DNA of 64,000 bases, from contig CAMDQH010000003.1 of NCBI GenBank assembly GCA_945905815.1, positions 1-64,000 of the forward strand, given 5' to 3'. The DNA is from Bacteriovorax stolpii (GTDB lineage Bacteria > Bdellovibrionota > Bacteriovoracia > Bacteriovoracales > Bacteriovoracaceae). Under the pieces are notes generated by a model. It worked only from the letters and a program-made list of their open reading frames with translations, was not told where the DNA came from and did no database searches. The translations under genes were made by a program, and so were the position numbers. Positions 1 to 64,000 of this stretch are shown piece by piece. How positions within the stretch are numbered: the stretch's first letter is position 1; the number at the start of each line of letters is the position of its first letter.

Positions 1-597
1 ATTTCTCTAAAAGATGCCTGTCCATCTATGAAGATTGAGATGAGTTATGCCACTGCTGAAAACTTTACCGGCGAAATTGTGACGGGGTATAAGGCCAAGA
101 AGGCGTATCTCGCTAAAGGTCCAGCAGAGGCTTTGTGTTTGGTTCAAGCACAAGCCCAGAAAAGAGGATTGAGCCTTAAAATCTACGATAGTTATCGCCC
201 TGTAAAGGCAGTTACCTTCTTTCAGGCCTGGGCGCAAAAACCTGAAACGAATTCCCAGATAAAAGAACATTATTACCCTGGCTTTACTCGTCTGCAGCTT
301 TTTGAACAAGGCTACATTGCTAAACAATCCAGTCATTCTCGTGGGAGTGCGGTGGACTTAACTCTGGTGGAGATGGAGAGTGGAAGATCACTGGATATGG
401 GGTCAGCTTTTGATTATTTTGATGATCTCTCAAATACCGACTCACCAAAAGTGACTGATGATCAGAGAAAGAATCGTATGATTTTGAAGGATCTGATGGA
501 AGGGAAGGGGTTCAAAAACTTTTCTCAGGAGTGGTGGCACTATTCTTTTAAGCCTGAGCCATATCCTGATCAGTATTTTGATTTTGATGTAGAGTAG
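1..597 (+). CDS. D-alanyl-D-alanine dipeptidase, VanX/DdpX type (5' end outside window)
   Basis: Zinc dipeptidase of the M15D family, which splits D-Ala-D-Ala during peptidoglycan recycling or remodelling. The zinc motif SSHSRGSAVD is at nt 328-357 and the C-terminal EWWHY motif at 529-543; together these give the usual His, Asp, Glu and His residues. The frame is open to the left edge, and the residues before the first ATG (nt 28) read KDACPS, which fits the normal N-terminus of this family. The gene therefore most likely begins upstream of the window, and any signal peptide would be out of view. The ATG at 28 is probably internal. It ends with TAG at 595-597 and no terminator hairpin follows. 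Family assignment is firm; physiological role (recycling, or use of prey wall fragments) is inference. Confidence 0.85.
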   Translation: MSLKDACPSMKIEMSYATAENFTGEIVTGYKAKKAYLAKGPAEALCLVQAQAQKRGLSLKIYDSYRPVKAVTFFQAWAQKPETNSQIKEHYYPGFTRLQLFEQGYIAKQSSHSRGSAVDLTLVEMESGRSLDMGSAFDYFDDLSNTDSPKVTDDQRKNRMILKDLMEGKGFKNFSQEWWHYSFKPEPYPDQYFDFDVE

Positions 598-799
598 TTC
601 ATGCCACATATAATCTGAAATCTAGCAGAATTGAAAAATACCCCAACTTTATACCCTAAAGACTTGTTCTATTATCTAGGTTCTGGCATTTGTTGCAGAA
701 CTTAATCAACTACCTGAATTAACTTAAGAAAAGATGACCAAGAGACAATAAAGTGACAATATGATACACTTATTATGTCTTTTAACCAGGTGGAATGAA

Positions 800-1126
800 A
801 TGATGAATTTAAAGGAAACTATTAACTTCAAAACTCTTAGAGAGAAAGGCCCCAGCGCAATTGATGTGAAGGGTGATGAGGTAGTTCAGGTGATCAGCAA
901 GGGATCTGATATCAAGGTTATTATTTCTCAGGAGCACTACCTAAATCTTCTGGCGGCATACAACCAGATGCTTGTTCGGGCCGGTGTGAAAGAAGAAAAG
1001 ACTGTTGATATGGAAGAGCGGATGCGTTCATTTGAAGACCGACTTTCCAAGATCATGAAAGTAACTGAAGAATCAGAGGAAGGTCGTAAGTGGCAAGGTG
1101 GACAAAAGACGGCTGGGACTTATTAG
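800..1126 (+). CDS. Phd/YefM-like antitoxin (putative)
   Basis: Small protein of about 108 residues. Its first half (FKTLREKGPSAIDV, VVQVISKGSDIKVIIS, EHYLNLLAAY) follows the Phd/YefM antitoxin pattern of a short DNA-binding fold with a 'G.....VIS.E.Y..L' core. The second half is charged and helical, as expected for the toxin-wrapping tail. The start is taken at ATG 800 (or 803) because AGGTGG at 788-793 lies at the right distance; the longer frame from 761 has no ribosome site. The 3' end overlaps the next gene by 37 bases, and the toxin ribosome site lies inside this gene, which suggests coupled translation. Family call rests on pattern only; the pairing with a RelE/ParE-like neighbour supports it. 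Confidence 0.6.
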   Translation: MMNLKETINFKTLREKGPSAIDVKGDEVVQVISKGSDIKVIISQEHYLNLLAAYNQMLVRAGVKEEKTVDMEERMRSFEDRLSKIMKVTEESEEGRKWQGGQKTAGTY

Positions 1127-1380
1127 AAGGTATCGCATTTAATGCTTACGTCTTCACAGGCTTTAGGGCATCTGCTCTTAGAGTTATGGAAGACTCAGCC
1201 AGGGTTTGCAGTATCGTTGAATCAAATCCCGGAATCGGTAAAAATATTCAAAATATCTTCAGTGAAGATCGATTCTGGCACCCCTTTCATGAGGGCAAGG
1301 TTTTAATTTGGAAGCTCGACGACGAGGGAGTTTTGTTTGTGGGAGCGTTTTATGCGCTTCCTTCAGAAGTTTATGTTTAA
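1090..1380 (+). CDS. RelE/ParE-like toxin (putative)
   Basis: A 96-residue basic protein beginning with GTG at 1090, with AGGAAGG at about 1077-1083 as ribosome site. The layout matches small RelE/ParE toxins: a N-terminal helix (WTKDGWDLLEGIAFNAY), a second helix with FRASALRVMEDSARVCSIV, a central 'NPGIGKNI' segment, and a C-terminal strand pair around 'KVLIWKLDDEGVLFVGAFY'. RelE members inhibit translation and ParE members poison gyrase; the sequence does not tell which. It overlaps the antitoxin-like gene by 37 bases. No intrinsic terminator follows directly. The pair stands alone between a cell-wall peptidase and SelO, consistent with a mobile two-gene cassette. Confidence 0.55.
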   Translation: MARWTKDGWDLLEGIAFNAYVFTGFRASALRVMEDSARVCSIVESNPGIGKNIQNIFSEDRFWHPFHEGKVLIWKLDDEGVLFVGAFYALPSEVYV

Positions 1381-1394
1381 TTTTCCGTCAGGAT

Positions 1395-1520
1395 TTATTC
1401 CGACGTCTGCAGTTCAAAAGGCCCGTGAACGTCATCGAGACTTCTGATAGAGTTTCTCCAATAGAGAACAACCAGCACCGGGCTATAAACAACGTACAAA
1501 ATTAAAAAAAGTCCTTTCAT
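1395..1520 (-). CDS. Very small membrane protein, 41 residues (putative)
   Basis: A minus-strand ORF reads ATG at 1520 to TAA at 1395-1397. A near-ideal ribosome site AGGAGGG lies four bases before the ATG. The product starts MKGLFLILYVVYSPVLVVLYW, giving one hydrophobic helix of about 20 residues, then a short polar tail (RNSIRSLDDVHGPFELQTSE). It is convergent to the toxin gene, with the two stop codons 14 bases apart. Upstream on the same strand are a hairpin-forming sequence and a TTGACA hexamer. No family is recognised. It could be a type I toxin-like peptide, a small membrane regulator or a leader peptide. The strong ribosome site is the main evidence that it is expressed. Confidence 0.5.
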   Translation of the reverse strand: MKGLFLILYVVYSPVLVVLYWRNSIRSLDDVHGPFELQTSE

Positions 1521-1531
1521 AAACCCTCCTG

Positions 1532-1580
1532 ATACTTTCAGTATGCCACCGAACCGGCCCTCCGTGAGACAGGGTTCGGT
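1532..1580 (-). promoter_or_regulatory. Two hairpin-forming inverted repeats in the leader of the small membrane ORF
   Basis: ACCGAACC (1548-1555) and GGTTCGGT (1573-1580) are perfect 8-base inverted repeats around a 17-base loop. Next to them, ATACT (1532-1536) and AGTAT (1540-1544) form a short stem directly beside the AGGAGGG ribosome site of the minus-strand small ORF. No T-run follows on either strand, so a terminator is unlikely. An RNA structure controlling translation, or a protein-binding operator, would fit. This stretch of about 356 bases between the toxin and SelO genes holds only this element, the small ORF and the promoter. Confidence 0.4.
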
Positions 1581-1655
1581 TAAGATCGTTAATATTAGGT
1601 TAGGAGACCAGTAGAGTCAGGATAAGGGGTTATTTTTTTGCCTATCTACATTTTT

Positions 1656-1686
1656 TTGTCAACTTTACGTAAAATGGTCCTATACT
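1656..1686 (+). promoter_or_regulatory. Candidate sigma-70 promoter for the SelO-like gene
   Basis: TTGTCA (1656-1661) and TATACT (1681-1686) are separated by 19 bases, slightly longer than usual, and lie about 50 bases before the ATG at 1737. On the other strand the same site reads TTGACA (1662-1657), a consensus -35 for leftward transcription, although no good -10 is evident there. The two -35 hexamers overlap, so a divergent arrangement is possible. Confidence 0.4.
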
Positions 1687-1736
1687 GAGATTAGGATTTT
1701 TGTTTAGGAACTTTATCGAAGGATTGATAAAAGCTA

Positions 1737-3572
1737 ATGAACCAGATCAAAAAATGTCCTATAGATGAAGTCGGTAAAAGATCTTATTCAAATTTTGCGC
1801 ACCTCAATGGTGAGCATCCTTTTAAGAAGAACGTTCCCGGCGGGAGAGTTGAATACAAGGCGCGTTACCGCAAGGGTGGTAAAGTTGCATTTTTCAATTT
1901 TGACCTCGCTAAAGAAATGGGCCTCATCGCAAAAAGTCATCCGCAAACACTAACTCCAGAACTTGAAAAAGAAATTCTCGAAACATTCAGTTTAACTATC
2001 ATCAATGAATACGATGTTATTAATAAAGTAAAAATTCCTGAAGAAGATGTTTTACCAAATACATTTATGGCCACTCGCTATCTTCAGCTTCAGCACCCAG
2101 ACAAGATGGGAAGAACATCTGGAGATGGAAGAACCGTTTGGAACGGAACCGTTCGTCACAATGGTACGACTTGGGACGTTTCAAGTTGTGGAACTGGTGG
2201 AACAAAACTTTCTCCGGCCTGCAATATTAATAAAAAGTTTTATCAGACTGGTGACCCAAGCATTTCTTATGGCTGCGGTTTATCTGAAGTTGCTGAGGGA
2301 TTAGAAACACTCTTCTTCTCAGAAGTATTAGGCAAAAACGGTTTTAAAACAGAAAGAGTCTTGGCGATACTTGAATATGATAAAGGTATTGCGATTAATG
2401 TTCGCGCTAATCCAAATCTTATCAGACCCAGTCATTTCTTTGGGCATCTGAAACAAGGTAATCTTGAAACTTTAAAACAGGTTGCTGATTACTATATTGC
2501 TCGTCAGGTTGAAAATAAGGCATGGGAACAAACAACATTTAAGTCAGACAAAGATAAGTATTATTATATGGCCCATCAAGTGGCACGCTCGTTAGCCGAA
2601 ACTGCAGCTAAATTCGAAGATGAATACATTTTTTGCTGGCTAGATTGGGATGGAGATAACATTTTGATGGATGGTGGGATCATTGATTACGGATCCATTC
2701 GTCAATTTGGTCTGTTTCATGCTGAATATCGATATGATGATGTTCAAAGATTTTCTACGACCATTCTTGAGCAGAGGCAGAAGGCCCGCTATATGGTCCA
2801 GTGCTTCGTTCAGATTGCTGATTTTCTTTCAACCAAAAAGAAAAAGTCTCTCTCTCACTTTAAGCAACACTCTATTATGCAATATTTTGATAAGCATTTT
2901 GTGGATTCAAAAAATCGTAATTTATTGCAAAAGATAGGTTTTAAGAAAACTCATGTTGATCATCTTCTTAAACATCATTTGAATAAAGTGACAAAATTCA
3001 GAAAAGTATTCAGTTATTTTGAAAGATCGAAATCGAAGCGTGGCCCTTACAAAGTACCGGATGGTATTAACCGTGATGCCATTTTCTGTATGCGGGATAT
3101 TCTGCGGGAACTTCCTCAAATTTACCTCGCCAGAAATACAAGCTTAAGCTCTCAGGAATTTACGGAAATAATTAAGTCTTCATACGCACGCAAAAGTGAT
3201 TTGAGGCTTACCGATCTTCGTAAAAAACAGATTGGCCGTTTTCAGTCTAACTACTTGTCTCTCATCAATACCATCGAAAGAGAGCTTGATCTGAGTCGAG
3301 GTCAGCAGCTGCTTGAAATGACCATGAGGGCGTCAGTAATCAATAAATACGACCGGGTAACTGGGGACTCCATCACTTATATTGTTCAAAAAGTACAAAA
3401 ATTGAGACCGAAGCTGACTGGCCATGAGCTATTTGAGCTTTCTCAGCAATTTGCCACTTATCAAAATTTGAACCCCGATCAAAAAATAGTTGTACATGAG
3501 ACACCTGAGCGGCATAAGAACATCATGCAGAATTTTCACACGATTGTTCGAGAGTGCCGCGAGGGGCTATGA
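1737..3572 (+). CDS. SelO/YdiU-like pseudokinase-fold protein, divergent
   Basis: A 611-residue protein related to SelO (YdiU), the pseudokinase-fold enzyme that transfers AMP to proteins. Recognisable in order: GDGRTVWNGTV (about 130-140), a glycine-rich turn GTGGTKLSP where SelO has its KGSGRTP-type loop, FFSEVLGKNGFKTERVLAIL, the SFF-like segment SHFFGHLKQGNLETL, and DWDGDNILMDGGIIDYG, which corresponds to the metal-binding N..D / DYG region. Several positions usually conserved in SelO differ, including the lysine before the glycine-rich loop and the HGVMNTDN sequence. Length is higher than usual (about 480-550) because of a helical C-terminal extension. The stop overlaps the next ATG (ATGA), so the two genes are translationally coupled. 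Fold assignment is fairly sure; AMPylation activity is inference. Confidence 0.7.
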   Translation: MNQIKKCPIDEVGKRSYSNFAHLNGEHPFKKNVPGGRVEYKARYRKGGKVAFFNFDLAKEMGLIAKSHPQTLTPELEKEILETFSLTIINEYDVINKVKIPEEDVLPNTFMATRYLQLQHPDKMGRTSGDGRTVWNGTVRHNGTTWDVSSCGTGGTKLSPACNINKKFYQTGDPSISYGCGLSEVAEGLETLFFSEVLGKNGFKTERVLAILEYDKGIAINVRANPNLIRPSHFFGHLKQGNLETLKQVADYYIARQVENKAWEQTTFKSDKDKYYYMAHQVARSLAETAAKFEDEYIFCWLDWDGDNILMDGGIIDYGSIRQFGLFHAEYRYDDVQRFSTTILEQRQKARYMVQCFVQIADFLSTKKKKSLSHFKQHSIMQYFDKHFVDSKNRNLLQKIGFKKTHVDHLLKHHLNKVTKFRKVFSYFERSKSKRGPYKVPDGINRDAIFCMRDILRELPQIYLARNTSLSSQEFTEIIKSSYARKSDLRLTDLRKKQIGRFQSNYLSLINTIERELDLSRGQQLLEMTMRASVINKYDRVTGDSITYIVQKVQKLRPKLTGHELFELSQQFATYQNLNPDQKIVVHETPERHKNIMQNFHTIVRECREGL

Positions 3573-4231
3573 ATCTTGTTTTCTATAGCGGTGGCGACGA
3601 AAAAGAAAACCAACATCTTGATCGAGCTTTTATAGAACTTCTGGGTAAAAAAAATCCAGTCGTTACCTTCATTCCGTCATCATCTTATCTTTCTGAACAA
3701 GAGTTTAAATCTTTTGTTCGACATTATTCTAAATTCAAAATTTTCAGGTTCATTCATTTTCCAATTGATGTGCCATTTGACCAAACTCTCTTTAATGAGG
3801 TGATGCGAAGTGACGCTATTCATCTGGCAGGCGGTAATACTTTTTATTTTTTAAATAGTCTTCGCAAGGCGAAACTGTTGCCCAAACTTAAGGCCTTTGC
3901 TCAAAAAGGTGGATTATTAACCGGTCTTTCTGCCGGTGCAATTATGATGACTGAGAATATTGAGATGGCCGGATATCCAGAATTTGATCGAGATGAAAAT
4001 ATTGTAAATATAAAGAATCTGGCAGCTTTAAATTTAGTCGACTTTTTATTTTTTCCACACTTTAGAAAATCAACCCGCTATGATGTTGTGTTCAATAAAT
4101 ACACTCGCTCTTCAGATAAAATTATCTATGCTTGTCCAGATGGTGCAGGGATCGTTGTTCGCGATAATGAAATACGATTTGTCGGTAAATGCTACGCATT
4201 CTCACGTGGGCATAAGTTTGTAATCAATTAA
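3569..4231 (+). CDS. Peptidase E-like (S51) hydrolase
   Basis: A 220-residue class I glutamine-amidotransferase-fold hydrolase resembling peptidase E and cyanophycinase. Seen: FIPSSSYLS near residue 40, IHLAGGNTFYFLNSLR around 90, and the nucleophile elbow GLSAGAIMM around 125, whose serine sits where PepE has its catalytic Ser. The start is ATG 3569, inside the stop of the SelO-like gene and preceded by AGGGG; an upstream in-frame GTG at 3554 is less likely. Family members cleave Asp-X dipeptides or cyanophycin; substrate cannot be judged. It ends four bases into the convergent endonuclease gene. Confidence 0.7.
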   Translation: MNLVFYSGGDEKENQHLDRAFIELLGKKNPVVTFIPSSSYLSEQEFKSFVRHYSKFKIFRFIHFPIDVPFDQTLFNEVMRSDAIHLAGGNTFYFLNSLRKAKLLPKLKAFAQKGGLLTGLSAGAIMMTENIEMAGYPEFDRDENIVNIKNLAALNLVDFLFFPHFRKSTRYDVVFNKYTRSSDKIIYACPDGAGIVVRDNEIRFVGKCYAFSRGHKFVIN

Positions 4232-4971
4232 TCTTCAAGTTCAATTTCGACATATAGTGGTAAATGATCAGAAAGTTTTTTCCAGTGTCCTTCTTTGAGA
4301 GTGATCGCCTGAATCGCCGTCATCTTGTTTAGAAAAACCCGGTCTAAAGACAGCAAAGGCATAAAACTTGGGAATGTGGGTGGATATTTTCCATGTAGAA
4401 ATTTGAACGCTTCATTTACGTTTAATTCTGCTTCAATTCGCGTTGAAACTTTTTTATTCCAGTCATTAAAATCGCCGATTAAAATCCATGGTGTGGCAGA
4501 TTCTTTTTTTAAGTCATCAATAATCATTTTTGCTTGTTGGTCTCGCCCACCTTGGGTCAAATTCAAGTGAGTATTGGCCAATATAATTTCTCTTTCAAGT
4601 TGAGGAACAAGAACACGTGCCTTCAATAGCCCACGTTGCTCAAAACGGTTGGTGCTGATAATTTTGTTAGACCAGTCTACGATCGGAAATTTACTTAAAA
4701 TAGCATTGCCGTGGTGGCCTTCTGCATAGATTGCGTTTTTTCCGTAGGCAAAATGTGGCCAAACAGTATCTGCGAGATATTCAAACTGAATGGCCGTAGC
4801 CCAATCTGGAATGCTACACCTGCTATCATTATGATCACCTAATACTTCCTGAAGGAAAAGTACGTCCGCATTTACTTCTCTCATCGCTTTTCTTATCTGA
4901 TCTAAAATGAAATCGGTATTACCAATCGTGAAGCCTTTATGAATGTTGTAGGAAAGTATTCTTATCTTCAT
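4228..4971 (-). CDS. Endonuclease/exonuclease/phosphatase family protein, YbhP-like
   Basis: A 247-residue single-domain member of the Mg-dependent EEP superfamily (DNase I, sphingomyelinase and inositol phosphatase fold). Landmarks in order: SYNIHKGF near the N-terminus (Asn metal ligand), FLQEVLGD (Glu), ANTHLNL, IGDFNDW (Asp/Asn) and SDHLPLYVEI at the end (catalytic Asp-His). No signal peptide. The ATG follows the stop codon of the upstream cardiolipin synthase-like gene with no gap. The same pairing occurs in Escherichia coli as ybhP-clsB, which points to a phospholipid-related role, but the substrate is unknown. Confidence 0.8.
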   Translation of the reverse strand: MKIRILSYNIHKGFTIGNTDFILDQIRKAMREVNADVLFLQEVLGDHNDSRCSIPDWATAIQFEYLADTVWPHFAYGKNAIYAEGHHGNAILSKFPIVDWSNKIISTNRFEQRGLLKARVLVPQLEREIILANTHLNLTQGGRDQQAKMIIDDLKKESATPWILIGDFNDWNKKVSTRIEAELNVNEAFKFLHGKYPPTFPSFMPLLSLDRVFLNKMTAIQAITLKEGHWKKLSDHLPLYVEIELED

Positions 4972-6114
4972 TTAAAACCAGTATTTAAAAATAAAAAAAA
5001 GTCTGGCCAAAAACCTATCAAAAACTGTTCTTTGTTTCAAACTTTTATTTGTTATTTCCTGTTGAGAGGGAGTGGATTGAATAAAGTCATTTGCTATCTT
5101 AATCTTATTGTTTTCGTCTTGAATGGAAAGGTCGACCTCTAAATCATGTAAAATGCTTCGATGGTTAAGATTACTTGTTCCAATTGTCATCCAATCATCA
5201 ATGATGAATGTTTTTGCATGCAAAACGGTTTCAACGTATTGAAAAATTTTTACACCCTTCGTGGCCAGGTAAGGGAAATAAAAAAACTGGAGCGACTGAA
5301 ATATTTTCACATCAGTCTTTGATGATATAAGTATTCGAACATCCACTCCTCTTTGAGCGGCCTTACTAAGAATACGAATTAAATTACGTTTTGGTATAAA
5401 GTAAGGGGTCATAAGCCAAATTCTTCCCTTCGCGCGATTAATCTTTTGGAGCAGGTCACGGTAATAGAAGCGTTTCATAAATAGGGTATGGTTTAGTCTT
5501 AGAGGAGCATCCTTTAGGTTTTTAGTGATTAGATGCTTGATCGTTTTTCGGTAACGTAAGTAGTCTCTGATCTTCCATATTTTTTTAAAGTGGAGAAGTG
5601 CAATTTTTACATTTTGTCCCTTAACCCGGACACCCATGTCTTTCCATTTTTTTTCTTTATATTCTTCGATATGCTCAACAGAAAAATTATAGCTTCCGAC
5701 AAACATAATGTTGCTATCGATGGTAATAACTTTTCTATGATTGCGCTGATTAAGTCGCCATAATCGAGTGAAAAATGTTTGGATTTTCTTTTTTAAACTC
5801 ATCTTTCCATACACGGGATGATAAAAAGGAAGAGGGTGAAACATTTTGACATTAATTCCTGCATTTAAGAATATAGTATAAAGCCTATCGAAAAAACTGT
5901 AGCTTCCAACGCCGTCTACCACAATTTGAACTTCCACACCTCTTTGGTGTGCCTTGATTAAATGCGAGGCCATTTTATTTCCCAGACTGTCATCGTTAAA
6001 AATATAAATCTCAACAGTGATTAGTTCTTTCGCTTCTTCAATATCCTTTATAAGACGATCAAAATAATGATCTCCATCCAGAAAAATTTCCTCATTGTCC
6101 CAATAATTGTCCAT
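4972..6114 (-). CDS. clsB: Cardiolipin synthase-like phospholipase D (ClsB type)
   Basis: A 380-residue PLD-superfamily protein with two HxKxxxxD motifs: HRKVITID near residue 142 followed by GSYNFS, and HAKTFIID near 300 followed by GTSNLNHRS. It lacks the N-terminal membrane segments of ClsA, matching the shorter ClsB type. Such enzymes join phosphatidyl groups to make cardiolipin, or cleave phosphodiesters. The start at 6114 has GAGGA six bases ahead. It forms a two-gene unit with the EEP hydrolase. The gap to the divergent pilT-like gene (6115-6243) must hold both promoters, although none is clear. The family is sure; the specific symbol is tentative. Confidence 0.75.
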   Translation of the reverse strand: MDNYWDNEEIFLDGDHYFDRLIKDIEEAKELITVEIYIFNDDSLGNKMASHLIKAHQRGVEVQIVVDGVGSYSFFDRLYTIFLNAGINVKMFHPLPFYHPVYGKMSLKKKIQTFFTRLWRLNQRNHRKVITIDSNIMFVGSYNFSVEHIEEYKEKKWKDMGVRVKGQNVKIALLHFKKIWKIRDYLRYRKTIKHLITKNLKDAPLRLNHTLFMKRFYYRDLLQKINRAKGRIWLMTPYFIPKRNLIRILSKAAQRGVDVRILISSKTDVKIFQSLQFFYFPYLATKGVKIFQYVETVLHAKTFIIDDWMTIGTSNLNHRSILHDLEVDLSIQDENNKIKIANDFIQSTPSQQEITNKSLKQRTVFDRFLARLFFIFKYWF

Positions 6115-6243
6115 GAGTCCTCTTCGGAGGGATAGCGAAGATAGTTAACCTGACGGTGATTGTCGGACATGTAGAGTTTCCTAAACCTATTACCCTGTTT
6201 GGTCGATAAAGGATTTGAAATCATTAACAAAAGAATTTAAATC

Positions 6244-7338
6244 ATGGCCTTGACCAAAGAAGCCTTTGTGAACCTTATTAAATCTGCTTCGGCAGCAGGA
6301 GTCAGTGATATCCATTTAAGAACTGATGAAAAACCTTGTTTTAGAGTTCGTGGGGACTTAGTCCCCGTAAAACTAGATCCTCTAACCAACGATGATTTGA
6401 AGCTAGTTTGCTCAATGATGATTAAGGACGAAGAAGTTTTAAAAAAACTAGATACGATTAAAGAACATGATGGCTCTTTTTCTGTCCCTAAGATTTGCCG
6501 TGTTCGGTACAATGTCATGCGCTACCAAGGTAAACTAGGTCTTATTTTACGTCTTATCAGTGACAAGATCCCGACAACTGAAGAACTCAAGCTTCCAGTG
6601 GTAATTAACAAGATATCTGAAGCGAATGCCGGATTAGTTTTGGTAACTGGTGCAACCGGTTCAGGGAAAAGTTCTACGCTCGCTGCCATGATTAATCATA
6701 TTAATAAGATTTCAGCGGTTCATATTTTAACGCTTGAAGACCCTGTTGAGTATGTTCATACACCGATCAAAGCAAGAATCACTCAAAGAGAGATTGGGCA
6801 AGACACTGCTGATTTTGCCTCCGCTCTGAGATCCGCCCTTCGTCAAGATCCGGATATTATTTTAATTGGTGAGATGAGAGATGCTGAAACGATTTCAATT
6901 GCCCTGAAAGCTGCTGAAACAGGTCACTTAGTTTTCGGAACAGTTCATACAACCGATGCTTTGAGTACTATTGGCCGCTTAATTTCGATGTTTCCTCCAG
7001 AGGAGCAGAATGTAGTGAGAGTTCGTATTGCTGACAACCTTCACGCAACGGTTTCACAGCGCCTGCTTAAAACCTCAGATGGTAAGGGAAGAATTGCTGC
7101 CCAAGAGATAATGATCAATAATCCGGGTATTAAAGAGTCGATTCTTGACCCAGTTAGAACCAAAGAAATTTATTTGTATATTGAAAAAGGGAAGAATACC
7201 ACAGGCGCACAGAGCTTCGATCAGGCCATTACCCAGCTTTACAAGGATGGTCTTATTACGATGGAAGAGGCCAAAGGTAATTGTACTTCACCAGAAGATT
7301 TCGAGAGGAATCTAATGTTTGGTGACCAAAGCGAGTAA
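6244..7338 (+). CDS. pilT: Type IV pilus retraction ATPase, PilT family
   Basis: A 364-residue secretion-type ATPase. In order: an N-terminal PAS-like domain with SDIHLRTDEKPCFRVRG (about 20-37), Walker A GATGSGKSS (about 138-146), the Asp box LEDPVEY, Walker B IILIGEMRD, and the His box GHLVFGTVHT. The C-terminal QEIMINNPGIKESILD segment occupies the place of the AIRNLIRE motif of PilT. Length and order match PilT/PilU. These hexameric motors retract type IV pili, used for gliding and, in predatory bacteria, for prey contact. No pil genes lie next to it. It is followed 33 bases later by the phosphoglycerol transferase and may be cotranscribed. Confidence 0.85.
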   Translation: MALTKEAFVNLIKSASAAGVSDIHLRTDEKPCFRVRGDLVPVKLDPLTNDDLKLVCSMMIKDEEVLKKLDTIKEHDGSFSVPKICRVRYNVMRYQGKLGLILRLISDKIPTTEELKLPVVINKISEANAGLVLVTGATGSGKSSTLAAMINHINKISAVHILTLEDPVEYVHTPIKARITQREIGQDTADFASALRSALRQDPDIILIGEMRDAETISIALKAAETGHLVFGTVHTTDALSTIGRLISMFPPEEQNVVRVRIADNLHATVSQRLLKTSDGKGRIAAQEIMINNPGIKESILDPVRTKEIYLYIEKGKNTTGAQSFDQAITQLYKDGLITMEEAKGNCTSPEDFERNLMFGDQSE

Positions 7339-7371
7339 TAATTGTTATGATCTCTACTGCAGGGGTCATTT

Positions 7372-9417
7372 ATGAATTTATCTTTTAAGCACTATTACTG
7401 GCGTTGGATCAAGAATCAGATATTCCTGTTTCTTATCATGCTTATATTGATGACGATCGCTCGACTTGTATTTTCATTTATATTTGGCGATATGACTGAA
7501 TTGCAACTTCAAATGAAAGATTTTAAGACGGCCATGCTTTTGGGCCTTAGGTATGATCTGGTTCCGTTGGGATACATCAATGCTCTACCCTTTATTGTCA
7601 TGAATTTGGCTTACCTTATTCCAGGGAAATTCACAATAAAAGGTATTAGATTCACGGTCATTAGTTTTCTAGCCTTTGGTTACTGCGCACTTATCTGGCT
7701 CTATATTTGTGACTATGGGTTTTATTCGTATTTTCAAGATCATTTAAATATTCTTTTTTTTGGTTTTTTTGAAGATGACACCATGGCCCTCTTAACAACA
7801 ATATGGAAAAATTATAATCTCCCCCTATGGTTAACAGTGATATTCCTAGGTCATTATGCTTTTTTTCGATTTTTAAAATTTCTTTTTTCTCCATTTGATT
7901 TTGATCTTAAAACAAAGAAGTTTGATTATCGCTTCATTATTTGTTTTGTATTTGGCTTAGGGTTTCTTGCGCTTTTTGCGCGTGGTAGCCTCACCCGCCT
8001 ACCATTGTCTGTTGAGGATGCTCACATCAGTTCCAATGAATTTATCAATGAAGTTTCCCTCAACGGTGTTTTGACATTTAATCGCGCTTTAAAGATCAGA
8101 AAGACATTCGGAAAAAATAATGTAAATTATCTGAACAGTTATGGGTATAAAAACTGGGAAACAGCTTATGAAACAGCTTTCTCTAAAAAGCCTACGGGTA
8201 CAACGTTAATTGATGCTTTAAGAGCAAAAACACCTTTAAAGGGGGAAGCCGCAAAGCATCCTCCCCATGTTGTGTTAGTTGTTATGGAAAGTTTTGGAAC
8301 TTATTGGAACGATAGAAATTCTCCAAAATTCAATATTCTTGGGACGCTTAGTGATCATTTTAAATCAGGCATACTTTTTAAAAATTTTCTTTCCGCGGAA
8401 AACGGAACAATAGGGAGTCTTGTTTCTGTTGCCAATTCTCAAGTTATCCGTCCAGGGGCGCGTTTCCTATCTGAGTCAGACTTTATGAAGACACCTTTGG
8501 ATATTTCTGGGCATCTTCCTTACAAAAAAGTCGGTTATGAGACTCATTTTCTTTATGGTGGAAAGCTTGGATGGAGAGATTTGGGGAAATACTTATCAGT
8601 TCAGGGCTATGATAATTTGTGGGGAGCTGACGAAATTAAAGAGGCCATGCCTGAACTCTATAATATTGAGTCCAAAGATTTAGGAAATGAGTGGGGAGTC
8701 TTTGATGAATATCTTTATACCTTTATTGAAGAACATTTAAGAACTGCTACAAAACCACAGTTTTTTTTAGTTCTCACAACTTCAAATCATCCTCCATTTG
8801 AATACCCATCATCCTACAATACATTGCCACTTGAGATGAACGAAGACATTAAGGGGCAAGTAACAGTGGGGAATGATATTGCCCATAAAAGATTCTTAGG
8901 CCTACAGTATGCTAATCAAAAAGTTGGCGATTTCTTAACAAAAATTAAAACGACTGCTCTCAATGATCAGGTTGTGGTTGCTCTTACTGGTGATCACAGC
9001 TTTTGGATCGCTAAAGGAGTAGGGCTAGATGAAGAGTTTAAAAGATTTGCTGTTCCATTTTTTCTTTCAGTTCCGCAGCGATTGCAACCTAAGAAGTATG
9101 ATCCAAATAATTTTGGTTCCCACGAAGATATTTTTCCAACGCTTTACCACCTAACACTTTCAAATCAGGAATATTTAAAACTGGGTGATGATTTAATTGG
9201 TGAGGAAGGTATTGCTCAAAATAGTTCTGGGCTTATAGCGGACAGAAATGGCGCCTACCATCATGGTAAATATTGGAAATGGAAGCCTCAGTCTGAATTG
9301 ATCCTGGAACAAACAATTGAAACGTCTGAACTTTTATTATTAAAAAACAAAGGCAAGAGCCTGATTGGTTTAACTGATCTTTATCTTAAAGATGAAAAAG
9401 TACGAAAGGGGAAATAA
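7372..9417 (+). CDS. LTA synthase/phosphoglycerol transferase family membrane protein
   Basis: A 681-residue protein with about five hydrophobic helices in the first 200 residues, then an extracytoplasmic sulfatase-fold domain. VVLVVMESFGTYW (about 300) gives the metal-binding Glu; ENGTIGSLVS supplies the expected catalytic Thr; TGDHSFW (about 545) is the late metal site; and HEDIFPTLYHL follows. This is the architecture of LtaS and OpgB, which transfer phosphoglycerol from phosphatidylglycerol to glycans. In a Gram-negative organism the acceptor is more likely a periplasmic glucan or envelope glycan than lipoteichoic acid. It ends at 9417, two bases before the convergent lipB stop. Confidence 0.8.
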   Translation: MNLSFKHYYWRWIKNQIFLFLIMLILMTIARLVFSFIFGDMTELQLQMKDFKTAMLLGLRYDLVPLGYINALPFIVMNLAYLIPGKFTIKGIRFTVISFLAFGYCALIWLYICDYGFYSYFQDHLNILFFGFFEDDTMALLTTIWKNYNLPLWLTVIFLGHYAFFRFLKFLFSPFDFDLKTKKFDYRFIICFVFGLGFLALFARGSLTRLPLSVEDAHISSNEFINEVSLNGVLTFNRALKIRKTFGKNNVNYLNSYGYKNWETAYETAFSKKPTGTTLIDALRAKTPLKGEAAKHPPHVVLVVMESFGTYWNDRNSPKFNILGTLSDHFKSGILFKNFLSAENGTIGSLVSVANSQVIRPGARFLSESDFMKTPLDISGHLPYKKVGYETHFLYGGKLGWRDLGKYLSVQGYDNLWGADEIKEAMPELYNIESKDLGNEWGVFDEYLYTFIEEHLRTATKPQFFLVLTTSNHPPFEYPSSYNTLPLEMNEDIKGQVTVGNDIAHKRFLGLQYANQKVGDFLTKIKTTALNDQVVVALTGDHSFWIAKGVGLDEEFKRFAVPFFLSVPQRLQPKKYDPNNFGSHEDIFPTLYHLTLSNQEYLKLGDDLIGEEGIAQNSSGLIADRNGAYHHGKYWKWKPQSELILEQTIETSELLLLKNKGKSLIGLTDLYLKDEKVRKGK

Positions 9418-9418
9418 T

Positions 9419-10153
9419 CTATTTCCACGAATAAGTAAGTTTTTGCAAAAATTTATCAGCAAATTGATCTAATGTTTTATTCTTCAGTTCTATTAACTCT
9501 TCAACAGATGTGTAAGTCTCTGCGCTTATGCCGCATGGATTTACAGCATTAAGCGCCTTTCTCATTTCTTCATCTTTATAGAAATTTAAGGCCATTCCAT
9601 GAAATGTTGTTAATTTTTCAATAGCGATCCCCATAGAAGCAATTTTTCTATCTCCATGCCATAGACCAAGAAGCTTTTGTTCGTGATTTAATCCATCTAG
9701 TTCCCATTCATGGAGAATGCTGATGGCAAATTCAAAAAGGTCATCAATCATCTTAGATAGCGAAAGAGTTTTAGGATTAAGTCGCACGATGGGGTAAATA
9801 ATCATTTGGCCGGGATGATGAAAAGTTAAACCACCACCGCGTTCGATTTGATAAAAAGGAAAGGGCAGGTGCTTGGCCTGGGACTTATCAAACTCAATAA
9901 GGTTTAATATTTCACCTTTTTTAGGCTTTTGCAGACCTCTACCATTAGTGAAAACCCTTGGATGACTACAACAAATAATAATTCGAATCTTTGGTGACGC
10001 TTCCAAAAGCTCTAAACATTTACGTTGGAACTGATGGGCCAACTTGTAATCCCAATTCCATTTTTTGATTATTATCGTTCTTTCGCCTGATTCATAAATG
10101 TTGGTTTGATCTAATTCGAAATCACGAAGGGAAATTTCTGATAAGAAAGACAT
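9419..10153 (-). CDS. lipB: Lipoyl(octanoyl) transferase LipB
   Basis: Transfers octanoate from acyl carrier protein to lipoyl domains of 2-oxoacid dehydrogenases. The sequence shows RGGGLTFHHPGQMIIYP (about 106-122), KIASMGIAI with the catalytic Lys, FHGMALNF, and NPCGI with the conserved Cys, all in normal order. Product about 244 residues. ATG 10153 overlaps the lipA stop by one base (TGATG); a GTG at 10156 is an alternative. The acyl source is the fatty-acid pathway encoded at 32.5-40.6 kb, and one likely client is the E1-containing complex whose E1 gene is at 24.8 kb. Confidence 0.95.
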   Translation of the reverse strand: MSFLSEISLRDFELDQTNIYESGERTIIIKKWNWDYKLAHQFQRKCLELLEASPKIRIIICCSHPRVFTNGRGLQKPKKGEILNLIEFDKSQAKHLPFPFYQIERGGGLTFHHPGQMIIYPIVRLNPKTLSLSKMIDDLFEFAISILHEWELDGLNHEQKLLGLWHGDRKIASMGIAIEKLTTFHGMALNFYKDEEMRKALNAVNPCGISAETYTSVEELIELKNKTLDQFADKFLQKLTYSWK

Positions 10154-11058
10154 CACAGCTGAGGATTGGCTTCAATATAATCCAGAAAGTCCCCGGCCTT
10201 GTACGAGCTTCTGACTAATGGACCGGAGGCCACAAATTTGAAACCCATCTTTAAGGCCATGCGTTTTAATTCATCGAACTCTTCTGGAGTGTAGAACCTT
10301 TCAACATTTAAATGACGTTTACTTGGCTGAAGGTACTGACCAAATGTGACGATATCAACTCCGACTTTACGAAGATCCTCAAGTGTCTCCTGGATTTCAG
10401 GCCAAGTTTCACCTAGCCCAACCATGATAGACGTTTTGGTTTGAATGCGAGGATAGTTCTCTTTATAGAATTTTAAACAATTTAGTGTCTTGTCATAACC
10501 TGCACGAATATCTCTCACTGGATGCGTAAGGCGTTTCACTGTTTCTATATTTTGTGCAATGACGAAAGGCATGGCCTGAGCAAGAGCGTGCATCCGTTCT
10601 TCAACACCATCAAAATCAGGAATTAAAACTTCAACTTTAGTTTCGGGATGATCCAGATTTACTTTTTTGATGACTGCCGCAAAATGCCCGGCACCATGAT
10701 CGGCCAAGTCATCGCGGTCCACACTTGTAATGACTACATAACGAAGATTCATAATCTTCACCATGTTGGCGGTGTTCTGAATTTCTTCAGGATTGAGAAA
10801 GCCTTTTGGGTTTCCCGTTTTTACGTTACAAAATTTGCAAGCACGAGTGCAAGTGTCACCGAGAATCATGACGGTTGCAGTTCGACCGCTCCAACATTCA
10901 GAAATGTTCGGACACTTGGCCTCTTCACAAACTGTTGCGAGACCTTTTTCACGAAGATTATTTCGGATGTCTTTAAAGTCATCGCCCTGAGGAAGTTTTA
11001 CTTTGAGCCACTCAGGCTTGCGCTGGTAATTGTCTTTATCAAAATAGGTTACGGCCAT
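10153..11058 (-). CDS. lipA: Lipoyl synthase LipA
   Basis: Radical SAM enzyme that inserts two sulfurs into octanoyl-lipoyl domains. It carries both iron-sulfur sites: the auxiliary cluster CEEAKCPNISEC (about 43-54) and the radical SAM CTRACKFC (about 70-77), plus the C-terminal GPLVRSSYKAG whose Ser ligates the auxiliary cluster. Length 301 is normal. It is upstream of lipB with a one-base overlap, forming a lipA-lipB operon. No strong ribosome site precedes the ATG at 11058. A gap of 88 bases separates it from the ABC ATPase gene; no terminator is obvious there. Confidence 0.96.
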   Translation of the reverse strand: MAVTYFDKDNYQRKPEWLKVKLPQGDDFKDIRNNLREKGLATVCEEAKCPNISECWSGRTATVMILGDTCTRACKFCNVKTGNPKGFLNPEEIQNTANMVKIMNLRYVVITSVDRDDLADHGAGHFAAVIKKVNLDHPETKVEVLIPDFDGVEERMHALAQAMPFVIAQNIETVKRLTHPVRDIRAGYDKTLNCLKFYKENYPRIQTKTSIMVGLGETWPEIQETLEDLRKVGVDIVTFGQYLQPSKRHLNVERFYTPEEFDELKRMALKMGFKFVASGPLVRSSYKAGDFLDYIEANPQL

Positions 11059-11146
11059 AATGAATAGTTATCATAAATGAGGAGGGTTAGACTAGGATTG
11101 TTGCGGATTGAAAGAGTCGTTAACTTATTGAATTTATTTATCTTAA

Positions 11147-12130
11147 TTACAGGGGAATGACAAAACAGTGTCGCAAATCAGGCGAAATCTTCATCTTCTG
11201 CCCTACTTCCCAATTTGAATAAGTATCTAGAGGTAGACTGACTTTAAAACGTTTATCAGAGATTTCAATTTCAAACTCGCAAGCGAAGTATTGTGGATAT
11301 TGACTGAGAATGACTCCTTCAAACGTGGAGTTAGGATCAACTTTCCAAGCCGTAGGAGGAACGACAAGATATCCTTCATGATCTTTAAGACTAGATTTAA
11401 CTTCACCCCATAGTGTTGTCCAAGTTCCATTCTCTCTCGAAATTTTTAGAAAATTTTGATGACCAAAATATTGCGCAACAAAGAGATTACGTGGGGCCTG
11501 AAGAATTTCGACAGGTGATGAAACTTGTTCAAATTTTCCATGTTGAAGAAGTCCTACTTTATCAGCAAAACGAAGGGCCTCATCTTTTTCATGAGTAATC
11601 CAGAGGACTGTGACTTCTCTTTGACTTAAATAAGTAAAAAGTGAAAAGAGTATTTCTTTTCTCGACATAGGATCGAGATGAATGAAAGGTTCATCTAAAA
11701 ATAAAATATCAGGTTGATTAATCAGCTCAGCTGCCATGAGAACTTTTTGAAGCTGGCCTTGTGAGAGTTGGCCTACATTCTGCCGTAGTTGAAAGGTAAA
11801 TTCGAAGATGTCGGCCATATCACGTGAAAGTTGTAGTTTCTTATCTGTCTCAAGTTCCTGGTCTTGAACGGATTCCATCAAAAAGCGCTGAACATTTAGA
11901 TCATGCTCAGGATTTTTTCTTTCAAAGAAATGAATCTTTCCTTGGACTTCCAGATCACCCGAATCCAGAGGGAGTTTTTTTGTGAGAACATTTAAAATGG
12001 TGGTTTTTCCACTTCCGTTTGGACCCATCAAAGCAAAAATAGATCCCTTGGGGATTTCAAGATTTATAGAGTGAAGGCCAGCAACACCTCGGGAATCAAA
12101 AACGATCTTGGCCTGATTAAGTTTAATCAT
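11147..12130 (-). CDS. ABC transporter ATP-binding protein with C-terminal regulatory extension
   Basis: A 327-residue ATPase with Walker A GPNGSGKTT (about 36), signature LSQGQLQ (about 137), Walker B ILFLDEPF and switch His in WITHEKDEALRFAD. After residue 230 a beta-rich extension (about 100 residues) resembles the TOBE-like tail of importers of the spermidine, iron, sulfate and maltose type. The start is ATG 12130, overlapping the rarD stop by four bases (ATGA); the longer frame up to 12199 would lie inside rarD. No permease or binding protein is adjacent, so the partner subunits and substrate are unknown. Confidence 0.75.
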   Translation of the reverse strand: MIKLNQAKIVFDSRGVAGLHSINLEIPKGSIFALMGPNGSGKTTILNVLTKKLPLDSGDLEVQGKIHFFERKNPEHDLNVQRFLMESVQDQELETDKKLQLSRDMADIFEFTFQLRQNVGQLSQGQLQKVLMAAELINQPDILFLDEPFIHLDPMSRKEILFSLFTYLSQREVTVLWITHEKDEALRFADKVGLLQHGKFEQVSSPVEILQAPRNLFVAQYFGHQNFLKISRENGTWTTLWGEVKSSLKDHEGYLVVPPTAWKVDPNSTFEGVILSQYPQYFACEFEIEISDKRFKVSLPLDTYSNWEVGQKMKISPDLRHCFVIPL

Positions 12131-13023
12131 ACTTTTACCCGACTTAGTGAACGGCGATTTAAAACAGATTCGATCGTATACCACGCAAGAGCAATCCAAA
12201 TAAGAGTGAAAGCCTGCATCCTCTCTGGGCTTAAAGTTTCATGAAAAATGAGCCATCCGCAAATAAACTTTAGGCCAGGTGAAAGATAGCCTAGAAAGCC
12301 AAGCGTTCCAAGAGGAAGCCTGCGAGCAGCATAGGCAAAAAGCACAAGGGGAGCACAAGTGATTAGACCGGAGAAACTTAACAAGAGAACTTTCCAACCT
12401 GGTAGTTCTGAGAAAATATCAATTGGTCGACTAGGTTGAAAATGCCAAATAACAAGTGTGGGAATAATCATGATGCAAGTTTCAAAAGCAAGACCCTCGA
12501 GAGAACCGACATGTGCCAGTTTTCGAATGAGCCCGTACATGGCAAAAGTGAGAGACAGTGTAAGAGCAATCCATGGGAATTGAGCTAGACCACTTTGAAG
12601 AGCAATTAAAATGATAGCGACAAGTGCAATAAATATTGCTGGCCATTGACCGGGCCGGATTTTTTCCTTGAGGATAATCCAACCCATGAAAACGTTAATC
12701 AGTGGATTAAGAAAGTACCCCATACTTGCTTCAAGTATTTTTCCAATGCTAACTGCATAGATGTAGAGCAGCCAATTTGAGGAGATGAGAAAGGCCGAAA
12801 CAATAAGCATGAGTCTAATTTTAGGGTCAAGCCATATACGTTTAAGAGAACGAATTTCTTGTTTGAAAGTTAGGATTAAAATGAGTGTGATGAATGACCA
12901 GACAAGTCGATGAGCAAATAGGTCCCAGGCCTGAACTTCTGGAAAGAATTTCCAGTAAATAGGAAAAAAACCCCACATGGAAAAAGATAAAATCGCAGCT
13001 AAGTGGCCAGATGTTAGACCCAT
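12127..13023 (-). CDS. rarD: RarD-type EamA transporter
   Basis: A 298-residue, ten-helix drug/metabolite transporter of the RarD branch. Typical features are HLAAILSFSMWGFFPIYWKFF at the start, LFAHRLVWSF near residue 38, ILEASMGYFLNPLINVFMG around 95, and GTLGFLGYLSPGLKF around 245. It acts in the inner membrane; substrates of this branch are poorly defined. The start codon lies three bases after the MFS stop, and its stop overlaps the ABC ATPase start. It belongs to the leftward astD-MFS-rarD-ABC unit, which may export or import amino-acid-like compounds (inference from astD). Confidence 0.85.
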   Translation of the reverse strand: MGLTSGHLAAILSFSMWGFFPIYWKFFPEVQAWDLFAHRLVWSFITLILILTFKQEIRSLKRIWLDPKIRLMLIVSAFLISSNWLLYIYAVSIGKILEASMGYFLNPLINVFMGWIILKEKIRPGQWPAIFIALVAIILIALQSGLAQFPWIALTLSLTFAMYGLIRKLAHVGSLEGLAFETCIMIIPTLVIWHFQPSRPIDIFSELPGWKVLLLSFSGLITCAPLVLFAYAARRLPLGTLGFLGYLSPGLKFICGWLIFHETLSPERMQAFTLIWIALAWYTIESVLNRRSLSRVKV

Positions 13024-13026
13024 GTT

Positions 13027-14253
13027 TTATCTCAAGTTAAACTTTGTTTTAATTTTGAAAGCAATAAAAATCGCCAATAAGGAAGTAGCAATCCCAAAAT
13101 ACCCAACAATATTATAATTCGTAAGCGCACCCGCCGCCCCAACTCCAATAATTAGGCCCGCAAGTTGTGAAGCAACCCCAGATGATAGTTGTCTGGCAGC
13201 ATTTTCAAGACTCATGAATGTACCGCGCTCTTGCGGTTTAACGACAGCACTTATAATTGTCATGGCCGGAATAAATCGACCTGAACCTGACATCATAAAA
13301 AGCGATGAGCTCATAAGGGCAAAGGCCAAAGGTACATGAGGAAGATTCGTTAGAAGAAAAATCGGAATGATAGAGGCAAATGCCACAAATTTAAAAACTC
13401 TGTAACTTCCAATCCTATCGCATGCCTTTCCAATTATCCTCGCAGAGATAATCGTACATGTCCCTCCGATTAAATAAATGAAAGGCAGTTGAGCTTCAGT
13501 AAGCCCTACATTTCCTACCATATAGGTTGCAATAAAAGGAACAATCATGAAAACGCCAAACCCAAGTACGCTTGTAAGTAAAAAACTCTGTAGATAATCC
13601 TTCTGACAAAGAATCTGCTGAAAGTTTTTTAGGTTCTCTTTAACGTTGAGATTTTTTGTTCTTACGTTTATAGATGGAAGAATCATCAAAGCCAGAATCC
13701 AGATAATAGACCCAACAATAACAATTAAATAAAAGGCTGCATGCCAGTCAAAAATCTGGGCAACATATAGCCCTAAGGGAACGCCAAGAACACTTGAAAT
13801 AGAGAATGCTGACATGATGACACCCATAGCAGCACCTCGGCGGTGAAAAGGTATGAGATCAGCAACCATTGAAAGAACACAGGCATTAAGGACTCCACCG
13901 AAAGCACCTGCAAAAATTCGTGCAAACAAAAGAGCTGGATAGTTTGGAGCAACCGCACACATGTAGGTCCCAATAAGAAATCCGGTAAAATTAAACATGA
14001 GAAATTTCTTACGGTCAAAATGGTCGGCATATAAGGCACCAAAAAAACCTACAATTCCTGCACTGAAAGTATAGGCCGAAACAAGAAAAGAAAATTCCGC
14101 AGGATTTATTTGAAATACTCGCATAAATCGAGGTCCAAGCGGCATCATGATAACAAAATCTAAAATATGAATAATTTGAATTGCAGAAAGAATCAAAATA
14201 TAAAATCGTTCTTTTCTTAGTGCCTCTTTATTATCGTGTGCAGAAATTTCCAT
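13027..14253 (-). CDS. MFS transporter, arabinose/drug efflux type
   Basis: A 408-residue protein with about twelve hydrophobic helices. The cytoplasmic loop 2-3 has the MFS signature as GALYADHFDRKKFLMF (about 75-90). IFAGAFGGVLNACVLSMVADLIP and GAAMGVIMSAFSISSVLGVPLG follow the YdhP/AraJ/Bcr type of proton-driven exporters. Substrate is unknown. It starts three bases after the astD stop and is followed after three bases by rarD, so all are probably one transcript. Confidence 0.8.
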   Translation of the reverse strand: MEISAHDNKEALRKERFYILILSAIQIIHILDFVIMMPLGPRFMRVFQINPAEFSFLVSAYTFSAGIVGFFGALYADHFDRKKFLMFNFTGFLIGTYMCAVAPNYPALLFARIFAGAFGGVLNACVLSMVADLIPFHRRGAAMGVIMSAFSISSVLGVPLGLYVAQIFDWHAAFYLIVIVGSIIWILALMILPSINVRTKNLNVKENLKNFQQILCQKDYLQSFLLTSVLGFGVFMIVPFIATYMVGNVGLTEAQLPFIYLIGGTCTIISARIIGKACDRIGSYRVFKFVAFASIIPIFLLTNLPHVPLAFALMSSSLFMMSGSGRFIPAMTIISAVVKPQERGTFMSLENAARQLSSGVASQLAGLIIGVGAAGALTNYNIVGYFGIATSLLAIFIAFKIKTKFNLR

Positions 14254-14256
14254 TAA

Positions 14257-15777
14257 TTAATCTTTTAATCCCACCACGTCAGTGATTTTTGAGCTGTTGT
14301 CATCTAATGTCTCAAGAGAGGCTACGGCACTTACACAATGATCAATCATTGATACAGCAGCAGGGCGATGGTTTCCGGAGTTCTTAACTCCTCCGAAAGG
14401 CATGCGTGCTGTTGCTCCAACGGTAGATCTGTTTAAGTTTAATAAACCAGCATCAATATCGCGTAGACATAATTTATAAATCTCAGTATCTCTAGTAAAA
14501 ACAGATGCGGCCAGACCGTATTCAGTACAGTTTGCAATTTGAATAGCTTCTTCAATATCATCGTAAGGAACAAAAAAACAGTTTGGCCCAAAAATTTCTT
14601 CCTGGATGAACTTTCCTTTCAGATCCGGTCTTTTAGCATAATGAATAGAAGGGGAGACGTAATGTCCTTCGAAACCAATATCGAGCTTACGAGGGGAAAC
14701 AATTTCTTCTGCACCTTCTTGTTTTCCGAAGTTACAGAATTCAAAATAAAGATTTTCGGCATGCTGATCAATGAGTGGACCCATAAATGGATCTGCTGAT
14801 TTCGTAGGGTGACCCACTTTAATTCTTTCAGTGAGAGATTTAAATTGTGAAATGAACTCCTGTTCGATTTTTCGATGAACTAGAATCATTGAAGTTGAAG
14901 TACATCTTTGCCCTGAAGTTAAAAAACATGCGCGTAGTAACTCAGGAAGTGCGTGAGAAATATTAGTATCATGGTGAATAATGGTGGAGTTTTTGCCACC
15001 CAACTCAAGGGCCACGAGTTTACCCATATCTTTGTAAGTGTTTTCAAGAATACGCAAACCAACACCACGCGAACCGGTAAAGAAAACTCCTCTAACACGT
15101 TTATCAATCGTTATTTTTCCAGCAGTCTGTCCTGTTCCGTTGATGAAGTTGATTACCCCTTCTGGAAATCCTGCTTGATGAAAACATTCAATCATTAGCT
15201 GTGCCGAATAGATGGTTTTCTCAGATGGTTTAAAAATGATTGAGTTTCCTGCCAGTAACGCAGATAAAATTTGGCCGTTCGCCAAATGGCACGGAAAGTT
15301 AAAGGGGCCTATTACGAAGCATGGGCCCAGTGGTTTATAAACCACATGCCCATCAATTTTTGGCATAACATCTTTAATTGTTTCTTGCTTGATTCTTTCA
15401 AGGGAGTCAGTGATGGTTACGGTTACCTTGCTATCGAGAGCAGCAGCCTCGGTTTTTGCTTCCCAAAGAGGTTTCCCGACTTCTAGGGCAAGGGCCATAG
15501 CAATTTCATCTTTGCGAGCTCGAACTGCTTCCTGATATTTTTTTAGATAAACAACTCTTTGATCAAAAGAAAGCTTTCTCCAAGCATCAAATCCCTTTTG
15601 TGCAGACTCAATAACTTTTTCGGTATGCTCGTAATAGACACCAGCTTCCCAAAGATTGAGTGTTAATTCTCCAGGACATGTTTTTAAAATTTTCTCTTGG
15701 ACCCCAACTAAAGCACTCGTGCCTTCAGGGTGAGAGAAACGTCCATTAAAGTAGTCACCTTTAAGTAACATCTGCAT
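14257..15777 (-). CDS. astD: Succinylglutamate-semialdehyde dehydrogenase AstD
   Basis: An aldehyde dehydrogenase of 506 residues that oxidises N-succinylglutamate semialdehyde in arginine catabolism (AST pathway). AstD-like landmarks are GPFNFPCHLANGQI (about 148), VALELGGKNS with the catalytic Glu (about 250), SGQRCTS with the nucleophilic Cys (about 286), and the tail FGGVKNSGNHRP. AAAGGAC precedes the ATG at 15777. It heads a leftward unit with MFS, rarD and an ABC ATPase. The other pathway genes seen are astA and a class III aminotransferase at 20.9-23.3 kb; astB and astE are not in this window. A role with another semialdehyde cannot be excluded. Confidence 0.8.
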   Translation of the reverse strand: MQMLLKGDYFNGRFSHPEGTSALVGVQEKILKTCPGELTLNLWEAGVYYEHTEKVIESAQKGFDAWRKLSFDQRVVYLKKYQEAVRARKDEIAMALALEVGKPLWEAKTEAAALDSKVTVTITDSLERIKQETIKDVMPKIDGHVVYKPLGPCFVIGPFNFPCHLANGQILSALLAGNSIIFKPSEKTIYSAQLMIECFHQAGFPEGVINFINGTGQTAGKITIDKRVRGVFFTGSRGVGLRILENTYKDMGKLVALELGGKNSTIIHHDTNISHALPELLRACFLTSGQRCTSTSMILVHRKIEQEFISQFKSLTERIKVGHPTKSADPFMGPLIDQHAENLYFEFCNFGKQEGAEEIVSPRKLDIGFEGHYVSPSIHYAKRPDLKGKFIQEEIFGPNCFFVPYDDIEEAIQIANCTEYGLAASVFTRDTEIYKLCLRDIDAGLLNLNRSTVGATARMPFGGVKNSGNHRPAAVSMIDHCVSAVASLETLDDNSSKITDVVGLKD

Positions 15778-15883
15778 AAAAGTCCTTTGAGTTTTAATGC
15801 CTCATTGTACAACTTTTGTTTTAAGAGTTACAGGATAATGCGGAGCTTCAGCTCAAAGATCAACTACCAAATAAGCAGAGTTT

Positions 15884-15892
15884 TGCTACAAT
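15884..15892 (+). promoter_or_regulatory. Extended -10 promoter for the DUF1338 gene
   Basis: TGCTACAAT is a good extended -10 element (TGn then TACAAT) with no convincing -35. It lies about 24 bases before ATG 15917, in the 139-base gap between the divergent astD and DUF1338 genes. Confidence 0.45.
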
Positions 15893-15916
15893 AGTGTCTC
15901 TTCAAGGAGCTATGTA

Positions 15917-16723
15917 ATGACAGTTAAAACCTTATCTGGTCTGTTGGACAAAATGTGGAAGGATTATGTTGAAATTAATCCTTTAGCGCAAAAAATTTCA
16001 GATCTTTTCATCCAAGATGGTGAAAGGGTTGAAAATGATCATATCGCTCTTAGGACCTTCAATCATCCACGCTTAAATATTGATGTGGTAGCACGGCCTT
16101 TCATTGAATCAGGTTATAAATACATTGGTGATTATCATTTTCCTGAGAAGAAACTTTATGCAAAACATTTCGAGCATGCTGATAAAAACGTCCCCAAAAT
16201 TTTCATCTCTGAATTAAAAATCGAAGAGCTTTCAACTAAAACACAAGTTTTAATAAATGGTCTCGTTGACCAAGTTCCAAAGGGCAAAGAGCTGGAGTTT
16301 GATTTTGTTTCCAGTGGTCGTCCTTGGAATGTCACAAGCCTGCAGTATCGAGAGCTCTTAAAGGAAAGTGATTATGCAGCTTGGGTTGCCGCTTTTGGAT
16401 ATCGGCCAAATCACTTCACTGTTTTAATAAATGCTCTGAAAAATTTTTCAGATATTGTTATTCTTAATGATTATTTGAAAAGCAAAGGCTTCAAGTTAAA
16501 TTCCAGCGGCGGGGAAGTTAAAGGCTCTAAAGAAGTTTATTTAGAGCAATCTTCTATCCTGGCAAATAATATTGAAGTGACTTTTCAAGATGCTAAATTA
16601 ACTGTTCCAGCATGTTTTTATGAATTTGCAAAAAGATATCCAATGAAAGATGGAACGCTTTATCAGGGATTTGTAGCAGCTTCGGCGGATAAAATTTTTG
16701 AGAGTACTAACAGCGGCCAGTAA
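15917..16723 (+). CDS. DUF1338 family metalloenzyme (HglS-like 2-oxoadipate dioxygenase/decarboxylase)
   Basis: A 268-residue single-domain member of DUF1338, whose characterised member HglS/YdcJ converts 2-oxoadipate to 2-hydroxyglutarate in lysine breakdown. Seen: ENDHIALRTF near residue 38 with a metal-ligand His, FISELKIEEL near 95, the central FGYRPNHFTVLIN with a second His (about 160-172), and VPACFYEFAKRYP near the end. Shorter than HglS, as in many Bdellovibrionota and chloroplast homologues. AAGGAG is ten bases before the ATG at 15917. It is encoded between astD and astA, so a role in amino-acid catabolism is likely; the substrate is not proven. Confidence 0.75.
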   Translation: MTVKTLSGLLDKMWKDYVEINPLAQKISDLFIQDGERVENDHIALRTFNHPRLNIDVVARPFIESGYKYIGDYHFPEKKLYAKHFEHADKNVPKIFISELKIEELSTKTQVLINGLVDQVPKGKELEFDFVSSGRPWNVTSLQYRELLKESDYAAWVAAFGYRPNHFTVLINALKNFSDIVILNDYLKSKGFKLNSSGGEVKGSKEVYLEQSSILANNIEVTFQDAKLTVPACFYEFAKRYPMKDGTLYQGFVAASADKIFESTNSGQ

Positions 16724-17083
16724 TTAGGCGCTCAAAACGTTTCGAATAGCAATCTCAAGATTTAAATAGTTAGGTTTGGTTAAGAGATCCGTGGCACCTA
16801 AATGATTTGCGATTTTTTTTAATTCTGATGATCCATGGCCAGTGTAGAAAATAAAAGGCATGTTGAATCCAAGCTTTCTTGCCGTTTCAATAAATTGTAG
16901 TCCATCCATCACTGGCATTTTGATATCAGAAACGACGCAGTCAATCTTCTGGGACCTAAGAATCGCTAAACCCTCTTCACCATTATTCGCTATATAAATA
17001 TGATGAGCTTCATCTTCTAAAAGCTCTTTCATGCTCCATGATAGATCAACTTCATCATCTACTATTAATAGGTTTCCTTTCAT
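16724..17083 (-). CDS. Stand-alone response regulator receiver domain
   Basis: A 119-residue CheY-like receiver without output domain. The acidic pair is in LLIVDDE, the phosphoacceptor Asp in VVSDIKMPVMDG (about 53), the switch Thr in FYTGHG and the Lys in LLTKPN, so the site looks intact. It is the last gene of the leftward envelope cluster starting with YceI, 47 bases after the small lipoprotein. Its stop directly abuts the convergent DUF1338 stop. No histidine kinase is in the window; a partner could be encoded elsewhere. Confidence 0.85.
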   Translation of the reverse strand: MKGNLLIVDDEVDLSWSMKELLEDEAHHIYIANNGEEGLAILRSQKIDCVVSDIKMPVMDGLQFIETARKLGFNMPFIFYTGHGSSELKKIANHLGATDLLTKPNYLNLEIAIRNVLSA

Positions 17084-17130
17084 GAGCCATATTTAACACA
17101 GGTGAAAATGCGAGGAAACGTCTATTAACT

Positions 17131-17313
17131 TTATTCGGCTTGTTTTTGACTTAAGTTTTCTAAAGGTTCAGGATAAATCCGTAAATGATCTTCTTCCAGT
17201 TTGGCAGCAAACTCTATTAAGACATAATCATCCGAAAAATCAGGGTTTTGAGTCTTTTTTGAGCACCCGATAGCGACAATTAAAAACGCAAATATTAATG
17301 TTTTGTTAAACAT
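17131..17313 (-). CDS. Small lipoprotein, 60 residues
   Basis: Begins MFNKTLIFAFLIVAIGC, a lipoprotein signal with Cys at position 17, then about 43 polar residues. It overlaps the 3' end of the HAMP-protein gene by eight bases, so it is likely translated with it. No family recognised. The mature chain is too short for a catalytic domain; an anchoring or regulatory role is possible. Confidence 0.65.
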   Translation of the reverse strand: MFNKTLIFAFLIVAIGCSKKTQNPDFSDDYVLIEFAAKLEEDHLRIYPEPLENLSQKQAE

Positions 17314-17749
17314 CTCGCTTTTCCTTAAGGGCCTTTACCAGAGGTTCAAGTTCTTGAAAAAAATCAGATTGTCTTAACTTAAAATCATTTGAGTCTTCTG
17401 AAATAACGCTTAGCTGTTTCTTGAGTTTGTATATAGGTCCAGCAATTCGGTGGGAGATTATAAAGCCTACTCCTATCAATAAAAAGAAGTTGAAAATGGC
17501 CAGACCAATAAATAAAGTATCAAGATCGTGCTGTTGATTTTTTATAAAATTAAAGAAAACATGCCCGTCTGGGATTCCTACATTCAAAGCTTTTTCTTTT
17601 AATCGATAGAAGAAAAGATATGTCGTTAAATATAGGCTCGTAGTTGAAATTAAAAACAAACCAATAAAATAACTTAGCAATTTAAATTGAAATTTAGGAT
17701 TGATCAGAATATTAGTTATTTTCCTAGGAGAAGGATCTACTTTGTTCAT
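17306..17749 (-). CDS. Two-helix membrane protein with HAMP-like segment
   Basis: About 147 residues. One hydrophobic helix near 27-48 and a second near 78-100 frame a short periplasmic loop (about 30 residues). The second helix leads into SHRIAGPIYKLKKQL, the characteristic HAMP entry sequence. The chain ends soon after the HAMP helices, with no kinase, cyclase or methyl-accepting domain. The start is ATG 17749 with GGAG upstream, two bases before the stop of the previous gene; the longer frame to 17767 is inside that gene. It may pass a periplasmic signal to a separate partner such as the receiver protein downstream (inference). Confidence 0.7.
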   Translation of the reverse strand: MNKVDPSPRKITNILINPKFQFKLLSYFIGLFLISTTSLYLTTYLFFYRLKEKALNVGIPDGHVFFNFIKNQQHDLDTLFIGLAIFNFFLLIGVGFIISHRIAGPIYKLKKQLSVISEDSNDFKLRQSDFFQELEPLVKALKEKRDV

Positions 17750-17750
17750 A

Positions 17751-18785
17751 TTAAAACTCCTTACCAATTCCTAGACCCCAGAATGTTTGCTCTTGCGTTA
17801 TATATTTTCCAAGTTCTGTTTGTAGGTACCATTTATTAAACTGCCACCTGGAATGAAGAGAGGCCATAAAGGCGAGAGAAGATTCCTGGTCTACTGAGAA
17901 ACCTGTCTGAATGGGTGTCGTTAGTTCTTGGACGGAATAAATCATAGGCAGTTTAATGCCTATTCTCGATTTTGAAGATGAAACAATAATAGAGGCCCCA
18001 GGTCCACCCTTAACACCATAAGCAGGAATGTTCGATTGCTGGTAGTTATCAATCGAGTCCTGATCGTTGTTTTTTACACCACCACTCCCATAGAGAACAC
18101 AACCATCAAAGTAGAAATGATATTGATAGTTCTCATAGCCCAGCTCACCACCAGCACAAAAGCCTTTATTTGTAATGATGAGACCTGCTTCCGCTCCCGT
18201 GTTGCTTTTAAGAGTTGCATCTTGTTGCCAGCTTACGTAATGAACAAACCAGCTGGTTTTAAATTTGTAGATTTTGTTTGTGAGATACTGCCTATGGGCC
18301 ATTATTTCATCATTGTGCTTATCTACTTTTCCTTCGCGGAATTCAAGTTCACTCAATATCTTACTGTACAGGCCGAAAGACTTATTATCTTTTTCTACAA
18401 GAATTGAGTCTTCATTGTAGCCTTTAAGAATTTCTCCATAGCTGGTAAAAAGATTCCAATATAGGACCTTTAAGGCTTCTGGGTATCTGTCACCATCAAT
18501 CGTGTCTCCACGTTTGATGGCCATCATGAGAGATTGATTTTGATTCAAGTAGAACTTTTTGACTAATCTTATATTTAGTTTAATATCCTGCCGAAAAAAG
18601 CCTAGTTTCCTTAGTGAATACGAAATTTCGATTAACTCATTCCTAGAGTAATTTTTCTGCATATTACTTCTGTAAATGTCAGAAATGCTCCTATAGTCTT
18701 TATTGTTAAAGGCTCTTTGAAGCTCACTTACTGCGGCTTGCGAAGATGACATGAATAAAGACAAAAATAATGTGATTAAAACCAT
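17751..18785 (-). CDS. Exported protein with helical N-terminus and beta-barrel-like C-terminus, unknown function
   Basis: 344 residues with a signal peptide (MVLITLFLSLFMSSSQA). Residues 20-170 look helical and repeat-like. Residues 180-344 alternate short amphipathic strands (GLIITNKGFCAGGELGYENY, YHFYFDGCVLYGSG) and end in WGLGIGKEF; a terminal Phe is the usual outer-membrane barrel insertion signal. No family recognised. It overlaps the haem-motif barrel gene by ten bases and is followed by the HAMP gene two bases after its stop, so it belongs to the same coupled operon. Outer-membrane location is inferred from the strand pattern only. Confidence 0.6.
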   Translation of the reverse strand: MVLITLFLSLFMSSSQAAVSELQRAFNNKDYRSISDIYRSNMQKNYSRNELIEISYSLRKLGFFRQDIKLNIRLVKKFYLNQNQSLMMAIKRGDTIDGDRYPEALKVLYWNLFTSYGEILKGYNEDSILVEKDNKSFGLYSKILSELEFREGKVDKHNDEIMAHRQYLTNKIYKFKTSWFVHYVSWQQDATLKSNTGAEAGLIITNKGFCAGGELGYENYQYHFYFDGCVLYGSGGVKNNDQDSIDNYQQSNIPAYGVKGGPGASIIVSSSKSRIGIKLPMIYSVQELTTPIQTGFSVDQESSLAFMASLHSRWQFNKWYLQTELGKYITQEQTFWGLGIGKEF

Positions 18786-19924
18786 AAATGTGTCTGGAGC
18801 AAATACATCCAGCTATCTCGGGTTGAGGATTTAGTTGCAAAACTTCTTGTGTCGTAAACGTCCGCGCGAAGTTCTATCCGTTGACTCAAAAAATATTGAA
18901 CCCCAGGACCCCACCTTAATGTGTAATCGTCTTGTTTTATATCTCGGTTGAAGTATTCAATATTAGCTAAAAAGTATAATCCTCTCCACGGGCGGAGATA
19001 GGTTTGCAAAAGACCAAAGCGAGCAGTCGTATCATCTGATCCATTTTCAGTTTTTTTATTCGTTTGACCAAGTTCGGCTAAAATTGACGAACCTTCTTTA
19101 AGATTCAAGCGGGTATGAGCAGAGTATGAGAGCAGTTTCAAATATTCGTTTTGTGAACTCATAACTGAGGCACCGATACGATGGATGCCGAATACCGTTT
19201 TTTCGAGCATGACGCTTCCACCTTTCATTCTGAGGTCAGCGTCTTGAGACAAATTTCCAACAAAGCCCTGAGCTCCTAGTTCCCAGTCCTGACCGATATA
19301 GTGTGCTGTTACACCATGAACCTGATCATTCTGAGTAACCTGAGGGGAAACTCTTGAGAAGGCGATATGCTCTATAACCTTAATCCCAAAAACTTTATCC
19401 ATTAGCCCTGCATAGAGACCAAACTTTGGAGTAAAGCGGTAGCCAACGTAATGTTCACGACTTCTCCACTCAGAAGACTTTGTTCCCTTGGGAGTCTCTG
19501 ATGGTAGGGGAGCGTATCCATAATTTAAAACAGAAATAAATTTGTCATTCTCACCAAACTTTAGAATCACTCTGCCATCTAATTGCATATTGATCCACTT
19601 AGCTTCTTCATTTTCAGAAGACCCAGGATTTCTTACAACTCTAAAGCCACGATAATTCACTTGGGTTCTCAGCCACTCTTGTTTGGGCTTACGAAAGAGA
19701 AACCCAGACATGTAGGCCACTTTTTCTTCATCCCATGATTTTGGCGTTAATGCCGTCGAACTAATTGCTGTCGCAGATACAACACGGCCATAATCATTTA
19801 GTGGTCCGCCACCAAATGGATTGAAGTGGCAATTTAGGCATGATGTATATCCATGCCCTATAAAATTTGAATAGGAGTAAGCATTAACTGAAAAGAGTGT
19901 GAGAAGTAGGAGAATATATTTCAT
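18776..19924 (-). CDS. Outer-membrane barrel-like protein with N-terminal c-type haem motif
   Basis: About 382 residues. A signal peptide (MKYILLLLTLFSVNAYS) is followed at once by GHGYTSCLNCHFNPFGGGPL, holding one CxxCH haem-attachment motif about 28 residues into the precursor. The remainder is a series of amphipathic strands (for example KFISVLNYGYAPLP, HYVGYRFTPKFGLYAGL, IELRADVYDTR) and ends in LLQTHLWF with terminal Phe. A 'C..CH..P.GGG..N.YG' start joined to a porin-like domain occurs in several deltaproteobacterial-type genomes without known function. The ATG at 19924 overlaps the cytochrome lipoprotein stop (ATGA). Haem could be an electron relay at the barrel mouth; this is inference. 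Confidence 0.7.
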   Translation of the reverse strand: MKYILLLLTLFSVNAYSYSNFIGHGYTSCLNCHFNPFGGGPLNDYGRVVSATAISSTALTPKSWDEEKVAYMSGFLFRKPKQEWLRTQVNYRGFRVVRNPGSSENEEAKWINMQLDGRVILKFGENDKFISVLNYGYAPLPSETPKGTKSSEWRSREHYVGYRFTPKFGLYAGLMDKVFGIKVIEHIAFSRVSPQVTQNDQVHGVTAHYIGQDWELGAQGFVGNLSQDADLRMKGGSVMLEKTVFGIHRIGASVMSSQNEYLKLLSYSAHTRLNLKEGSSILAELGQTNKKTENGSDDTTARFGLLQTYLRPWRGLYFLANIEYFNRDIKQDDYTLRWGPGVQYFLSQRIELRADVYDTRSFATKSSTRDSWMYLLQTHLWF

Positions 19925-20292
19925 GGGATTTCTGTTACCCATTTAACTAAGGCGTTGTATTCGGCATCTGGCAGAGAGCCTCCACTAGGAGGCATGTTTG
20001 AAGAGACTTGGCCATTATTTACGATTCGTACTATCAGTTCGGAAGTGGCCGGTTGCCCTGTTATAACAAGACCATCGGCAACCCAATCAGCATTTGATTT
20101 AAATTCGGCCCACCGATCATGTTTATGATCGTGGCAACTGACACATCTATCTTGAAGAATGAAGTATGCCTTACTGAAATTTGGATCTGATTCATTTAGT
20201 TCCACTGGGCCATATCTGCCTTTATCGCCAGAATTAGAATTATAGTCCTGACACGAAGATAGAATTAAGACAAAGAAAAAAAAATATTTCAT
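19921..20292 (-). CDS. Monohaem cytochrome c lipoprotein
   Basis: 123 residues. The N-terminus MKYFFFFVLILSSCQD is a lipoprotein signal with Cys 14. The haem motif CVSCH (about 50-54) and the distal Met loop SNMPPSGGSLPDAEYNALVKWV near the C-terminus make a class I cytochrome c fold. It is presumably anchored to a membrane on the periplasmic side and carries electrons. It overlaps YceI upstream and the haem-motif barrel downstream by four bases each, so the three are made together. Confidence 0.85.
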   Translation of the reverse strand: MKYFFFFVLILSSCQDYNSNSGDKGRYGPVELNESDPNFSKAYFILQDRCVSCHDHKHDRWAEFKSNADWVADGLVITGQPATSELIVRIVNNGQVSSNMPPSGGSLPDAEYNALVKWVTEIP

Positions 20293-20774
20293 CTAGCTTT
20301 GAATTGAAGCGCGACTTCTATTGCAACAAGATTGTCCACACCAACGCCCAGGTATTCAGCTTTTGGTAGAGAGAAATCAGACGCTTTAACAATAAGTTTG
20401 GCCAGAATCTCTGAGCCCTTTTCAACATATACGATAGTAACGGGATTTTTTTTACCGTTTACTTCTAATTGTGCTGTTCCCTTACCGCCAGACGCTTTAA
20501 GGTTTGAAAGAGTTGCTTTAGGATTTGTGCTTGATTGCATATGCTTCCAAAAATGTTCATCTCTTAAATCAATTCCGGTTTTAAATGATTCAATGCTGAC
20601 GGAAATTTTATCTGCCGTAAAAACACCATTTTCTTTAATAACATTTCCTTTAGCTTTTTTACTTACAGCTTGGAATGAACCTGCTGGAGACAGTGTAACA
20701 AAAAGAGTGATTTTTTCTTCTGCAAAAGAAGGAATGGAAGATAGGAGAAGTATAACCATCATGATAAATTTCAT
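20289..20774 (-). CDS. YceI family periplasmic protein
   Basis: 161 residues with a signal peptide ending near SFAEE. It has the YceI-like lipocalin layout: FVTLSPAGSFQAVSKKAKGNVI, IDLRDEHFWKHMQSST (the 'L R D.H....' motif, about 75-92), NPKATLS and the C-terminal VDNLVAIEVALQFKA. YceI proteins bind isoprenoids such as ubiquinone-like lipids in the periplasm. AAAGG precedes the ATG. It is the first gene of the leftward cytochrome/barrel cluster, and in other bacteria YceI genes also sit beside cytochromes. Confidence 0.85.
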   Translation of the reverse strand: MKFIMMVILLLSSIPSFAEEKITLFVTLSPAGSFQAVSKKAKGNVIKENGVFTADKISVSIESFKTGIDLRDEHFWKHMQSSTNPKATLSNLKASGGKGTAQLEVNGKKNPVTIVYVEKGSEILAKLIVKASDFSLPKAEYLGVGVDNLVAIEVALQFKAR

Positions 20775-20854
20775 GAGCGACCTTTGATAATATTTTTATT
20801 CTATTTGACCAAAGGTGCGGTCGCATTAACAAGGGTAAAATCAGGGGAGACGTG

Positions 20855-21910
20855 TTATTTTTTTTTAGTAACTTTCTTCTTTTTAACTTCTTTGGCACGA
20901 AATGAAACAAAACGGATTTTATCCCCGAGTCGCAGCTTGAGCGCTGCAGCAGTGACCCCTGAGATTTTATAACCACCGGATTTTAATTTAACTACTGTCC
21001 CAAGAACCGCTCGAAAATTTGAACTCATCCTAGCAATAATAAAGATTTCTGATTTAAGCGACTTATCAGATATTTCCTGAATTTCACCAACCACACTCTC
21101 TTTAATCGAACGGATATTATCCAGATCTGCAATTAATACGGGGCCAGGTTCAAAAATTCCTACCATTCCAGAGAATTTAAAACCTTCTTGCTCAAGAATT
21201 CGCTTCGCCGGTTCCGTATTTGGGTGAACTTTACCAATTACATGTGCTGCGTCTTCAGGTAGCAGATTGGCAATAATAGGATATTTGGGCATCATCTCTT
21301 CAATGAATTTTTTATTTTTTACATAAAGATAATCTGCTGTTGGAAAGTCAATTTTGAAAAAATGCTTCCCGACTGCATCCCAGAAAGGGGAATGACCTGA
21401 ATCGTTTACCATTCCTCTCATTTCCGCAATAACTTGGTCTTCAAAGAATTTTCGATTTTCGGCTATGAAAAGAAATCGTGACAGGGAAAGAAACCGACCA
21501 TTTTGAGAATTTCTAAATTCGGGATGTAAAAAGAGCGAGCAAATTTCTGCAGGGCCATTGTGAATAAAATGAAAGTGCAGGGAGGTAATATCATTTTTCA
21601 TATTAATCATTTTTGATTCATGATGAGTTTTCTCAACACGATAAAAATAATAAGGCTCAAATCCGCCAATTTTAGAAATGATGGCACAAACACCGACAAT
21701 CTTACCCGTAAATAACTCTTCCATTACGAACAGATAATCTTCACCTCTTGCGACTTCTTCACGGTTGGTAAAACTTCTTTCAGACATCCGGATCCGCTTT
21801 TTAAGGACCTCCGGATCTTTTGGCAATGATGTTAAACCGTGTCCAGATTTCTCCAGCAGTTCCATCAGGCCATCAAGATCTTTTCCCTCAATCGGGCGGA
21901 TAATGAACAT
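20855..21910 (-). CDS. astA: Arginine N-succinyltransferase AstA
   Basis: 351 residues. The N-terminus FIIRPIEGKDLDGLMELLEKSG and segments AEICSLFLHPEFRNSQNGRFLSLSRFLF, IAEMRG and FWDAVGKHFF are typical of AstA, which succinylates arginine with succinyl-CoA as first step of the AST pathway. The last 15 residues are unusually basic (FRAKEVKKKKVTKKK). The start lies two bases after the aminotransferase stop, so both form one leftward unit. AstD is encoded separately at 14.3 kb. Confidence 0.9.
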   Translation of the reverse strand: MFIIRPIEGKDLDGLMELLEKSGHGLTSLPKDPEVLKKRIRMSERSFTNREEVARGEDYLFVMEELFTGKIVGVCAIISKIGGFEPYYFYRVEKTHHESKMINMKNDITSLHFHFIHNGPAEICSLFLHPEFRNSQNGRFLSLSRFLFIAENRKFFEDQVIAEMRGMVNDSGHSPFWDAVGKHFFKIDFPTADYLYVKNKKFIEEMMPKYPIIANLLPEDAAHVIGKVHPNTEPAKRILEQEGFKFSGMVGIFEPGPVLIADLDNIRSIKESVVGEIQEISDKSLKSEIFIIARMSSNFRAVLGTVVKLKSGGYKISGVTAAALKLRLGDKIRFVSFRAKEVKKKKVTKKK

Positions 21911-21911
21911 T

Positions 21912-23297
21912 TTAGGTCATCTCATTCAAAGTTTTTTCGATTATTTCGCAAACTTCATTAATGTGATTGTTATTAGTTGCCATGATTGGCATTAAAAATC
22001 TAACTCGAGTTGGGCCTGTTCCGGCCATAAAAGACAGAACGCCATTTTCAAAAAGCTTCATAGTGAAACTTTTTGCTTTTGCTTCGTCACCGCCAAATAC
22101 AGTCATTGCCACCATCGCACCAATTCCGAATGGACCTGAAACTTTCTCTGGATATTTTTTTTCTAGCCGCTCTAAATGACCTTTAAAATGACTGTGAAGT
22201 TTCTCGATTTTCCCATTCTCGCCAAGGTATCCACCAGTCACCATTTCATTAATCATGAAATTAGCGGCAGCAATTTGTGAAGATGATCCGGTAAATGTTT
22301 GTGACATAAGACCCGGTTTTGGTTTGTGATCATCCTTAAAGAGTGTTGCACAAACCTGTGAATTTTTACCAACCGTGACAATATCAACATGTTTGTCGAG
22401 CTTGAAATATTGAAATGAAAAAAGGTCACGCGTACGAGCAAAACTTTGTACTTCATCAACTAAAACGGAAATATTGTTTTCCTGACAAACTTTGATCAAA
22501 GCTTCGAAATATTCTGTGTTTCCAACCCACGATCCGTTTTCTCCTTGAATTAATTCCATGATAAAACCAGCATGCTGACCTGGAAAACGAGTCATGGATC
22601 TTTTCATCGCATTTACTGCTAATTTGATAGATCCGGCATGATCAGCTTCACAATAAAATGGGATATAATCTACGTCGATCGTCTTGGGAAGACCCTGGCG
22701 ATAAGCTGCTTTGTCAGTAACCCACGCCATTCCGAGAGTTCTGCCGGCGAAGCACTTTTCAAAAGAAAAGAAACGAGCAGCTGGGTAGCGCTTTTGAAAA
22801 ATCATCTTGAAAGCGTTTTCATTTGCCATGGCACCAGAAGTAGTCAAGAAAACGTTCTTAACTTCGGCACCATTTTTACAAGCTTCTTTAGAAAAAATTT
22901 CAACCAGTTTTGCGCTGTCAGTATTTTGTTGAAGGTGTCCGTTCATGACTGTGTTTGAAATGGCCCCATTGATCTGAGCATCAATGACACCAGGATGAGA
23001 GTGGCCCATGTAGTGTACGCCAATGCCTGTGATGAAATCGTATTTCACTGAACCATCGGCAAGCTCAACGAAGGGACCATTGCCAATTCCTGTTCCAAGG
23101 TAGTTATAGAAAAGAGCTCCCCCTCGAAACTCGGCCATCTTCTTTAAAAGCTGATCGTAACTTTCTTTAAGTTCTGGGTCCGCAGGTTTCACACAGGTGA
23201 TTTGTCCTTGATGTTCTTTCAGTGCTTCTTGAATAAGTTTCTTTGCTTCTTTAAGTCGTGGATCGGCGAAAAAGCCGTCAGCTACAGTCTTGGCCAT
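21912..23297 (-). CDS. Class III pyridoxal-phosphate aminotransferase (AstC-like or lysine 6-aminotransferase-like)
   Basis: 461 residues with fold type I features: GIGVHYMGHSHPGVIDAQ near 90, TTSGAMANENAFK, MELIQGENGSW, DEVQSFART with the cofactor Asp, and TVGKNSQVCATLF with the Schiff-base Lys (about 315). Its position directly upstream of astA suggests succinylornithine transaminase. However, the 'GK.SQVC' sequence is closer to what I recall of L-lysine 6-aminotransferases than to AstC, so an omega-amino donor other than succinylornithine is possible. GGAGC precedes the ATG. The class is sure and the substrate is open. Confidence 0.75.
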   Translation of the reverse strand: MAKTVADGFFADPRLKEAKKLIQEALKEHQGQITCVKPADPELKESYDQLLKKMAEFRGGALFYNYLGTGIGNGPFVELADGSVKYDFITGIGVHYMGHSHPGVIDAQINGAISNTVMNGHLQQNTDSAKLVEIFSKEACKNGAEVKNVFLTTSGAMANENAFKMIFQKRYPAARFFSFEKCFAGRTLGMAWVTDKAAYRQGLPKTIDVDYIPFYCEADHAGSIKLAVNAMKRSMTRFPGQHAGFIMELIQGENGSWVGNTEYFEALIKVCQENNISVLVDEVQSFARTRDLFSFQYFKLDKHVDIVTVGKNSQVCATLFKDDHKPKPGLMSQTFTGSSSQIAAANFMINEMVTGGYLGENGKIEKLHSHFKGHLERLEKKYPEKVSGPFGIGAMVAMTVFGGDEAKAKSFTMKLFENGVLSFMAGTGPTRVRFLMPIMATNNNHINEVCEIIEKTLNEMT

Positions 23298-23448
23298 AAG
23301 AGCTCCATCAAAAGTTTATGTATGAGTTTTCGGCAGTTTAAGTCATAGACTTGAAGTTTATCAAGGAAAAGCTCAGTGATTCCGAGGGACTGTTTTGGTC
23401 AGGTATTTTTAAGTTATAACCTTTAGCACTTTTGCCGATAAATAAGGC

Positions 23449-23763
23449 ATGAAAGCTGCGCTAGTTTTGCTCATTTTATTCAGTTTATCTGCATGGTCCG
23501 CTTCGGGAGTGAAGGGAAATGTCATTTCGCCTCAAGGGTGCTCGAGTCCGGTGATGGTGTGGGTTGCACTTGATAAAGATCAATACAAGGAGCGTCTCTT
23601 GTTAATGCATACTGAAGTTCCAGTTGGAGGAAGTTTTCAATTTTATTTAAGGCCTGGTGACTATCAAGTGCGAGCTTCGGACGAAAAGGGATGTGAGTTT
23701 TTTCAAAAGATAAAAGTTAAAGATCTCGTTAGCAATATTGAAATTAAGATGGTGAAGAAATGA
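23449..23763 (+). CDS. Exported protein with transthyretin-like fold (putative)
   Basis: 104 residues. A signal peptide (MKAALVLLILFSLSAWSASG) precedes a single beta-sandwich-like domain: GNVISPQGCSSPVMVWVALDK, then PVGGSFQFYLRPGDYQVRASDEKGCEFFQKIKV. The 'F.L.PG.Y.V.A' pattern recalls carboxypeptidase-regulatory/transthyretin-like domains that bind or space on the cell surface. Two Cys may pair. It overlaps the next gene by four bases (ATGA). Confidence 0.65.
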   Translation: MKAALVLLILFSLSAWSASGVKGNVISPQGCSSPVMVWVALDKDQYKERLLLMHTEVPVGGSFQFYLRPGDYQVRASDEKGCEFFQKIKVKDLVSNIEIKMVKK

Positions 23764-24716
23764 AGTTTTTATTTTCGCTTCTTGCTCTCTTTTTTGCTTC
23801 TCAAGCCTTGGCAAACTGTAAGGTAGGGCAAATCCGTTCATGGAATAAGGAAACGGGGTATTCATGTATTCAGCGCTTCCAAAGTGATATTGCCGGTTGT
23901 GTGACTTGCCAGGGATGTAATGAGAAGGGGCCCACATTCGAAAGTTTGTTTGCGAACTTTCCTTCTGCCGTATACCAACCGAAGTCGCTCCCTTGGTGGG
24001 CCCATCAGGGAAATTTTCATTACCCAAATCTTCATTTTCCAGGCGTTTGGAAAAATAGAGCATCGTCTTCTGGGATCGATGCTAAATATTATCCTGGAAA
24101 GGGCGAAGTTCATGCATTGAAGCCCAATATATACATTGAAAGTATTCACGAAGAAAAAAAATTCACCTTCTCTTTTACATCAAAAGAAGAACTAAGTTTT
24201 CTTGCCACAACACCTCCGTTAGATACCAAAAAATCTTGGTCAGGTAAGATCATTCAAAAGGACCGGTTTGAAGTTGAAGATGTTCGCTATGATTACCTCT
24301 TTTATGACATTCGTTTACCTCAAGATAAAATGCAGTTTTCGAGGGGACTTTGTGCCACCAGAGAAGCGACTATTAAATGGATGCTGCAAGACCTAACAGA
24401 AATGAAGTACCCGGCGATTGCCCTTCAGGATTTTGAGGAGCACTGGAAAGTTAAAATTCCTGATTTTCCGTTTTATTGTATTTACCCACAATATAATAAG
24501 CAACTTGATGAAGTTCTTCCGGTCTCAATAAGTCTGGAGTTCTCAAATCTCAATCGTAGCTTATACGTTTTGATTCCCCACAAAAAAGAACCTGATGTGG
24601 ACGAACCGCAACTCATACCGTTTCCTATCCTGGATTCTGTCGAAGTTCGCCCTGTCGTCTTGATTAAATATGAAAACATGTTTAAAGAGTGGGGTGTCGC
24701 TTTCCTAGGTGAATAA
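23760..24716 (+). CDS. Exported protein of unknown function
   Basis: 318 residues with a clear signal peptide (MKFLFSLLALFFASQALANC). The first 45 mature residues are Cys-rich (CKVGQIRSWNKETGYSC, then GCVTCQGCNEKG), probably disulfide-bonded in the periplasm or outside. The rest is mixed, with WWAHQGNFHYPNLHF around 80. No family recognised. It is coupled by a four-base overlap to the small transthyretin-like protein, so the two may act as a pair. Confidence 0.6.
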   Translation: MKFLFSLLALFFASQALANCKVGQIRSWNKETGYSCIQRFQSDIAGCVTCQGCNEKGPTFESLFANFPSAVYQPKSLPWWAHQGNFHYPNLHFPGVWKNRASSSGIDAKYYPGKGEVHALKPNIYIESIHEEKKFTFSFTSKEELSFLATTPPLDTKKSWSGKIIQKDRFEVEDVRYDYLFYDIRLPQDKMQFSRGLCATREATIKWMLQDLTEMKYPAIALQDFEEHWKVKIPDFPFYCIYPQYNKQLDEVLPVSISLEFSNLNRSLYVLIPHKKEPDVDEPQLIPFPILDSVEVRPVVLIKYENMFKEWGVAFLGE

Positions 24717-24834
24717 TGTTTGTCTTGCGTCAATCTGCTCTCAATTGTTTGCCGAAAAATGGCCTTTGTGATACCAATTATTTCCAAAGTTTTAATGATT
24801 CTAAATAGCTGTCCTAGACCGAAGTGGAGATCCT

Positions 24835-26880
24835 ATGAGTTTAAAAGTCGTAAAACATCATGATATAAAAACAACAGATAAAAAAACTCTCGAGAGTTGG
24901 TTAAATCTTCTTATTTTAGGTCGCATGATTGATGAGCGTGCACCAAATTATCTCAAGCAGGCCCTCGGATGGTCTTATCATGCTCCCTATGCTGGACATG
25001 ATGGTATTCAACTCGCTATTGGTCAGGTCTTTGATAAAAAAACTGATCACTTGTTTCCATACTACCGAGACATGCTTACGGCCTTATCTGCAGGGATGAC
25101 TGCCGAAGAACTTATCCTGAATGGTATTTCTAAAGCTACAGACTTGGCATCCGGTGGACGTCATATGTCTAACCACTTTGCTAAACCAGATTGGAATATT
25201 CATAACGTTTCCTCTTGTACTGGTAACCATACCCTGCACGCAGTTGGTGTTGGGCGTGCGATGAAAACTTATAAGCACAAAGGTGTGTCGTTTTCTTCTC
25301 AAGGTGAATCTTCTGTTTCGGAAGGTTATGTCTACGAAGCGATTAATGGAGCCTCTAAAGAAGAGCTTCCAGTCGTTTTTGTTTTTCAAGATAACGGATA
25401 CGGAATTTCTGTGCCTAAAGCGGACCAGACTGCTAATGAGTTCGTTTGTGATAACTTTACCGGATTTAAAAATCTTCAAATTATTAAGTGTGATGGAAAA
25501 GATATTTTTGATTCGATGAATGCCATGATTACTGCTCGTGATCACGCTCTCAAAAAATCGGAACCGGTAATTGTTCATGCAATGTGTGTCCGTATTGGTA
25601 ATCATTCCAACTCTGATAACCACGAGTGGTACAGAGATGCCAAAGAGATTGCAGATGCAAAAGCACAAGATCCGTTGCCTAAGTTCAAGGCCGATTTAAT
25701 TAAGGCCAAAATATTCACCGAAAAAGAAATTGAGAAAATTGAAGCCGAAGCGAAAGTAACACTTCTTGATGCTCACACTAAAGCCGTGAAAGCTCCTAAT
25801 CCAACTCCTGAATCAATTTTTGATTTTGTTGTGCCTGAAGCTTATATTCCTCAGAAATACACTGATGGAACGCATGACTTTACAGGTGAACCGATGAAAT
25901 TCATCGATTCGTTAAATGGAACTCTTAAGGCTGAATTTCGTCATAACCCAGATACCTATATTTGGGGGCAGGACGTTGCGAACAAAGAGAAGGGCGGAAT
26001 TTTTAACGTCACTAAAGGCATGCAACAAGAATTCGGAAAAACTCGTGTCTTCAACGGTCCTATTGCTGAAGATTATATTCTTGGAACCGGTAACGGTATG
26101 TCTCGCTTCAATGACAAAATTCGCTGTGTCGTAGAAGGTGCAGAATTTGCAGATTATTTTTGGCCAGCAATGGAACAAATGGTTGAGACTTCTCATGATT
26201 ATTGGAGAAGTAACGGTAAGTTCTCTCCAAACTTAGTAGTTCGTCTGGCCTCAGGTGGATATATCGGTGGTGGTCTTTACCACTCACAAAATTTAGAAAG
26301 TACTCTTTGCACATTGCCAGGTATTCGTGTGGTTGTTCCGGCCTTTGCTGACGATGCTGCCGGACTCTTAAGAACTGCAATTCGCTCTCGTGGTACAACG
26401 GTATATCTTGAACCGAAAGCACTTTATAACGCCAAGTCTGCAATGACTCCAGTGCCTGAAGACTTTGAAGTTCCCTTTGGTAAAGCTCGCATTCGCCGTG
26501 AAGGAAAAGATTTATCGATCATCACTTATGGAAATACAGTTCACTTCTCACTTGAAGCTGCTGAAGAACTTGCAAAAGAAGGTTTTGATGTTGAAGTGCT
26601 TGATCTTCGTTCATTGAATCCACTTGATTACGATGCGATCGTTGCAACTGTTAAAAAAACTCACCGCGCTTTAGTTGTTCACGAGGACAAGGTCTTTGCT
26701 GGATTTGGTGGGGAGTTAGTCGGTATTATAAATGAGCACGCCTTTGAACATTTGGATGCTCCTGTTAAACGCGTAGGCTCTACTTTTACGCCTGTTGGAT
26801 TTAACCGAATCCTAGAACGTGCTACACTTCCGGACATGAACCGAATCTTACTCGCCGCCAGAGATCTTCTTCAATATTAA
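24835..26880 (+). CDS. 2-oxoacid dehydrogenase E1, alpha and beta subunits fused
   Basis: 681 residues. Residues 1-330 are the E1 alpha part: LGRMIDERAPNYLKQ, GHDGIQLAIG and the thiamine-diphosphate segment SQGESSVSEGYVYEAINGAS with VFQDNGYGIS. Residues 350-681 are E1 beta: FNGPIAEDYILGTGNGMS, VEGAEFADYFWPAMEQMV, GGGLYHSQNLES and VVVPAFADDAAGLLRTAI. These enzymes decarboxylate branched-chain or related 2-oxoacids and pass the acyl group to lipoylated E2. No E2 or E3 is adjacent. The lipoate would come from lipA/lipB in this window. A hairpin terminator follows the stop. Confidence 0.9.
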   Translation: MSLKVVKHHDIKTTDKKTLESWLNLLILGRMIDERAPNYLKQALGWSYHAPYAGHDGIQLAIGQVFDKKTDHLFPYYRDMLTALSAGMTAEELILNGISKATDLASGGRHMSNHFAKPDWNIHNVSSCTGNHTLHAVGVGRAMKTYKHKGVSFSSQGESSVSEGYVYEAINGASKEELPVVFVFQDNGYGISVPKADQTANEFVCDNFTGFKNLQIIKCDGKDIFDSMNAMITARDHALKKSEPVIVHAMCVRIGNHSNSDNHEWYRDAKEIADAKAQDPLPKFKADLIKAKIFTEKEIEKIEAEAKVTLLDAHTKAVKAPNPTPESIFDFVVPEAYIPQKYTDGTHDFTGEPMKFIDSLNGTLKAEFRHNPDTYIWGQDVANKEKGGIFNVTKGMQQEFGKTRVFNGPIAEDYILGTGNGMSRFNDKIRCVVEGAEFADYFWPAMEQMVETSHDYWRSNGKFSPNLVVRLASGGYIGGGLYHSQNLESTLCTLPGIRVVVPAFADDAAGLLRTAIRSRGTTVYLEPKALYNAKSAMTPVPEDFEVPFGKARIRREGKDLSIITYGNTVHFSLEAAEELAKEGFDVEVLDLRSLNPLDYDAIVATVKKTHRALVVHEDKVFAGFGGELVGIINEHAFEHLDAPVKRVGSTFTPVGFNRILERATLPDMNRILLAARDLLQY

Positions 26881-26887
26881 GTAGTTA

Positions 26888-26912
26888 GGCCCTCTCCGGA
26901 GGGCTTTATTTA
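26888..26912 (+). terminator. Intrinsic terminator after the E1 gene
   Basis: GCCCTC (26889-26894), loop TCCG, GAGGGC (26899-26904), followed by TTTATTT. It lies nine bases after the stop. Confidence 0.8.
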
Positions 26913-27008
26913 ACCCTCGAGTAAACTTTTTACGCGCGGTGGCGTAATATCTAAATTTGACCTATATTCCCTCCAGTTTAAAATTCAATGTCCTCTTTAA
27001 GGAGTTTT

Positions 27009-27845
27009 ATGAAAAAAATCCTGGCGCTTGGAAGCTTAATGCTTGCCCTCAATGGTTACTCTCAGTCATACATGATTCTTGGTAATGGAGTCACTCTAAC
27101 TACTGATAAGGCCGCTTTCGTCTACGACTTTAGCCATTTCATTCTTCCTTATAAAGTAACTCTGACGGGTGGTCAGTTTTTCGCGGAAGAAGGAAAAATA
27201 ATTTCTATCGATAGTATGGGGTATTTATATCGTAAAGATGAGAAGGCCCCTTCGAAACTAAAAGGTAAAGGGAACAACTATCTAATTTCAGATAGCGGAG
27301 CACTTATAACTTTTGATGCTGCTGGATTTTTCTATAAATTTGATAAGGATGCAGCAACCAAAAAGGCTGTTGGATTTGGTGGGAACTTCTTCACTGTTAA
27401 ACCAGATGATAAAAAGCCACTGGTTGATCTGTATACTCTGAATTCTAAGGGGAACTATTTTAAAACGGTTGTTGCAGGTTTAAATGCTGCTGAAATAACA
27501 GCTTTTGGTGGGACATTTTTTCAAACAAGCAAAGGTGTTGTTCATACCATTTCAAAAGATGGTTTTGTCTTCTCAAAAGCTGACATGAAAGTAGGCACTA
27601 TTAAAAAAATGGGTGGAAACTTTTTCGTTGATTCTAACAATGCCATCTATACAGTCTCAGAAGATGGTTTCCTGATGTTGCCATCTCTTCCCATCAACTT
27701 GAAGGTTGCAACAATTTCTAAACTTGGTCAGAACTATTTTGTAGATCAAGATGGGAAATTGTTTGCTGTTGATAATACAGGAGCAATTTTCGAGAGAGAG
27801 ATGAAAGCACACGATATAAAAGACGCAATAATACTTTCGATTTAA
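27009..27845 (+). CDS. Secreted protein of tandem G-NYF beta repeats, paralogue 1
   Basis: About 278 residues with a signal peptide (MKKILALGSLMLALNGYSQ). The mature chain is about seven repeats of 35-48 residues with consensus 'GGNYFV...G.IYTV..DGFL', e.g. MGGNFFVDSNNAIYTVSEDG and LGQNYFVDQDGKLFAVDNTG. The pattern suggests a beta-propeller or beta-solenoid. The start is ATG 27009 with AAGGAG upstream; an ATG at 26988 lacks a ribosome site. The next gene is a full-length paralogue. Function unknown; both look like exported structural or binding proteins. Confidence 0.7.
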   Translation: MKKILALGSLMLALNGYSQSYMILGNGVTLTTDKAAFVYDFSHFILPYKVTLTGGQFFAEEGKIISIDSMGYLYRKDEKAPSKLKGKGNNYLISDSGALITFDAAGFFYKFDKDAATKKAVGFGGNFFTVKPDDKKPLVDLYTLNSKGNYFKTVVAGLNAAEITAFGGTFFQTSKGVVHTISKDGFVFSKADMKVGTIKKMGGNFFVDSNNAIYTVSEDGFLMLPSLPINLKVATISKLGQNYFVDQDGKLFAVDNTGAIFEREMKAHDIKDAIILSI

Positions 27846-27851
27846 ATTCTC

Positions 27852-27877
27852 AGGGGGCCAGAAGGCCCCTTTTTTTT
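27852..27877 (+). terminator. Intrinsic terminator between the two repeat-protein paralogues
   Basis: GGGGCC (27854-27859), loop AGAA, GGCCCC (27864-27869), then eight T. The second paralogue therefore probably has its own promoter in the 180 bases that follow. Confidence 0.9.
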
Positions 27878-28056
27878 AATGCACGCTCTTCATCAATCAT
27901 CTTACGCATCCATTCAGCATTAAGAGTCACCTTAAGGAAACACAAGGCCATTCATAGGCTTACCTGAGTATTAATAATGTTCCATCAGATTGTGGAAAAG
28001 CATAAACGCTTTGAGTATAGTCCGCTGCAGGTTTTAATAATCAAGGGGACTCGCAG

Positions 28057-28875
28057 ATGAAAAAATTAGTTTTTGCCTTACTTGCAACTTTATCTTTGGA
28101 TGCTTTTTCTCAATCGTATTTCGTTTTAGAGAATGGGATTACATTATCTGTTGATGCCAGTGGGTATGTTTATGACTTTGGTCACTACACTCCCGTGGGT
28201 CGTGTGACTGTTAAGGGAGGTCAGTACTTGGTTGAAGATTCCAATGTGCTTGTGACAGTTGATGAGCATGGTGCGCTTTTTAGAAAATATGAAATGCTGC
28301 CTAAGCAAGTTGTTGGAAAAGGGATTAACTATTTTATCGGTGACAATGGAGCCTTCTATGGAATCAACAATCAAGGCTATGTTAATCTCATTGAAAATGA
28401 TGAAAAAATTAAAACAGCAACAAAATTTGGTGGTAACTATTTTACCAATGATGCAGACGAGATTTTTGTTGTCACAAGTGAAGGTAAGTATATTCAAGCT
28501 GAAGTTGAGGGCTTAAAGGCTTCAGACATAATCACTTACGGTGGGAACTACTTTATGACCAATCGGGGAGTTCTCTATACAGTGACATCAGATGGGAGAA
28601 TTATTGATAAACGACAGGACCGCGTTGGTATCATCGTCAAAAAAGGCGGGAATTATTTTGTAGACACCACGGGCATGATTTATACAGTTGCAAATGATGG
28701 CTCCCTAATCATGCCTGCTATCCCTGTGAGTTTAAGAATTCAGGCAATGGCAAAGCTTGGCTCTAATTATTTCATTGATGGAAGTGGGAAGCTTTTTACT
28801 GTTGATAAGGACGGTAATGTTTTTGAAAGATGGGTAACTTATGATTTGAAGATGACAAAGATTATTTCGTTGTAG
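28057..28875 (+). CDS. Secreted protein of tandem G-NYF beta repeats, paralogue 2
   Basis: 272 residues with signal peptide (MKKLVFALLATLSLDAFSQ). It has the same seven-repeat design as its upstream neighbour: YGGNYFMTNRGVLYTVTSDG, KGGNYFVDTTGMIYTVANDG, LGSNYFIDGSGKLFTVDKDG and others. The two align along their whole length, including the N-terminal 'SY.(I/V)L.NG(V/I)TL' and the end 'II(L)S(I/L)', so they arose by tandem duplication. AAGGGGAC precedes the ATG. Function unknown. Confidence 0.7.
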   Translation: MKKLVFALLATLSLDAFSQSYFVLENGITLSVDASGYVYDFGHYTPVGRVTVKGGQYLVEDSNVLVTVDEHGALFRKYEMLPKQVVGKGINYFIGDNGAFYGINNQGYVNLIENDEKIKTATKFGGNYFTNDADEIFVVTSEGKYIQAEVEGLKASDIITYGGNYFMTNRGVLYTVTSDGRIIDKRQDRVGIIVKKGGNYFVDTTGMIYTVANDGSLIMPAIPVSLRIQAMAKLGSNYFIDGSGKLFTVDKDGNVFERWVTYDLKMTKIISL

Positions 28876-28881
28876 ATATTT

Positions 28882-28904
28882 GAGGGCCTTCGGGCCCTCT
28901 TCTT
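28882..28904 (+). terminator. UUCG-loop terminator hairpin between convergent genes
   Basis: GAGGGCC (28882-28888), TTCG loop, GGCCCTC (28893-28899) then TTCTT. A very stable C(UUCG)G tetraloop; the T-run is weak. It lies seven bases after the paralogue 2 stop and reaches the end of the convergent gene. Confidence 0.7.
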
Positions 28905-29274
28905 AGTGAATTTGACGAAACTTGTTTTTCAGCAATTCAGGAATAAGTTTCTGCACTTTTTCAAATGAAGAAGATTCATCAATGACTAGAAATTCGGATT
29001 CTCCCTCTAATTGATTAGAGATGAGCCCAAAAAAACTTCTGATATCATTTTCGGCGATGTCTTGCCCCGCCATAACGTAAAAATTATTTCCAAAATTTTC
29101 ACCAATAAGTACAAGGCTCTTAAAATCAGGAGATGAATTTTTGGTTGCAGTCAGAAGACCATTTAGTAGGTAATCAATATCTTTATAAAAGCTCTGCTGC
29201 ACGCCTATTTCGTTTGCGGCGAACCACAAGATACCTTTGGTGAGGGGAGTGACTTGGGCCAGAAGATCAGTCAT
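28903..29274 (-). CDS. Uncharacterised cytoplasmic protein
   Basis: 123 residues, no signal peptide or membrane helix. It reads as an alternating alpha/beta domain: KSLVLIGENFGNNFYVMAGQ in the middle and ESEFLVIDESSSFEKVQKLI near the end. No family recognised. It overlaps nusB by eight bases and is the third gene of nrdR-nusB-this gene, so it is probably cotranscribed. Confidence 0.55.
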   Translation of the reverse strand: MTDLLAQVTPLTKGILWFAANEIGVQQSFYKDIDYLLNGLLTATKNSSPDFKSLVLIGENFGNNFYVMAGQDIAENDIRSFFGLISNQLEGESEFLVIDESSSFEKVQKLIPELLKNKFRQIH

Positions 29275-29728
29275 TTCGTTTTAATTCTTGTTTGTAGATG
29301 CTATCAAGTATCCCGTTCAAGAACCCTGATGATTCCTTGGTCGAATATTTTTTTCCTAGCTCGATTGCTTCATTGATTACAACTTTACCTGGAACTTCTT
29401 GATGATATTTAAGCTCGTAAATCGCCATCATGAAGATAGTATGTTCAATCTTTGATACACGGGAGAGTTTCCAGTTTTTAAGGTGTTTTACCAGAATCTC
29501 TTCTACATCTGCTTGTTTTTCAAGAATACCTTTTACGATCGTTGCAACGTACGCCTGGCCTTCAGAAGTAAGTTCTATGCCAAGAGTCTGCTTGAATTCT
29601 TGCATCCGTGTAAAAATATCAATGGAGTTCATTTCCTTTTTTAGTTCAATGAACGCAGGCAATTGAAAGTGATAAAGAAATTGAAGGCAAAACTCACGTG
29701 CCTCGCGTTTAGTACTCACGGCTGTCAT
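29267..29728 (-). CDS. nusB: Transcription antitermination factor NusB
   Basis: 153 residues, all-helical. The N-terminus KREAREFCLQFLYHFQL (RNA-binding arginine patch), KNWKLSRVSKIEHTIFMMAIYEL and VVINEAIELGKKYSTKESSGFLNGILD are the standard NusB blocks. NusB with NusE binds boxA RNA and promotes antitermination of rRNA transcription. It overlaps the nrdR 3' end by 20 bases. The usual ribH neighbour is absent. Confidence 0.95.
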   Translation of the reverse strand: MTAVSTKREAREFCLQFLYHFQLPAFIELKKEMNSIDIFTRMQEFKQTLGIELTSEGQAYVATIVKGILEKQADVEEILVKHLKNWKLSRVSKIEHTIFMMAIYELKYHQEVPGKVVINEAIELGKKYSTKESSGFLNGILDSIYKQELKRND

Positions 29729-30209
29729 CCTTCTGTAACGATGATGCTATTTTGAATTGATTGTTTTCATCATGCTTTAACTCATTAACAAATTCTTCAA
29801 CATCCTGAAATTTTCTATATACGGCAGCAAATCTTACGTATGCAACCGGGTCTAAATGGCGAAGGTACATCATGACCAGATTTCCAACTTCTTTAGATTG
29901 AATTTCTTTATCAGAAATATCCAATATAGCTTTTTCGATATTATTTATAATTCGTTCAATTTGAACTGCTGAAATAGGACGTTTCTCACAAGACTTTTTA
30001 ATACCGTGATTAATTTTATCTTTGTTGTAAGGCTCTCGACGACCATCACGTTTTATGACCATGGGCATAGAAAGTTCGACGGTTTCAAAAGTTGTGAATC
30101 GCTTCTGACAGGTCTCACATTTTCTGCGACGTCTGATTACACAACCCTCTTCAGAGTTACGAGAATCTAAAACTTTTGTATCTTCGGCTGAGCAGTAGGG
30201 ACATTTCAT
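29709..30209 (-). CDS. nrdR: Transcriptional repressor NrdR
   Basis: 166 residues. The zinc ribbon MKCPYCSAEDTKVLDSR ... CETCQKRFTTFE (four Cys) precedes an ATP-cone domain starting VIKRDGRREPYNKDKI. NrdR represses ribonucleotide reductase genes depending on bound ATP or dATP. It is slightly longer than usual (about 150) at the C-terminus. First gene of nrdR-nusB. The 194-base gap upstream (30210-30403) shows no clear promoter or terminator. Confidence 0.95.
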   Translation of the reverse strand: MKCPYCSAEDTKVLDSRNSEEGCVIRRRRKCETCQKRFTTFETVELSMPMVIKRDGRREPYNKDKINHGIKKSCEKRPISAVQIERIINNIEKAILDISDKEIQSKEVGNLVMMYLRHLDPVAYVRFAAVYRKFQDVEEFVNELKHDENNQFKIASSLQKDDSREY

Positions 30210-30403
30210 AATGTAGACCTAGACTAGATGTTGTGTTTCTTAGGCCATAAATATCATGTGGAGGACAAGTTTGGAAGCTAAATAGCTGAAAATATTATTA
30301 ACCTGTTTGTAGATAAAGGTGACTTAACCTTTAGAAAATACGTAAAACAACGCTAAGAATCTATCTGGAATATCTTATATTTGGCCTTATTTTTCTTACT
30401 GTC

Positions 30404-30634
30404 TCACTTCTTTTTACAACTTCCTTCCGTCCATGTTTTATGGCCATTGCACTCAGCTTCACATGAGTTTCCGTAACTCACTCCAACGGCACAAACTGGC
30501 ATGAAGATCTTCATGCAAAGACACGGCTTAACAGTGTAAGGACTTACAGGCTTAGCATCACTTTCGGTTGGTGATGCTACTGGCGTCTTCGGTGTAGAAC
30601 AGGCAAATAAAGATAAAAGTATGACCCATTTCAT
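30404..30634 (-). CDS. Kazal-domain lipoprotein
   Basis: About 76 residues. A lipoprotein signal (MKWVILLSLFAC) is followed by a Thr/Pro/Ser linker and a six-Cys Kazal-like domain: CLC, PVCAVGVSYGNSCEAEC and a last SC. The 'PVC....YGN.C.A.C' pattern is typical of Kazal protease inhibitors. The start is ATG 30634, with AGAGGA ahead; a GTG at 30649 is less likely. It follows glyA by 15 bases. A surface inhibitor of serine proteases would fit protection from self or prey proteases (inference). Confidence 0.75.
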   Translation of the reverse strand: MKWVILLSLFACSTPKTPVASPTESDAKPVSPYTVKPCLCMKIFMPVCAVGVSYGNSCEAECNGHKTWTEGSCKKK

Positions 30635-30649
30635 TTTAAATCCTCTCAC

Positions 30650-31891
30650 TTATCCATAAACCGGAAATTTTAGACAAAGCTCTCGAACACCGTTCTTCAC
30701 TTCTTTTTGCGCCTTCTCATCAGTGGGGTTTTTGAGTGCTTTTACAATTAGCTCGCCCATGATTTTTGTTTCATTCTCCTTGAATCCTCTCGTCGTTACT
30801 GCTGGAGTTCCAAGACGAATTCCGGAAGTCACAAAAGGAGAGCGCTTATCATTTGGTACCATATTCTTGTTACAAGTAATGTCTACTTTTTCAAGAATTT
30901 CTCCAGCTTCTTTCCCACTCATATTTACAGAGTCAGTTTTTAACAACACAAGATGGTTATCAGTACCACCAGAAACTAATTCAATTCCATTATCCATTAG
31001 TGTCTTAGCAAGAACTTTAGAATTCTTAACCACTTGCTCTTGATACGTTTTAAATGATGGATCAAGCGCTTCCTTAAAGGCCACTGCCTTACCTGCAATG
31101 ATATGCTCTAAAGGTCCACCTTGAATTCCTGGAAAAATAAGCGAATTAAATTTTTTCGCCAAGTCTTCATTATTGGTAATGATCAAACCACCGCGAGGAC
31201 CACGAAGCGTTTTATGTGTCGTTGAAGTCGTAACATCAGCAAATTCAATCGGAGATGGATGTAGTCCAGCAGCAATTAATCCTGCAATGTGTGCCATATC
31301 AACCATTAAAATAGCATCGATAGATTTAGCAATATCCGAGATTTTTTTAAAATCAATAATTCTTGGATATGCCGAAGCTCCAGCAATGATCATGCGAGGC
31401 TTTTCCTTCTTCGCAATATCTTCCATCTGATTGTAGTCAATTGTCTCAGTACCACGCTCAAGACCATAATGAAGGGCCTTATAAAGTTTTCCTGAAAAAT
31501 TCACGGGAGAACCATGAGTAAGATGTCCGCCTTGGGCAAGATCCATTCCTAAAAATGTATCACCGTGATTAAGCATCGCCATATACACGGCCATATTAGC
31601 ACCTGAACCAGAATGTGGTTGCACATTTGCGTATTTCACATTGAATATTTGTTTCAAGCGTTCAATTGCAAGAGTTTCAATTTCATCAACAAATTCACAA
31701 CCATTGTAATAACGCTTCTTCGGATAACCTTCAGCATACTTATTTGTAAGGCATGATCCCTGTGCTTCCATCACAGCTTTCGAACAATAATTTTCTGAAG
31801 CAATAAGCTCCAAACCAAGCTCCTGGCGTTCTTGTTCTTTTATCATCCATTTATAAACTTCAGGATCCGTATGATTGAGCGAATTTTGCAT
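30650..31891 (-). CDS. glyA: Serine hydroxymethyltransferase GlyA
   Basis: 413 residues. Interconverts serine and glycine with tetrahydrofolate. Seen: [12 protein letters not shown], the substrate loop [42 protein letters not shown] and the cofactor Lys in [14 protein letters not shown] (about 228). Full length. GGAG lies 13 bases before the ATG. A palindrome sits just upstream. The Kazal lipoprotein gene follows closely. Confidence 0.97.
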
Positions 31892-31915
31892 TGTGAATGT
31901 CTCCGAGGGGGTTTG

Positions 31916-31935
31916 CAGTATTTTAAGAAATACTG
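31916..31935 (-). promoter_or_regulatory. Perfect 8-base palindrome in the glyA leader
   Basis: CAGTATTT (31916-31923), TAAG, AAATACTG (31928-31935). It is centred about 35 bases before the glyA ATG. It could be an operator for a dimeric repressor or a leader hairpin; no glycine-riboswitch-like sequence was seen. Confidence 0.4.
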
Positions 31936-31970
31936 AGGGCTATGCCTATAAAAATTAGCTATTTACGCAC

Positions 31971-32505
31971 ATGGACACCCCATGTAATTTCTGCACCTTA
32001 CGTCATCCAAACCAACATTATCCTTTAACATTTAATCATACGATCATTTATGGATTAATTTTAGTACTGGCAGTTGTTCAATCTCTTTTTGGAGTAGGGA
32101 TATTATTATTTGGAACAGCTATTTGAGATTTTAAAAAATATAAGTTGTATGCGAAAAAAATTAAAAATTGCGTTGGCCTCAATGGGTCTGATCCATGATC
32201 TTTCAAATATGGGTGGATCAGTTCTTACACCGCTAGTATCTAGTCTCTATTCCGAAAAGAAAAAAGTTATGGCCGGAGTTAGTTTTGATTATGCGTTCAT
32301 GGCAACTTTTCAGCTCACAGTACTAGTACTTATCCAGGGGCATAAGTTTCTTGCACAGTACTTAATAGGAAGTGGTATCGCTATATCGGTGAGATATTTG
32401 ATAGGAAAACGAGTCTTTAAATTTACGAAAGAAAAATACTACCAACGATTAATCAATAGTTTTATATTGGCCAATGCAATCATGTTATTTATGTCGTTTA
32501 AATAA
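31971..32505 (+). pseudogene. TauE/SafE family permease, broken by internal deletion
   Basis: Two out-of-frame pieces of one membrane protein. Piece 1 (31971-32126, frame of ATG 31971) ends with LVLAVVQSLFGVGILLFGTA, the N-terminal signature of TauE/SafE anion exporters, then hits TGA. Piece 2 (about 32150-32505) resumes in the next frame with MGLIHDLSNMGGSVLTPLVS and later helices, the C-terminal half. About 90 or more central residues are missing compared with a normal protein of about 250. The ORF covering piece 2 would begin with a poorly placed TTG at 32110. It is a relic, lying between glyA and fabF. Confidence 0.75.
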
Positions 32506-33742
32506 CTTTCTTAAATAAAGTTGAAGAATTCGTCCCACCAAAGCCAAAAGAATTATTCAGAGCATACATGATGTCTTTTTTCTTCGGTTGATTGGCCACG
32601 TAGTCGAGATCACAAAGTGGATCCTGATTTTCAAGATTGATCGTTGGAGGAAGCATTCCTGTCTCCAAGGCCTTGATACAGAAAATCGATTCTAGACCAC
32701 CGGCCGCACCTAGTAAGTGACCAGTCATGGACTTAGTCGAGCTCACATTAAGATTATAAGCATGAGCACCAAAAACTTTTTTGATCGCTTGAGTTTCTGC
32801 AACATCGCCAAGTGGAGTTGAAGTTCCGTGAGCATTCACATAGCCAACTTCTTCTTTTCTTACGCCAGAGAGTTCCATGGTTTGTTCCATACACAGAAGA
32901 GCACCTGAACCTTCTGGGTGTGGAGCAGTGATATGGTAGGCATCGGAGCTTGCCCCAAAACTCATAATTTCTGCTATGATTCGTGCTCCGCGAGCAACGG
33001 CCTTATCATAATTTTCGAGCACTAAAATACCTGCCCCTTCACCCATGACAAACCCGTCACGAGCAATATCGTAAGGTCGTGAAGCACGGTGAGGTTCATC
33101 ATTGCGCTTAGAAAGAGCTTTCATGCTGGCAAAGCCTGCAATGGTATAGCCAGTGATAACACCTTCAGTTCCACCAGTAATCATGGCGTCTTGTCGACCC
33201 ATCATAATTTCTGAAGCAGCTAACCCAATGGCGTGAGCACTTGAAGCACAAGCAGAAGCAACTGCGAAGTTGATCCCTTGAAATCCATAATGAATTGAAA
33301 CTAAACCTTCTGGCATATTTGGAATGACGGAAGGAATAAAGAAAGGAGACACACGACGTGGACCTTTCTCTAAAAAGACTCTGAAGTTTGCTTCGATGTG
33401 AGGAAACCCGCCTAGACCTGTTCCGAAAATAGTACCTATCTTACCGGGGGCATATTTAGCTTCCAATAGTCCTGATTGCTTAATCGCTTCATCAGCCGAG
33501 TGAAGTGCGTACTGATTAAAAAGATCGAAGCGATCTTGATCCTTGAGTGACATGAGACTTTCATCTAGTTTGAAGTTTTTAACTTCTCCACCAAAAGTAA
33601 CAGGCCAACCTTCGGTCACCTGACGCTCAAGAGTGGTTATACCAGATTTTCCGGCCAGTGCGTTTTTCCAAACTTCATCCAGGGAATTCCCTAGACCACA
33701 GATCGCACCCATTCCAGTTACAGCTACGCGATTTAGTTTCAT
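32498..33742 (-). CDS. fabF: 3-oxoacyl-[ACP] synthase II FabF
   Basis: 414 residues. Condensing enzyme of fatty-acid elongation. Active-site Cys in ASACASSAHAIG (about 165), first His in VNAHGTSTPLGD (about 305), second His in KSMTGHLLGAAGG (about 342). Starts MKLNRVAVTGMGAICGLG. It is 46 bases downstream of acpP, separated by a terminator-like hairpin, so its expression probably depends on readthrough. Its end overlaps the tail of the TauE relic. Confidence 0.96.
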   Translation of the reverse strand: MKLNRVAVTGMGAICGLGNSLDEVWKNALAGKSGITTLERQVTEGWPVTFGGEVKNFKLDESLMSLKDQDRFDLFNQYALHSADEAIKQSGLLEAKYAPGKIGTIFGTGLGGFPHIEANFRVFLEKGPRRVSPFFIPSVIPNMPEGLVSIHYGFQGINFAVASACASSAHAIGLAASEIMMGRQDAMITGGTEGVITGYTIAGFASMKALSKRNDEPHRASRPYDIARDGFVMGEGAGILVLENYDKAVARGARIIAEIMSFGASSDAYHITAPHPEGSGALLCMEQTMELSGVRKEEVGYVNAHGTSTPLGDVAETQAIKKVFGAHAYNLNVSSTKSMTGHLLGAAGGLESIFCIKALETGMLPPTINLENQDPLCDLDYVANQPKKKDIMYALNNSFGFGGTNSSTLFKKVI

Positions 33743-33759
33743 AAAATACTCTCAAAACG

Positions 33760-33780
33760 AAAAAGCCTCCTTGCGGAGGC
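33760..33780 (-). terminator. Intrinsic terminator/attenuator between acpP and fabF
   Basis: On the minus strand GCCTCC, loop GCAA, GGAGGC then five T; positions GCCTCC 33765-33770 and GGAGGC 33775-33780 on the plus strand. A partial stop here would give more acpP than fabF mRNA, as carrier protein is needed in large amounts. Confidence 0.8.
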
Positions 33781-33788
33781 CGTTTCGA

Positions 33789-34022
33789 TTAATGTGACTT
33801 TGTTTTTAGGTAAGTTACCACGTCTCCGATAGACTTAAGATTTTCTGTTTCATCTTCCGGAATTTCTACTCCGAATTCATCTTCCATCTTCATCATGAGT
33901 TCAACCATGTCTAAAGAATCGAGGTTAAGATCATCAACGAAGCTTGTGTTAAGGCCGATATTAGCAGCATCCATCTTTGTAGCTTCAGAAACGAGCTTGA
34001 TTACTTTTTCTTGTAATTCCAT
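33789..34022 (-). CDS. acpP: Acyl carrier protein AcpP
   Basis: 77 residues, strongly acidic. The phosphopantetheine Ser is in DLNLDSLDMVELMMKMEDEF (about 37), followed by GVEIPEDE. It carries growing acyl chains for FabD/G/H/F and the octanoyl group for LipB. The start is ATG 34022, with GGAGG just upstream; a longer TTG-initiated frame to 34034 would bury that ribosome site. A terminator separates it from the upstream HAD gene, so the 113-base gap probably holds its own promoter. Confidence 0.96.
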   Translation of the reverse strand: MELQEKVIKLVSEATKMDAANIGLNTSFVDDLNLDSLDMVELMMKMEDEFGVEIPEDETENLKSIGDVVTYLKTKSH

Positions 34023-34135
34023 TAAATCCTCCAAAATGTGAGATGCCGTAATTTATTAGATGTGTGTCCTGACGTCAATTTCTATGATTAACACCAGGAG
34101 TCATCAAGGGGGCGCAAGTAATCAATATTAATGAT

Positions 34136-34157
34136 AAAAAAGCCCGCTTTTGCGGGC
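34136..34157 (-). terminator. Intrinsic terminator after the HAD phosphatase gene
   Basis: Minus strand GCCCGC, loop AAAA, GCGGGC then six T (GCCCGC at 34142-34147, GCGGGC at 34152-34157 on the plus strand). It separates the HAD gene from acpP. Confidence 0.85.
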
Positions 34158-34239
34158 CCTTAAAACTATTCTTTAGGCGGAATTTTTAAATAGAAACGTT
34201 TCTTAGCGGAAGGCTTCTCAGATTCATGGCTAAATCAGC

Positions 34240-35109
34240 TTAGAAGCCAATTTCTTTAATTGTTGCCTGTAATTTTAGCCAGTTTTGAACCACTTCATTT
34301 TTATCCATTTCATTGAAGCGCTGAACTTCCGGATCCATTTTAGCGTATCGGAAAGTTGTTACGTCTGAGATGTTCCCCATGATCGCTTGCATACGATCAA
34401 CATGTCTTTGATGGTCATCAGCGAAGATGATGGCCTTATAATTTTGCTTATATTTGTTTAAAAGAACTTTAAGCATAACGCCTTTATTCTGTCCGGCCGT
34501 CATATAAATACCGTTTTGGAAACTAACAGGACGTGCATCTTTTAAACCAGCACTATCAACATCGGCCTGAGTTAGGCCAGAGCATGCTAAATTCTTAATA
34601 TCGTAAGGTAAGTAAGTGCCAGTTACATCGCTAGTTTCATTAAGTGTTGAAGCTGAGAATACCATCGCATTTTTAGAGAGAGAAGTTTCAGTTAAACTTC
34701 TAAAATCTGGCCCGCGTGATGTAAGTAGAATAACTTTTTGGCCAGAAGTTTGTAGCTGCTTAATTTTAGCAGCTAGATTTTCTTCAGTTGCCTTCATTTT
34801 ACCAAGAGTAAATAAAACACCTTGAGCTTCAATTAATTCTCCAACGTTAGTAGATACACAAGTTGGCTTACAATTTGGATCCTTCATTATTTTTTCTTGC
34901 CATGAAAACCATTGGTCTGATCCAAGATCGGTTGTCGTTGTCAAAAGAGTATTATCAATATCAAAAACCATGAGCACGTTTTCACGTCCATACTGCTGGG
35001 CTTTTTCTTCAACTTTAGCAAATGCCTCGTCCATTGAACTCGTGGTAAGGGCCTCTGAAGCATATAGTTGAGATGAAATAAGTAGAAAACCTAAAAAGAG
35101 CGATTTCAT
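34240..35109 (-). CDS. Exported DUF2608-type HAD phosphatase
   Basis: 289 residues with a signal peptide (MKSLFLGFLLISSQLYAS). HAD motif I is LMVFDIDNTLL (about 47), motif II KVILLTSRG with Ser/Thr near 150, and motif IV KAIIFADDHQRH (about 243). This layout matches DUF2608, a family of secreted HAD-fold acid phosphatase-like proteins known from Legionella and Coxiella as well as predators. Substrate unknown. AAGGGAC precedes the ATG. It lies, with the M14 carboxypeptidase, between fabG and acpP, breaking an otherwise standard fab cluster. Confidence 0.7.
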   Translation of the reverse strand: MKSLFLGFLLISSQLYASEALTTSSMDEAFAKVEEKAQQYGRENVLMVFDIDNTLLTTTTDLGSDQWFSWQEKIMKDPNCKPTCVSTNVGELIEAQGVLFTLGKMKATEENLAAKIKQLQTSGQKVILLTSRGPDFRSLTETSLSKNAMVFSASTLNETSDVTGTYLPYDIKNLACSGLTQADVDSAGLKDARPVSFQNGIYMTAGQNKGVMLKVLLNKYKQNYKAIIFADDHQRHVDRMQAIMGNISDVTTFRYAKMDPEVQRFNEMDKNEVVQNWLKLQATIKEIGF

Positions 35110-35263
35110 GGATGTCCCTTGGTATGATTTTGCTTCTTATACCAAAGATTAGCTGAATAAAAAAGACTTCAAATTTTTAGCGAATAAATGAGTAGAAATT
35201 TCATCATTGAGCGGGAGGACTAGAAGCTAAATGCCTAACTGCATGTTTTAATGATCATTTTTT

Positions 35264-36970
35264 TTATTTTTTAAAGACTGGATATCTGTTCATTCTTTCA
35301 TCCCATGAAGCGTGCTTCTTATAAAAAAATTCAAAGCGCTTTTCAGGACTCTTTGCAAACTCGGCATCAGATTTTAATTTCTCTTCAAATTCTTTTTTTA
35401 CTTCAGGTCGCTTTAACATTTCCGTTGCGACATCTTCAGTAACGTAATCTTCCATATACTCTTTTCGTTCAAAAGCTTTATTGAAAAATCCCCAGCTCAT
35501 AAATGAATCTTGGGCGCGCGGTTCAAATAGTTGAACAATCAAGCGAGCCTTAGGTTGATTGATTGGAACAAAAATGGATCCTTTGGGCAACTGAGCGTCT
35601 TCCATTTTCCATTCACCTTCCACACTCAGAGTCTGGTGGCCTTCATAAGAATTTGCTCCAAACTGAGTTTTTGTAGCTCTGTAAACTTTGAGATCTTTTG
35701 GACTGTCCTTCATCCAGTTTTGATACTTAATTGCATGAACTTTTAACTTAGGTAATATCCATGAAAAATCCGAAGGCTGGATAAAATAACCATCGAGCGG
35801 AGCCTCTACGGTTAATGTTGGAATTAGTTCTTCGTAAAAAGGAACCTTCCAAATTTGTTGAACCAATGGATTGTACTTAAGAACTTCGTCTCCAGAAACC
35901 AAGGATTTCTTTTTACTGAACTCATAACCTGGGAAATCAATAATTTGAGATTTATCTGTATGCTTATATTCGAGGTCAATGTTGGTTCCAGCAAGTTTTT
36001 GGTTATCCAATTCACTCGCAGCTTTTTTCCATAATTTGCTATTTAATTGTGCAAGCTCCAAAGAGGCAAGCACGGTATCGTGATGTGTTTTGACTCTATT
36101 CGAATAATCCTTCCAGGAATGTGTTTCAACCAACATGCCTAGACGATTATTGTTATACCAATAACCTTGAGAAAATCTTGCAGTGGCGACGTAGCGAGAA
36201 AAACCAGAAAGGGGGTCTTTATCATTTTCAAAGCTAGGATAGAAGGGAAGGGCCAGATGACCTTTGCTTTTCATCTTTTCTACCAGTTCAGTTTCAAAGG
36301 CCTTACCAAATTTATGAAGAGAACTTGATCCATGGTAATCGTTGGGTAAAACAATCAGTCCAACCTCTGGCTGAAATTGGGCACCATCAGTCACATGTAG
36401 GTCTAGGCTAAGAATAGGATCCATCTTGTGCCAGAGAGTGAGAATGTCTCTCATCTCTGGAGCATCCACTTTCATAAAATCTCTGTTTAAATTCAAATTT
36501 TGAGACGTTGTTCGCCAACCCATTTCTTCTGGGCCAATTTGGTTAGGGCGGTTCCACTTTCCAAATCTTTCGTGGCCATCAAGATTCATGATGGGAAGAA
36601 AGACAAGACAAAGTCCTTTAAGTGTATTTGATTTTATTTTTTTTTCTAATATCTCAGATAGGAGTAAAAAAACTGCATCTTTTCCATCAATCTCTCCAGC
36701 ATGAATTCCGGCCTGGACCCAAACAACAGGATCTTTTGGGTTGCCGACAACGATATAAAATAAATCTCTATTTTCTGGAGTCTTACCTAAAGTGCGACAG
36801 GCAACTTGAGAGGGATAATGTTTTTGAAAGTTACGACATAATCTTGCCGTTTCATCGGCCCGGCCAGTTTGTTTCCAGGAACTTTTTTCTGCTATAGTGC
36901 GCAGGTCAATAGTCTCTTTTGCCTCAGCGAACATGGAAACGAGCAGGGCCAAGGCTAAAAAAAATTGCAT
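35264..36970 (-). CDS. Secreted M14 family zinc carboxypeptidase
   Basis: 568 residues with a signal peptide (MQFFLALALLVSMFAEAK). Zinc ligands: HAGE in AGIHAGEIDGKDA (about 89-92) and the later His in LSLDLHVTDGAQ (about 192); substrate-binding Arg in NLNLNRDFMK; putative catalytic Glu in LVETHSWKDYSNR (about 285). The C-terminal 250 residues are beta-rich and may be a separate domain. GAGG precedes the ATG, ten bases after the fabG stop, so it is probably cotranscribed with the fab genes. It likely trims peptides outside the inner membrane, possibly from prey. Confidence 0.8.
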   Translation of the reverse strand: MQFFLALALLVSMFAEAKETIDLRTIAEKSSWKQTGRADETARLCRNFQKHYPSQVACRTLGKTPENRDLFYIVVGNPKDPVVWVQAGIHAGEIDGKDAVFLLLSEILEKKIKSNTLKGLCLVFLPIMNLDGHERFGKWNRPNQIGPEEMGWRTTSQNLNLNRDFMKVDAPEMRDILTLWHKMDPILSLDLHVTDGAQFQPEVGLIVLPNDYHGSSSLHKFGKAFETELVEKMKSKGHLALPFYPSFENDKDPLSGFSRYVATARFSQGYWYNNNRLGMLVETHSWKDYSNRVKTHHDTVLASLELAQLNSKLWKKAASELDNQKLAGTNIDLEYKHTDKSQIIDFPGYEFSKKKSLVSGDEVLKYNPLVQQIWKVPFYEELIPTLTVEAPLDGYFIQPSDFSWILPKLKVHAIKYQNWMKDSPKDLKVYRATKTQFGANSYEGHQTLSVEGEWKMEDAQLPKGSIFVPINQPKARLIVQLFEPRAQDSFMSWGFFNKAFERKEYMEDYVTEDVATEMLKRPEVKKEFEEKLKSDAEFAKSPEKRFEFFYKKHASWDERMNRYPVFKK

Positions 36971-36980
36971 AATTCCTCAA

Positions 36981-37739
36981 TTATATATAGAGACCGCCGT
37001 CAATCTTGATAACTTCGCCTGTAATATAAGATGAGGCCTGACTTAATAAAAAACAAGTCAGTGACGCAACTTCATCGGTGGTTCCGAAGCGAGTGAGAGG
37101 AATTGATTTAGAATATTCTTCTTTCGCTTTTTCATTTAAAGCCGCGGTCATTTCTGTTTCAATAAATCCCGGACAAATCACGTTACAACGTACGTTTCTT
37201 GAAGCCAGTTCTTTAGCAACTGATTTTGAGAATCCAATGATCCCAGCTTTCGAAGCAGCATAGGCAGCTTGAGATGGATTGCCCATGAGACCTACAATTG
37301 AACCCATATTAACGATAGAAACTTTTTCAGCTCTAAGGAAATTGCGTGAAAGCGCCTGGGTGACCAACATGCAGCCTTTCAAATTTGTATCAATGATCGA
37401 ATTTATTTCATCCGGTTTTAATCTTAGAAGCAATGTATCTTTTGAAATTCCGGCATTGTTAACTAGTCCCGAGATAGGGGCCACTGTTTTAGTAAATTCA
37501 TCAAGTGCTTTAGTCATGGCCTCATAATCAGTAACATCGAACTTTAGGCCCGTTGCTTTGCCACCTACTGCAACCAGTTCTTCTTTTAAGGCAGCGGCTT
37601 TAGTTTCATCGCCTCGGTAATTGAAAACCACATGTGCACCTTGAGAAGCTAATGCCAGGCTGATTTCTTTTCCAATCCCCCTTGCGGCACCGGTTACTAA
37701 AATGACTTTTTCTTTTAAATCTGAGTAAGTTGCGATCAT
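36981..37739 (-). CDS. fabG: 3-oxoacyl-[ACP] reductase FabG
   Basis: 252 residues, short-chain dehydrogenase. NADP loop GAARGIGKE (about 17-25), NNAG (about 92), catalytic Ser in NMGSIVG (about 144) and YAASK (about 158-162), and the C-terminal ITGEVIKIDGG. It reduces 3-oxoacyl-ACP. Its ATG overlaps the fabD stop by four bases. Confidence 0.95.
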   Translation of the reverse strand: MIATYSDLKEKVILVTGAARGIGKEISLALASQGAHVVFNYRGDETKAAALKEELVAVGGKATGLKFDVTDYEAMTKALDEFTKTVAPISGLVNNAGISKDTLLLRLKPDEINSIIDTNLKGCMLVTQALSRNFLRAEKVSIVNMGSIVGLMGNPSQAAYAASKAGIIGFSKSVAKELASRNVRCNVICPGFIETEMTAALNEKAKEEYSKSIPLTRFGTTDEVASLTCFLLSQASSYITGEVIKIDGGLYI

Positions 37740-38668
37740 AGGGCCTCTACTTCAGAAAATCCTGTCTCGTTATCGAGACTAATGACTTTCAAGTTAGGGT
37801 TTATTTTCTTTATTAATCCGGCCAAAACTTTGCCCGGTCCACATTCTATAATGATTGTTTCATCTGGAAGCTTCTGAATGCTTTGAGTCCATAAAACACT
37901 TCCACAAACTTGTTTTAATAGGTTTTCTTTTATCGTAACTGGGTTTGTGTCCGTGGCATATTCATGAGCATCAACATTTGCAATATAAGGGAATTTGAGG
38001 GGATGAAACGTGATTTCATCCAAGACTGATTTCAATTTGATTTCGGCCGGTTTCATCAAAGCACAATGAAAGGGTGCTGAAACTTGTAATTCAATCGCTT
38101 TTACTCTGTCGTTGGTTTTCTCACCCATCAGACGAATTGCAGTTTCGCATGCAACTTTGTCACCCGAGATTACTATCTGATTTGGTTCATTGAAGTTGGC
38201 AGGAGATACTGACTCTTCAGAATTTGAGGCAGCTTCACAAGCTTCTCTAATAGTTATTTCACTTTGTTTAAGAATCGCATACATGGTCCCTTTCCCTTGT
38301 GGAACTGATTCCTGCATGTATTTACCACGATAGTGAACTGCCCTTACGGCGTCAGAAAACTCTACAACACCCGCTGCTGCCAATGCGGCGTATTCACCAA
38401 CTGAGTGTCCAAGCACCCGTTCAATCTTAATATCTTTAAGTCCGAGAATTGATTTCAATTTTTCAAACATGATCAAAGAATGAGTCACAATGGCAGGCTG
38501 AGTGTTTTCAGTTAATTTGAGGTCTTCAGCTGGGCCTTCCAACATTAATTTCTCTAGATTATATCCTGTTGCTGAATTGGCGCTGGCAAAATGGGCATGA
38601 CCTGAAAAGACAGTTCCCATCCCTACATACTGCGTGCCTTGCCCGGGAAATACGACTGTAACTTTCAT
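37736..38668 (-). CDS. fabD: Malonyl-CoA:ACP transacylase FabD
   Basis: 310 residues. FPGQGTQYVGMG near the start, nucleophile GHSVGEYAALAAAG (Ser about 88), YRGKYMQ with the substrate Arg (about 118) and APFHCALM with the catalytic His (about 200). It loads malonate on AcpP. AGGAG precedes the ATG; nine bases separate it from the fabH stop. Confidence 0.95.
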   Translation of the reverse strand: MKVTVVFPGQGTQYVGMGTVFSGHAHFASANSATGYNLEKLMLEGPAEDLKLTENTQPAIVTHSLIMFEKLKSILGLKDIKIERVLGHSVGEYAALAAAGVVEFSDAVRAVHYRGKYMQESVPQGKGTMYAILKQSEITIREACEAASNSEESVSPANFNEPNQIVISGDKVACETAIRLMGEKTNDRVKAIELQVSAPFHCALMKPAEIKLKSVLDEITFHPLKFPYIANVDAHEYATDTNPVTIKENLLKQVCGSVLWTQSIQKLPDETIIIECGPGKVLAGLIKKINPNLKVISLDNETGFSEVEAL

Positions 38669-38677
38669 TTGATTCTC

Positions 38678-39676
38678 CTAGTATTTAAGGAAAACAGCTC
38701 CGGCAGTTAGGCCTGCACCAAAAGCCGCTAACAGAAGATTATCACCACGTTTAATTTTTCCAGATCGAATATATTCATCAAGCGCAATAGGAACTGTTGC
38801 TGAAGATGTATTGGCGTATTTATCAACGTTCACAATTACTTTTTCTTGTGGAAAACCAAAGCGGTTGCCAACGGCTTCAATAATTCTAAGATTTGCTTGA
38901 TGTGGAATAAACCAATCAACATCGTTCATTGTTTTTCCGGAGTCCTGAATAACTTTTTCACTTAATGCGGCCATAGTTTTAACAGCTGATTTAAAAACTT
39001 CAGGACCATTCATGGCAACCCAGTTTTCACCCTTGTCGAGTACCTCGTGCGTGATTCGCTTGCAGGCACCGCCGCCAAGAAGAGTAAGATGGTCTTTTTT
39101 AGTTGAGTCAGCAGTTAACACAGTCGAATAAATTTTGGCATCCTCGTTCTCAGAAGCACGGCCAAGAATCGCAACTCCACAGCCATCTCCAAAAAGAATG
39201 CACGTGTTACGGTCATCCCAATTATTGAAAGAGCTAGTCATTTCACTACCAACAACAAGAATGTGTTTATAAAGACCAGTTTTAATCATGGCATCTGCCA
39301 TAGGAATTGCGTACATCCATCCAGTGCATGCAGCATTGATATCTAAAGCACCACAACCATTTGTAATGCCAAGTTTGTGCTGGAGCATACATGCAGTGTT
39401 AGGAAAAAATTGGTCTGGGATAGTAGTAGAGAAAAGAATGAGATCAATGTCATTCGGAGTGAGATTTGCCGCTTCAAGCGCTCTTAGTGTCGCTATTTTT
39501 GCCATTCCACTTGGCGTTTCATCTTTTGATGGATCTGCAATTCTTCTTGCATGAATCCCAGTTCTTTCAACAATCCATTGATGATTTGTTTCAACACGCT
39601 TGGCAATATCATCATTAGTGAGAATTTTATCTGGAAGGAAACTGCCGGTGCCTAGGATTTTTGTGTTGAATTGCAT
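38678..39676 (-). CDS. fabH: 3-oxoacyl-[ACP] synthase III FabH
   Basis: 332 residues. Starts fatty-acid synthesis by condensing acetyl-CoA with malonyl-ACP. Catalytic Cys in NAACTGWMYA (about 114), His in IPHQANLRII (about 254), Asn in KYANTSSATVP (about 284). AAGAGG precedes the ATG. A terminator hairpin separates it from rpmF, so it may be read through from rpmF or have a promoter of its own. plsX, usually between rpmF and fabH, is absent. Confidence 0.96.
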   Translation of the reverse strand: MQFNTKILGTGSFLPDKILTNDDIAKRVETNHQWIVERTGIHARRIADPSKDETPSGMAKIATLRALEAANLTPNDIDLILFSTTIPDQFFPNTACMLQHKLGITNGCGALDINAACTGWMYAIPMADAMIKTGLYKHILVVGSEMTSSFNNWDDRNTCILFGDGCGVAILGRASENEDAKIYSTVLTADSTKKDHLTLLGGGACKRITHEVLDKGENWVAMNGPEVFKSAVKTMAALSEKVIQDSGKTMNDVDWFIPHQANLRIIEAVGNRFGFPQEKVIVNVDKYANTSSATVPIALDEYIRSGKIKRGDNLLLAAFGAGLTAGAVFLKY

Positions 39677-39694
39677 TGCGACCTCTTAATAAAC

Positions 39695-39722
39695 AAAAAA
39701 GCCTTCTTTCGAAGGCTTTTTT
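39695..39722 (-). terminator. Bidirectional intrinsic terminator between rpmF and fabH
   Basis: GCCTTC (39701-39706), TTTC, GAAGGC (39711-39716), flanked by six A on the left and six T on the right, so it can act on both strands. On the minus strand it follows rpmF. Confidence 0.85.
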
Positions 39723-39742
39723 GGTTTTATTTTCTTTTTGAA

Positions 39743-39955
39743 TTAAGCCTGAACTGCCTGACTATCGGCCTTCACTTTAATCTGGAGAACTTGTTTGCCT
39801 TTATAATGGCCACAAGAAGGACAAACGTGATGTGGAAGAACTGAGTCACCACAGTTAGGACATCCCTGAGGAAACTTTCTATAAAGTTTATGATGTTGAC
39901 CAGCACGTCTTAAGCCTTTACGCGAAACGCTGGTTCTTTTCTTAGGTACTGCCAC
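39743..39955 (-). CDS. rpmF: 50S ribosomal protein L32
   Basis: 70 residues. The N-terminus AVPKKRTSVSRKGLRR and zinc ribbon CPNCGD ... CPSCG with HHVC are standard for L32; the chain has a short non-conserved C-terminal tail. It starts with GTG at 39955, eight bases after GGAGG. It follows the DUF177 gene, the usual DUF177-rpmF order that precedes the fab genes. Confidence 0.96.
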   Translation of the reverse strand: MAVPKKRTSVSRKGLRRAGQHHKLYRKFPQGCPNCGDSVLPHHVCPSCGHYKGKQVLQIKVKADSQAVQA

Positions 39956-40056
39956 AAATGCCTCCGGATATTACTCAAATTCTAATTTTGTAAATTTTGT
40001 AAAAATGAGCTTCTATTTCTAATATAGATTCCTCTCATTGCCAAGCTGAAAATTAC

Positions 40057-40602
40057 CTAAGCTTTAGTCGGACTTCTCCAATCGACTCCAAGCAACTTGG
40101 CATCTGCGTCAAGCACTGGATATTGATTGTAATTTAGGTAAATTTGCTCATGAATCATTTCCTGAAAATCGATCGTTCTCTTATTATAGAAATAGATTTC
40201 GTAGGTGTCGTTTTCAATCCAAGTCTCATCAAGATTTGCAAAAAGTTCGGTTGTGGCGAGTGTTTCATCCACAAAACAAATCTTAAAAGGAACGTTGAGC
40301 TGCATTTTCATGGGTTTTAAAGTGCGGACACATTCTGTGACATAATCCGCCTCAATATGACCTTTCGCCAGGAGATACTCGTTCATATCAGGCTTATTTT
40401 TTTTCTCGATTTCACCGAATATGACCAGGTTCGTTTCCGCCAAGTAAGCGTCAGGGGTTTTCTCCGTAGCATTTTCATTCATTTCTTTTAGAATATCTTT
40501 AACCCAATCAGTATTCTGATCTATTTCAAATTCAAAAGTCGTATTCGCCACAATCTTGATCAGATTAATCTGAGCATCGACTTTATTTTCGTTTTTTTGC
40601 AT
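40057..40602 (-). CDS. yceD: DUF177/YceD family protein
   Basis: About 181 residues. The acidic C-terminal half with HIEADYVTECVRTLKPMKMQL, FANLDETWIENDTYEI and IDFQEMIHEQIYLNYNQYPV follows the YceD pattern, although the first Cys pair is reduced to a single Cys. YceD acts in 23S rRNA processing or ribosome assembly with L32. ATG 40602 is preferred over ATG 40617 because of AAAGGCAG just before it. First gene of the DUF177-rpmF-fab cluster. Confidence 0.85.
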   Translation of the reverse strand: MQKNENKVDAQINLIKIVANTTFEFEIDQNTDWVKDILKEMNENATEKTPDAYLAETNLVIFGEIEKKNKPDMNEYLLAKGHIEADYVTECVRTLKPMKMQLNVPFKICFVDETLATTELFANLDETWIENDTYEIYFYNKRTIDFQEMIHEQIYLNYNQYPVLDADAKLLGVDWRSPTKA

Positions 40603-40644
40603 AAAACTGCCTTTCATTAAAGATTGTGACTTAATAATAAATAT

Positions 40645-40659
40645 TTCTCGATATGAGAA
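40645..40659 (-). promoter_or_regulatory. 15-base palindrome upstream of DUF177-rpmF-fab
   Basis: TTCTC (40645-40649), GATAT, GAGAA (40655-40659), centred 50 bases before the DUF177 ATG. It is a possible operator for the ribosome/fatty-acid cluster; no regulator is identified. Confidence 0.3.
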
Positions 40660-41140
40660 GGGCCCAAATGGCTTTGTGCGAAAAGAGTTTTTTTAACGCG
40701 AAGCACTCTGTTCCTCGTTCCCGAAGCCGTTAAACTTCACTACGAAATGGGTAAAAGAGCTTTTATTAAGAACAACTCGTGTTTTCCAGTAACTGTATTT
40801 GTTAATGCGAAAGATTTTCAAGTTGGGATTGAGAGGGATCAATTCGGAAGCTGGAATTGGCATCCAGGTAGAATTGCATTCATGAATGAAAAATCCGTTT
40901 TAGCGCCTCTGGAGACCAAACAGGCAGTTGATTTTGGTACAAACAAAGGTGATACACACCAAGATCAATTTATATTTATTTATGATTTCACGGTGCCTGC
41001 GGCAACATCGGTTTATGCTATGGAAAGTGGAACGGTTGCCCGAATAGTCCAGCATTGGACCACACCTACATATTGATATTCAACGTCCTTCGGAAAATGG
41101 AAAGTTTCATACGATACCTTTGAGATTTTTGAGCAAATGA
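40657..41140 (+). pseudogene. M23 (LytM-like) metallopeptidase, broken by deletion and frameshift
   Basis: From ATG 40747 one frame gives a domain ending DFTVPAATSVYAMESGTVARIV, the first half of an M23 peptidase with the expected His and Asp (THQDQFIFIYDF). It stops at 41076. In the +1 frame from 41051 the sequence reads SIGPHLHIDIQRPSENGKFH and ends TGA at 41138-41140; GPHLH is the second zinc motif of M23 and the HTIPLRF end is typical. The middle of the catalytic domain is missing and the frame is broken. The first frame is also open upstream of the ATG to 40657, so the N-terminus was probably longer. Not expected to be active. Confidence 0.75.
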
Positions 41141-41241
41141 CACAAGATGTCTTATAGAGGTCTTTTTCCTCTCAAAACCTTTACATGCGTTTACTTGGTG
41201 CGATAGCATTACTGAAAGTATCATACGGTCTGGAGGACCCC

Positions 41242-42681
41242 ATGCAAACCACAACTCAAGGAATAGAATTATCCGTGGCCATCTTGATGGATGACCTGGC
41301 CTCGGCCAAGGAAATTGCATCGGCTTTAAGACAAAATAACATTCTGGCCTATCATTTTCAGAATCTAGATGAATTCTGGGTTGCTTCTAACATTCAAACG
41401 CCTGATTTGGTGATCGTCGATGTAACTAAAATGAGTCAGGGGAGTGTTCAATTCAAGCAACATCCTAAAGTTATTGATCAGTCTCTCTGCTATGTTTTTT
41501 ACTCAAAAGAATCAACGAAAATTCTTCTACAGTCGACATATGGTTTAAACCCTTTTGGTTATATCCACAATGACAGCTCTTTAAATGTTCAGATCATAAG
41601 TCTTGTGAATCGAAGAGTTGACATGATTAAACATCAAAAAGAAATGAAAGATCTTGAGATGCGGATTCAAAGACTTCAGACTCGCTCACAACGTCTTATT
41701 TCTGACCGCAGTACTGCTGAAGAATTTAAAGCTCATTTTGAATTTATGAGAAAATTTTGTAGCGAGATCGAAGTTGATTCTTTAAGACAGGATTTTACTC
41801 AGGCGCTTATTTCAAAACTTGAAAAATGGGATGCAATTGATGGATATGGTGTTTACGAATTAAACCAATCTGGTCAAAAGTTAATTTCCCCAGAAATTTC
41901 AAGAAAAAAACATCATCCATTTCCATCACTTTGGTTAGGACAGGCAAATCATAATGGGATTGAAGTCTTTGCTCAAAATATGGCGACTCAAGTGGCCAAT
42001 GATCTTTTTGAAATTGAACCAGTTCTTTTAAAAATTCATGCAGGCAACCAGTGTCCAGATATAGTGCTTTTTGTTTCTTTTAAAGAAGAACGGATGATGA
42101 ATTTTCCATGGGATGTTTTTGAATCCATGTTAAGTTCAAGTTTACGCCGTTTAAAACTTCACCAACAAGTTCCTCATCTGACTTCCCAGTTTACACCTAT
42201 GTGGGAAGCGCTAGATAGCATGGATAATATGCAAAAGACGGGGATTGAATCTGACACTAGGATTGTTTGTCTTAGTCTGATTCCAATTGTGAACATCGCC
42301 AAAAAAAGAATGCAAAACAAGTTTTACTGGTCTGCTTTCTTTAATGACTTTTTTATTCAGCTTTCGGGAAGGCTTAATAGCTCCACGAAACTTTCTTTAT
42401 TTGGGCCATGGCACGTTGTCTTCTTTGTGCCCAAAGAAGATCTCGAGGGAGAATTCCAAATGCTTCAATCATTTGTTCGTCAGTTTAGTTTTTGGAAGTT
42501 TTTTGAAGATAATTCTCAGGTTCTAAGTGAAGATATGATGCCAACTCTCAAACTAATTCCTGCTTCTTCTTCACAATACCTTAAGATCTTTGAAAAAGAA
42601 TTTGAAGACATGGCGTCTCAACATGAAACAAATCGATTGATGACAATGGGCCGTGGCGACAGCAAAAGACTCTCTGTATAA
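41242..42681 (+). CDS. Receiver-like N-terminal protein of unknown function
   Basis: About 479 residues. Residues 1-120 look like a degenerate response-regulator receiver (LSVAILMDDLASAKEIASAL, then DLVIVDVTKM in the phosphoacceptor place). A coiled coil follows (about 120-160, KEMKDLEMRIQRLQTRSQRL), then a 300-residue region of unknown fold that includes GAF-like alternating strands. The start is ATG 41242 with GGAGG upstream; an earlier ATG at 41185 has none. Its stop overlaps the alr start (TAATG). No output motif recognised; a signalling or localisation role is a guess. Confidence 0.6.
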   Translation: MQTTTQGIELSVAILMDDLASAKEIASALRQNNILAYHFQNLDEFWVASNIQTPDLVIVDVTKMSQGSVQFKQHPKVIDQSLCYVFYSKESTKILLQSTYGLNPFGYIHNDSSLNVQIISLVNRRVDMIKHQKEMKDLEMRIQRLQTRSQRLISDRSTAEEFKAHFEFMRKFCSEIEVDSLRQDFTQALISKLEKWDAIDGYGVYELNQSGQKLISPEISRKKHHPFPSLWLGQANHNGIEVFAQNMATQVANDLFEIEPVLLKIHAGNQCPDIVLFVSFKEERMMNFPWDVFESMLSSSLRRLKLHQQVPHLTSQFTPMWEALDSMDNMQKTGIESDTRIVCLSLIPIVNIAKKRMQNKFYWSAFFNDFFIQLSGRLNSSTKLSLFGPWHVVFFVPKEDLEGEFQMLQSFVRQFSFWKFFEDNSQVLSEDMMPTLKLIPASSSQYLKIFEKEFEDMASQHETNRLMTMGRGDSKRLSV

Positions 42682-43787
42682 TGAGACATTCGACATTTCT
42701 GGAAGTAAACCTTGGTTTGCTTCAGGAAAATCTAAATAAGATAAAGCGTCTGACTAAGGCAAAGATCCTTCCGATGGTGAAGGCGGATGCCTACGGGAAC
42801 GGACTCATACCAATTTCTAAGTTTTTAGTTCAAGATTGTGAAATCAAAAGACTAGGTTGTGCCACCCTTGGCGAGGCGATTCACCTTTTTAATGAATGCC
42901 CTGATCTAAATGCTGAGTTAATGGTCTTTTCAGATACAGAAATTTCTAATCCTGATTTTTCTGAAGCATATTCCAATTTTGCAATTACGCCCGTTCTACA
43001 TCAGCCATCTGATTTAGAATCCGTCTTGTCGAATCCAACGTTGTCAAAATTACCGATCATCTTAAAAGTAAATACAGGTATGAATCGTCTGGGATTTAGT
43101 TTAGAAGAGCTTGCTAAATATGCTCCTCGCCTAAAGACCCGTGGGGTAAAGCATCTCTTGACTCATTTTGCCCGTTCAACTGAACAATTTAAAGATGGTG
43201 ATAAAACCCACAAGCAGCTGAGTGAATTTAGTCAGGCGAAACAAATTCTTAAAGATGCCGGGGTGAGCGTTCAGGAAACCTCTGTTTCTAATTCCGGAGC
43301 GATTGAACAAAAGATTGGTCAAGACGAAACTTTTGTTCGGCCAGGGCTTATGCTCTACGGACCTTATAGTGTTGAACCAAGAATATGGGATGGCAGCCAG
43401 ATATCAAGATTTGTGACAAAAATTTTGAGAACTTTTGAGGTTAAGAAAGGTACACCGGTAGGTTACGGCGTTAACGTTGCCCCTGAAGATGGTTTTATTG
43501 CAGTCATAACTGTTGGGTATGCGGATTTCAGCGTTACCACTGCAAGTGGGGCAGATATCACTGTAAATGGTTACAAGGGTAAAATATTTGCTCGTGTAAG
43601 TATGGACATGATGTTTTTGATGTTTGATCCTTCCGTTGCAGGTAAATTAAAGTCTGAAGACCAAATCGAGATTTGGAATCATGACAATCGCGTAATTGGT
43701 GACCTCGCACTTTCGATGAAAACAATTCCTTATCATCTGATGTGTGGAGTAACTAATCGAATTCCAAGAATTTATAAGGTAAAATAA
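42681..43787 (+). CDS. alr: Alanine racemase
   Basis: 368 residues. Makes D-alanine for peptidoglycan. The cofactor Lys is in PMVKADAYGNG (about 33), the catalytic Tyr in VGYGVNV (about 257), and the C-terminal domain has ARVSMDMMFL (about 304). Its ATG overlaps the previous stop by one base, so it is coupled to the receiver-like gene; mlaE follows after five bases. Confidence 0.93.
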   Translation: MRHSTFLEVNLGLLQENLNKIKRLTKAKILPMVKADAYGNGLIPISKFLVQDCEIKRLGCATLGEAIHLFNECPDLNAELMVFSDTEISNPDFSEAYSNFAITPVLHQPSDLESVLSNPTLSKLPIILKVNTGMNRLGFSLEELAKYAPRLKTRGVKHLLTHFARSTEQFKDGDKTHKQLSEFSQAKQILKDAGVSVQETSVSNSGAIEQKIGQDETFVRPGLMLYGPYSVEPRIWDGSQISRFVTKILRTFEVKKGTPVGYGVNVAPEDGFIAVITVGYADFSVTTASGADITVNGYKGKIFARVSMDMMFLMFDPSVAGKLKSEDQIEIWNHDNRVIGDLALSMKTIPYHLMCGVTNRIPRIYKVK

Positions 43788-43792
43788 TTTTA

Positions 43793-44584
43793 ATGAAGCA
43801 AATGGTTGAAAAACGTATAGAAATTTTAGGGACAACTGTTCTGGATCTCCTGTTGGGGCTCGGCGGTTTTACTAATTATACAATGAAGACCATTTTTTGG
43901 ACTTTTAAGCCACCTTATCGGTGGAAGCTTCTTTTTGATCAAATATATTTCATTGGTAATAAATCAATTTTTATTATTTTTCTCACCTCATCATTCACTG
44001 GAGCAGTCTTTGCTTTTCAAATTTATGTTGGGATGAAAGTGATTAATGCTGATTCATTTATCGGTCCAATCGTAACAATTGCCCTTGCGAAAGAATTGGC
44101 ACCCGTACTCACAGGCCTAGTGGTGGCCGGAAGATGTGGAGCTGCTATGGCGGCCCAGATAGGAAGCATGAAAGTGACTGAACAAATTGATGCTTTGGAA
44201 GTAATGGGTATCAACAGTTACCAATATCTTGCTGTTCCAAGAATTCTTGGCGCAACTTTAAGTTTGCCGCTTCTATCAGGCATTTTCTTGTTGATTGGCT
44301 ACGGGGGCGCTTGGCTTATTGGTACTCAAGTTATTCAGATTGATGATGCGATATTTTCTTCGAAAATAAGTGATTTCATGGATCTCGGGATGGTGGCAGA
44401 AGGTCTTATTAAAGCTGCTGTATTTGGGTATTTAATTGGAATTATCGGTACGTTCCATGGATTTTCTGTAACAGGTGGGGCTGAAGGCGTTGGAAAAGGA
44501 ACAAATTTAGCAGTGGTCTGGGGAATGATCACTGTACTTGTAGTGGATTTTTTCTTAACTAGCTTTTTAACCAAAATATTATGA
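43793..44584 (+). CDS. mlaE: MlaE family lipid ABC transporter permease
   Basis: 263 residues with about five to six hydrophobic helices. Signature segments are LAKELAPVLTGLVVAGRCGAA (the 'L..EL.PVL..L...GR.G' coupling region, about 92-112) and GSMKVTEQIDALEVMGI. It forms the inner-membrane part of the Mla complex, which moves phospholipids between the membranes. It overlaps mlaF by four bases. Confidence 0.93.
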   Translation: MKQMVEKRIEILGTTVLDLLLGLGGFTNYTMKTIFWTFKPPYRWKLLFDQIYFIGNKSIFIIFLTSSFTGAVFAFQIYVGMKVINADSFIGPIVTIALAKELAPVLTGLVVAGRCGAAMAAQIGSMKVTEQIDALEVMGINSYQYLAVPRILGATLSLPLLSGIFLLIGYGGAWLIGTQVIQIDDAIFSSKISDFMDLGMVAEGLIKAAVFGYLIGIIGTFHGFSVTGGAEGVGKGTNLAVVWGMITVLVVDFFLTSFLTKIL

Positions 44585-45330
44585 CAAACGACCAGTGTTC
44601 AATTGAATTTAAGCACGTTACTAAAAAGTTTGGCGCGGCCACAGTTCTGGATGATGTTAACTTTGGTATTAAAAAAGATAAAATCACTACAGTTCTGGGT
44701 TTTTCGGGCGCTGGTAAAACGACCCTTATGAAACATATTCTCGGATTAACGATGCCTACTTCTGGTGACGTCGTAGTTCTAGGAACGGCCATCAATCACA
44801 TAGGTGAACTTGAGCTTAGAGAATTTCGCAGAAATTTTGGGATGGTCTTTCAGTACGCGGCTTTATTTGATTTTTTAACTTCATTTGAAAATGTTGCCTT
44901 TCCATTAAGGGAATTCACCAAAATGTCTGAAGAACAAATTACCGATAAGGTAATGGGGCTTTTAGTGTCGGTTGGGATTTCAAAGGAAGCAGCTTACCGT
45001 TTACCCTCAGAACTTTCAGGTGGTATGAGAAAAAGGGTAGGGCTTGCTCGTGGATTGGCCCTTGATCCTCATATTATGCTTTATGATGAACCAACTTCTG
45101 GACTAGATCCCATAACAACACATATGGTTTATGATCTGATGAGGGAGACACATTATAATAACGTCCATAACGGTTTTACTTCAGTTATCATCTCGCATGA
45201 TATTCATGCCACACTAAAATACTCAGATGAAATCGTCTTCATGGAAAATGGCCATGTAGTTGAGCATTTAGATGTGGAAAGTTTCAAAAAATCGGAAAAT
45301 CCTGTCATACGAAGATTCCTTGAGTTATAG
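44581..45330 (+). CDS. mlaF: MlaF family lipid ABC transporter ATPase
   Basis: 249 residues. Walker A GFSGAGKTT (about 40), Q-loop VFQYAALFDFLTSFENVAFP, signature LSGGMRKRVGLAR (about 142), Walker B IMLYDEPTSGLDP, switch His in ISHDIHA. It powers MlaE. It overlaps mlaE (ATGA) and is followed by the MCE-domain gene. Confidence 0.94.
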   Translation: MTNDQCSIEFKHVTKKFGAATVLDDVNFGIKKDKITTVLGFSGAGKTTLMKHILGLTMPTSGDVVVLGTAINHIGELELREFRRNFGMVFQYAALFDFLTSFENVAFPLREFTKMSEEQITDKVMGLLVSVGISKEAAYRLPSELSGGMRKRVGLARGLALDPHIMLYDEPTSGLDPITTHMVYDLMRETHYNNVHNGFTSVIISHDIHATLKYSDEIVFMENGHVVEHLDVESFKKSENPVIRRFLEL

Positions 45331-45397
45331 CCGAAATCGCTTATCATTAATTTAATAACAGATAGTTACTGTTGTGAATTTTGATGGAGTAAAATTC

Positions 45398-46780
45398 TTG
45401 AACCCACTGAAAGTTGGACTGTTAACTTTAGCTGCATTGGCCAGCGTAGTTATAATGTCCCTTAAAATTACAACAAATAAATCCGGCTTTGGTGAGTACG
45501 TTACTTATAAAACTGTGCTTAAAGATGCATCAGGGATTTTTGAAAAATCGTCTATTAAAGTTGCGGGTATTAATGCCGGTAGAATTAAATCGATTGAACT
45601 TCATGGCTCCGAAGGCGCTCTCCTTACTTTTGAAATGCTTGAAGGGATTAAGCTCACCAATAATTCACGTCTAAAAATTAAGAGTGTAGGATTTCTTGGT
45701 GATAAATATTTAGATATAATTTTAGGTGACCAGAACTCAGAAAAACTCCCCGCAGAATCAATGATACCCGCTGAGGGTGGAGAAGGTTTTGAAGAATTAT
45801 CTAAAGATGCCGGCGAGGTTTTGAAAGAGATTAAAGAAATCGCTAAAACGATTAAAGAATCTTTGCGTGATGAACAGGGTAAAAATATGGTCAAAGAGAT
45901 CATTGCTAATATCCATGATATCACCGGAAGTCTTAAGAGACTCACGAATGGAAATGAAGACAAAATTAACCAAATTATTGATGAAGTAAAATCGATTACG
46001 CAGCAACTCGCTTTTGAAACCGATCGTAACCAAACTGATTCTCTGATGGGTGATCTCTCTAAAATTGGACCAATTCTCGATAAGGCAGATACTGCTGTTA
46101 ATGATTTGAAAATAATAATGGCCGATTTAAAAGATGGTAAAGGGACTATTGGGAAATTGCTAAGAGATGATGCCGTTGTGGATCAGGTTTCACAAACACT
46201 TTCCAGCGTTAACCGTTTAGTTAACCGAATTAATAACATTGAAGCCGATATTGGACTATCTACGGGTGCGAACACGCGAAATGGAACTGACACTCGTTTT
46301 GACCTTGATATCTATCCTGCCCCTGAAAGATTTTTTCGTTTAGGTGTCGTAACTAATGAATTTGGCCGCGTAAATGAATCAGAAACTGACACTTACACAA
46401 GGACTGATAACGGTCCAACTGTTTACACAAATAAGCGTAAAATTAATAAAGACGCTTTTAAATTCAACTTTCAGATTGGTCGCCGAATCCAGCGTTTTGG
46501 TCTCCGTGCCGGCTTGATAGAGTCGACTGGTGGAGTTGGAATGGATTATTTCTTTCCAGATTGGGGAGTCAGAACAGGACTTGAGTTGTTTGATTACCAA
46601 AAAGAAGCTGGTCCTAATTTACGTTTTATGACCGAAGTAAAATTATGGAACGTTATGTTTGCCAGGATTGCCGGGGAAGATTTAGTTTCTAAAAGTGGTA
46701 ATCAAAGTGCTACATTCTCTTTAGGATTAAGATTTAGTGACCAAGATCTTGCAGCACTTATAGGTATTTTTGCTAGGTAA
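45398..46780 (+). CDS. mlaD: MlaD-like MCE-domain protein with extended C-terminus
   Basis: About 460 residues. One N-terminal membrane helix (KVGLLTLAALASVVIM), then an MCE domain (YKTVLKDASGIFEKSSIKVA, GIKLTNNSRLKIKSVGFLGD) that binds phospholipid. After residue 140 comes a long helical region (KEIKEIAKTIKESL, SITQQL), then a strand-rich part ending LGLRFSDQDLAALIGIFAR. This is over twice the length of E. coli MlaD. TTG 45398 with GGAG ahead is preferred; GTG 45374 is possible but has no ribosome site. It may bridge more of the periplasm than MlaD does. Confidence 0.85.
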   Translation: MNPLKVGLLTLAALASVVIMSLKITTNKSGFGEYVTYKTVLKDASGIFEKSSIKVAGINAGRIKSIELHGSEGALLTFEMLEGIKLTNNSRLKIKSVGFLGDKYLDIILGDQNSEKLPAESMIPAEGGEGFEELSKDAGEVLKEIKEIAKTIKESLRDEQGKNMVKEIIANIHDITGSLKRLTNGNEDKINQIIDEVKSITQQLAFETDRNQTDSLMGDLSKIGPILDKADTAVNDLKIIMADLKDGKGTIGKLLRDDAVVDQVSQTLSSVNRLVNRINNIEADIGLSTGANTRNGTDTRFDLDIYPAPERFFRLGVVTNEFGRVNESETDTYTRTDNGPTVYTNKRKINKDAFKFNFQIGRRIQRFGLRAGLIESTGGVGMDYFFPDWGVRTGLELFDYQKEAGPNLRFMTEVKLWNVMFARIAGEDLVSKSGNQSATFSLGLRFSDQDLAALIGIFAR

Positions 46781-46783
46781 AGT

Positions 46784-47404
46784 ATGGAAAAGAATTGGCT
46801 AATTAGAACAAAGTCGAATCACATTTTAGGACCTGTCTCTAAAGAGAAGGTTAATGAGTTGTACCAGAATGGTTCCATTAAGCAGGACGACGAGATTTGT
46901 AGTGGTAATGGATACTGGTTTTTTATCAGAGAAAGCGACCTTGTAGAGAGATATTTGTTGGGCAATAGTACACAGACTTTTAATCCAATTAGTGAAGCCA
47001 AGGATATCCTAACTTCATCAGGCAAAGGCGTTTACGAACCTACACGTGACGATATTACAATGATTGGTGGAATAGACATTAACAAAATTAAAGAAGCAGC
47101 TGTCGCAAAACCAGCTATTGCTAGTCCTGTTTCTAAAACTGTTTCTGACGATTCCCAGAAAAAAAAAATAATATCTGAAACCCAACCCAAGCAGTCAGAT
47201 GTTATTGTTAAACAGCCCAAGCAAGGCTATTTTAAGTATCTTGGAATCATTGTTTTTATCTTCCTCGTTTTAATCATTTATTTTCGTAAGTCTATTCTGA
47301 AATCTTTTTTTAACCCTGAAGCTTATTTAAGAAATCCTACATCTTTAATAATGGCCGAAGCTTATGCCCAGAATGACAATTCTGCTAAAAAAAAAAACTA
47401 TTAG
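46784..47404 (+). CDS. GYF_2-type membrane protein, 5' part of a split gene
   Basis: 206 residues to the first stop. Residues 1-60 (NWLIRTKSNHILGPVSKEKV, then GYWFFIRESDLV) resemble the GYF_2 domain found in bacterial membrane proteins. A linker follows, then one helix near 150-170 (YLGIIVFIFLVLIIYF). The frame then meets a run of eleven A (47387-47397) and stops seven bases after the run. The coding frame continues one register away without interruption to 48519, and has no start of its own, so the full product is probably about 578 residues. It is immediately downstream of the MCE gene (four-base gap). Confidence 0.7.
   Translation: MEKNWLIRTKSNHILGPVSKEKVNELYQNGSIKQDDEICSGNGYWFFIRESDLVERYLLGNSTQTFNPISEAKDILTSSGKGVYEPTRDDITMIGGIDINKIKEAAVAKPAIASPVSKTVSDDSQKKKIISETQPKQSDVIVKQPKQGYFKYLGIIVFIFLVLIIYFRKSILKSFFNPEAYLRNPTSLIMAEAYAQNDNSAKKKNY
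47387..47397 (+). other. A11 homopolymer at a frame change
   Basis: Eleven consecutive A inside the gene. With 12 A (or 9) the frames before and after join as SAKKKKLLESEVS and run on to 48519. Slippage on the tract, during transcription or replication, would restore the full-length protein. A base-calling or assembly error is the simplest alternative. Confidence 0.85.
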
Positions 47405-48519
47405 AATCTGAAGTTTCAATTGATGAAGTTGTTTTTAGGCCATCGATAAATCTTGAAGGGTTTAGAGTTGTCAGCTCCTTTGATATCGATAAATTTAACT
47501 GTCAAAAGCTAGAAAGTAGTATTTTTCAATTAGGTGTAATTCTCTACCCACCAGATTTAATTAATGAAAAGTTTTTGATTAGTGTTCGTAATTGTATGCT
47601 TAAACTGAATGAGAAAAATCCTGTTAAAAAGTGGCTCACCTCTCAATCTTCCAATATAAAGCCTAGTACTGTTGAGCAACAAAAGATTGATCTACTAGGA
47701 GAAATGTTGAATTCTCAGTTCAACCTTATTACTGACCATAAAATAAAAACATCTGTTATTGGCCTAATTGCAGAGATTAAGGGAACTACTAATATTGAGA
47801 AGCTCTTAAAATCATACCTTTATCTTATGATTGGAAACATTACTCGCTCAGATACAATTTTAAAATCAATTATCTCCCAACCTCCAAGAACATTTTATAA
47901 AGGCTTCACCATAAATTCTTCGATTTATCATAAAATGACTGAAGTTAACCTTGAAAAGATTTTGAGGAAGTTTTCTCGTCACCCAGCTGACCGTCTCGTT
48001 TTTTTTCTTTTTATTGGATATCTCAAAAGTTATTTAAATAAACCCGATCTTCTTGAACTCGTCGATGAGATAGAGCCAAGTGATATGAAACAGAGAATAA
48101 CACTTTCTTATACATTAAGGGTTTCTCCAGATTTTGTTAGCTTTTATAGACTTTTATCAATGAGTGAAAAAAGAAAAATGAAAAATCTGCGGACGGGAAA
48201 GTACTCAACCGAAATGCAAAGTCTTTGGGTCTGGCCTTTTATAAATATAGACCCCTTGATCTCTGATGTAATGGTTGAAAGAGTAAAGACATTGGATGAA
48301 AGCGACACTTTATGGTCAATTTATCTTGTTGCCGATGAGAAGTTGGCCGATATTTACTTTAGTAAAGGCGGTCAGGCCGTTGCGCGTAGGAGAAACTTTT
48401 TACGGCAGCATCTTGCAAATAAAGAAGATTTTATGCTCACTCTTTATAAGTTAATTGAAATGGGCGATATTGATGAAAGACTTGTAAACGAAGTGTCTCA
48501 ATTTATGATCCATGAGTAA
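47398..48519 (+). CDS. 3' part of the split GYF_2 membrane protein
   Basis: About 373 residues from just after the A11 run. The frame is open right from the run (LLESEVSIDEVVFRPSINL) and no ribosome site or good start occurs in the first 190 bases; the first candidate starts (TTG 47575, ATG 47596) are unconvincing. The sequence is helical and soluble-looking, with KSYLYLMIGNITRSDTILKS and repeats of similar length that may be TPR-like. If joined to the 5' part it lies on the far side of the single membrane helix. Its end overlaps the methyltransferase gene by eight bases. Function unknown. Confidence 0.65.
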   Translation, partial: LLESEVSIDEVVFRPSINLEGFRVVSSFDIDKFNCQKLESSIFQLGVILYPPDLINEKFLISVRNCMLKLNEKNPVKKWLTSQSSNIKPSTVEQQKIDLLGEMLNSQFNLITDHKIKTSVIGLIAEIKGTTNIEKLLKSYLYLMIGNITRSDTILKSIISQPPRTFYKGFTINSSIYHKMTEVNLEKILRKFSRHPADRLVFFLFIGYLKSYLNKPDLLELVDEIEPSDMKQRITLSYTLRVSPDFVSFYRLLSMSEKRKMKNLRTGKYSTEMQSLWVWPFINIDPLISDVMVERVKTLDESDTLWSIYLVADEKLADIYFSKGGQAVARRRNFLRQHLANKEDFMLTLYKLIEMGDIDERLVNEVSQFMIHE

Positions 48520-49096
48520 TTATTCTCAGCCTGCCTTCTACCGTTTCAATGAAGATTCGATCAATCTCGTTAAATGGATTCAGGCCACCGGAATCAAACC
48601 TGATCGGATTCTTGATTTAGGTGCCGGAAGCGGAGTTCTTGGTATTGAGTTGGCCTTGTTGCTGAACCCTCAAAATTTAACTTTAGTTGAGGTTCAGGCA
48701 GAATTTCAGTCACATGTTGAAACAAACTGCCGTTATTTTTTATCAAACTCTGTGGCGTATTCAATTATCATTAAATCATTTTCGGATTTTAAATCCGATC
48801 AGAAATTTGATCTTATTGTTTGTAATCCACCTTATTACTTACCAGGAAATGGAGAGTTACCGCAAGACCCAAAAAGGGCAATTGCTCGTACATTTTTAAT
48901 TGATTCATGGCCAATATTACTGAAGACTATTTCAGATTCAATAAGCGCAGAAGGAAAAGGTTTTATAGTCCTGAAAGAAGATAAAGCACTATTTGAAAGT
49001 ATTTCTCAATATTCTCATAAGTATGATTTAGATGTAAAAAAGAACGACGTTGGTTCCATTATGATTTTAGAACTATTTAGATTGAATAAAAAGTGA
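48512..49096 (+). CDS. N6-adenine/glutamine-type methyltransferase (TrmN6-like)
   Basis: 194 residues. SAM-binding motif LDLGAGSGVLGIELAL (about 35-50) and catalytic motif IVCNPPYY (about 108-115). NPPY methyltransferases modify adenine or glutamine; the small size and 'PDRILDLGAGSGVLG' start recall TrmN6/YfiC, which methylates A37 of tRNA-Val. Target unproven. It overlaps the preceding frame by eight bases and the convergent DciA-like gene by 24 bases. Confidence 0.75.
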   Translation: MSNYSQPAFYRFNEDSINLVKWIQATGIKPDRILDLGAGSGVLGIELALLLNPQNLTLVEVQAEFQSHVETNCRYFLSNSVAYSIIIKSFSDFKSDQKFDLIVCNPPYYLPGNGELPQDPKRAIARTFLIDSWPILLKTISDSISAEGKGFIVLKEDKALFESISQYSHKYDLDVKKNDVGSIMILELFRLNKK

Positions 49097-49576
49097 GATT
49101 AGACTGTCTCTAAGTTCGGAGTCCTCAACATCACTAAAAAGCCTTTCAGCTTCCTGTTTGAGGATTTTATATTTTGGACTTTGTGGATGAAGCTTGGGAG
49201 CAAGTGCTAGCTCTTTTTCTTTAATCAACTTCTGTTCAAAAAAGTTTTCCTGTGTTTGAAATGCTAGTTTTTTGACAATTGGCTTTAGGTTTGGGAACTG
49301 TTTGAAAACCTCTTTTTTGATCATTTCGGACGAAAAAGAAAGTTCCTGAGAGTAGCTAGAGTGCTTGGTAATAACAAAAAGTGAGTCTTGTTTAATCTTC
49401 AATGGAGAGGTAACTGCAGCAAGCTTCTCTCCTACAATTTCGGGCCATTTTCTTATCAAATCCAGAAAGTCAAAAGTCAAAAATAACGAATGCATTTCAT
49501 CGCGCTTGATGTCATGGGAATCAATCCGGTCTAAATCACCGTAATTTAGTCTTTTATAGCCCAACTTTTTAAACAT
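49073..49576 (-). CDS. DUF721/DciA-like protein
   Basis: 167 residues. The DUF721 core reads IRKWPEIVGEKLAAVTSPLKI, then SLFVITKHSSYSQELSF and a helix ending FPNLKPIVKKLAF. DciA-type proteins load the replicative helicase DnaB in bacteria that lack DnaC. The N-terminal 40 residues and basic C-terminal part are not conserved. It is convergent with the methyltransferase (24-base overlap) and divergent from lptE. Confidence 0.7.
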   Translation of the reverse strand: MFKKLGYKRLNYGDLDRIDSHDIKRDEMHSLFLTFDFLDLIRKWPEIVGEKLAAVTSPLKIKQDSLFVITKHSSYSQELSFSSEMIKKEVFKQFPNLKPIVKKLAFQTQENFFEQKLIKEKELALAPKLHPQSPKYKILKQEAERLFSDVEDSELRDSLISLFIQSK

Positions 49577-49627
49577 AGATAAACCACTAACCTAGCCCAC
49601 GTAAGATGTCTATGGTATAGGTTAAAG

Positions 49628-50272
49628 ATGAAATGGTTGTTGATTCTGATCTTTATAACTGGTTGTGGCGGTTATCGCTACGCTCAACAGGATAATCCTT
49701 TATCTCAATATGGGATTTCGAGCTTATCTGTTCCTATGTTTTTTAACTATTCGAACTTACCTGAAGTGTCACATAACTTTACCCGAGAAACTTATCGTCT
49801 CTTGTCTCGATATCCTGGGTTGAAGCTCAAGAGTGGTTACCATTCCGAGTCAGATGCGATTTTAATCGGAATCATTAAAACCCCGGAGAAAATGAAAGAT
49901 ACACTGGTCCCGAGTAACCTTCGAGTTGCTCAAGACAAAGCAGGGACAGCAATAGGGGATGTTAGACAAGATTTTTACATACCAGGTACTACTGATGTCT
50001 CTTTTATTCTTCAGATTATTATTATTAAAAAGCCGACTGAAGAGGAGCTTACTTTATTGAAATCCGGACTTGGTGATAAAGTGAAACTAACTTCAAGAAT
50101 TATTTTTAACGATACAATTCCCTTGAGGTCTCAGTACACTCGAGAGATTTTTGATAACGAAGAGGTTAGTGTGACGGCGACACAGAATGCTGGTATCCAA
50201 AGAAAAGTAACAAAGACTTTGGCCGAGCAAGCCGCTATTTCAATTAGAGATATGATCCTTTATGCATTCTAA
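49628..50272 (+). CDS. lptE: LptE-like LPS-assembly lipoprotein
   Basis: 214 residues. Lipoprotein signal with MKWLLILIFITGCGGY (Cys 13), then an alpha/beta domain with SLSVPMFFNYSNLPEVSHNF and a C-terminal helix LAEQAAISIRDMIL, as in LptE, which plugs the LptD barrel. The next gene is holA-like; lptE-holA order is found in many Gram-negatives and supports the call. It overlaps holA by 11 bases. Confidence 0.75.
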   Translation: MKWLLILIFITGCGGYRYAQQDNPLSQYGISSLSVPMFFNYSNLPEVSHNFTRETYRLLSRYPGLKLKSGYHSESDAILIGIIKTPEKMKDTLVPSNLRVAQDKAGTAIGDVRQDFYIPGTTDVSFILQIIIIKKPTEEELTLLKSGLGDKVKLTSRIIFNDTIPLRSQYTREIFDNEEVSVTATQNAGIQRKVTKTLAEQAAISIRDMILYAF

Positions 50273-51215
50273 ATGGCAAATCTGGGATTTCTTTTCTTCT
50301 TTTCAACGAAATTATTTAGCTTCTTTCAATGGTCTTTTGGCCATGAACACCTTTGATCCTATTTGTATGAAAATGATGAAGGATTTTCTTGTTAAAGGTT
50401 CAGAGGGAAGGACGATACATCATAAATTGGCGGGAGAAGTTACTAGCAATTGGATTGAAGAAGAGTTTCAAACTCTGAGCCTCTTCGGCGGAGCAGACTG
50501 TTTTCTTATTCATTTGGCTCAAGACTTAAAAGCGGACATTTTAGACCTACTTGCCAAGCTTGAGCTTAGTGATCGATTTGTAATTCTTTGTTATGAATCG
50601 GAAGGTGTAAGTTGGAAAAAAATAATTAAGGACGCTAAGATTGCAACCCTTGTTATCGAACCACCTCGTTTTTGGGAATTAAATAAACTCTTGGATTTTG
50701 TGGCAAACTATCTCAGATTACCACTTTCATATGATGCAAAAACATGGATACTGGACGCATTGGAAAACAATCTAAGCACTTTTTATAATACGTGCACAGT
50801 CTTAAAGCTAAATTATCCTGAATCAAAAGAGGTCTCTACCGCTGAAGTGAAAAGTCTTTTTACTTTGGATAGACTTGATCAATTTGCTATGGCCTCAATG
50901 TTTACGCGTAAAAAGTTCTCCGATTTTTATGATCGTCTTGTTCAGCTTGAAGGTGACTTTGATAAAATGCGTGGTTTCTTCGGCTTTATGCAAGGCCATC
51001 TTATAAAACTTGCAGACACCAGTTATCTTGCCCAGAAGCCACGTCTCACTCAATATGATAAAGATCTCCAGAGCACGGCAAAGCTTTGGAAGATTGAAGA
51101 AATCACAATAGAAATCGATAGATTCAATCAATGGGAAATACAATCGAAGAAAAAAGATAGTTTTCTCTGGAATGAGCTTCGTCAAAAACATTTGCGTGCT
51201 TTGATTCGGGAATGA
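50262..51215 (+). CDS. holA: DNA polymerase III delta subunit-like protein
   Basis: 317 residues. Layout of HolA: a degenerate AAA+ domain with the conserved SLFGGADCFLIHLAQ (corresponding to 'SLF....L', about 72), no Walker A Lys, then helical lid and collar regions (DALENNLSTFYNTCTVLKLN, LIKLADTSYLAQ). HolA opens the sliding clamp. The identification rests on this pattern and on the lptE neighbour. Divergent from typical HolA, so medium confidence. Confidence 0.7.
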   Translation: MHSKWQIWDFFSSFQRNYLASFNGLLAMNTFDPICMKMMKDFLVKGSEGRTIHHKLAGEVTSNWIEEEFQTLSLFGGADCFLIHLAQDLKADILDLLAKLELSDRFVILCYESEGVSWKKIIKDAKIATLVIEPPRFWELNKLLDFVANYLRLPLSYDAKTWILDALENNLSTFYNTCTVLKLNYPESKEVSTAEVKSLFTLDRLDQFAMASMFTRKKFSDFYDRLVQLEGDFDKMRGFFGFMQGHLIKLADTSYLAQKPRLTQYDKDLQSTAKLWKIEEITIEIDRFNQWEIQSKKKDSFLWNELRQKHLRALIRE

Positions 51216-51371
51216 AGCGCCCATAAAGCTTTCCTCAAAAATGTATAGTTAGATTTGTAAACCTGAAGACTTCAATAAAATTTAAATGGAGCAATGGCCA
51301 GGACTGGCTTCAAAGTGGTTGCCGGTTCAAAAAGTGTTAATGGCAATAAATCGTTGGATATGAAAGGTAAG

Positions 51372-51608
51372 TCATTTAAACAGTCTATTAATCATGCAAA
51401 CTCTAGTCTCTTGGGCCTGGAGTGCGGTTGCTTGACTGGAGACGATGAAGCTAATGGTTAAACCCCTAGGCCGATTTTTTTCCTCGTCCTTATAATCTAT
51501 CTTATTCAATTCTTCAAACTCCTCTGGCGACACATATCCCAGGCTCGAATGAAGTTTTTTTGTTATAAAATTCTTAATAAAGTGTGGCAAATTTTCAATA
51601 ACGTCCAA
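51372..51608 (-). mobile_element. IS3-family transposase remnant (C-terminal end)
   Basis: The minus-strand reading HFIKNFITKKLHSSLGYVSP, then EEFEEL, is the end of an IS3-type DDE transposase ('Y...RLHS.LGY.SP..FE'). The DDE core and the rest of the element are missing, and no terminal inverted repeats were recognised. It sits in a gap of about 535 bases between holA and the BLUF gene. A leftover of a lost insertion. Confidence 0.7.
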
Positions 51609-51750
51609 GCGTTGTCATAGGGGCTTGGTATGAGATTGAAAGATTTTAAAAAAAATAGATATTGTTATTTTTATCATAAAAAAAGGACTAAATTCTTCAC
51701 TCCTTCATCCGAAAAGAAATGTAGAATAACTAAAGAACCAATGGAGTGTT

Positions 51751-52164
51751 ATGAATCAAATTTTCTACGTAAGTAGTTCGAAAAAAGGAATGGGTTTAAA
51801 AGAGATAGAAGAAATGGCGAAAAAAGCCGCTAAGTCCAACAGCGACAATGGAATAACAGGGATTATGCTCTTTAAAGGAGGAGTTTTTTTACAACTCCTA
51901 GAAGGCGAGGCTTCAAAAATAAATACTTTATATGAATCTAAAATTAAAAAAGATGATAGACATACGAATATCACTGAAATTTTTAATATCCAGGCAAAAG
52001 AGCGGATGTTTGAAAAATGGTCAATGGCTTTCCATGAGGTCTCAGAACTCGATATTAAAATGGTTAACGAGATGCTCTCATGGCATAAACTTATTTCTGC
52101 CGTAAAGGAAATAGACAGTCACATAATTCTCCATATGCTAGAGAGATTTAAGGGAAAGCTTTAA
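51751..52164 (+). CDS. BLUF-domain blue-light sensor
   Basis: 137 residues, almost only a BLUF domain, which binds FAD and senses blue light. The key positions appear kept: Tyr 6 in IFYVSSS, Asn in SNSDNGITGIMLF (about 35), Gln in VFLQLLEGE (about 50), and FEKWSMAF with Trp and Met (about 90). A short C-terminal helix follows; no GGDEF/EAL or other output domain. ATGGAG is five bases before the ATG. Such short BLUF proteins act by contact with partners. Placed between an IS relic and a gene fragment, so possibly acquired. Confidence 0.85.
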   Translation: MNQIFYVSSSKKGMGLKEIEEMAKKAAKSNSDNGITGIMLFKGGVFLQLLEGEASKINTLYESKIKKDDRHTNITEIFNIQAKERMFEKWSMAFHEVSELDIKMVNEMLSWHKLISAVKEIDSHIILHMLERFKGKL

Positions 52165-52230
52165 AGCTCAGAAGGTAAAATCGATACCATCGTCCCAGGC
52201 GACTTTGATTGTTGCTTTTGAATACTTTAA

Positions 52231-52422
52231 ACTCCTTGCCAATTATTACTTATCGTAAATGTAAAAAACCCGGCGAAAAATGTTGAGTCTCCAATATCAG
52301 TTATTGAGGCTTCTATCGGTAACCTTGGTAAGATCCTTGCTCGTAACGTAAAAGAAAACTTCCCTAAAGAGATTGGTAAGTTTGCTAAAATTTCTACAAG
52401 ACTTAAAGAATGGAATAAGTAG
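52231..52422 (+). pseudogene. Orphan C-terminal coding fragment
   Basis: An open frame without start codon reads into ISVIEASIGNLGKILARNVK, then ENFPKEIGKFAKISTRLKEW, and stops at 52420-52422, with codon usage like neighbouring genes and a proper terminator 12 bases later. A TAA at 52228-52230 closes it upstream. It looks like the 3' end of a lost gene joined here by deletion. Parent family not recognised. Confidence 0.55.
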
Positions 52423-52434
52423 TCGCTTAATTCT

Positions 52435-52468
52435 AAAAGGGCCCAGATCATTCTCGGGGCCCTTTTTT
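52435..52468 (+). terminator. Intrinsic terminator after the orphan fragment
   Basis: AAAAGGGCCC (52435-52444) pairs with GGGCCCTTTT (52457-52466), loop of 12 bases, six T in the tail. It isolates rlmN from upstream transcription. Confidence 0.9.
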
Positions 52469-52562
52469 GTTTCTAAGTACCTTAAATAACATGATTGTAA
52501 ACTTGTCCTATCAGGCCCTTTCTTCTTGCTAATCCCTTTGTCATCCACTACTTATAGTTCAC

Positions 52563-53675
52563 ATGAAACCCTCGTTTTTTGATCTTAATTACGATGACCT
52601 TAAGGCACTTCTCGTTGAGAAAGGTTTTAGTCCGTTTGGGGCAACTCAAATGTTTGATTGGGTTTATAGAAAATGGATTCATGATCCAAACGAATGGTCG
52701 AACGTTTCAAAAGCTGCCAAAGCATTTTTCGCAGAAAATTATGATTTTAGTTTATTAAAAATTGTCTGGAGCGGTCTTTCAAAAGACGGTACTCGTAAAT
52801 TTTTAGTTAAGATGACTGATGGTCAGACAGTTGAGACCGTCGCCATTCCAGCACGGGAGCGTTTAACTCTTTGTGTTTCCTCTCAGGTCGGATGTGCTGT
52901 TGGTTGTACGTTTTGTCATACTGCCACTCAGGGTTTAAAGCGCCACTTGAAAGCATCAGAAGTTGTTCTTCAGTATGTGACAGTTCAGAAATTTTTAAAT
53001 GACTTAGGCGAAGGTGATTCTCTCACTAATATTGTTTATATGGGTCAAGGTGAACCACTTCATAATTACGAAAACATGAAAAAGGCGACTCAGATTTTTA
53101 TGGCAGAGAGGGGATTGGGTTTAGGTCAGCGTCGTATTACTCTTTCCACTTCAGGTCTGGTTCCAGCGATTGAAAAACTCGCCATTGATTTTCCTACTGT
53201 GAATATTGCCATCTCGCTTCACTCTGCAAGGAACGATGTTCGTACTCAATTGATGCCGATTAATAAAGTGTATGATCTGGATCGTCTGTTTAATGCAATT
53301 AAGCAGATACCACTTAAAGCTCACAGACGTATTACTTATGAATATCTTCTGATTGATGGTGTGAACGATTCGATGGAAGATGTTACGGCTTTGGCAGATT
53401 TGTTGAATTCAAAAGAATCTAAAATTAATCTTATTCCTTTCAATGAATATCCTGGCTCACAATATAAGCGACCTTCAGAGCAGAAAATAATGTGGTTTTT
53501 AGATCATATGATTAAGCGAGGGTTTACTTGTACTGTGCGCACTACTAAGGGAAGTGACATCCTAGCGGCTTGCGGACAATTAAAGAGTGAGTTTGATAAA
53601 GTTAACGTTTGGGACAAGAAACCAGTAATTATTCCTGGTATTGCCAGTACTGTACTTCAGAATCTTCAGTCTTAG
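52563..53675 (+). CDS. rlmN: Dual-specificity 23S rRNA/tRNA methyltransferase RlmN
   Basis: 370 residues, radical SAM enzyme methylating A2503 of 23S rRNA and A37 of some tRNAs. Cluster motif CAVGCTFCH (about 117-125), GQGEPLHNYENM (about 163), and the methyl-carrying Cys in SDILAACGQL near 338. N-terminal helical domain FSPFGATQMFDWVYRKW. No strong ribosome site before the ATG. Its last 47 bases overlap the convergent small exported protein gene. Confidence 0.95.
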   Translation: MKPSFFDLNYDDLKALLVEKGFSPFGATQMFDWVYRKWIHDPNEWSNVSKAAKAFFAENYDFSLLKIVWSGLSKDGTRKFLVKMTDGQTVETVAIPARERLTLCVSSQVGCAVGCTFCHTATQGLKRHLKASEVVLQYVTVQKFLNDLGEGDSLTNIVYMGQGEPLHNYENMKKATQIFMAERGLGLGQRRITLSTSGLVPAIEKLAIDFPTVNIAISLHSARNDVRTQLMPINKVYDLDRLFNAIKQIPLKAHRRITYEYLLIDGVNDSMEDVTALADLLNSKESKINLIPFNEYPGSQYKRPSEQKIMWFLDHMIKRGFTCTVRTTKGSDILAACGQLKSEFDKVNVWDKKPVIIPGIASTVLQNLQS

Positions 53676-53874
53676 ATCCCTCGTCACTAGGAGCTTCTTC
53701 AGCAACATCTTTTTTTGCTTTCGACCCAGCAAATGCTCGCCCGGCTTTTGTTTCTTTCACAGCTTTTTCCACTTTAAATTTTTCTTCTGATTCCATTGAT
53801 TCTTTTTCGATTGGTTCACTTGCGTACGAAAGTGTTACAAAAGTTAAAAATCCAAGAATAATAATATTTTTCAT
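53629..53874 (-). CDS. Small exported highly charged protein
   Basis: 81 residues. Signal peptide MKNIIILGFLTFVTLSYAS, then a Glu/Lys-rich, low-complexity chain (EKESMESEEKFKVEKAVKET) ending in QYWQYQE. AAGGA lies eight bases before the ATG, which supports expression in spite of the 47-base overlap with the end of rlmN. No family recognised; probably intrinsically disordered in the periplasm. Confidence 0.6.
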   Translation of the reverse strand: MKNIIILGFLTFVTLSYASEPIEKESMESEEKFKVEKAVKETKAGRAFAGSKAKKDVAEEAPSDEGSKTEDSEVQYWQYQE

Positions 53875-54110
53875 AATTGCTTCCTTGCAGAGAAGATTAA
53901 GGAGTCTCCGCTACTAACCTTTTCGGCTTACGCCAGAAATTACTAAAGCCCTTGGGGGTCGGGACACTTTTACCGTTAGTGGACGAATATTTTTGATTCT
54001 TCTCGTTAATGACAAACTTTACATGATGAATGTGATTCCAGGCATTTAGAGTAGGTAAAATTTATTGATGTATGTCAGTGTTAGAAGTTAGTGGGTGACA
54101 AAGATGCCGC

Positions 54111-54139
54111 CGAATAGGACAGTTTAACTCTACTATTCG
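54111..54139. promoter_or_regulatory. Inverted repeat upstream of the secreted PLD gene
   Basis: CGAATAG (54111-54117) and CTATTCG (54133-54139) are perfect 7-base inverted repeats with a 15-base spacer, ending 24 bases before the ATG. It could be an operator or leader hairpin. The rest of the 289-base gap (53875-54163) shows nothing else certain. Confidence 0.3.
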
Positions 54140-54163
54140 CTAGTTTAATAAAGGTCTTCCTTA

Positions 54164-55507
54164 ATGAAACTATGGCAACTAACGCTTCTAAGCATTTTTA
54201 TCACGGCACCCGTTTGGGGCGGTGTAAAAGCATATTTTAATCATAATCCTAAAACTTCTTATACTGATCCTTATCGCAATATTTCGCGACCAGGTGATGA
54301 CCTTGAACAGATTGTTTTAGGTGAGATTGCAAAAGCTAAGAAAACAATTTTTATTGCTGTGCAGGAAATTAGGCTACCGCTAGTTGCAAAAGCCCTGGTT
54401 GAAAAAAAGAAACAAGGCGTAGATGTTCGAGTGGTGATTGAGCACGATTATAACTTCACTGTTATGACTCAAAGAGATGATGATGGTAACGAGCATGAAG
54501 CATCAAGACTGACCGATCTTAGAGCTCTAGTAGATGTCAATAAAGACGGTAAATTCAGTAAAGATGAGCTTGAAAGTCGCGATGCTATTCATATGTTACA
54601 GGTCGGAAAAGTTCCGGTGATGGATGATACTTTTGATAGCTCAAATGGTTCAGGTTTGATGCACCATAAATTTATGATTGTTGACGGGAAATCAACGATT
54701 GTAAGTACGGCAAATTTCACTCTCAGTTGCATTCACGGAGATATTTTAGCGCCTACCTCTCGAGGTAATGCAAACTCAATGATTTCCATTCAAGCTACTT
54801 CTGTTGCCAAAGTATTCGACGAGGAATTTTCGCAACTTTGGGGCAATGGAAAGCGTGGAAATTTTGGTCATAATAAAACATACCGTGGGCCACAGATTGT
54901 CACGGTTGGTGGAACAAAAATAACCATTCAATTTTCTCCAACCTCACAGCGCTACAACTGGGAAGAATCTGGCAATGGCCTAATCGCCACCCATCTAGCG
55001 AAGGCAAAAAAATCAATTAAAGCCGCGCTATTTGTTTATTCAGATCAAAAACTATCTGATGTGATTGAAAATCGTCACAACGCTGGCGTTACATTAGGTT
55101 TTTTAGTTGAAAGAAAATTTGCTTTCCGTGAGTATTCAGAGCTCTTAGATATGGCCGGTATAGAAATGCTAAGTCCAAACTGTAGCTTAGAACCCGATAA
55201 CCATCCTTGGAAAAATCCTGCAAAAGAATTTGGAATTCCAACTTTGGCTTTGGGCGATGTGCTTCATCATAAATATGGAGTTGTTGATAACAAAACTGTT
55301 ATCGTTGGATCGCAAAATTGGTCAGAAGCAGCAAACTATACCAATGATGAAACAGTACTTGTGATTGAAGAGGCGAAAGCCGCAGATCAATTTACTCAGG
55401 AATATGATCGTCTAATTTCTAAAAGCCGTTTAGGTGTTCCAGCAACTCTCAAAAAAGAAATCATTCGTTTAGAGACAGAATGTTCTAGTAAAGGCTTATA
55501 TTTCTAA
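54164..55507 (+). CDS. Secreted phospholipase D-like protein with EF-hand
   Basis: 447 residues with a signal peptide (MKLWQLTLLSIFITAPVWGG). Two HxKxxxxD motifs: HHKFMIVD followed by STANFTLS (about 167-175) and HHKYGVVD followed by GSQNWS (about 367-375). Between the first strands and the first motif lies DVNKDGKFSKDE (about 124-135), a canonical calcium-binding EF-hand loop. Secreted PLD-fold enzymes are often nucleases or phospholipases; here calcium may regulate activity. AAAGG precedes the ATG. Its own unit, with sppA following after 75 bases. Confidence 0.8.
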   Translation: MKLWQLTLLSIFITAPVWGGVKAYFNHNPKTSYTDPYRNISRPGDDLEQIVLGEIAKAKKTIFIAVQEIRLPLVAKALVEKKKQGVDVRVVIEHDYNFTVMTQRDDDGNEHEASRLTDLRALVDVNKDGKFSKDELESRDAIHMLQVGKVPVMDDTFDSSNGSGLMHHKFMIVDGKSTIVSTANFTLSCIHGDILAPTSRGNANSMISIQATSVAKVFDEEFSQLWGNGKRGNFGHNKTYRGPQIVTVGGTKITIQFSPTSQRYNWEESGNGLIATHLAKAKKSIKAALFVYSDQKLSDVIENRHNAGVTLGFLVERKFAFREYSELLDMAGIEMLSPNCSLEPDNHPWKNPAKEFGIPTLALGDVLHHKYGVVDNKTVIVGSQNWSEAANYTNDETVLVIEEAKAADQFTQEYDRLISKSRLGVPATLKKEIIRLETECSSKGLYF

Positions 55508-55582
55508 GTAGTTAAACGTTCCATTTTCTCTTTATCCCGTTTATACTTTAGGCTTATTTAGAACTTATGGAAGGAGTTCCTT

Positions 55583-56506
55583 GTGAGCCGCGAACGATCT
55601 AAAGGGATAGTTGGGATTTTTATTCTAGTTACTGTCCTGTTTTTTATTTTCATTCTTTTTGCTTTTTTTACCGTTTCTAAACTCAAAGACACAGACTCGA
55701 TGGGTAGTGATCTTTTGAATAGTCAAAAGAACGCTCAGATTGCTGTTATCACAATTGAGAATGAGATTCGAGATTCAAAAAAGATAGTAGGGATGCTTCT
55801 TGCTGCTGAAGAAGAGAAAGATATTAAGGCAATCATCTTACGGATTGATTCTCCGGGAGGAGCTGTCGCTCCAACTCAGGAAATCTATGAGGAAGTAAGA
55901 CGAATTGATCAAAAGAAACCGATTTATTCTAGCTTTGGTTCAGTTGCAGCTAGCGGCGGTTACTACATTGGGGCGGCCACAAGAAAAATTTGGGCAAATT
56001 CTGGAACACTTACCGGATCGATCGGGGTGATTATGCAGATGGCGGATCTCTCTGAGCTTTACAAATTTGCTAAGTATAAACCCGAAACGATTAAGGCCGG
56101 ACGCTATAAAGATATTGGTAATCCTGCTCGGGCGATGACTGATGAAGAGAGAGCATTCTTAACTGATTTGCTTGCGGGTACTCACAAGCAATTTAAAGAT
56201 GATATTTCAGCAGTCAGAAAAGATCGCTTAAAGAAAGATATTAATGAATTGGCGCAAGGACAAATTTTTCACGGATATGAAGCGAAAGAATTTGGTCTCG
56301 TGGATGAGCTAGGTGGATTGTGGATGGCCGGTAGAGCTATTCATAAAGAATTAAAGCTTAAAGGCAAATTTGGTCTGAGATACATGAAACCTTCTCATAA
56401 TAAATTCTCTTTATCTGATTTACTGGAAGAAGGAGAGGACACTTTGAGTTTACTAAAGCACAAAGTCGTCAGTCCATCTGGTCCAGCGTTTCTTTATCAA
56501 CCGTAG
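55583..56506 (+). CDS. sppA: Signal peptide peptidase SppA, short form
   Basis: 307 residues. Membrane anchor near 10-32 (IVGIFILVTVLFFIFILFAF), nucleophile Ser in VAASGGYYIGAA (about 125), and the general base Lys in TIKAGRYKDIGNP (about 178). The single-domain length matches Bacillus-type SppA, an oligomer degrading cleaved signal peptides in the membrane. GTG start with GGAG ahead. lapB follows after seven bases. Confidence 0.9.
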   Translation: MSRERSKGIVGIFILVTVLFFIFILFAFFTVSKLKDTDSMGSDLLNSQKNAQIAVITIENEIRDSKKIVGMLLAAEEEKDIKAIILRIDSPGGAVAPTQEIYEEVRRIDQKKPIYSSFGSVAASGGYYIGAATRKIWANSGTLTGSIGVIMQMADLSELYKFAKYKPETIKAGRYKDIGNPARAMTDEERAFLTDLLAGTHKQFKDDISAVRKDRLKKDINELAQGQIFHGYEAKEFGLVDELGGLWMAGRAIHKELKLKGKFGLRYMKPSHNKFSLSDLLEEGEDTLSLLKHKVVSPSGPAFLYQP

Positions 56507-56513
56507 GAGCTGA

Positions 56514-57743
56514 ATGGACTTCACTTTCCTGTTAGAATGGGGAAAAGATCATATTTTAACCGTTGTAGCGGTTGTGATTACTTTGGTTCTGATTTACCAC
56601 TACGTCATTGAAAAAGATAAAGCAGTTAAGTTATCAAAAAAATATCGCCATTCTATATTTGAAGCTCAATCACGTATTTTTCTGAATGCTACTCAATATC
56701 TAATTGAGGGGAATAAAGACCTCGCGATTAAAGAGTTTTTAAATGCTGTTGATCTAAACCGGGAAACAATCGATACCTATTTTGCTTTAGGTGGATTGTT
56801 TCGTTCCAATGGTGAAATTGAAAAAGCTATTTCTATTCATCGCTCACTCATCGCTCGTGAAAGTATTTCTGAATCAACAAGGCTTCAGGCCTTAAAAGAA
56901 CTCGCTCTTGATTTTGATAAGGGTGGTTTCATTGATAAAGCTGTTGAGACATATAAAGATGTGCTCCGAATTAACCGTGATCAACAAGACGTTATCAATT
57001 CTTTGTGTCGAATTTTCGAGGACACAGAAGATTGGGACCAGGCCTATAATTATCGGATTATGCTTTCAAAGGTTGGACAAGAAAATCAGTCTGAAACGAT
57101 TTCTCATATTCTAGTTGAAAAAGCAAAAGTCATGTTTGAGCATGGTCAGTTTAAGGCCTGCGTGGAAGAATTAGAGGATGCTTTTAGATTTGCTCCCTCT
57201 GTATCGGCCAAAATCCTTCGCTTGAAGTTGTTCTTGGTTCAAGGAAAGATGGAGGATGCAAACGGTGTATTATTGGAGCTATTAAAAGAGCATCCGATGT
57301 ATGCCACTTTTATTTTTGTTTCTCTTGATTCTTTTAATTCTAAATTGCCCCAAAAAGACGAATATTTACAGAGACTCCAACAGTTGAAAGATTATTTCTT
57401 AAGTTTGAATGATCTTGATCTAATGAGTTCACCCTCTGTTGTCCTTTCAAAAATCCGTTTATTAAAAGACGTAAAAAAGACTGGAGATGCTTTTGATCTT
57501 CTAGATGGTTGGATGAAAAACCATGGCCAGTCTGACGTTCTTAAAGTGGAATACATTAAGATTTTGATTGAAGTTGGAAAAGTGGAAGAAGCACTACAAC
57601 ACACTAAAGGGCTTTTAAATAATATTCAAAGTTCACTTACGAGACATTACTGTTCACAATGTGGATATAATTCAGATGAAATTTTTTGGCGATGCCCTCA
57701 ATGCCATAGTTGGGAAACCATTCAATTTCGCTGGAAGGTATAG
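56514..57743 (+). CDS. lapB: LapB/YciM-like TPR protein with metal-binding tail
   Basis: 409 residues. Membrane helix near 13-32, then about ten TPR-type helical hairpins (LFRSNGEIEKAISIHRSLIA, YKDVLRINRDQQDVINSLCR). The end has CSQCGYNSDEIFWRCPQC, a rubredoxin-like CxxC pair. This is the LapB layout; LapB steers LpxC degradation by FtsH and so sets LPS amount. Linked to sppA; the next gene starts one base after its stop. Confidence 0.85.
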   Translation: MDFTFLLEWGKDHILTVVAVVITLVLIYHYVIEKDKAVKLSKKYRHSIFEAQSRIFLNATQYLIEGNKDLAIKEFLNAVDLNRETIDTYFALGGLFRSNGEIEKAISIHRSLIARESISESTRLQALKELALDFDKGGFIDKAVETYKDVLRINRDQQDVINSLCRIFEDTEDWDQAYNYRIMLSKVGQENQSETISHILVEKAKVMFEHGQFKACVEELEDAFRFAPSVSAKILRLKLFLVQGKMEDANGVLLELLKEHPMYATFIFVSLDSFNSKLPQKDEYLQRLQQLKDYFLSLNDLDLMSSPSVVLSKIRLLKDVKKTGDAFDLLDGWMKNHGQSDVLKVEYIKILIEVGKVEEALQHTKGLLNNIQSSLTRHYCSQCGYNSDEIFWRCPQCHSWETIQFRWKV

Positions 57744-58139
57744 ATGTTTTTGATATTATTGTTATCATCAATTTTGTCCTTCGCTGAAACCACTTCGACA
57801 GATGAAAAAGTCGTTGGCATATTTTATATGAACCCATTGTTTGGTCATGTACATCAATATTCAGTTAGAACCTCTGCCAGCTTAACCACTATTCAATGTG
57901 CTCATCCGGTTAAAGTCATCGAATCTTCCAAGGTTTCCATTTCAAATGAATGGGCCTATGTGCAGGTTGCCGATTATCGTGGATTTGTTATGAAACAGTT
58001 TTTGAGTGAAACAAAACCTGATTGTATTCAGGGAAAATATCCAAAATTTTTTGACATGCTTAATATGGATTTATCTGAGCTCTATTATTGGGGACGACTC
58101 TATGACCATTATGTTCAGGGCGAAACTCGCGTTCAGTAG
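57744..58139 (+). CDS. Small exported protein, possibly SH3-like
   Basis: 131 residues with signal peptide (MFLILLLSSILSFAET). The middle reads YSVRTSASLTTIQCAHPVKV, then WAYVQVADYRGFVMKQFL, which follows the bacterial SH3 (SH3b) pattern 'L...P.V.V......W..V...G..G.V....L'. Two Cys may pair. It overlaps the next gene by 38 bases. Probably in the periplasm, perhaps binding the wall; inference. Confidence 0.55.
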   Translation: MFLILLLSSILSFAETTSTDEKVVGIFYMNPLFGHVHQYSVRTSASLTTIQCAHPVKVIESSKVSISNEWAYVQVADYRGFVMKQFLSETKPDCIQGKYPKFFDMLNMDLSELYYWGRLYDHYVQGETRVQ

Positions 58140-58998
58140 TTTTGTTCTGCTTTTTACAATTTCAGCCTTAAGTCAAACCTCCAAGCTTCAGGAAGAAAAA
58201 GAGCTTGAGGTTGTGAACTTCAAATCAATTAAAAAAGTTCTTCAACAGGACGGTCTTTCCCAATCAGCAAAGATGAAAACCAAGCAAGTTGCAGTCTTAA
58301 AAATTGAACAAACGAATTTGGAAGTAAACCGCTTTAACTACCCAAAGGAGGATGAACTTTGGGGATTTGTGAGTGAATATTGGCTGGTTAAAAATGCTCA
58401 ACTTTTAGGTTGGGATTTTGAAAAACCTGATTATGGCCTTGAGGCATCATTTCGTAAAACGCTGGAGAGTTTAGGCTTCTACCAGAAAAAGTTTAAAATT
58501 CTTTTAGTAAACACACCCACCCTTGTAAGGGCTTCATTTCCTGGAAGTGAAGGGGAGATGATTCTCCTCCTGTCTGTTCCATTTATACGATCACTTGATT
58601 TGAGTAAACTTGAAATTTCTCTCTTATTGCTTGAGGATTACTTTCGTCTTGAAGGGGGCTACTTTAAAAAAGCCGTCTCAACTGAAAAGCTCAAAAGACT
58701 TGCTGGCACAAATTTTTACGGTAAGAAGCCTGACATGAGCATGATTGAAGAACTACTAAACAAATACGACACTCAGATTAACCAGAAAGGGTATTCTTTC
58801 CAGCAGCAATTTGAAACGACAAAAAAAATGGATTCGTTTTTAAAGTCTAGCCCTGAATTATGGAATGCTTATTTTCACTTGTTAGGTAAGTTGCAAAGTT
58901 TTCTCAAAGTGAATGTTCAGTACAAAGATTATCTGAAGCTTTACCCATCACCAGAAATGCAATTAAAGTGGATTAGTCCCGAAGAGAAAATACTCTGA
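58102..58998 (+). CDS. Exported protein of unknown function
   Basis: About 298 residues, with signal peptide LAFSSFVLLFTISALSQT after ATG 58102 (or 58111). No family recognised. The mature chain is mainly alpha/beta with FKILLVNTPTLVRASFPGSEGE around 125-145 and a helical second half (LLEDYFRLEGGYFKKAVS). The longer frame from 58006 lies inside the previous gene and lacks a signal peptide, so the later ATG is chosen. Its stop overlaps the next ATG (TGATG). Confidence 0.6.
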   Translation: MTIMFRAKLAFSSFVLLFTISALSQTSKLQEEKELEVVNFKSIKKVLQQDGLSQSAKMKTKQVAVLKIEQTNLEVNRFNYPKEDELWGFVSEYWLVKNAQLLGWDFEKPDYGLEASFRKTLESLGFYQKKFKILLVNTPTLVRASFPGSEGEMILLLSVPFIRSLDLSKLEISLLLLEDYFRLEGGYFKKAVSTEKLKRLAGTNFYGKKPDMSMIEELLNKYDTQINQKGYSFQQQFETTKKMDSFLKSSPELWNAYFHLLGKLQSFLKVNVQYKDYLKLYPSPEMQLKWISPEEKIL

Positions 58999-59840
58999 TG
59001 AGTGACCAAGAGACGACCTACGGACAACTCATTAAAAATGTAAAATACTACGCTGTATTTCAAGCTATTTTTGTTTTTTTAGTTATTATTCTTAGTTCCG
59101 TCGGAGCATTCTTTCACTTTTTACTTGATCATGAAATCAGCATTGTCGAATCATGGCTGCATAATAATCAATGGGAAATTCTGATTGTTTCAAAACTTTT
59201 TTCTCTGTTTCTTTTGAATCGTTGGTTCAAAGTTCGGTTGTATCAGCTTAAGTCCTTCAGAGAATTAGTTAATGAGCTAGTGAGCTGGCCTGATCCTAAG
59301 GTTATTGTCGTTTCTGTTTTCATGGTCATGAGCTATATCACTATGGGTAATACTAGTTTTGTTGATCAAAACATTGGCTACTGGTATTTTCAAATCGCTT
59401 CTTTCTTTTGTCTCATTGTCTTTTTTGGTACCGAATTTATCTTAATTGCCTACTTGGAAGATATTTTGAATCATAAAGTTCACCCGTCTCGTTTATATTT
59501 AGGCTTTTGTTATACTATTATTTTTGCAATTGCTTTCCGTATGAGTGTTCCTGATTACTACGGTCTCATGCCTTACGTGGTTTTAAGTTATTGCTCACTC
59601 ATCTACCTTAGTGGTCAATCGTTTAAAAGCTGGAGTAACGTAGTTTGCTTTTTGGTTCTGTTCATTGCCCCTATGGGGTCCTTCTTTGGTCTTGACCCGG
59701 TATGGGGAGACGACTTTTCACCTTTCCGAGTAGACAAGAAGCTTAACATGCCTTTTCTAGCTGTAATTTGGATGATATCTTTTTTATATTATAGATTTAG
59801 GGATCAGTTAATTATTTCTGCCCGTAAGCTTCTCAGATAG
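58998..59840 (+). CDS. Polytopic membrane protein of unknown function
   Basis: 280 residues with about eight hydrophobic helices (for example FQAIFVFLVIILSSVGAFFH near 17-37, VIVVSVFMVMSYITMG, FFCLIVFFGTEFILIAYL). No transport or enzyme motif recognised. It overlaps the preceding exported-protein gene by one base and is followed nine bases later by tolQ, so it appears cotranscribed with the Tol genes. Confidence 0.6.
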   Translation: MSDQETTYGQLIKNVKYYAVFQAIFVFLVIILSSVGAFFHFLLDHEISIVESWLHNNQWEILIVSKLFSLFLLNRWFKVRLYQLKSFRELVNELVSWPDPKVIVVSVFMVMSYITMGNTSFVDQNIGYWYFQIASFFCLIVFFGTEFILIAYLEDILNHKVHPSRLYLGFCYTIIFAIAFRMSVPDYYGLMPYVVLSYCSLIYLSGQSFKSWSNVVCFLVLFIAPMGSFFGLDPVWGDDFSPFRVDKKLNMPFLAVIWMISFLYYRFRDQLIISARKLLR

Positions 59841-59849
59841 AGGTATTTT

Positions 59850-60551
59850 ATGCAAGGAAGTCTAAACATTTGGCAAATTCTCTGGGAATCGGGCGTTGTC
59901 GTTAAGCTAGTACTTATCATTCTTGCCTTGGCCTCCGTCTTATCCTGGACAATTATTTTACAGAAATATAAGGAACTCAAACTTGTAATAGAAGCCAATG
60001 ATAAGTTTAATACTTTTTTTAAAGGTTCAAACTCTCTTTCAGAAATTCATCGTGAAGCCTCTGAGAATCAAGACTCAACAATGAGTCTGATGTTTCGTCG
60101 AGGTTATGAAGAATTAAATAAAGTGGGAGAAAAGCTTTCAAGCGGAAATAAGGGTACAATTGCTCAGCATTTTACGCAGCATGGTTTTCAAGCCTTGGAG
60201 CGTGCTCTTAAAACAGGGTCTAATTCTGCTAATGAGAGAATGGACATTCGCGTTTCCACACTGGCATCTATCGGTTCGATCTCGCCGTTCATTGGCCTCT
60301 TTGGGACAGTATGGGGAATCATCGATGCCTTTTCTGGTCTCTCAATGGGAGGCGGAAGTATTGAAGCTGTGGCACCTGGTATTGCGGAAGCACTTGTTGC
60401 AACTGCTGTGGGTCTTGCCGCTGCTATTCCTGCTGTTTGGTTTTTTAACGTCTTCAATAATCAAATTGCTCGCATAAATTCGCAGATGGAATCATTTTCT
60501 CAGGACTTTTTAAACCTGATTGAAAGATCCATTCTGATTAAGAAGGATTAA
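59850..60551 (+). CDS. tolQ: TolQ proton-channel subunit
   Basis: 233 residues, three membrane helices. The ExbB/TolQ core reads ISPFIGLFGTVWGIIDAF (about 148-165), then GIAEALVATAVGLAAAIPAV. With TolR it uses the proton gradient to drive TolA, which pulls the outer membrane inwards at division. GAGG precedes the ATG; tolR follows after four bases. Confidence 0.94.
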   Translation: MQGSLNIWQILWESGVVVKLVLIILALASVLSWTIILQKYKELKLVIEANDKFNTFFKGSNSLSEIHREASENQDSTMSLMFRRGYEELNKVGEKLSSGNKGTIAQHFTQHGFQALERALKTGSNSANERMDIRVSTLASIGSISPFIGLFGTVWGIIDAFSGLSMGGGSIEAVAPGIAEALVATAVGLAAAIPAVWFFNVFNNQIARINSQMESFSQDFLNLIERSILIKKD

Positions 60552-60555
60552 TCAC

Positions 60556-60972
60556 ATGGGGATGAACCTCGGTGGTAAGAAAGGTCCGGTCTCAGAAATT
60601 AACGTAACCCCGCTAGTGGACGTGATGTTAGTTCTTTTGGTTATTTTCATGGTGACGACACCCATGCTTATCAGCGGAATCGATCTCAAATTACCCAAAA
60701 CACAGAAAGTTAATAATCTGGGATTAAAACCCGAACTTGTGATTTTATCTATTACTTCCGGGGAACAGTATTACCTTGGTAAAAGTCTGGTTACTTCAAA
60801 AGATTTGATTCCATCAATCCTGAAACAATTTAAAAAGAATGATACCGATATTATTTATCTTCGTGCTGACTACAAACTGAAATATGAGAAAGTTGCCAAG
60901 CTTATGGCAAGTCTGAAGAAGGCCGGGGTGAGTAATATCGCTTTGGTTACAGAAGTGGAGAATGCTCAATAA
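60556..60972 (+). CDS. tolR: TolR subunit
   Basis: 138 residues. The ExbD/TolR start SEINVTPLVDVMLVLLVIFM contains the proton-carrying Asp. A periplasmic domain follows (YLRADYKLKYEKVAKLMASL). Stop is directly followed by the tolA ATG. Confidence 0.94.
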   Translation: MGMNLGGKKGPVSEINVTPLVDVMLVLLVIFMVTTPMLISGIDLKLPKTQKVNNLGLKPELVILSITSGEQYYLGKSLVTSKDLIPSILKQFKKNDTDIIYLRADYKLKYEKVAKLMASLKKAGVSNIALVTEVENAQ

Positions 60973-61770
60973 ATGTTTAGTGCAACGATGACAGATCAAA
61001 AATTTACAAGAAATTTTATGATCTCCCTTGGAGTTCATCTTCTCCTTGTCCTTGTTGCTTACATCGCTGGCTCAACTATTCTCAATGTCTTATCAAGCAA
61101 CAATAACGTAGAAATTATCCGCTCTTCAATTCGAGTCGATGTCGTTGGAATGCCTAAGTTCACGATCAAAGAGCTCAAAGAAATTCAAGATGAACCTATT
61201 GCGAAAGCTGAGCCTGAAGTTCAGGGGGCAAAGTTAGAAACAACAGTTAAAGACGAAGCTCAGGATGTTATTAAAAAAGATGATCTAGTCATACAGGAGA
61301 AAGGGACGAAGAAAAAATCTTCGTTTATGAATCTTATTACTGATTATTCGAGTAAAAAAGTATCCGCTTCTGAGAACAAAAAAGGCAAAATAAAATCAAG
61401 TAATAAAAATCTAGATTCACTTATCATTGAAGGTAATAGACTCTCGAAAGGTTCGGCTTTGGTAGGGGATTATACCAATGAGCAAACCTCTGAATTCTCG
61501 GCCTATGTTCAGACCCTTCCCGAGTTAGTAAGGATACATTGGAAGCTTCCAACTTATCTGATGAATCAGAATCTAAAATGCAAGATTGCTATATATTTAT
61601 CTGCGTCTGGTGAAGTCGTAAAAACAGATTTAATAGAAACATCCGGTCAAAATGAGTTTGATGCACGTGCCGAAAAGGCCATTCGTGACGCTTCCCCTTT
61701 TCCGAAACCTGAAGCATCCGTTGCTCCGAGGTTAGCGAATTCAGGAATTATCCTGAAATTCCCTCTTTGA
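60973..61770 (+). CDS. tolA: TolA-like energy-transducing protein
   Basis: 265 residues. One membrane helix near 15-35 (FMISLGVHLLLVLVAYIAG), a charged Lys/Glu linker (about 60-140; shorter than in E. coli TolA), and a C-terminal TonB/TolA-type domain with YLSASGEVVKTDLIETSGQN and FDARAEKAIRDASPFPKP. Position after tolQR defines it as TolA. ATG 60988 is an alternative start. It overlaps no stop; tolB begins nine bases after its end. Confidence 0.88.
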   Translation: MFSATMTDQKFTRNFMISLGVHLLLVLVAYIAGSTILNVLSSNNNVEIIRSSIRVDVVGMPKFTIKELKEIQDEPIAKAEPEVQGAKLETTVKDEAQDVIKKDDLVIQEKGTKKKSSFMNLITDYSSKKVSASENKKGKIKSSNKNLDSLIIEGNRLSKGSALVGDYTNEQTSEFSAYVQTLPELVRIHWKLPTYLMNQNLKCKIAIYLSASGEVVKTDLIETSGQNEFDARAEKAIRDASPFPKPEASVAPRLANSGIILKFPL

Positions 61771-61778
61771 GGTACTTT

Positions 61779-63131
61779 ATGAAATTGATTCTCATTATGT
61801 TTATTCTTTTATTTCAGGTTAATGCTTTTGCTCAAATGGCAGTAGCAGAGATTGCAGTGGGTGAGGCAAGTGTTGATAAAGATAAATTCGTTATTGATGA
61901 CGCCGAAATGGAATCTTTGGGTGGAGATCAGAAAAGTCTCTCGAATGAATTAATTGATATCCTCCGTAATGATTTTGTTTTCTATAAGCACAAGTTCAAC
62001 AATGTAGATTATTCAGATAAAGGACAAGCAAGTTATTCCAAGCCAAATCTTACAAAGTGGAAAGAAAGCGGAATTACCTATTTTGTGGCTTCACATATTT
62101 CATCTTCTTCAGGGGGAATTAAAGCTACATTTAAAGCTTGGAGTGTTCTGACTGGTAAAGAAATTTTCACTCAAACTTTTAAAATACAGCGAAATAATAT
62201 TCGTCACATGGGTCACCAGATTGCTGATGGAATATATCGCGCAGTCTCAGGCAAAACCTCCATTTTTAATTCTAAAATAGTTTTTGTCTCTGATCGAGGG
62301 ACTCATGGAAAAGGTACGGTAAAAGAACTTTATATAATGGACTTTGATGGAAATAGAGTCGAAAAGCTTACGCATTTTAATTCTGTCGTACTTTCTCCTT
62401 CCGTTGCTCCTGATAATTCAAAAATTATGTTTTCGGTCATTGCATCTCATAAGGAAGTTTCACGAAACAAAGTTCGAATCATTAAAAATATCGATTTAAA
62501 AATGTACGATTTAAAAAATAAATCTTTCAGTACGATTTCAGACAAGCCAGGGATTAATTCAGGAGCGATTTTTAGCTCTTCAGGCGATTTGATTTATTTA
62601 ACGCTTTCTTTTAAAGGTAATGCTGATATTTATGAAATGCAGGTAGGTTCAGGTAAGATGAGAAATGTCACATCTCATTATGCTGACGATGTTGACCCAT
62701 CAATCACTCAAGACGGATCACTAATGACTTTTCTTTCCAACCGCGCTGGCCGTGCTCATATATATACAATGGATCCATCGCATCCTGATAAAGGCGTAAA
62801 AAGAATTTCATTCGTAGGTCAGTTTAATTCGGCACCACGATTTTCTCCTGATGGTAAGGATATAGTGTTCAGTTCTTGGATTGATTCTGGTTTCGATCTC
62901 TACCGGATAGCCGCTGACGGTAATAACCTGGTCCGTCTAACTAAGGATTTTGGATCAAACGAAGAAGCTTCTTACTCTTTAGACGGGGAATTCATTGTTT
63001 TTACTAGCAAGAGGGTCCTGTCCCGCACTAAGGCCGTACAAGATATCTACATCATGAATCGAGATGGTGAGATTTTGGGCCAATTAACCCAAGATTTCGG
63101 TAGTTGCTACTCCGCAAAGTTTACTAACTAG
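61779..63131 (+). CDS. tolB: TolB-like periplasmic beta-propeller
   Basis: 450 residues, signal peptide MKLILIMFILLFQVNAFAQ. N-terminal domain with LSNELIDILRNDFVFYKHKF, then six PD40/WD40-like repeats: SKIVFVSDRG, LYIMDFDGNRVEKLTHF, PSITQDGSLMTFLSNRAG, APRFSPDGKDIVFSS. TolB binds Pal and TolA. The start is ATG 61779 with GAGG ahead. The usual pal gene is not next; a sigma-54 activator gene follows. Confidence 0.92.
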   Translation: MKLILIMFILLFQVNAFAQMAVAEIAVGEASVDKDKFVIDDAEMESLGGDQKSLSNELIDILRNDFVFYKHKFNNVDYSDKGQASYSKPNLTKWKESGITYFVASHISSSSGGIKATFKAWSVLTGKEIFTQTFKIQRNNIRHMGHQIADGIYRAVSGKTSIFNSKIVFVSDRGTHGKGTVKELYIMDFDGNRVEKLTHFNSVVLSPSVAPDNSKIMFSVIASHKEVSRNKVRIIKNIDLKMYDLKNKSFSTISDKPGINSGAIFSSSGDLIYLTLSFKGNADIYEMQVGSGKMRNVTSHYADDVDPSITQDGSLMTFLSNRAGRAHIYTMDPSHPDKGVKRISFVGQFNSAPRFSPDGKDIVFSSWIDSGFDLYRIAADGNNLVRLTKDFGSNEEASYSLDGEFIVFTSKRVLSRTKAVQDIYIMNRDGEILGQLTQDFGSCYSAKFTN

Positions 63132-63183
63132 CCGAATTTACTGTTAAAAGTGAAGATTCCTTGAACACTGCAGCATTTTAGTC

Positions 63184-63212
63184 TTGTAAATTATTCATAC
63201 AAATTGTAATAT
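63184..63212 (+). promoter_or_regulatory. Candidate sigma-70 promoter for the sigma-54 activator gene
   Basis: TTGTAA (63184-63189), 17-base spacer, TAATAT (63207-63212), about 63 bases before ATG 63276. Confidence 0.5.
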
Positions 63213-63275
63213 CTCCTCACTAACGCACTGTGTAAAATTTAAACAAACCGTGAATTAAGTGTAAAGGGGACAATC

Positions 63276-64000
63276 ATGAAAAACGCATCAAATCACAACG
63301 AACTAGCAACTCTTTCGTCAGTTCTTTTATCGAACCTAGATGAAGTCGTGTTTTTTGCCAAGCTTACAGGCTTCGTTCAGGACATTATGGGCGAGCACAA
63401 AGTTCTTGGTTTCGAAGTTCTTTCAGATGGTTGTACACGTCTTCTTTCAGAAAATGGTCAGGCCCTTTCTTCTGCTAAACTTTTAAACAAAGGCCAAGGC
63501 CTTTCTGGTTATGTCGCTCGTATGAAGAGAGCTTACTACTCAAACTCAGTTAAGCGTGATCCTATTGCTTCATCTGGCCACCGTGATGACAGCGTTGAAG
63601 CAGAACTTTGTGTTCCAGTAATGGTAGATGGAAGTGTAATCGGAACTATCAACGTTCAATCAATTAAAAAAGATAGAAGCTTTTCTGAACTAGATATTGC
63701 AGCGATTAATGATATCCTGACTCAACTTCAATCTCCGATTCGTAATATGCACCTTTATCTCATGGCCAAAAATCTTAACCGTGAATTACAAACAAGAATC
63801 GATGCTAAAGAAAAAGAATTATCAAACCGTGTAGAAATTCAAGTTACAAAAGGCCTTGAAGATAACTCGCAGATGATTGGTCTTTCTAAGAACTTCTTAG
63901 AAGTGGTTCAAACAGCGAAGAAAATTTCGACTCAAGATTTCCCAATCCTTCTCGAAGGCGCACACGGTGTAGGTAAGAAGATATTAGCTAAGAAAATCCA
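63276..64000 (+). CDS. GAF-domain sigma-54 activator (3' end outside window)
   Basis: First 241 residues of a longer protein. Residues 20-165 form a GAF domain (GLSGYVARMKRAYYSNSVKR, AELCVPVMVDGSVIGTINVQ). A short coiled coil follows. From about 200 an AAA+ sigma-54-interaction domain begins (MIGLSKNFLEVVQTAKKIS, ILLEGAHGVGKKILAKKI). The Walker A is GAHGVGKK instead of the usual GE.GTGKE. The GAFTGA loop and DNA-binding domain would be beyond the edge, so activator function cannot be confirmed. AAAGGGGA precedes the ATG. Confidence 0.8.
   Translation, partial: MKNASNHNELATLSSVLLSNLDEVVFFAKLTGFVQDIMGEHKVLGFEVLSDGCTRLLSENGQALSSAKLLNKGQGLSGYVARMKRAYYSNSVKRDPIASSGHRDDSVEAELCVPVMVDGSVIGTINVQSIKKDRSFSELDIAAINDILTQLQSPIRNMHLYLMAKNLNRELQTRIDAKEKELSNRVEIQVTKGLEDNSQMIGLSKNFLEVVQTAKKISTQDFPILLEGAHGVGKKILAKKI

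Follow-up and report, generated by a model that had tools for sequence, protein, structure and literature searches.

What is the function of a seven-gene cluster from Bacteriovorax stolpii in which a lipocalin, two proteins with haem c motifs and two putative barrels are encoded next to a receiver domain? The cluster (16724-20774, all genes on the minus strand) belongs to a 64,000-nt stretch of genomic DNA (GCA_945905815.1, contig CAMDQH010000003.1, positions 1 to 64,000; hereafter the window), and all seven of its reading frames, A to G, were found at the coordinates given below. The initial annotation regarded six of the genes as overlapping or no more than two bases apart, and as one translational unit. 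Both statements hold for A to F: with the likelier starts of C and E, the junction gaps are -4 (A-B), -4 (B-C), -10 (C-D), +1 (D-E) and -8 (E-F) bases, so that a single translational unit can extend from A to F. The loosest member of the set is G, which starts 47 bases past F. Upstream, A is separated from astA by 80 bases; downstream, an HGLS family gene on the opposite strand faces G. Within the window's genus the operon is placed between astC-astA and the HGLS-family/aldehyde dehydrogenase genes of arginine catabolism (14257-21910 in the window), and in other relatives it is located elsewhere. A scan for sigma-70-type promoters and terminators gave a number of sites not above that in shuffled sequence. 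A phage or plasmid origin of gene C was considered and rejected, as no phage or plasmid match, including any in PHROGs, was found for it.

Gene A (20289..20774) encodes a periplasmic lipocalin of the YceI (polyisoprenoid/quinone-binding) family with a signal peptide. It matches the Pfam YceI domain (E=3.7e-9), and its profile matches the polyisoprenoid-binding proteins 5w2x, 2fgs and 1y0g in the PDB. The product of gene B (19921..20292) is a monohaem class-I-type cytochrome c lipoprotein (Pfam Cytochrome_CBB3, 7.7e-8) with a single CxxCH. The positions invariant in 20 homologues of B comprise the lipobox C14, the CxxCH at 50-54 and M100-P101, and this Met-Pro pair fits a distal Met ligand of the haem. 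C also has one CxxCH, and the expectation of two haem c proteins is supported. A search of the window's genome for PF01578 (cytochrome-c maturation) returned no match. The idea that this genome lacks cytochrome-c maturation was nevertheless rejected: the gene that precedes a CcsA-type cytochrome-c assembly gene in relatives is cut by a contig end (G000 contig C36, bases 3-77), and the apparent deficiency is thus due to an assembly gap.

Gene C (18776..19924; 382 aa from the likelier start at 19924, its ORF opening at 19942) encodes a predicted fusion of a monohaem cytochrome with a 16-strand porin. The AlphaFold model (pLDDT 87.9) shows 16 strands behind an N-terminal CxxCH segment, and the nearest structures retrieved by Foldseek are general and phosphate-type porins, including OprP/OprO (2o4v, 4rjw; TM ~0.54-0.59). 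No sequence-based homology of C to any solved structure was found, and its only Pfam match, to OMP_b-brl (2.1e-4), is weak and below the cut-off. The CxxCH is kept in every full-length homologue examined (loci L031-L150 and the window), and the likewise invariant M119 and H192 are candidates for the distal haem ligand. One C-family barrel of 343 aa (L162:3591-4622) has an N-terminal region without any CxxCH and has seemingly lost its haem. Gene D (17751..18785), which overlaps C by 10 bases, is predicted to encode an all-helical N-terminal domain of ~170 residues followed by an outer-membrane barrel of about 8 strands (pLDDT 91.7), with OmpX, NspA and the OmpA barrel as the best Foldseek matches; no informative Pfam match was obtained for D, E or F. 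Structure prediction thus gave a barrel for each of the two proteins presumed at the outset to reside in the outer membrane.

Members of the C family are present in 178 of the 291 Bdellovibrionota genomes sampled. When 84,980 species genomes were scanned, nearly all of the best 80 loci bore Bdellovibrionota-type or unplaced MAG names (one is labelled Nitrosovibrio yet has the same gene set). The nearest relatives are MAGs named Bacteriovoracaceae/Halobacteriovorax, and the assignment to the phylum Bdellovibrionota follows the names of the records that were matched. Synteny was counted over 67 non-redundant C loci with enough flank. In 63 of them the next gene downstream of C is D, and B (54 loci), A (45 loci) or at least one of these two (60 loci) is found nearby. 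The conserved core consists of the four genes A-B-C-D. With 4 YceI genes in the 3.0 Mb of the window's genome, about 2% of random loci would be expected to have a YceI gene within 6.5 kb, as compared to the 45 of 67 observed.

A second subfamily, C2, is about 21% identical to C and is aligned with it by hhalign at 100% probability. Its loci (L157-L160, L163-L171) share the motif FPEMIRHGYxNCxACHVSPxGGG. In 12 of 13 loci the gene immediately before C2 encodes a YceI protein, often with a four-base overlap between the two, and a gene for a dihaem cytochrome-c lipoprotein is usually close by. Since YceI and a cytochrome accompany C2 in a different gene order, the association is not due to chance, and the recurrence of the three families in another arrangement makes a functional link strong. 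Homologues of the operon's genes are thus regularly co-located across Bdellovibrionota, the opposite of what would be seen if the window's arrangement were peculiar to it.

The reading that we favor, with moderate confidence, is that the A-B-C-D core constitutes an outer-membrane redox relay. C would be a 16-strand porin whose pore is sealed towards the periplasm by the N-terminal domain of the protein, to which a single haem is presumably attached, and D would be its obligate barrel partner. B, a lipid-tethered cytochrome c, would contact C from the periplasm and exchange electrons with its haem, while A may carry a periplasmic quinone or isoprenoid, a cargo that the relay would reduce, oxidise or protect. 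Electrons would most likely move inward, as in Cyc2: some small reduced species (Fe(II) being the obvious candidate) would enter the barrel and be oxidised at C, with the electron passing to B and from there to respiration.

The same components may serve the protection of the envelope rather than respiration, a reading that we consider unlikely albeit not far-fetched. The haem-porin, B and a quinone-loaded YceI would then form a protective shuttle, which would maintain an isoprenoid antioxidant in its reduced state or clear the outer membrane of lipid peroxyl radicals or Fe(II). This would agree with the linkage of YceI and a cytochrome at both C and C2 loci and with the detoxification precedent of YceI and cytochrome b561 (PMC9113575), the shuttle being likened to the BcnA/LcoA lipocalin-cytochrome pair of Burkholderia. 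On the other hand, no cytochrome b561 was found among the operon's proteins, the BcnA/LcoA system has no porin-bound haem, and A is absent from about a third of the loci, whereas D is almost always present.

In about half of the loci C is also accompanied by four further genes, T1-T4 (33-36 of 67). T1 has one CxxCH and weak PSD2/PSCyt matches, T2 has a Tat signal and a weak DUF1501 match, and T3 and T4 are lipoproteins; taken together, the weak matches of the set are to PSD2/DUF1585, PSCyt3, PSCyt2 and DUF1501. As carbohydrates have been proposed as the targets of PSCyt gene products (PMC5615132), C and D might belong to a surface carbohydrate or polymer-processing module together with these Tat-exported DUF1501-like and PSCyt/PSD proteins. 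The window's genome does contain a complete T1-T3-T2-T4 operon, away from the C operon (L186:941-8620, G000 contig C95). However, half of the loci, including that of the window, have no T genes nearby, and the DUF1501/PSCyt proteins are themselves uncharacterised, which leaves this reading improbable in our view. An apparent absence of T2 from the window's genome, suggested by one query, was rejected when a T1 profile and HMMs retrieved the whole T operon.

Where the T genes are present, the lipobox of their lipoproteins co-varies with a protein related to E. Gene E (17306..17749) encodes a membrane protein with a HAMP-like linker (147 aa from the likelier start at 17749, its ORF opening at a TTG at 17767). 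It had been annotated as a HAMP-only protein; the HAMP-like motif is indeed there, together with a partial NCBIfam match to the TM-HAMP region of one kinase family, but no Pfam match at E<=1 was obtained, and the protein is not an orphaned sensor. A PDB search with E returned no match. In alignments, E covers the C-terminal half of 275-290 aa proteins that have a signal peptidase II as their N-terminal half (Pfam Peptidase_A8, E=1.3e-15), and it resembles the half left over from such a fusion. In loci with an LspA-E fusion (e.g. L058:8504-9346, L049:1804-2676, L195:7463-9421), the signal peptides of T3 and T4 end in [FY][NT][HQ]C, and in loci without it their lipoboxes are canonical or FNNC-like. 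This co-variation extends over 51 of 51 loci (19 with and 32 without the fusion, one fused ORF having been corrected), which are related by descent and are therefore not 51 independent events; on the C tree, the fusion and the lipobox type change five times each. The lipobox of B in the same loci is canonical (18 of 18), and the sampled fusion-carrying genomes also encode a separate LspA of typical length. Overall, these patterns suggest that the LspA-E fusion is a peptidase dedicated to a particular lipobox.

In one genus, LspA-E and C are joined in one reading frame of 654 or 652 aa, with the signal peptide of C kept inside (L194:8630-10594, L195:7463-9421). This ties E to C, and as a matter of maturation rather than signaling. 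Additional LspA proteins with E-like C-terminal halves are encoded elsewhere in the respective genomes (L188:8071-9027, L190:8063-8923, L192:7608-8495, L193:7939-8829), Bdellovibrio-like ones with FNNC-type T lipoboxes included. T3 and T4 of contig C95 do not have the [FY][NT][HQ]C lipobox, consistent with the short E of the window.

The remaining genes are F (17131..17313), a 60-aa lipoprotein with the canonical lipobox AIGC and with homologues after E in several relatives, and G (16724..17083), a stand-alone receiver domain (Pfam Response_reg, 6.6e-23). A lone receiver beside the operon is confined to the window and its near relatives (L031/L072, L071, L073, L074); several other matches of G are long proteins, at least one of which (L066) is a sensor kinase that itself contains a receiver. 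The initial annotation had spoken of signaling pieces without a kinase, and indeed no histidine kinase was found within the operon. Its view of all seven genes as one system with signaling parts was not supported: a stand-alone G is restricted to near relatives, F is near C in only 8 of 67 loci, and E (27 of 67) corresponds to the C-terminal part of an LspA fusion. E, F and G are lineage-specific additions to the core.

Of the proposed electron or redox-sensing conduit, the electron conduit is plausible in outline, while the sensing and signaling part is weak. In such a device the state of the haem in B or C would be read by E and passed to the receiver G. The HAMP-like stretch of E, the true receiver domain of G and their possible co-transcription in the window would fit, but with a lone G limited to near relatives, no kinase nearby, E occurring elsewhere as the C-terminal part of a fusion with LspA, and core loci without E and G being common, we consider this scheme very improbable. 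Least credible of all is a purely structural haem that plugs the porin of C without electron transfer, since a second cytochrome c is constantly co-located in two subfamilies, even though the prediction is good for the porin fold and not for the role of the haem.

The redox relay may be part of something larger. As a tentative and rather doubtful extension, Bdellovibrionota could have an undescribed outer-membrane electron system in which the haem-porin, the small barrel, the cytochrome lipoprotein and the quinone-carrying YceI work together with Tat-exported DUF1501/PSCyt proteins. The lipoproteins of the latter would be processed by a signal peptidase II dedicated to them, which would recognise [FY][NT][HQ]C as a private lipobox in place of [LVI][ASTVI][GAS]C. 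More firmly, the operon is apparently an undescribed, conserved envelope redox operon, a variant of the fused cytochrome-porin kind. Outer-membrane electron transfer is hardly discussed for this phylum: the papers listed in searches of an open-access collection do not treat such transfer, Cyc2 or YceI in Bdellovibrio in their titles and abstracts. If the relay is real, monohaem cytochrome-porins would extend beyond Cyc2-type iron oxidisers, and a divergent branch of them would be common in the outer membranes of a phylum that includes many predatory bacteria. YceI lipocalins would be tied to an outer-membrane haem, making their electron partner testable, and the uncharacterised DUF1501/PSCyt proteins would be placed in a redox context. 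The duplicated LspA and the atypical lipobox, which co-vary, would together represent an orthogonal lipoprotein-maturation pair.

Several known systems share individual features with this one. In planctomycete-type PSCyt/PSD/DUF1501 sets, the resemblance is limited to the weak matches of T1-T4 beside C in about half of the loci; none are at the window's locus, and a haem-porin and an LspA fusion are linked with them here. The MtrAB, PioAB and Pcc porin-multihaem complexes also combine a barrel and a cytochrome across the outer membrane, but their cytochrome is a multihaem protein distinct from the 26-strand barrel that houses it, whereas the single haem of C is part of a fusion with a barrel of 16 strands. 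A conduit of the MtrAB type was rejected, as B and C have one CxxCH each. YceI proteins are binders of ubiquinone-8/isoprenoids and have a cytochrome b561 as partner in another system (PMC9113575), namely BcnA/LcoA, where the YceI lipocalin is likewise genetically tied to a cytochrome; whereas that cytochrome is an inner-membrane b561, the haem c motifs here belong to a lipoprotein and to an outer-membrane porin.

The defining features of Cyc2 are a single CxxCH, a porin of 16 strands, and the motifs AxPxFAR[QK][TY] and PxL (PMC8406198). Like Cyc2 and Cyt572, which are fused monohaem cytochrome-porins (iron oxidases), C combines an N-terminal CxxCH domain with a 16-strand OprO/OprP-like porin. 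Its single CxxCH is near the N-terminus, after the signal peptide, as in Cyc2, and its length is 382-388 aa against a Cyc2 length criterion of at least 365 aa. FAR[QK][TY] is absent upstream of the CxxCH of C, where the consensus is AYPxFIGHGY and only A-x-P-x-F is common with Cyc2. The PxL four residues after the CxxCH is absent as well; C reads CH-YNPxGNGPL, with P-L further downstream and no spacer residue. Because both motifs are missing, C is not classed as Cyc2. Unlike Cyc2, it has the extra invariant Y-x-x-C-x-x-C-H...G-x-G...DYGR, M119 and H192, has YceI and a second barrel as its partners, and is hosted by Bdellovibrionota. To our knowledge, this phylum is not known for lithotrophy, and we know of no Cyc2 pathway that includes YceI.

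For a direct comparison, Cyc2-type plasmid genes were fetched with a short probe sequence; all five aligned hits have the expected AxPxF...QTGxxCxxCH pattern. The segment A-x-P-x-F-(7)-C-x-x-C-H-...-L-[NT]-x-Y-G-R of C aligns with these proteins in one register. In hhalign, C matched the Cyc2-type profile with a probability of 82% (score 49.5), and the deeper profile of C and C2 combined with 92% (score 58.2), in each case over only ~40 columns of the cytochrome; a control alignment of B and C covered only 8 residues, at the CxxCH. No sequence alignment was obtained between the barrel of C and that of Cyc2. The haem segment of C is thus probably homologous to the Cyc2-type segment, and the Cyc2-type plasmid genes mostly adjoin a c-type cytochrome gene, as C adjoins B. 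The statement of the initial annotation that no named system has this composition remains true for the exact set of seven genes, but C is architecturally close to the Cyc2 fused cytochrome-porins.
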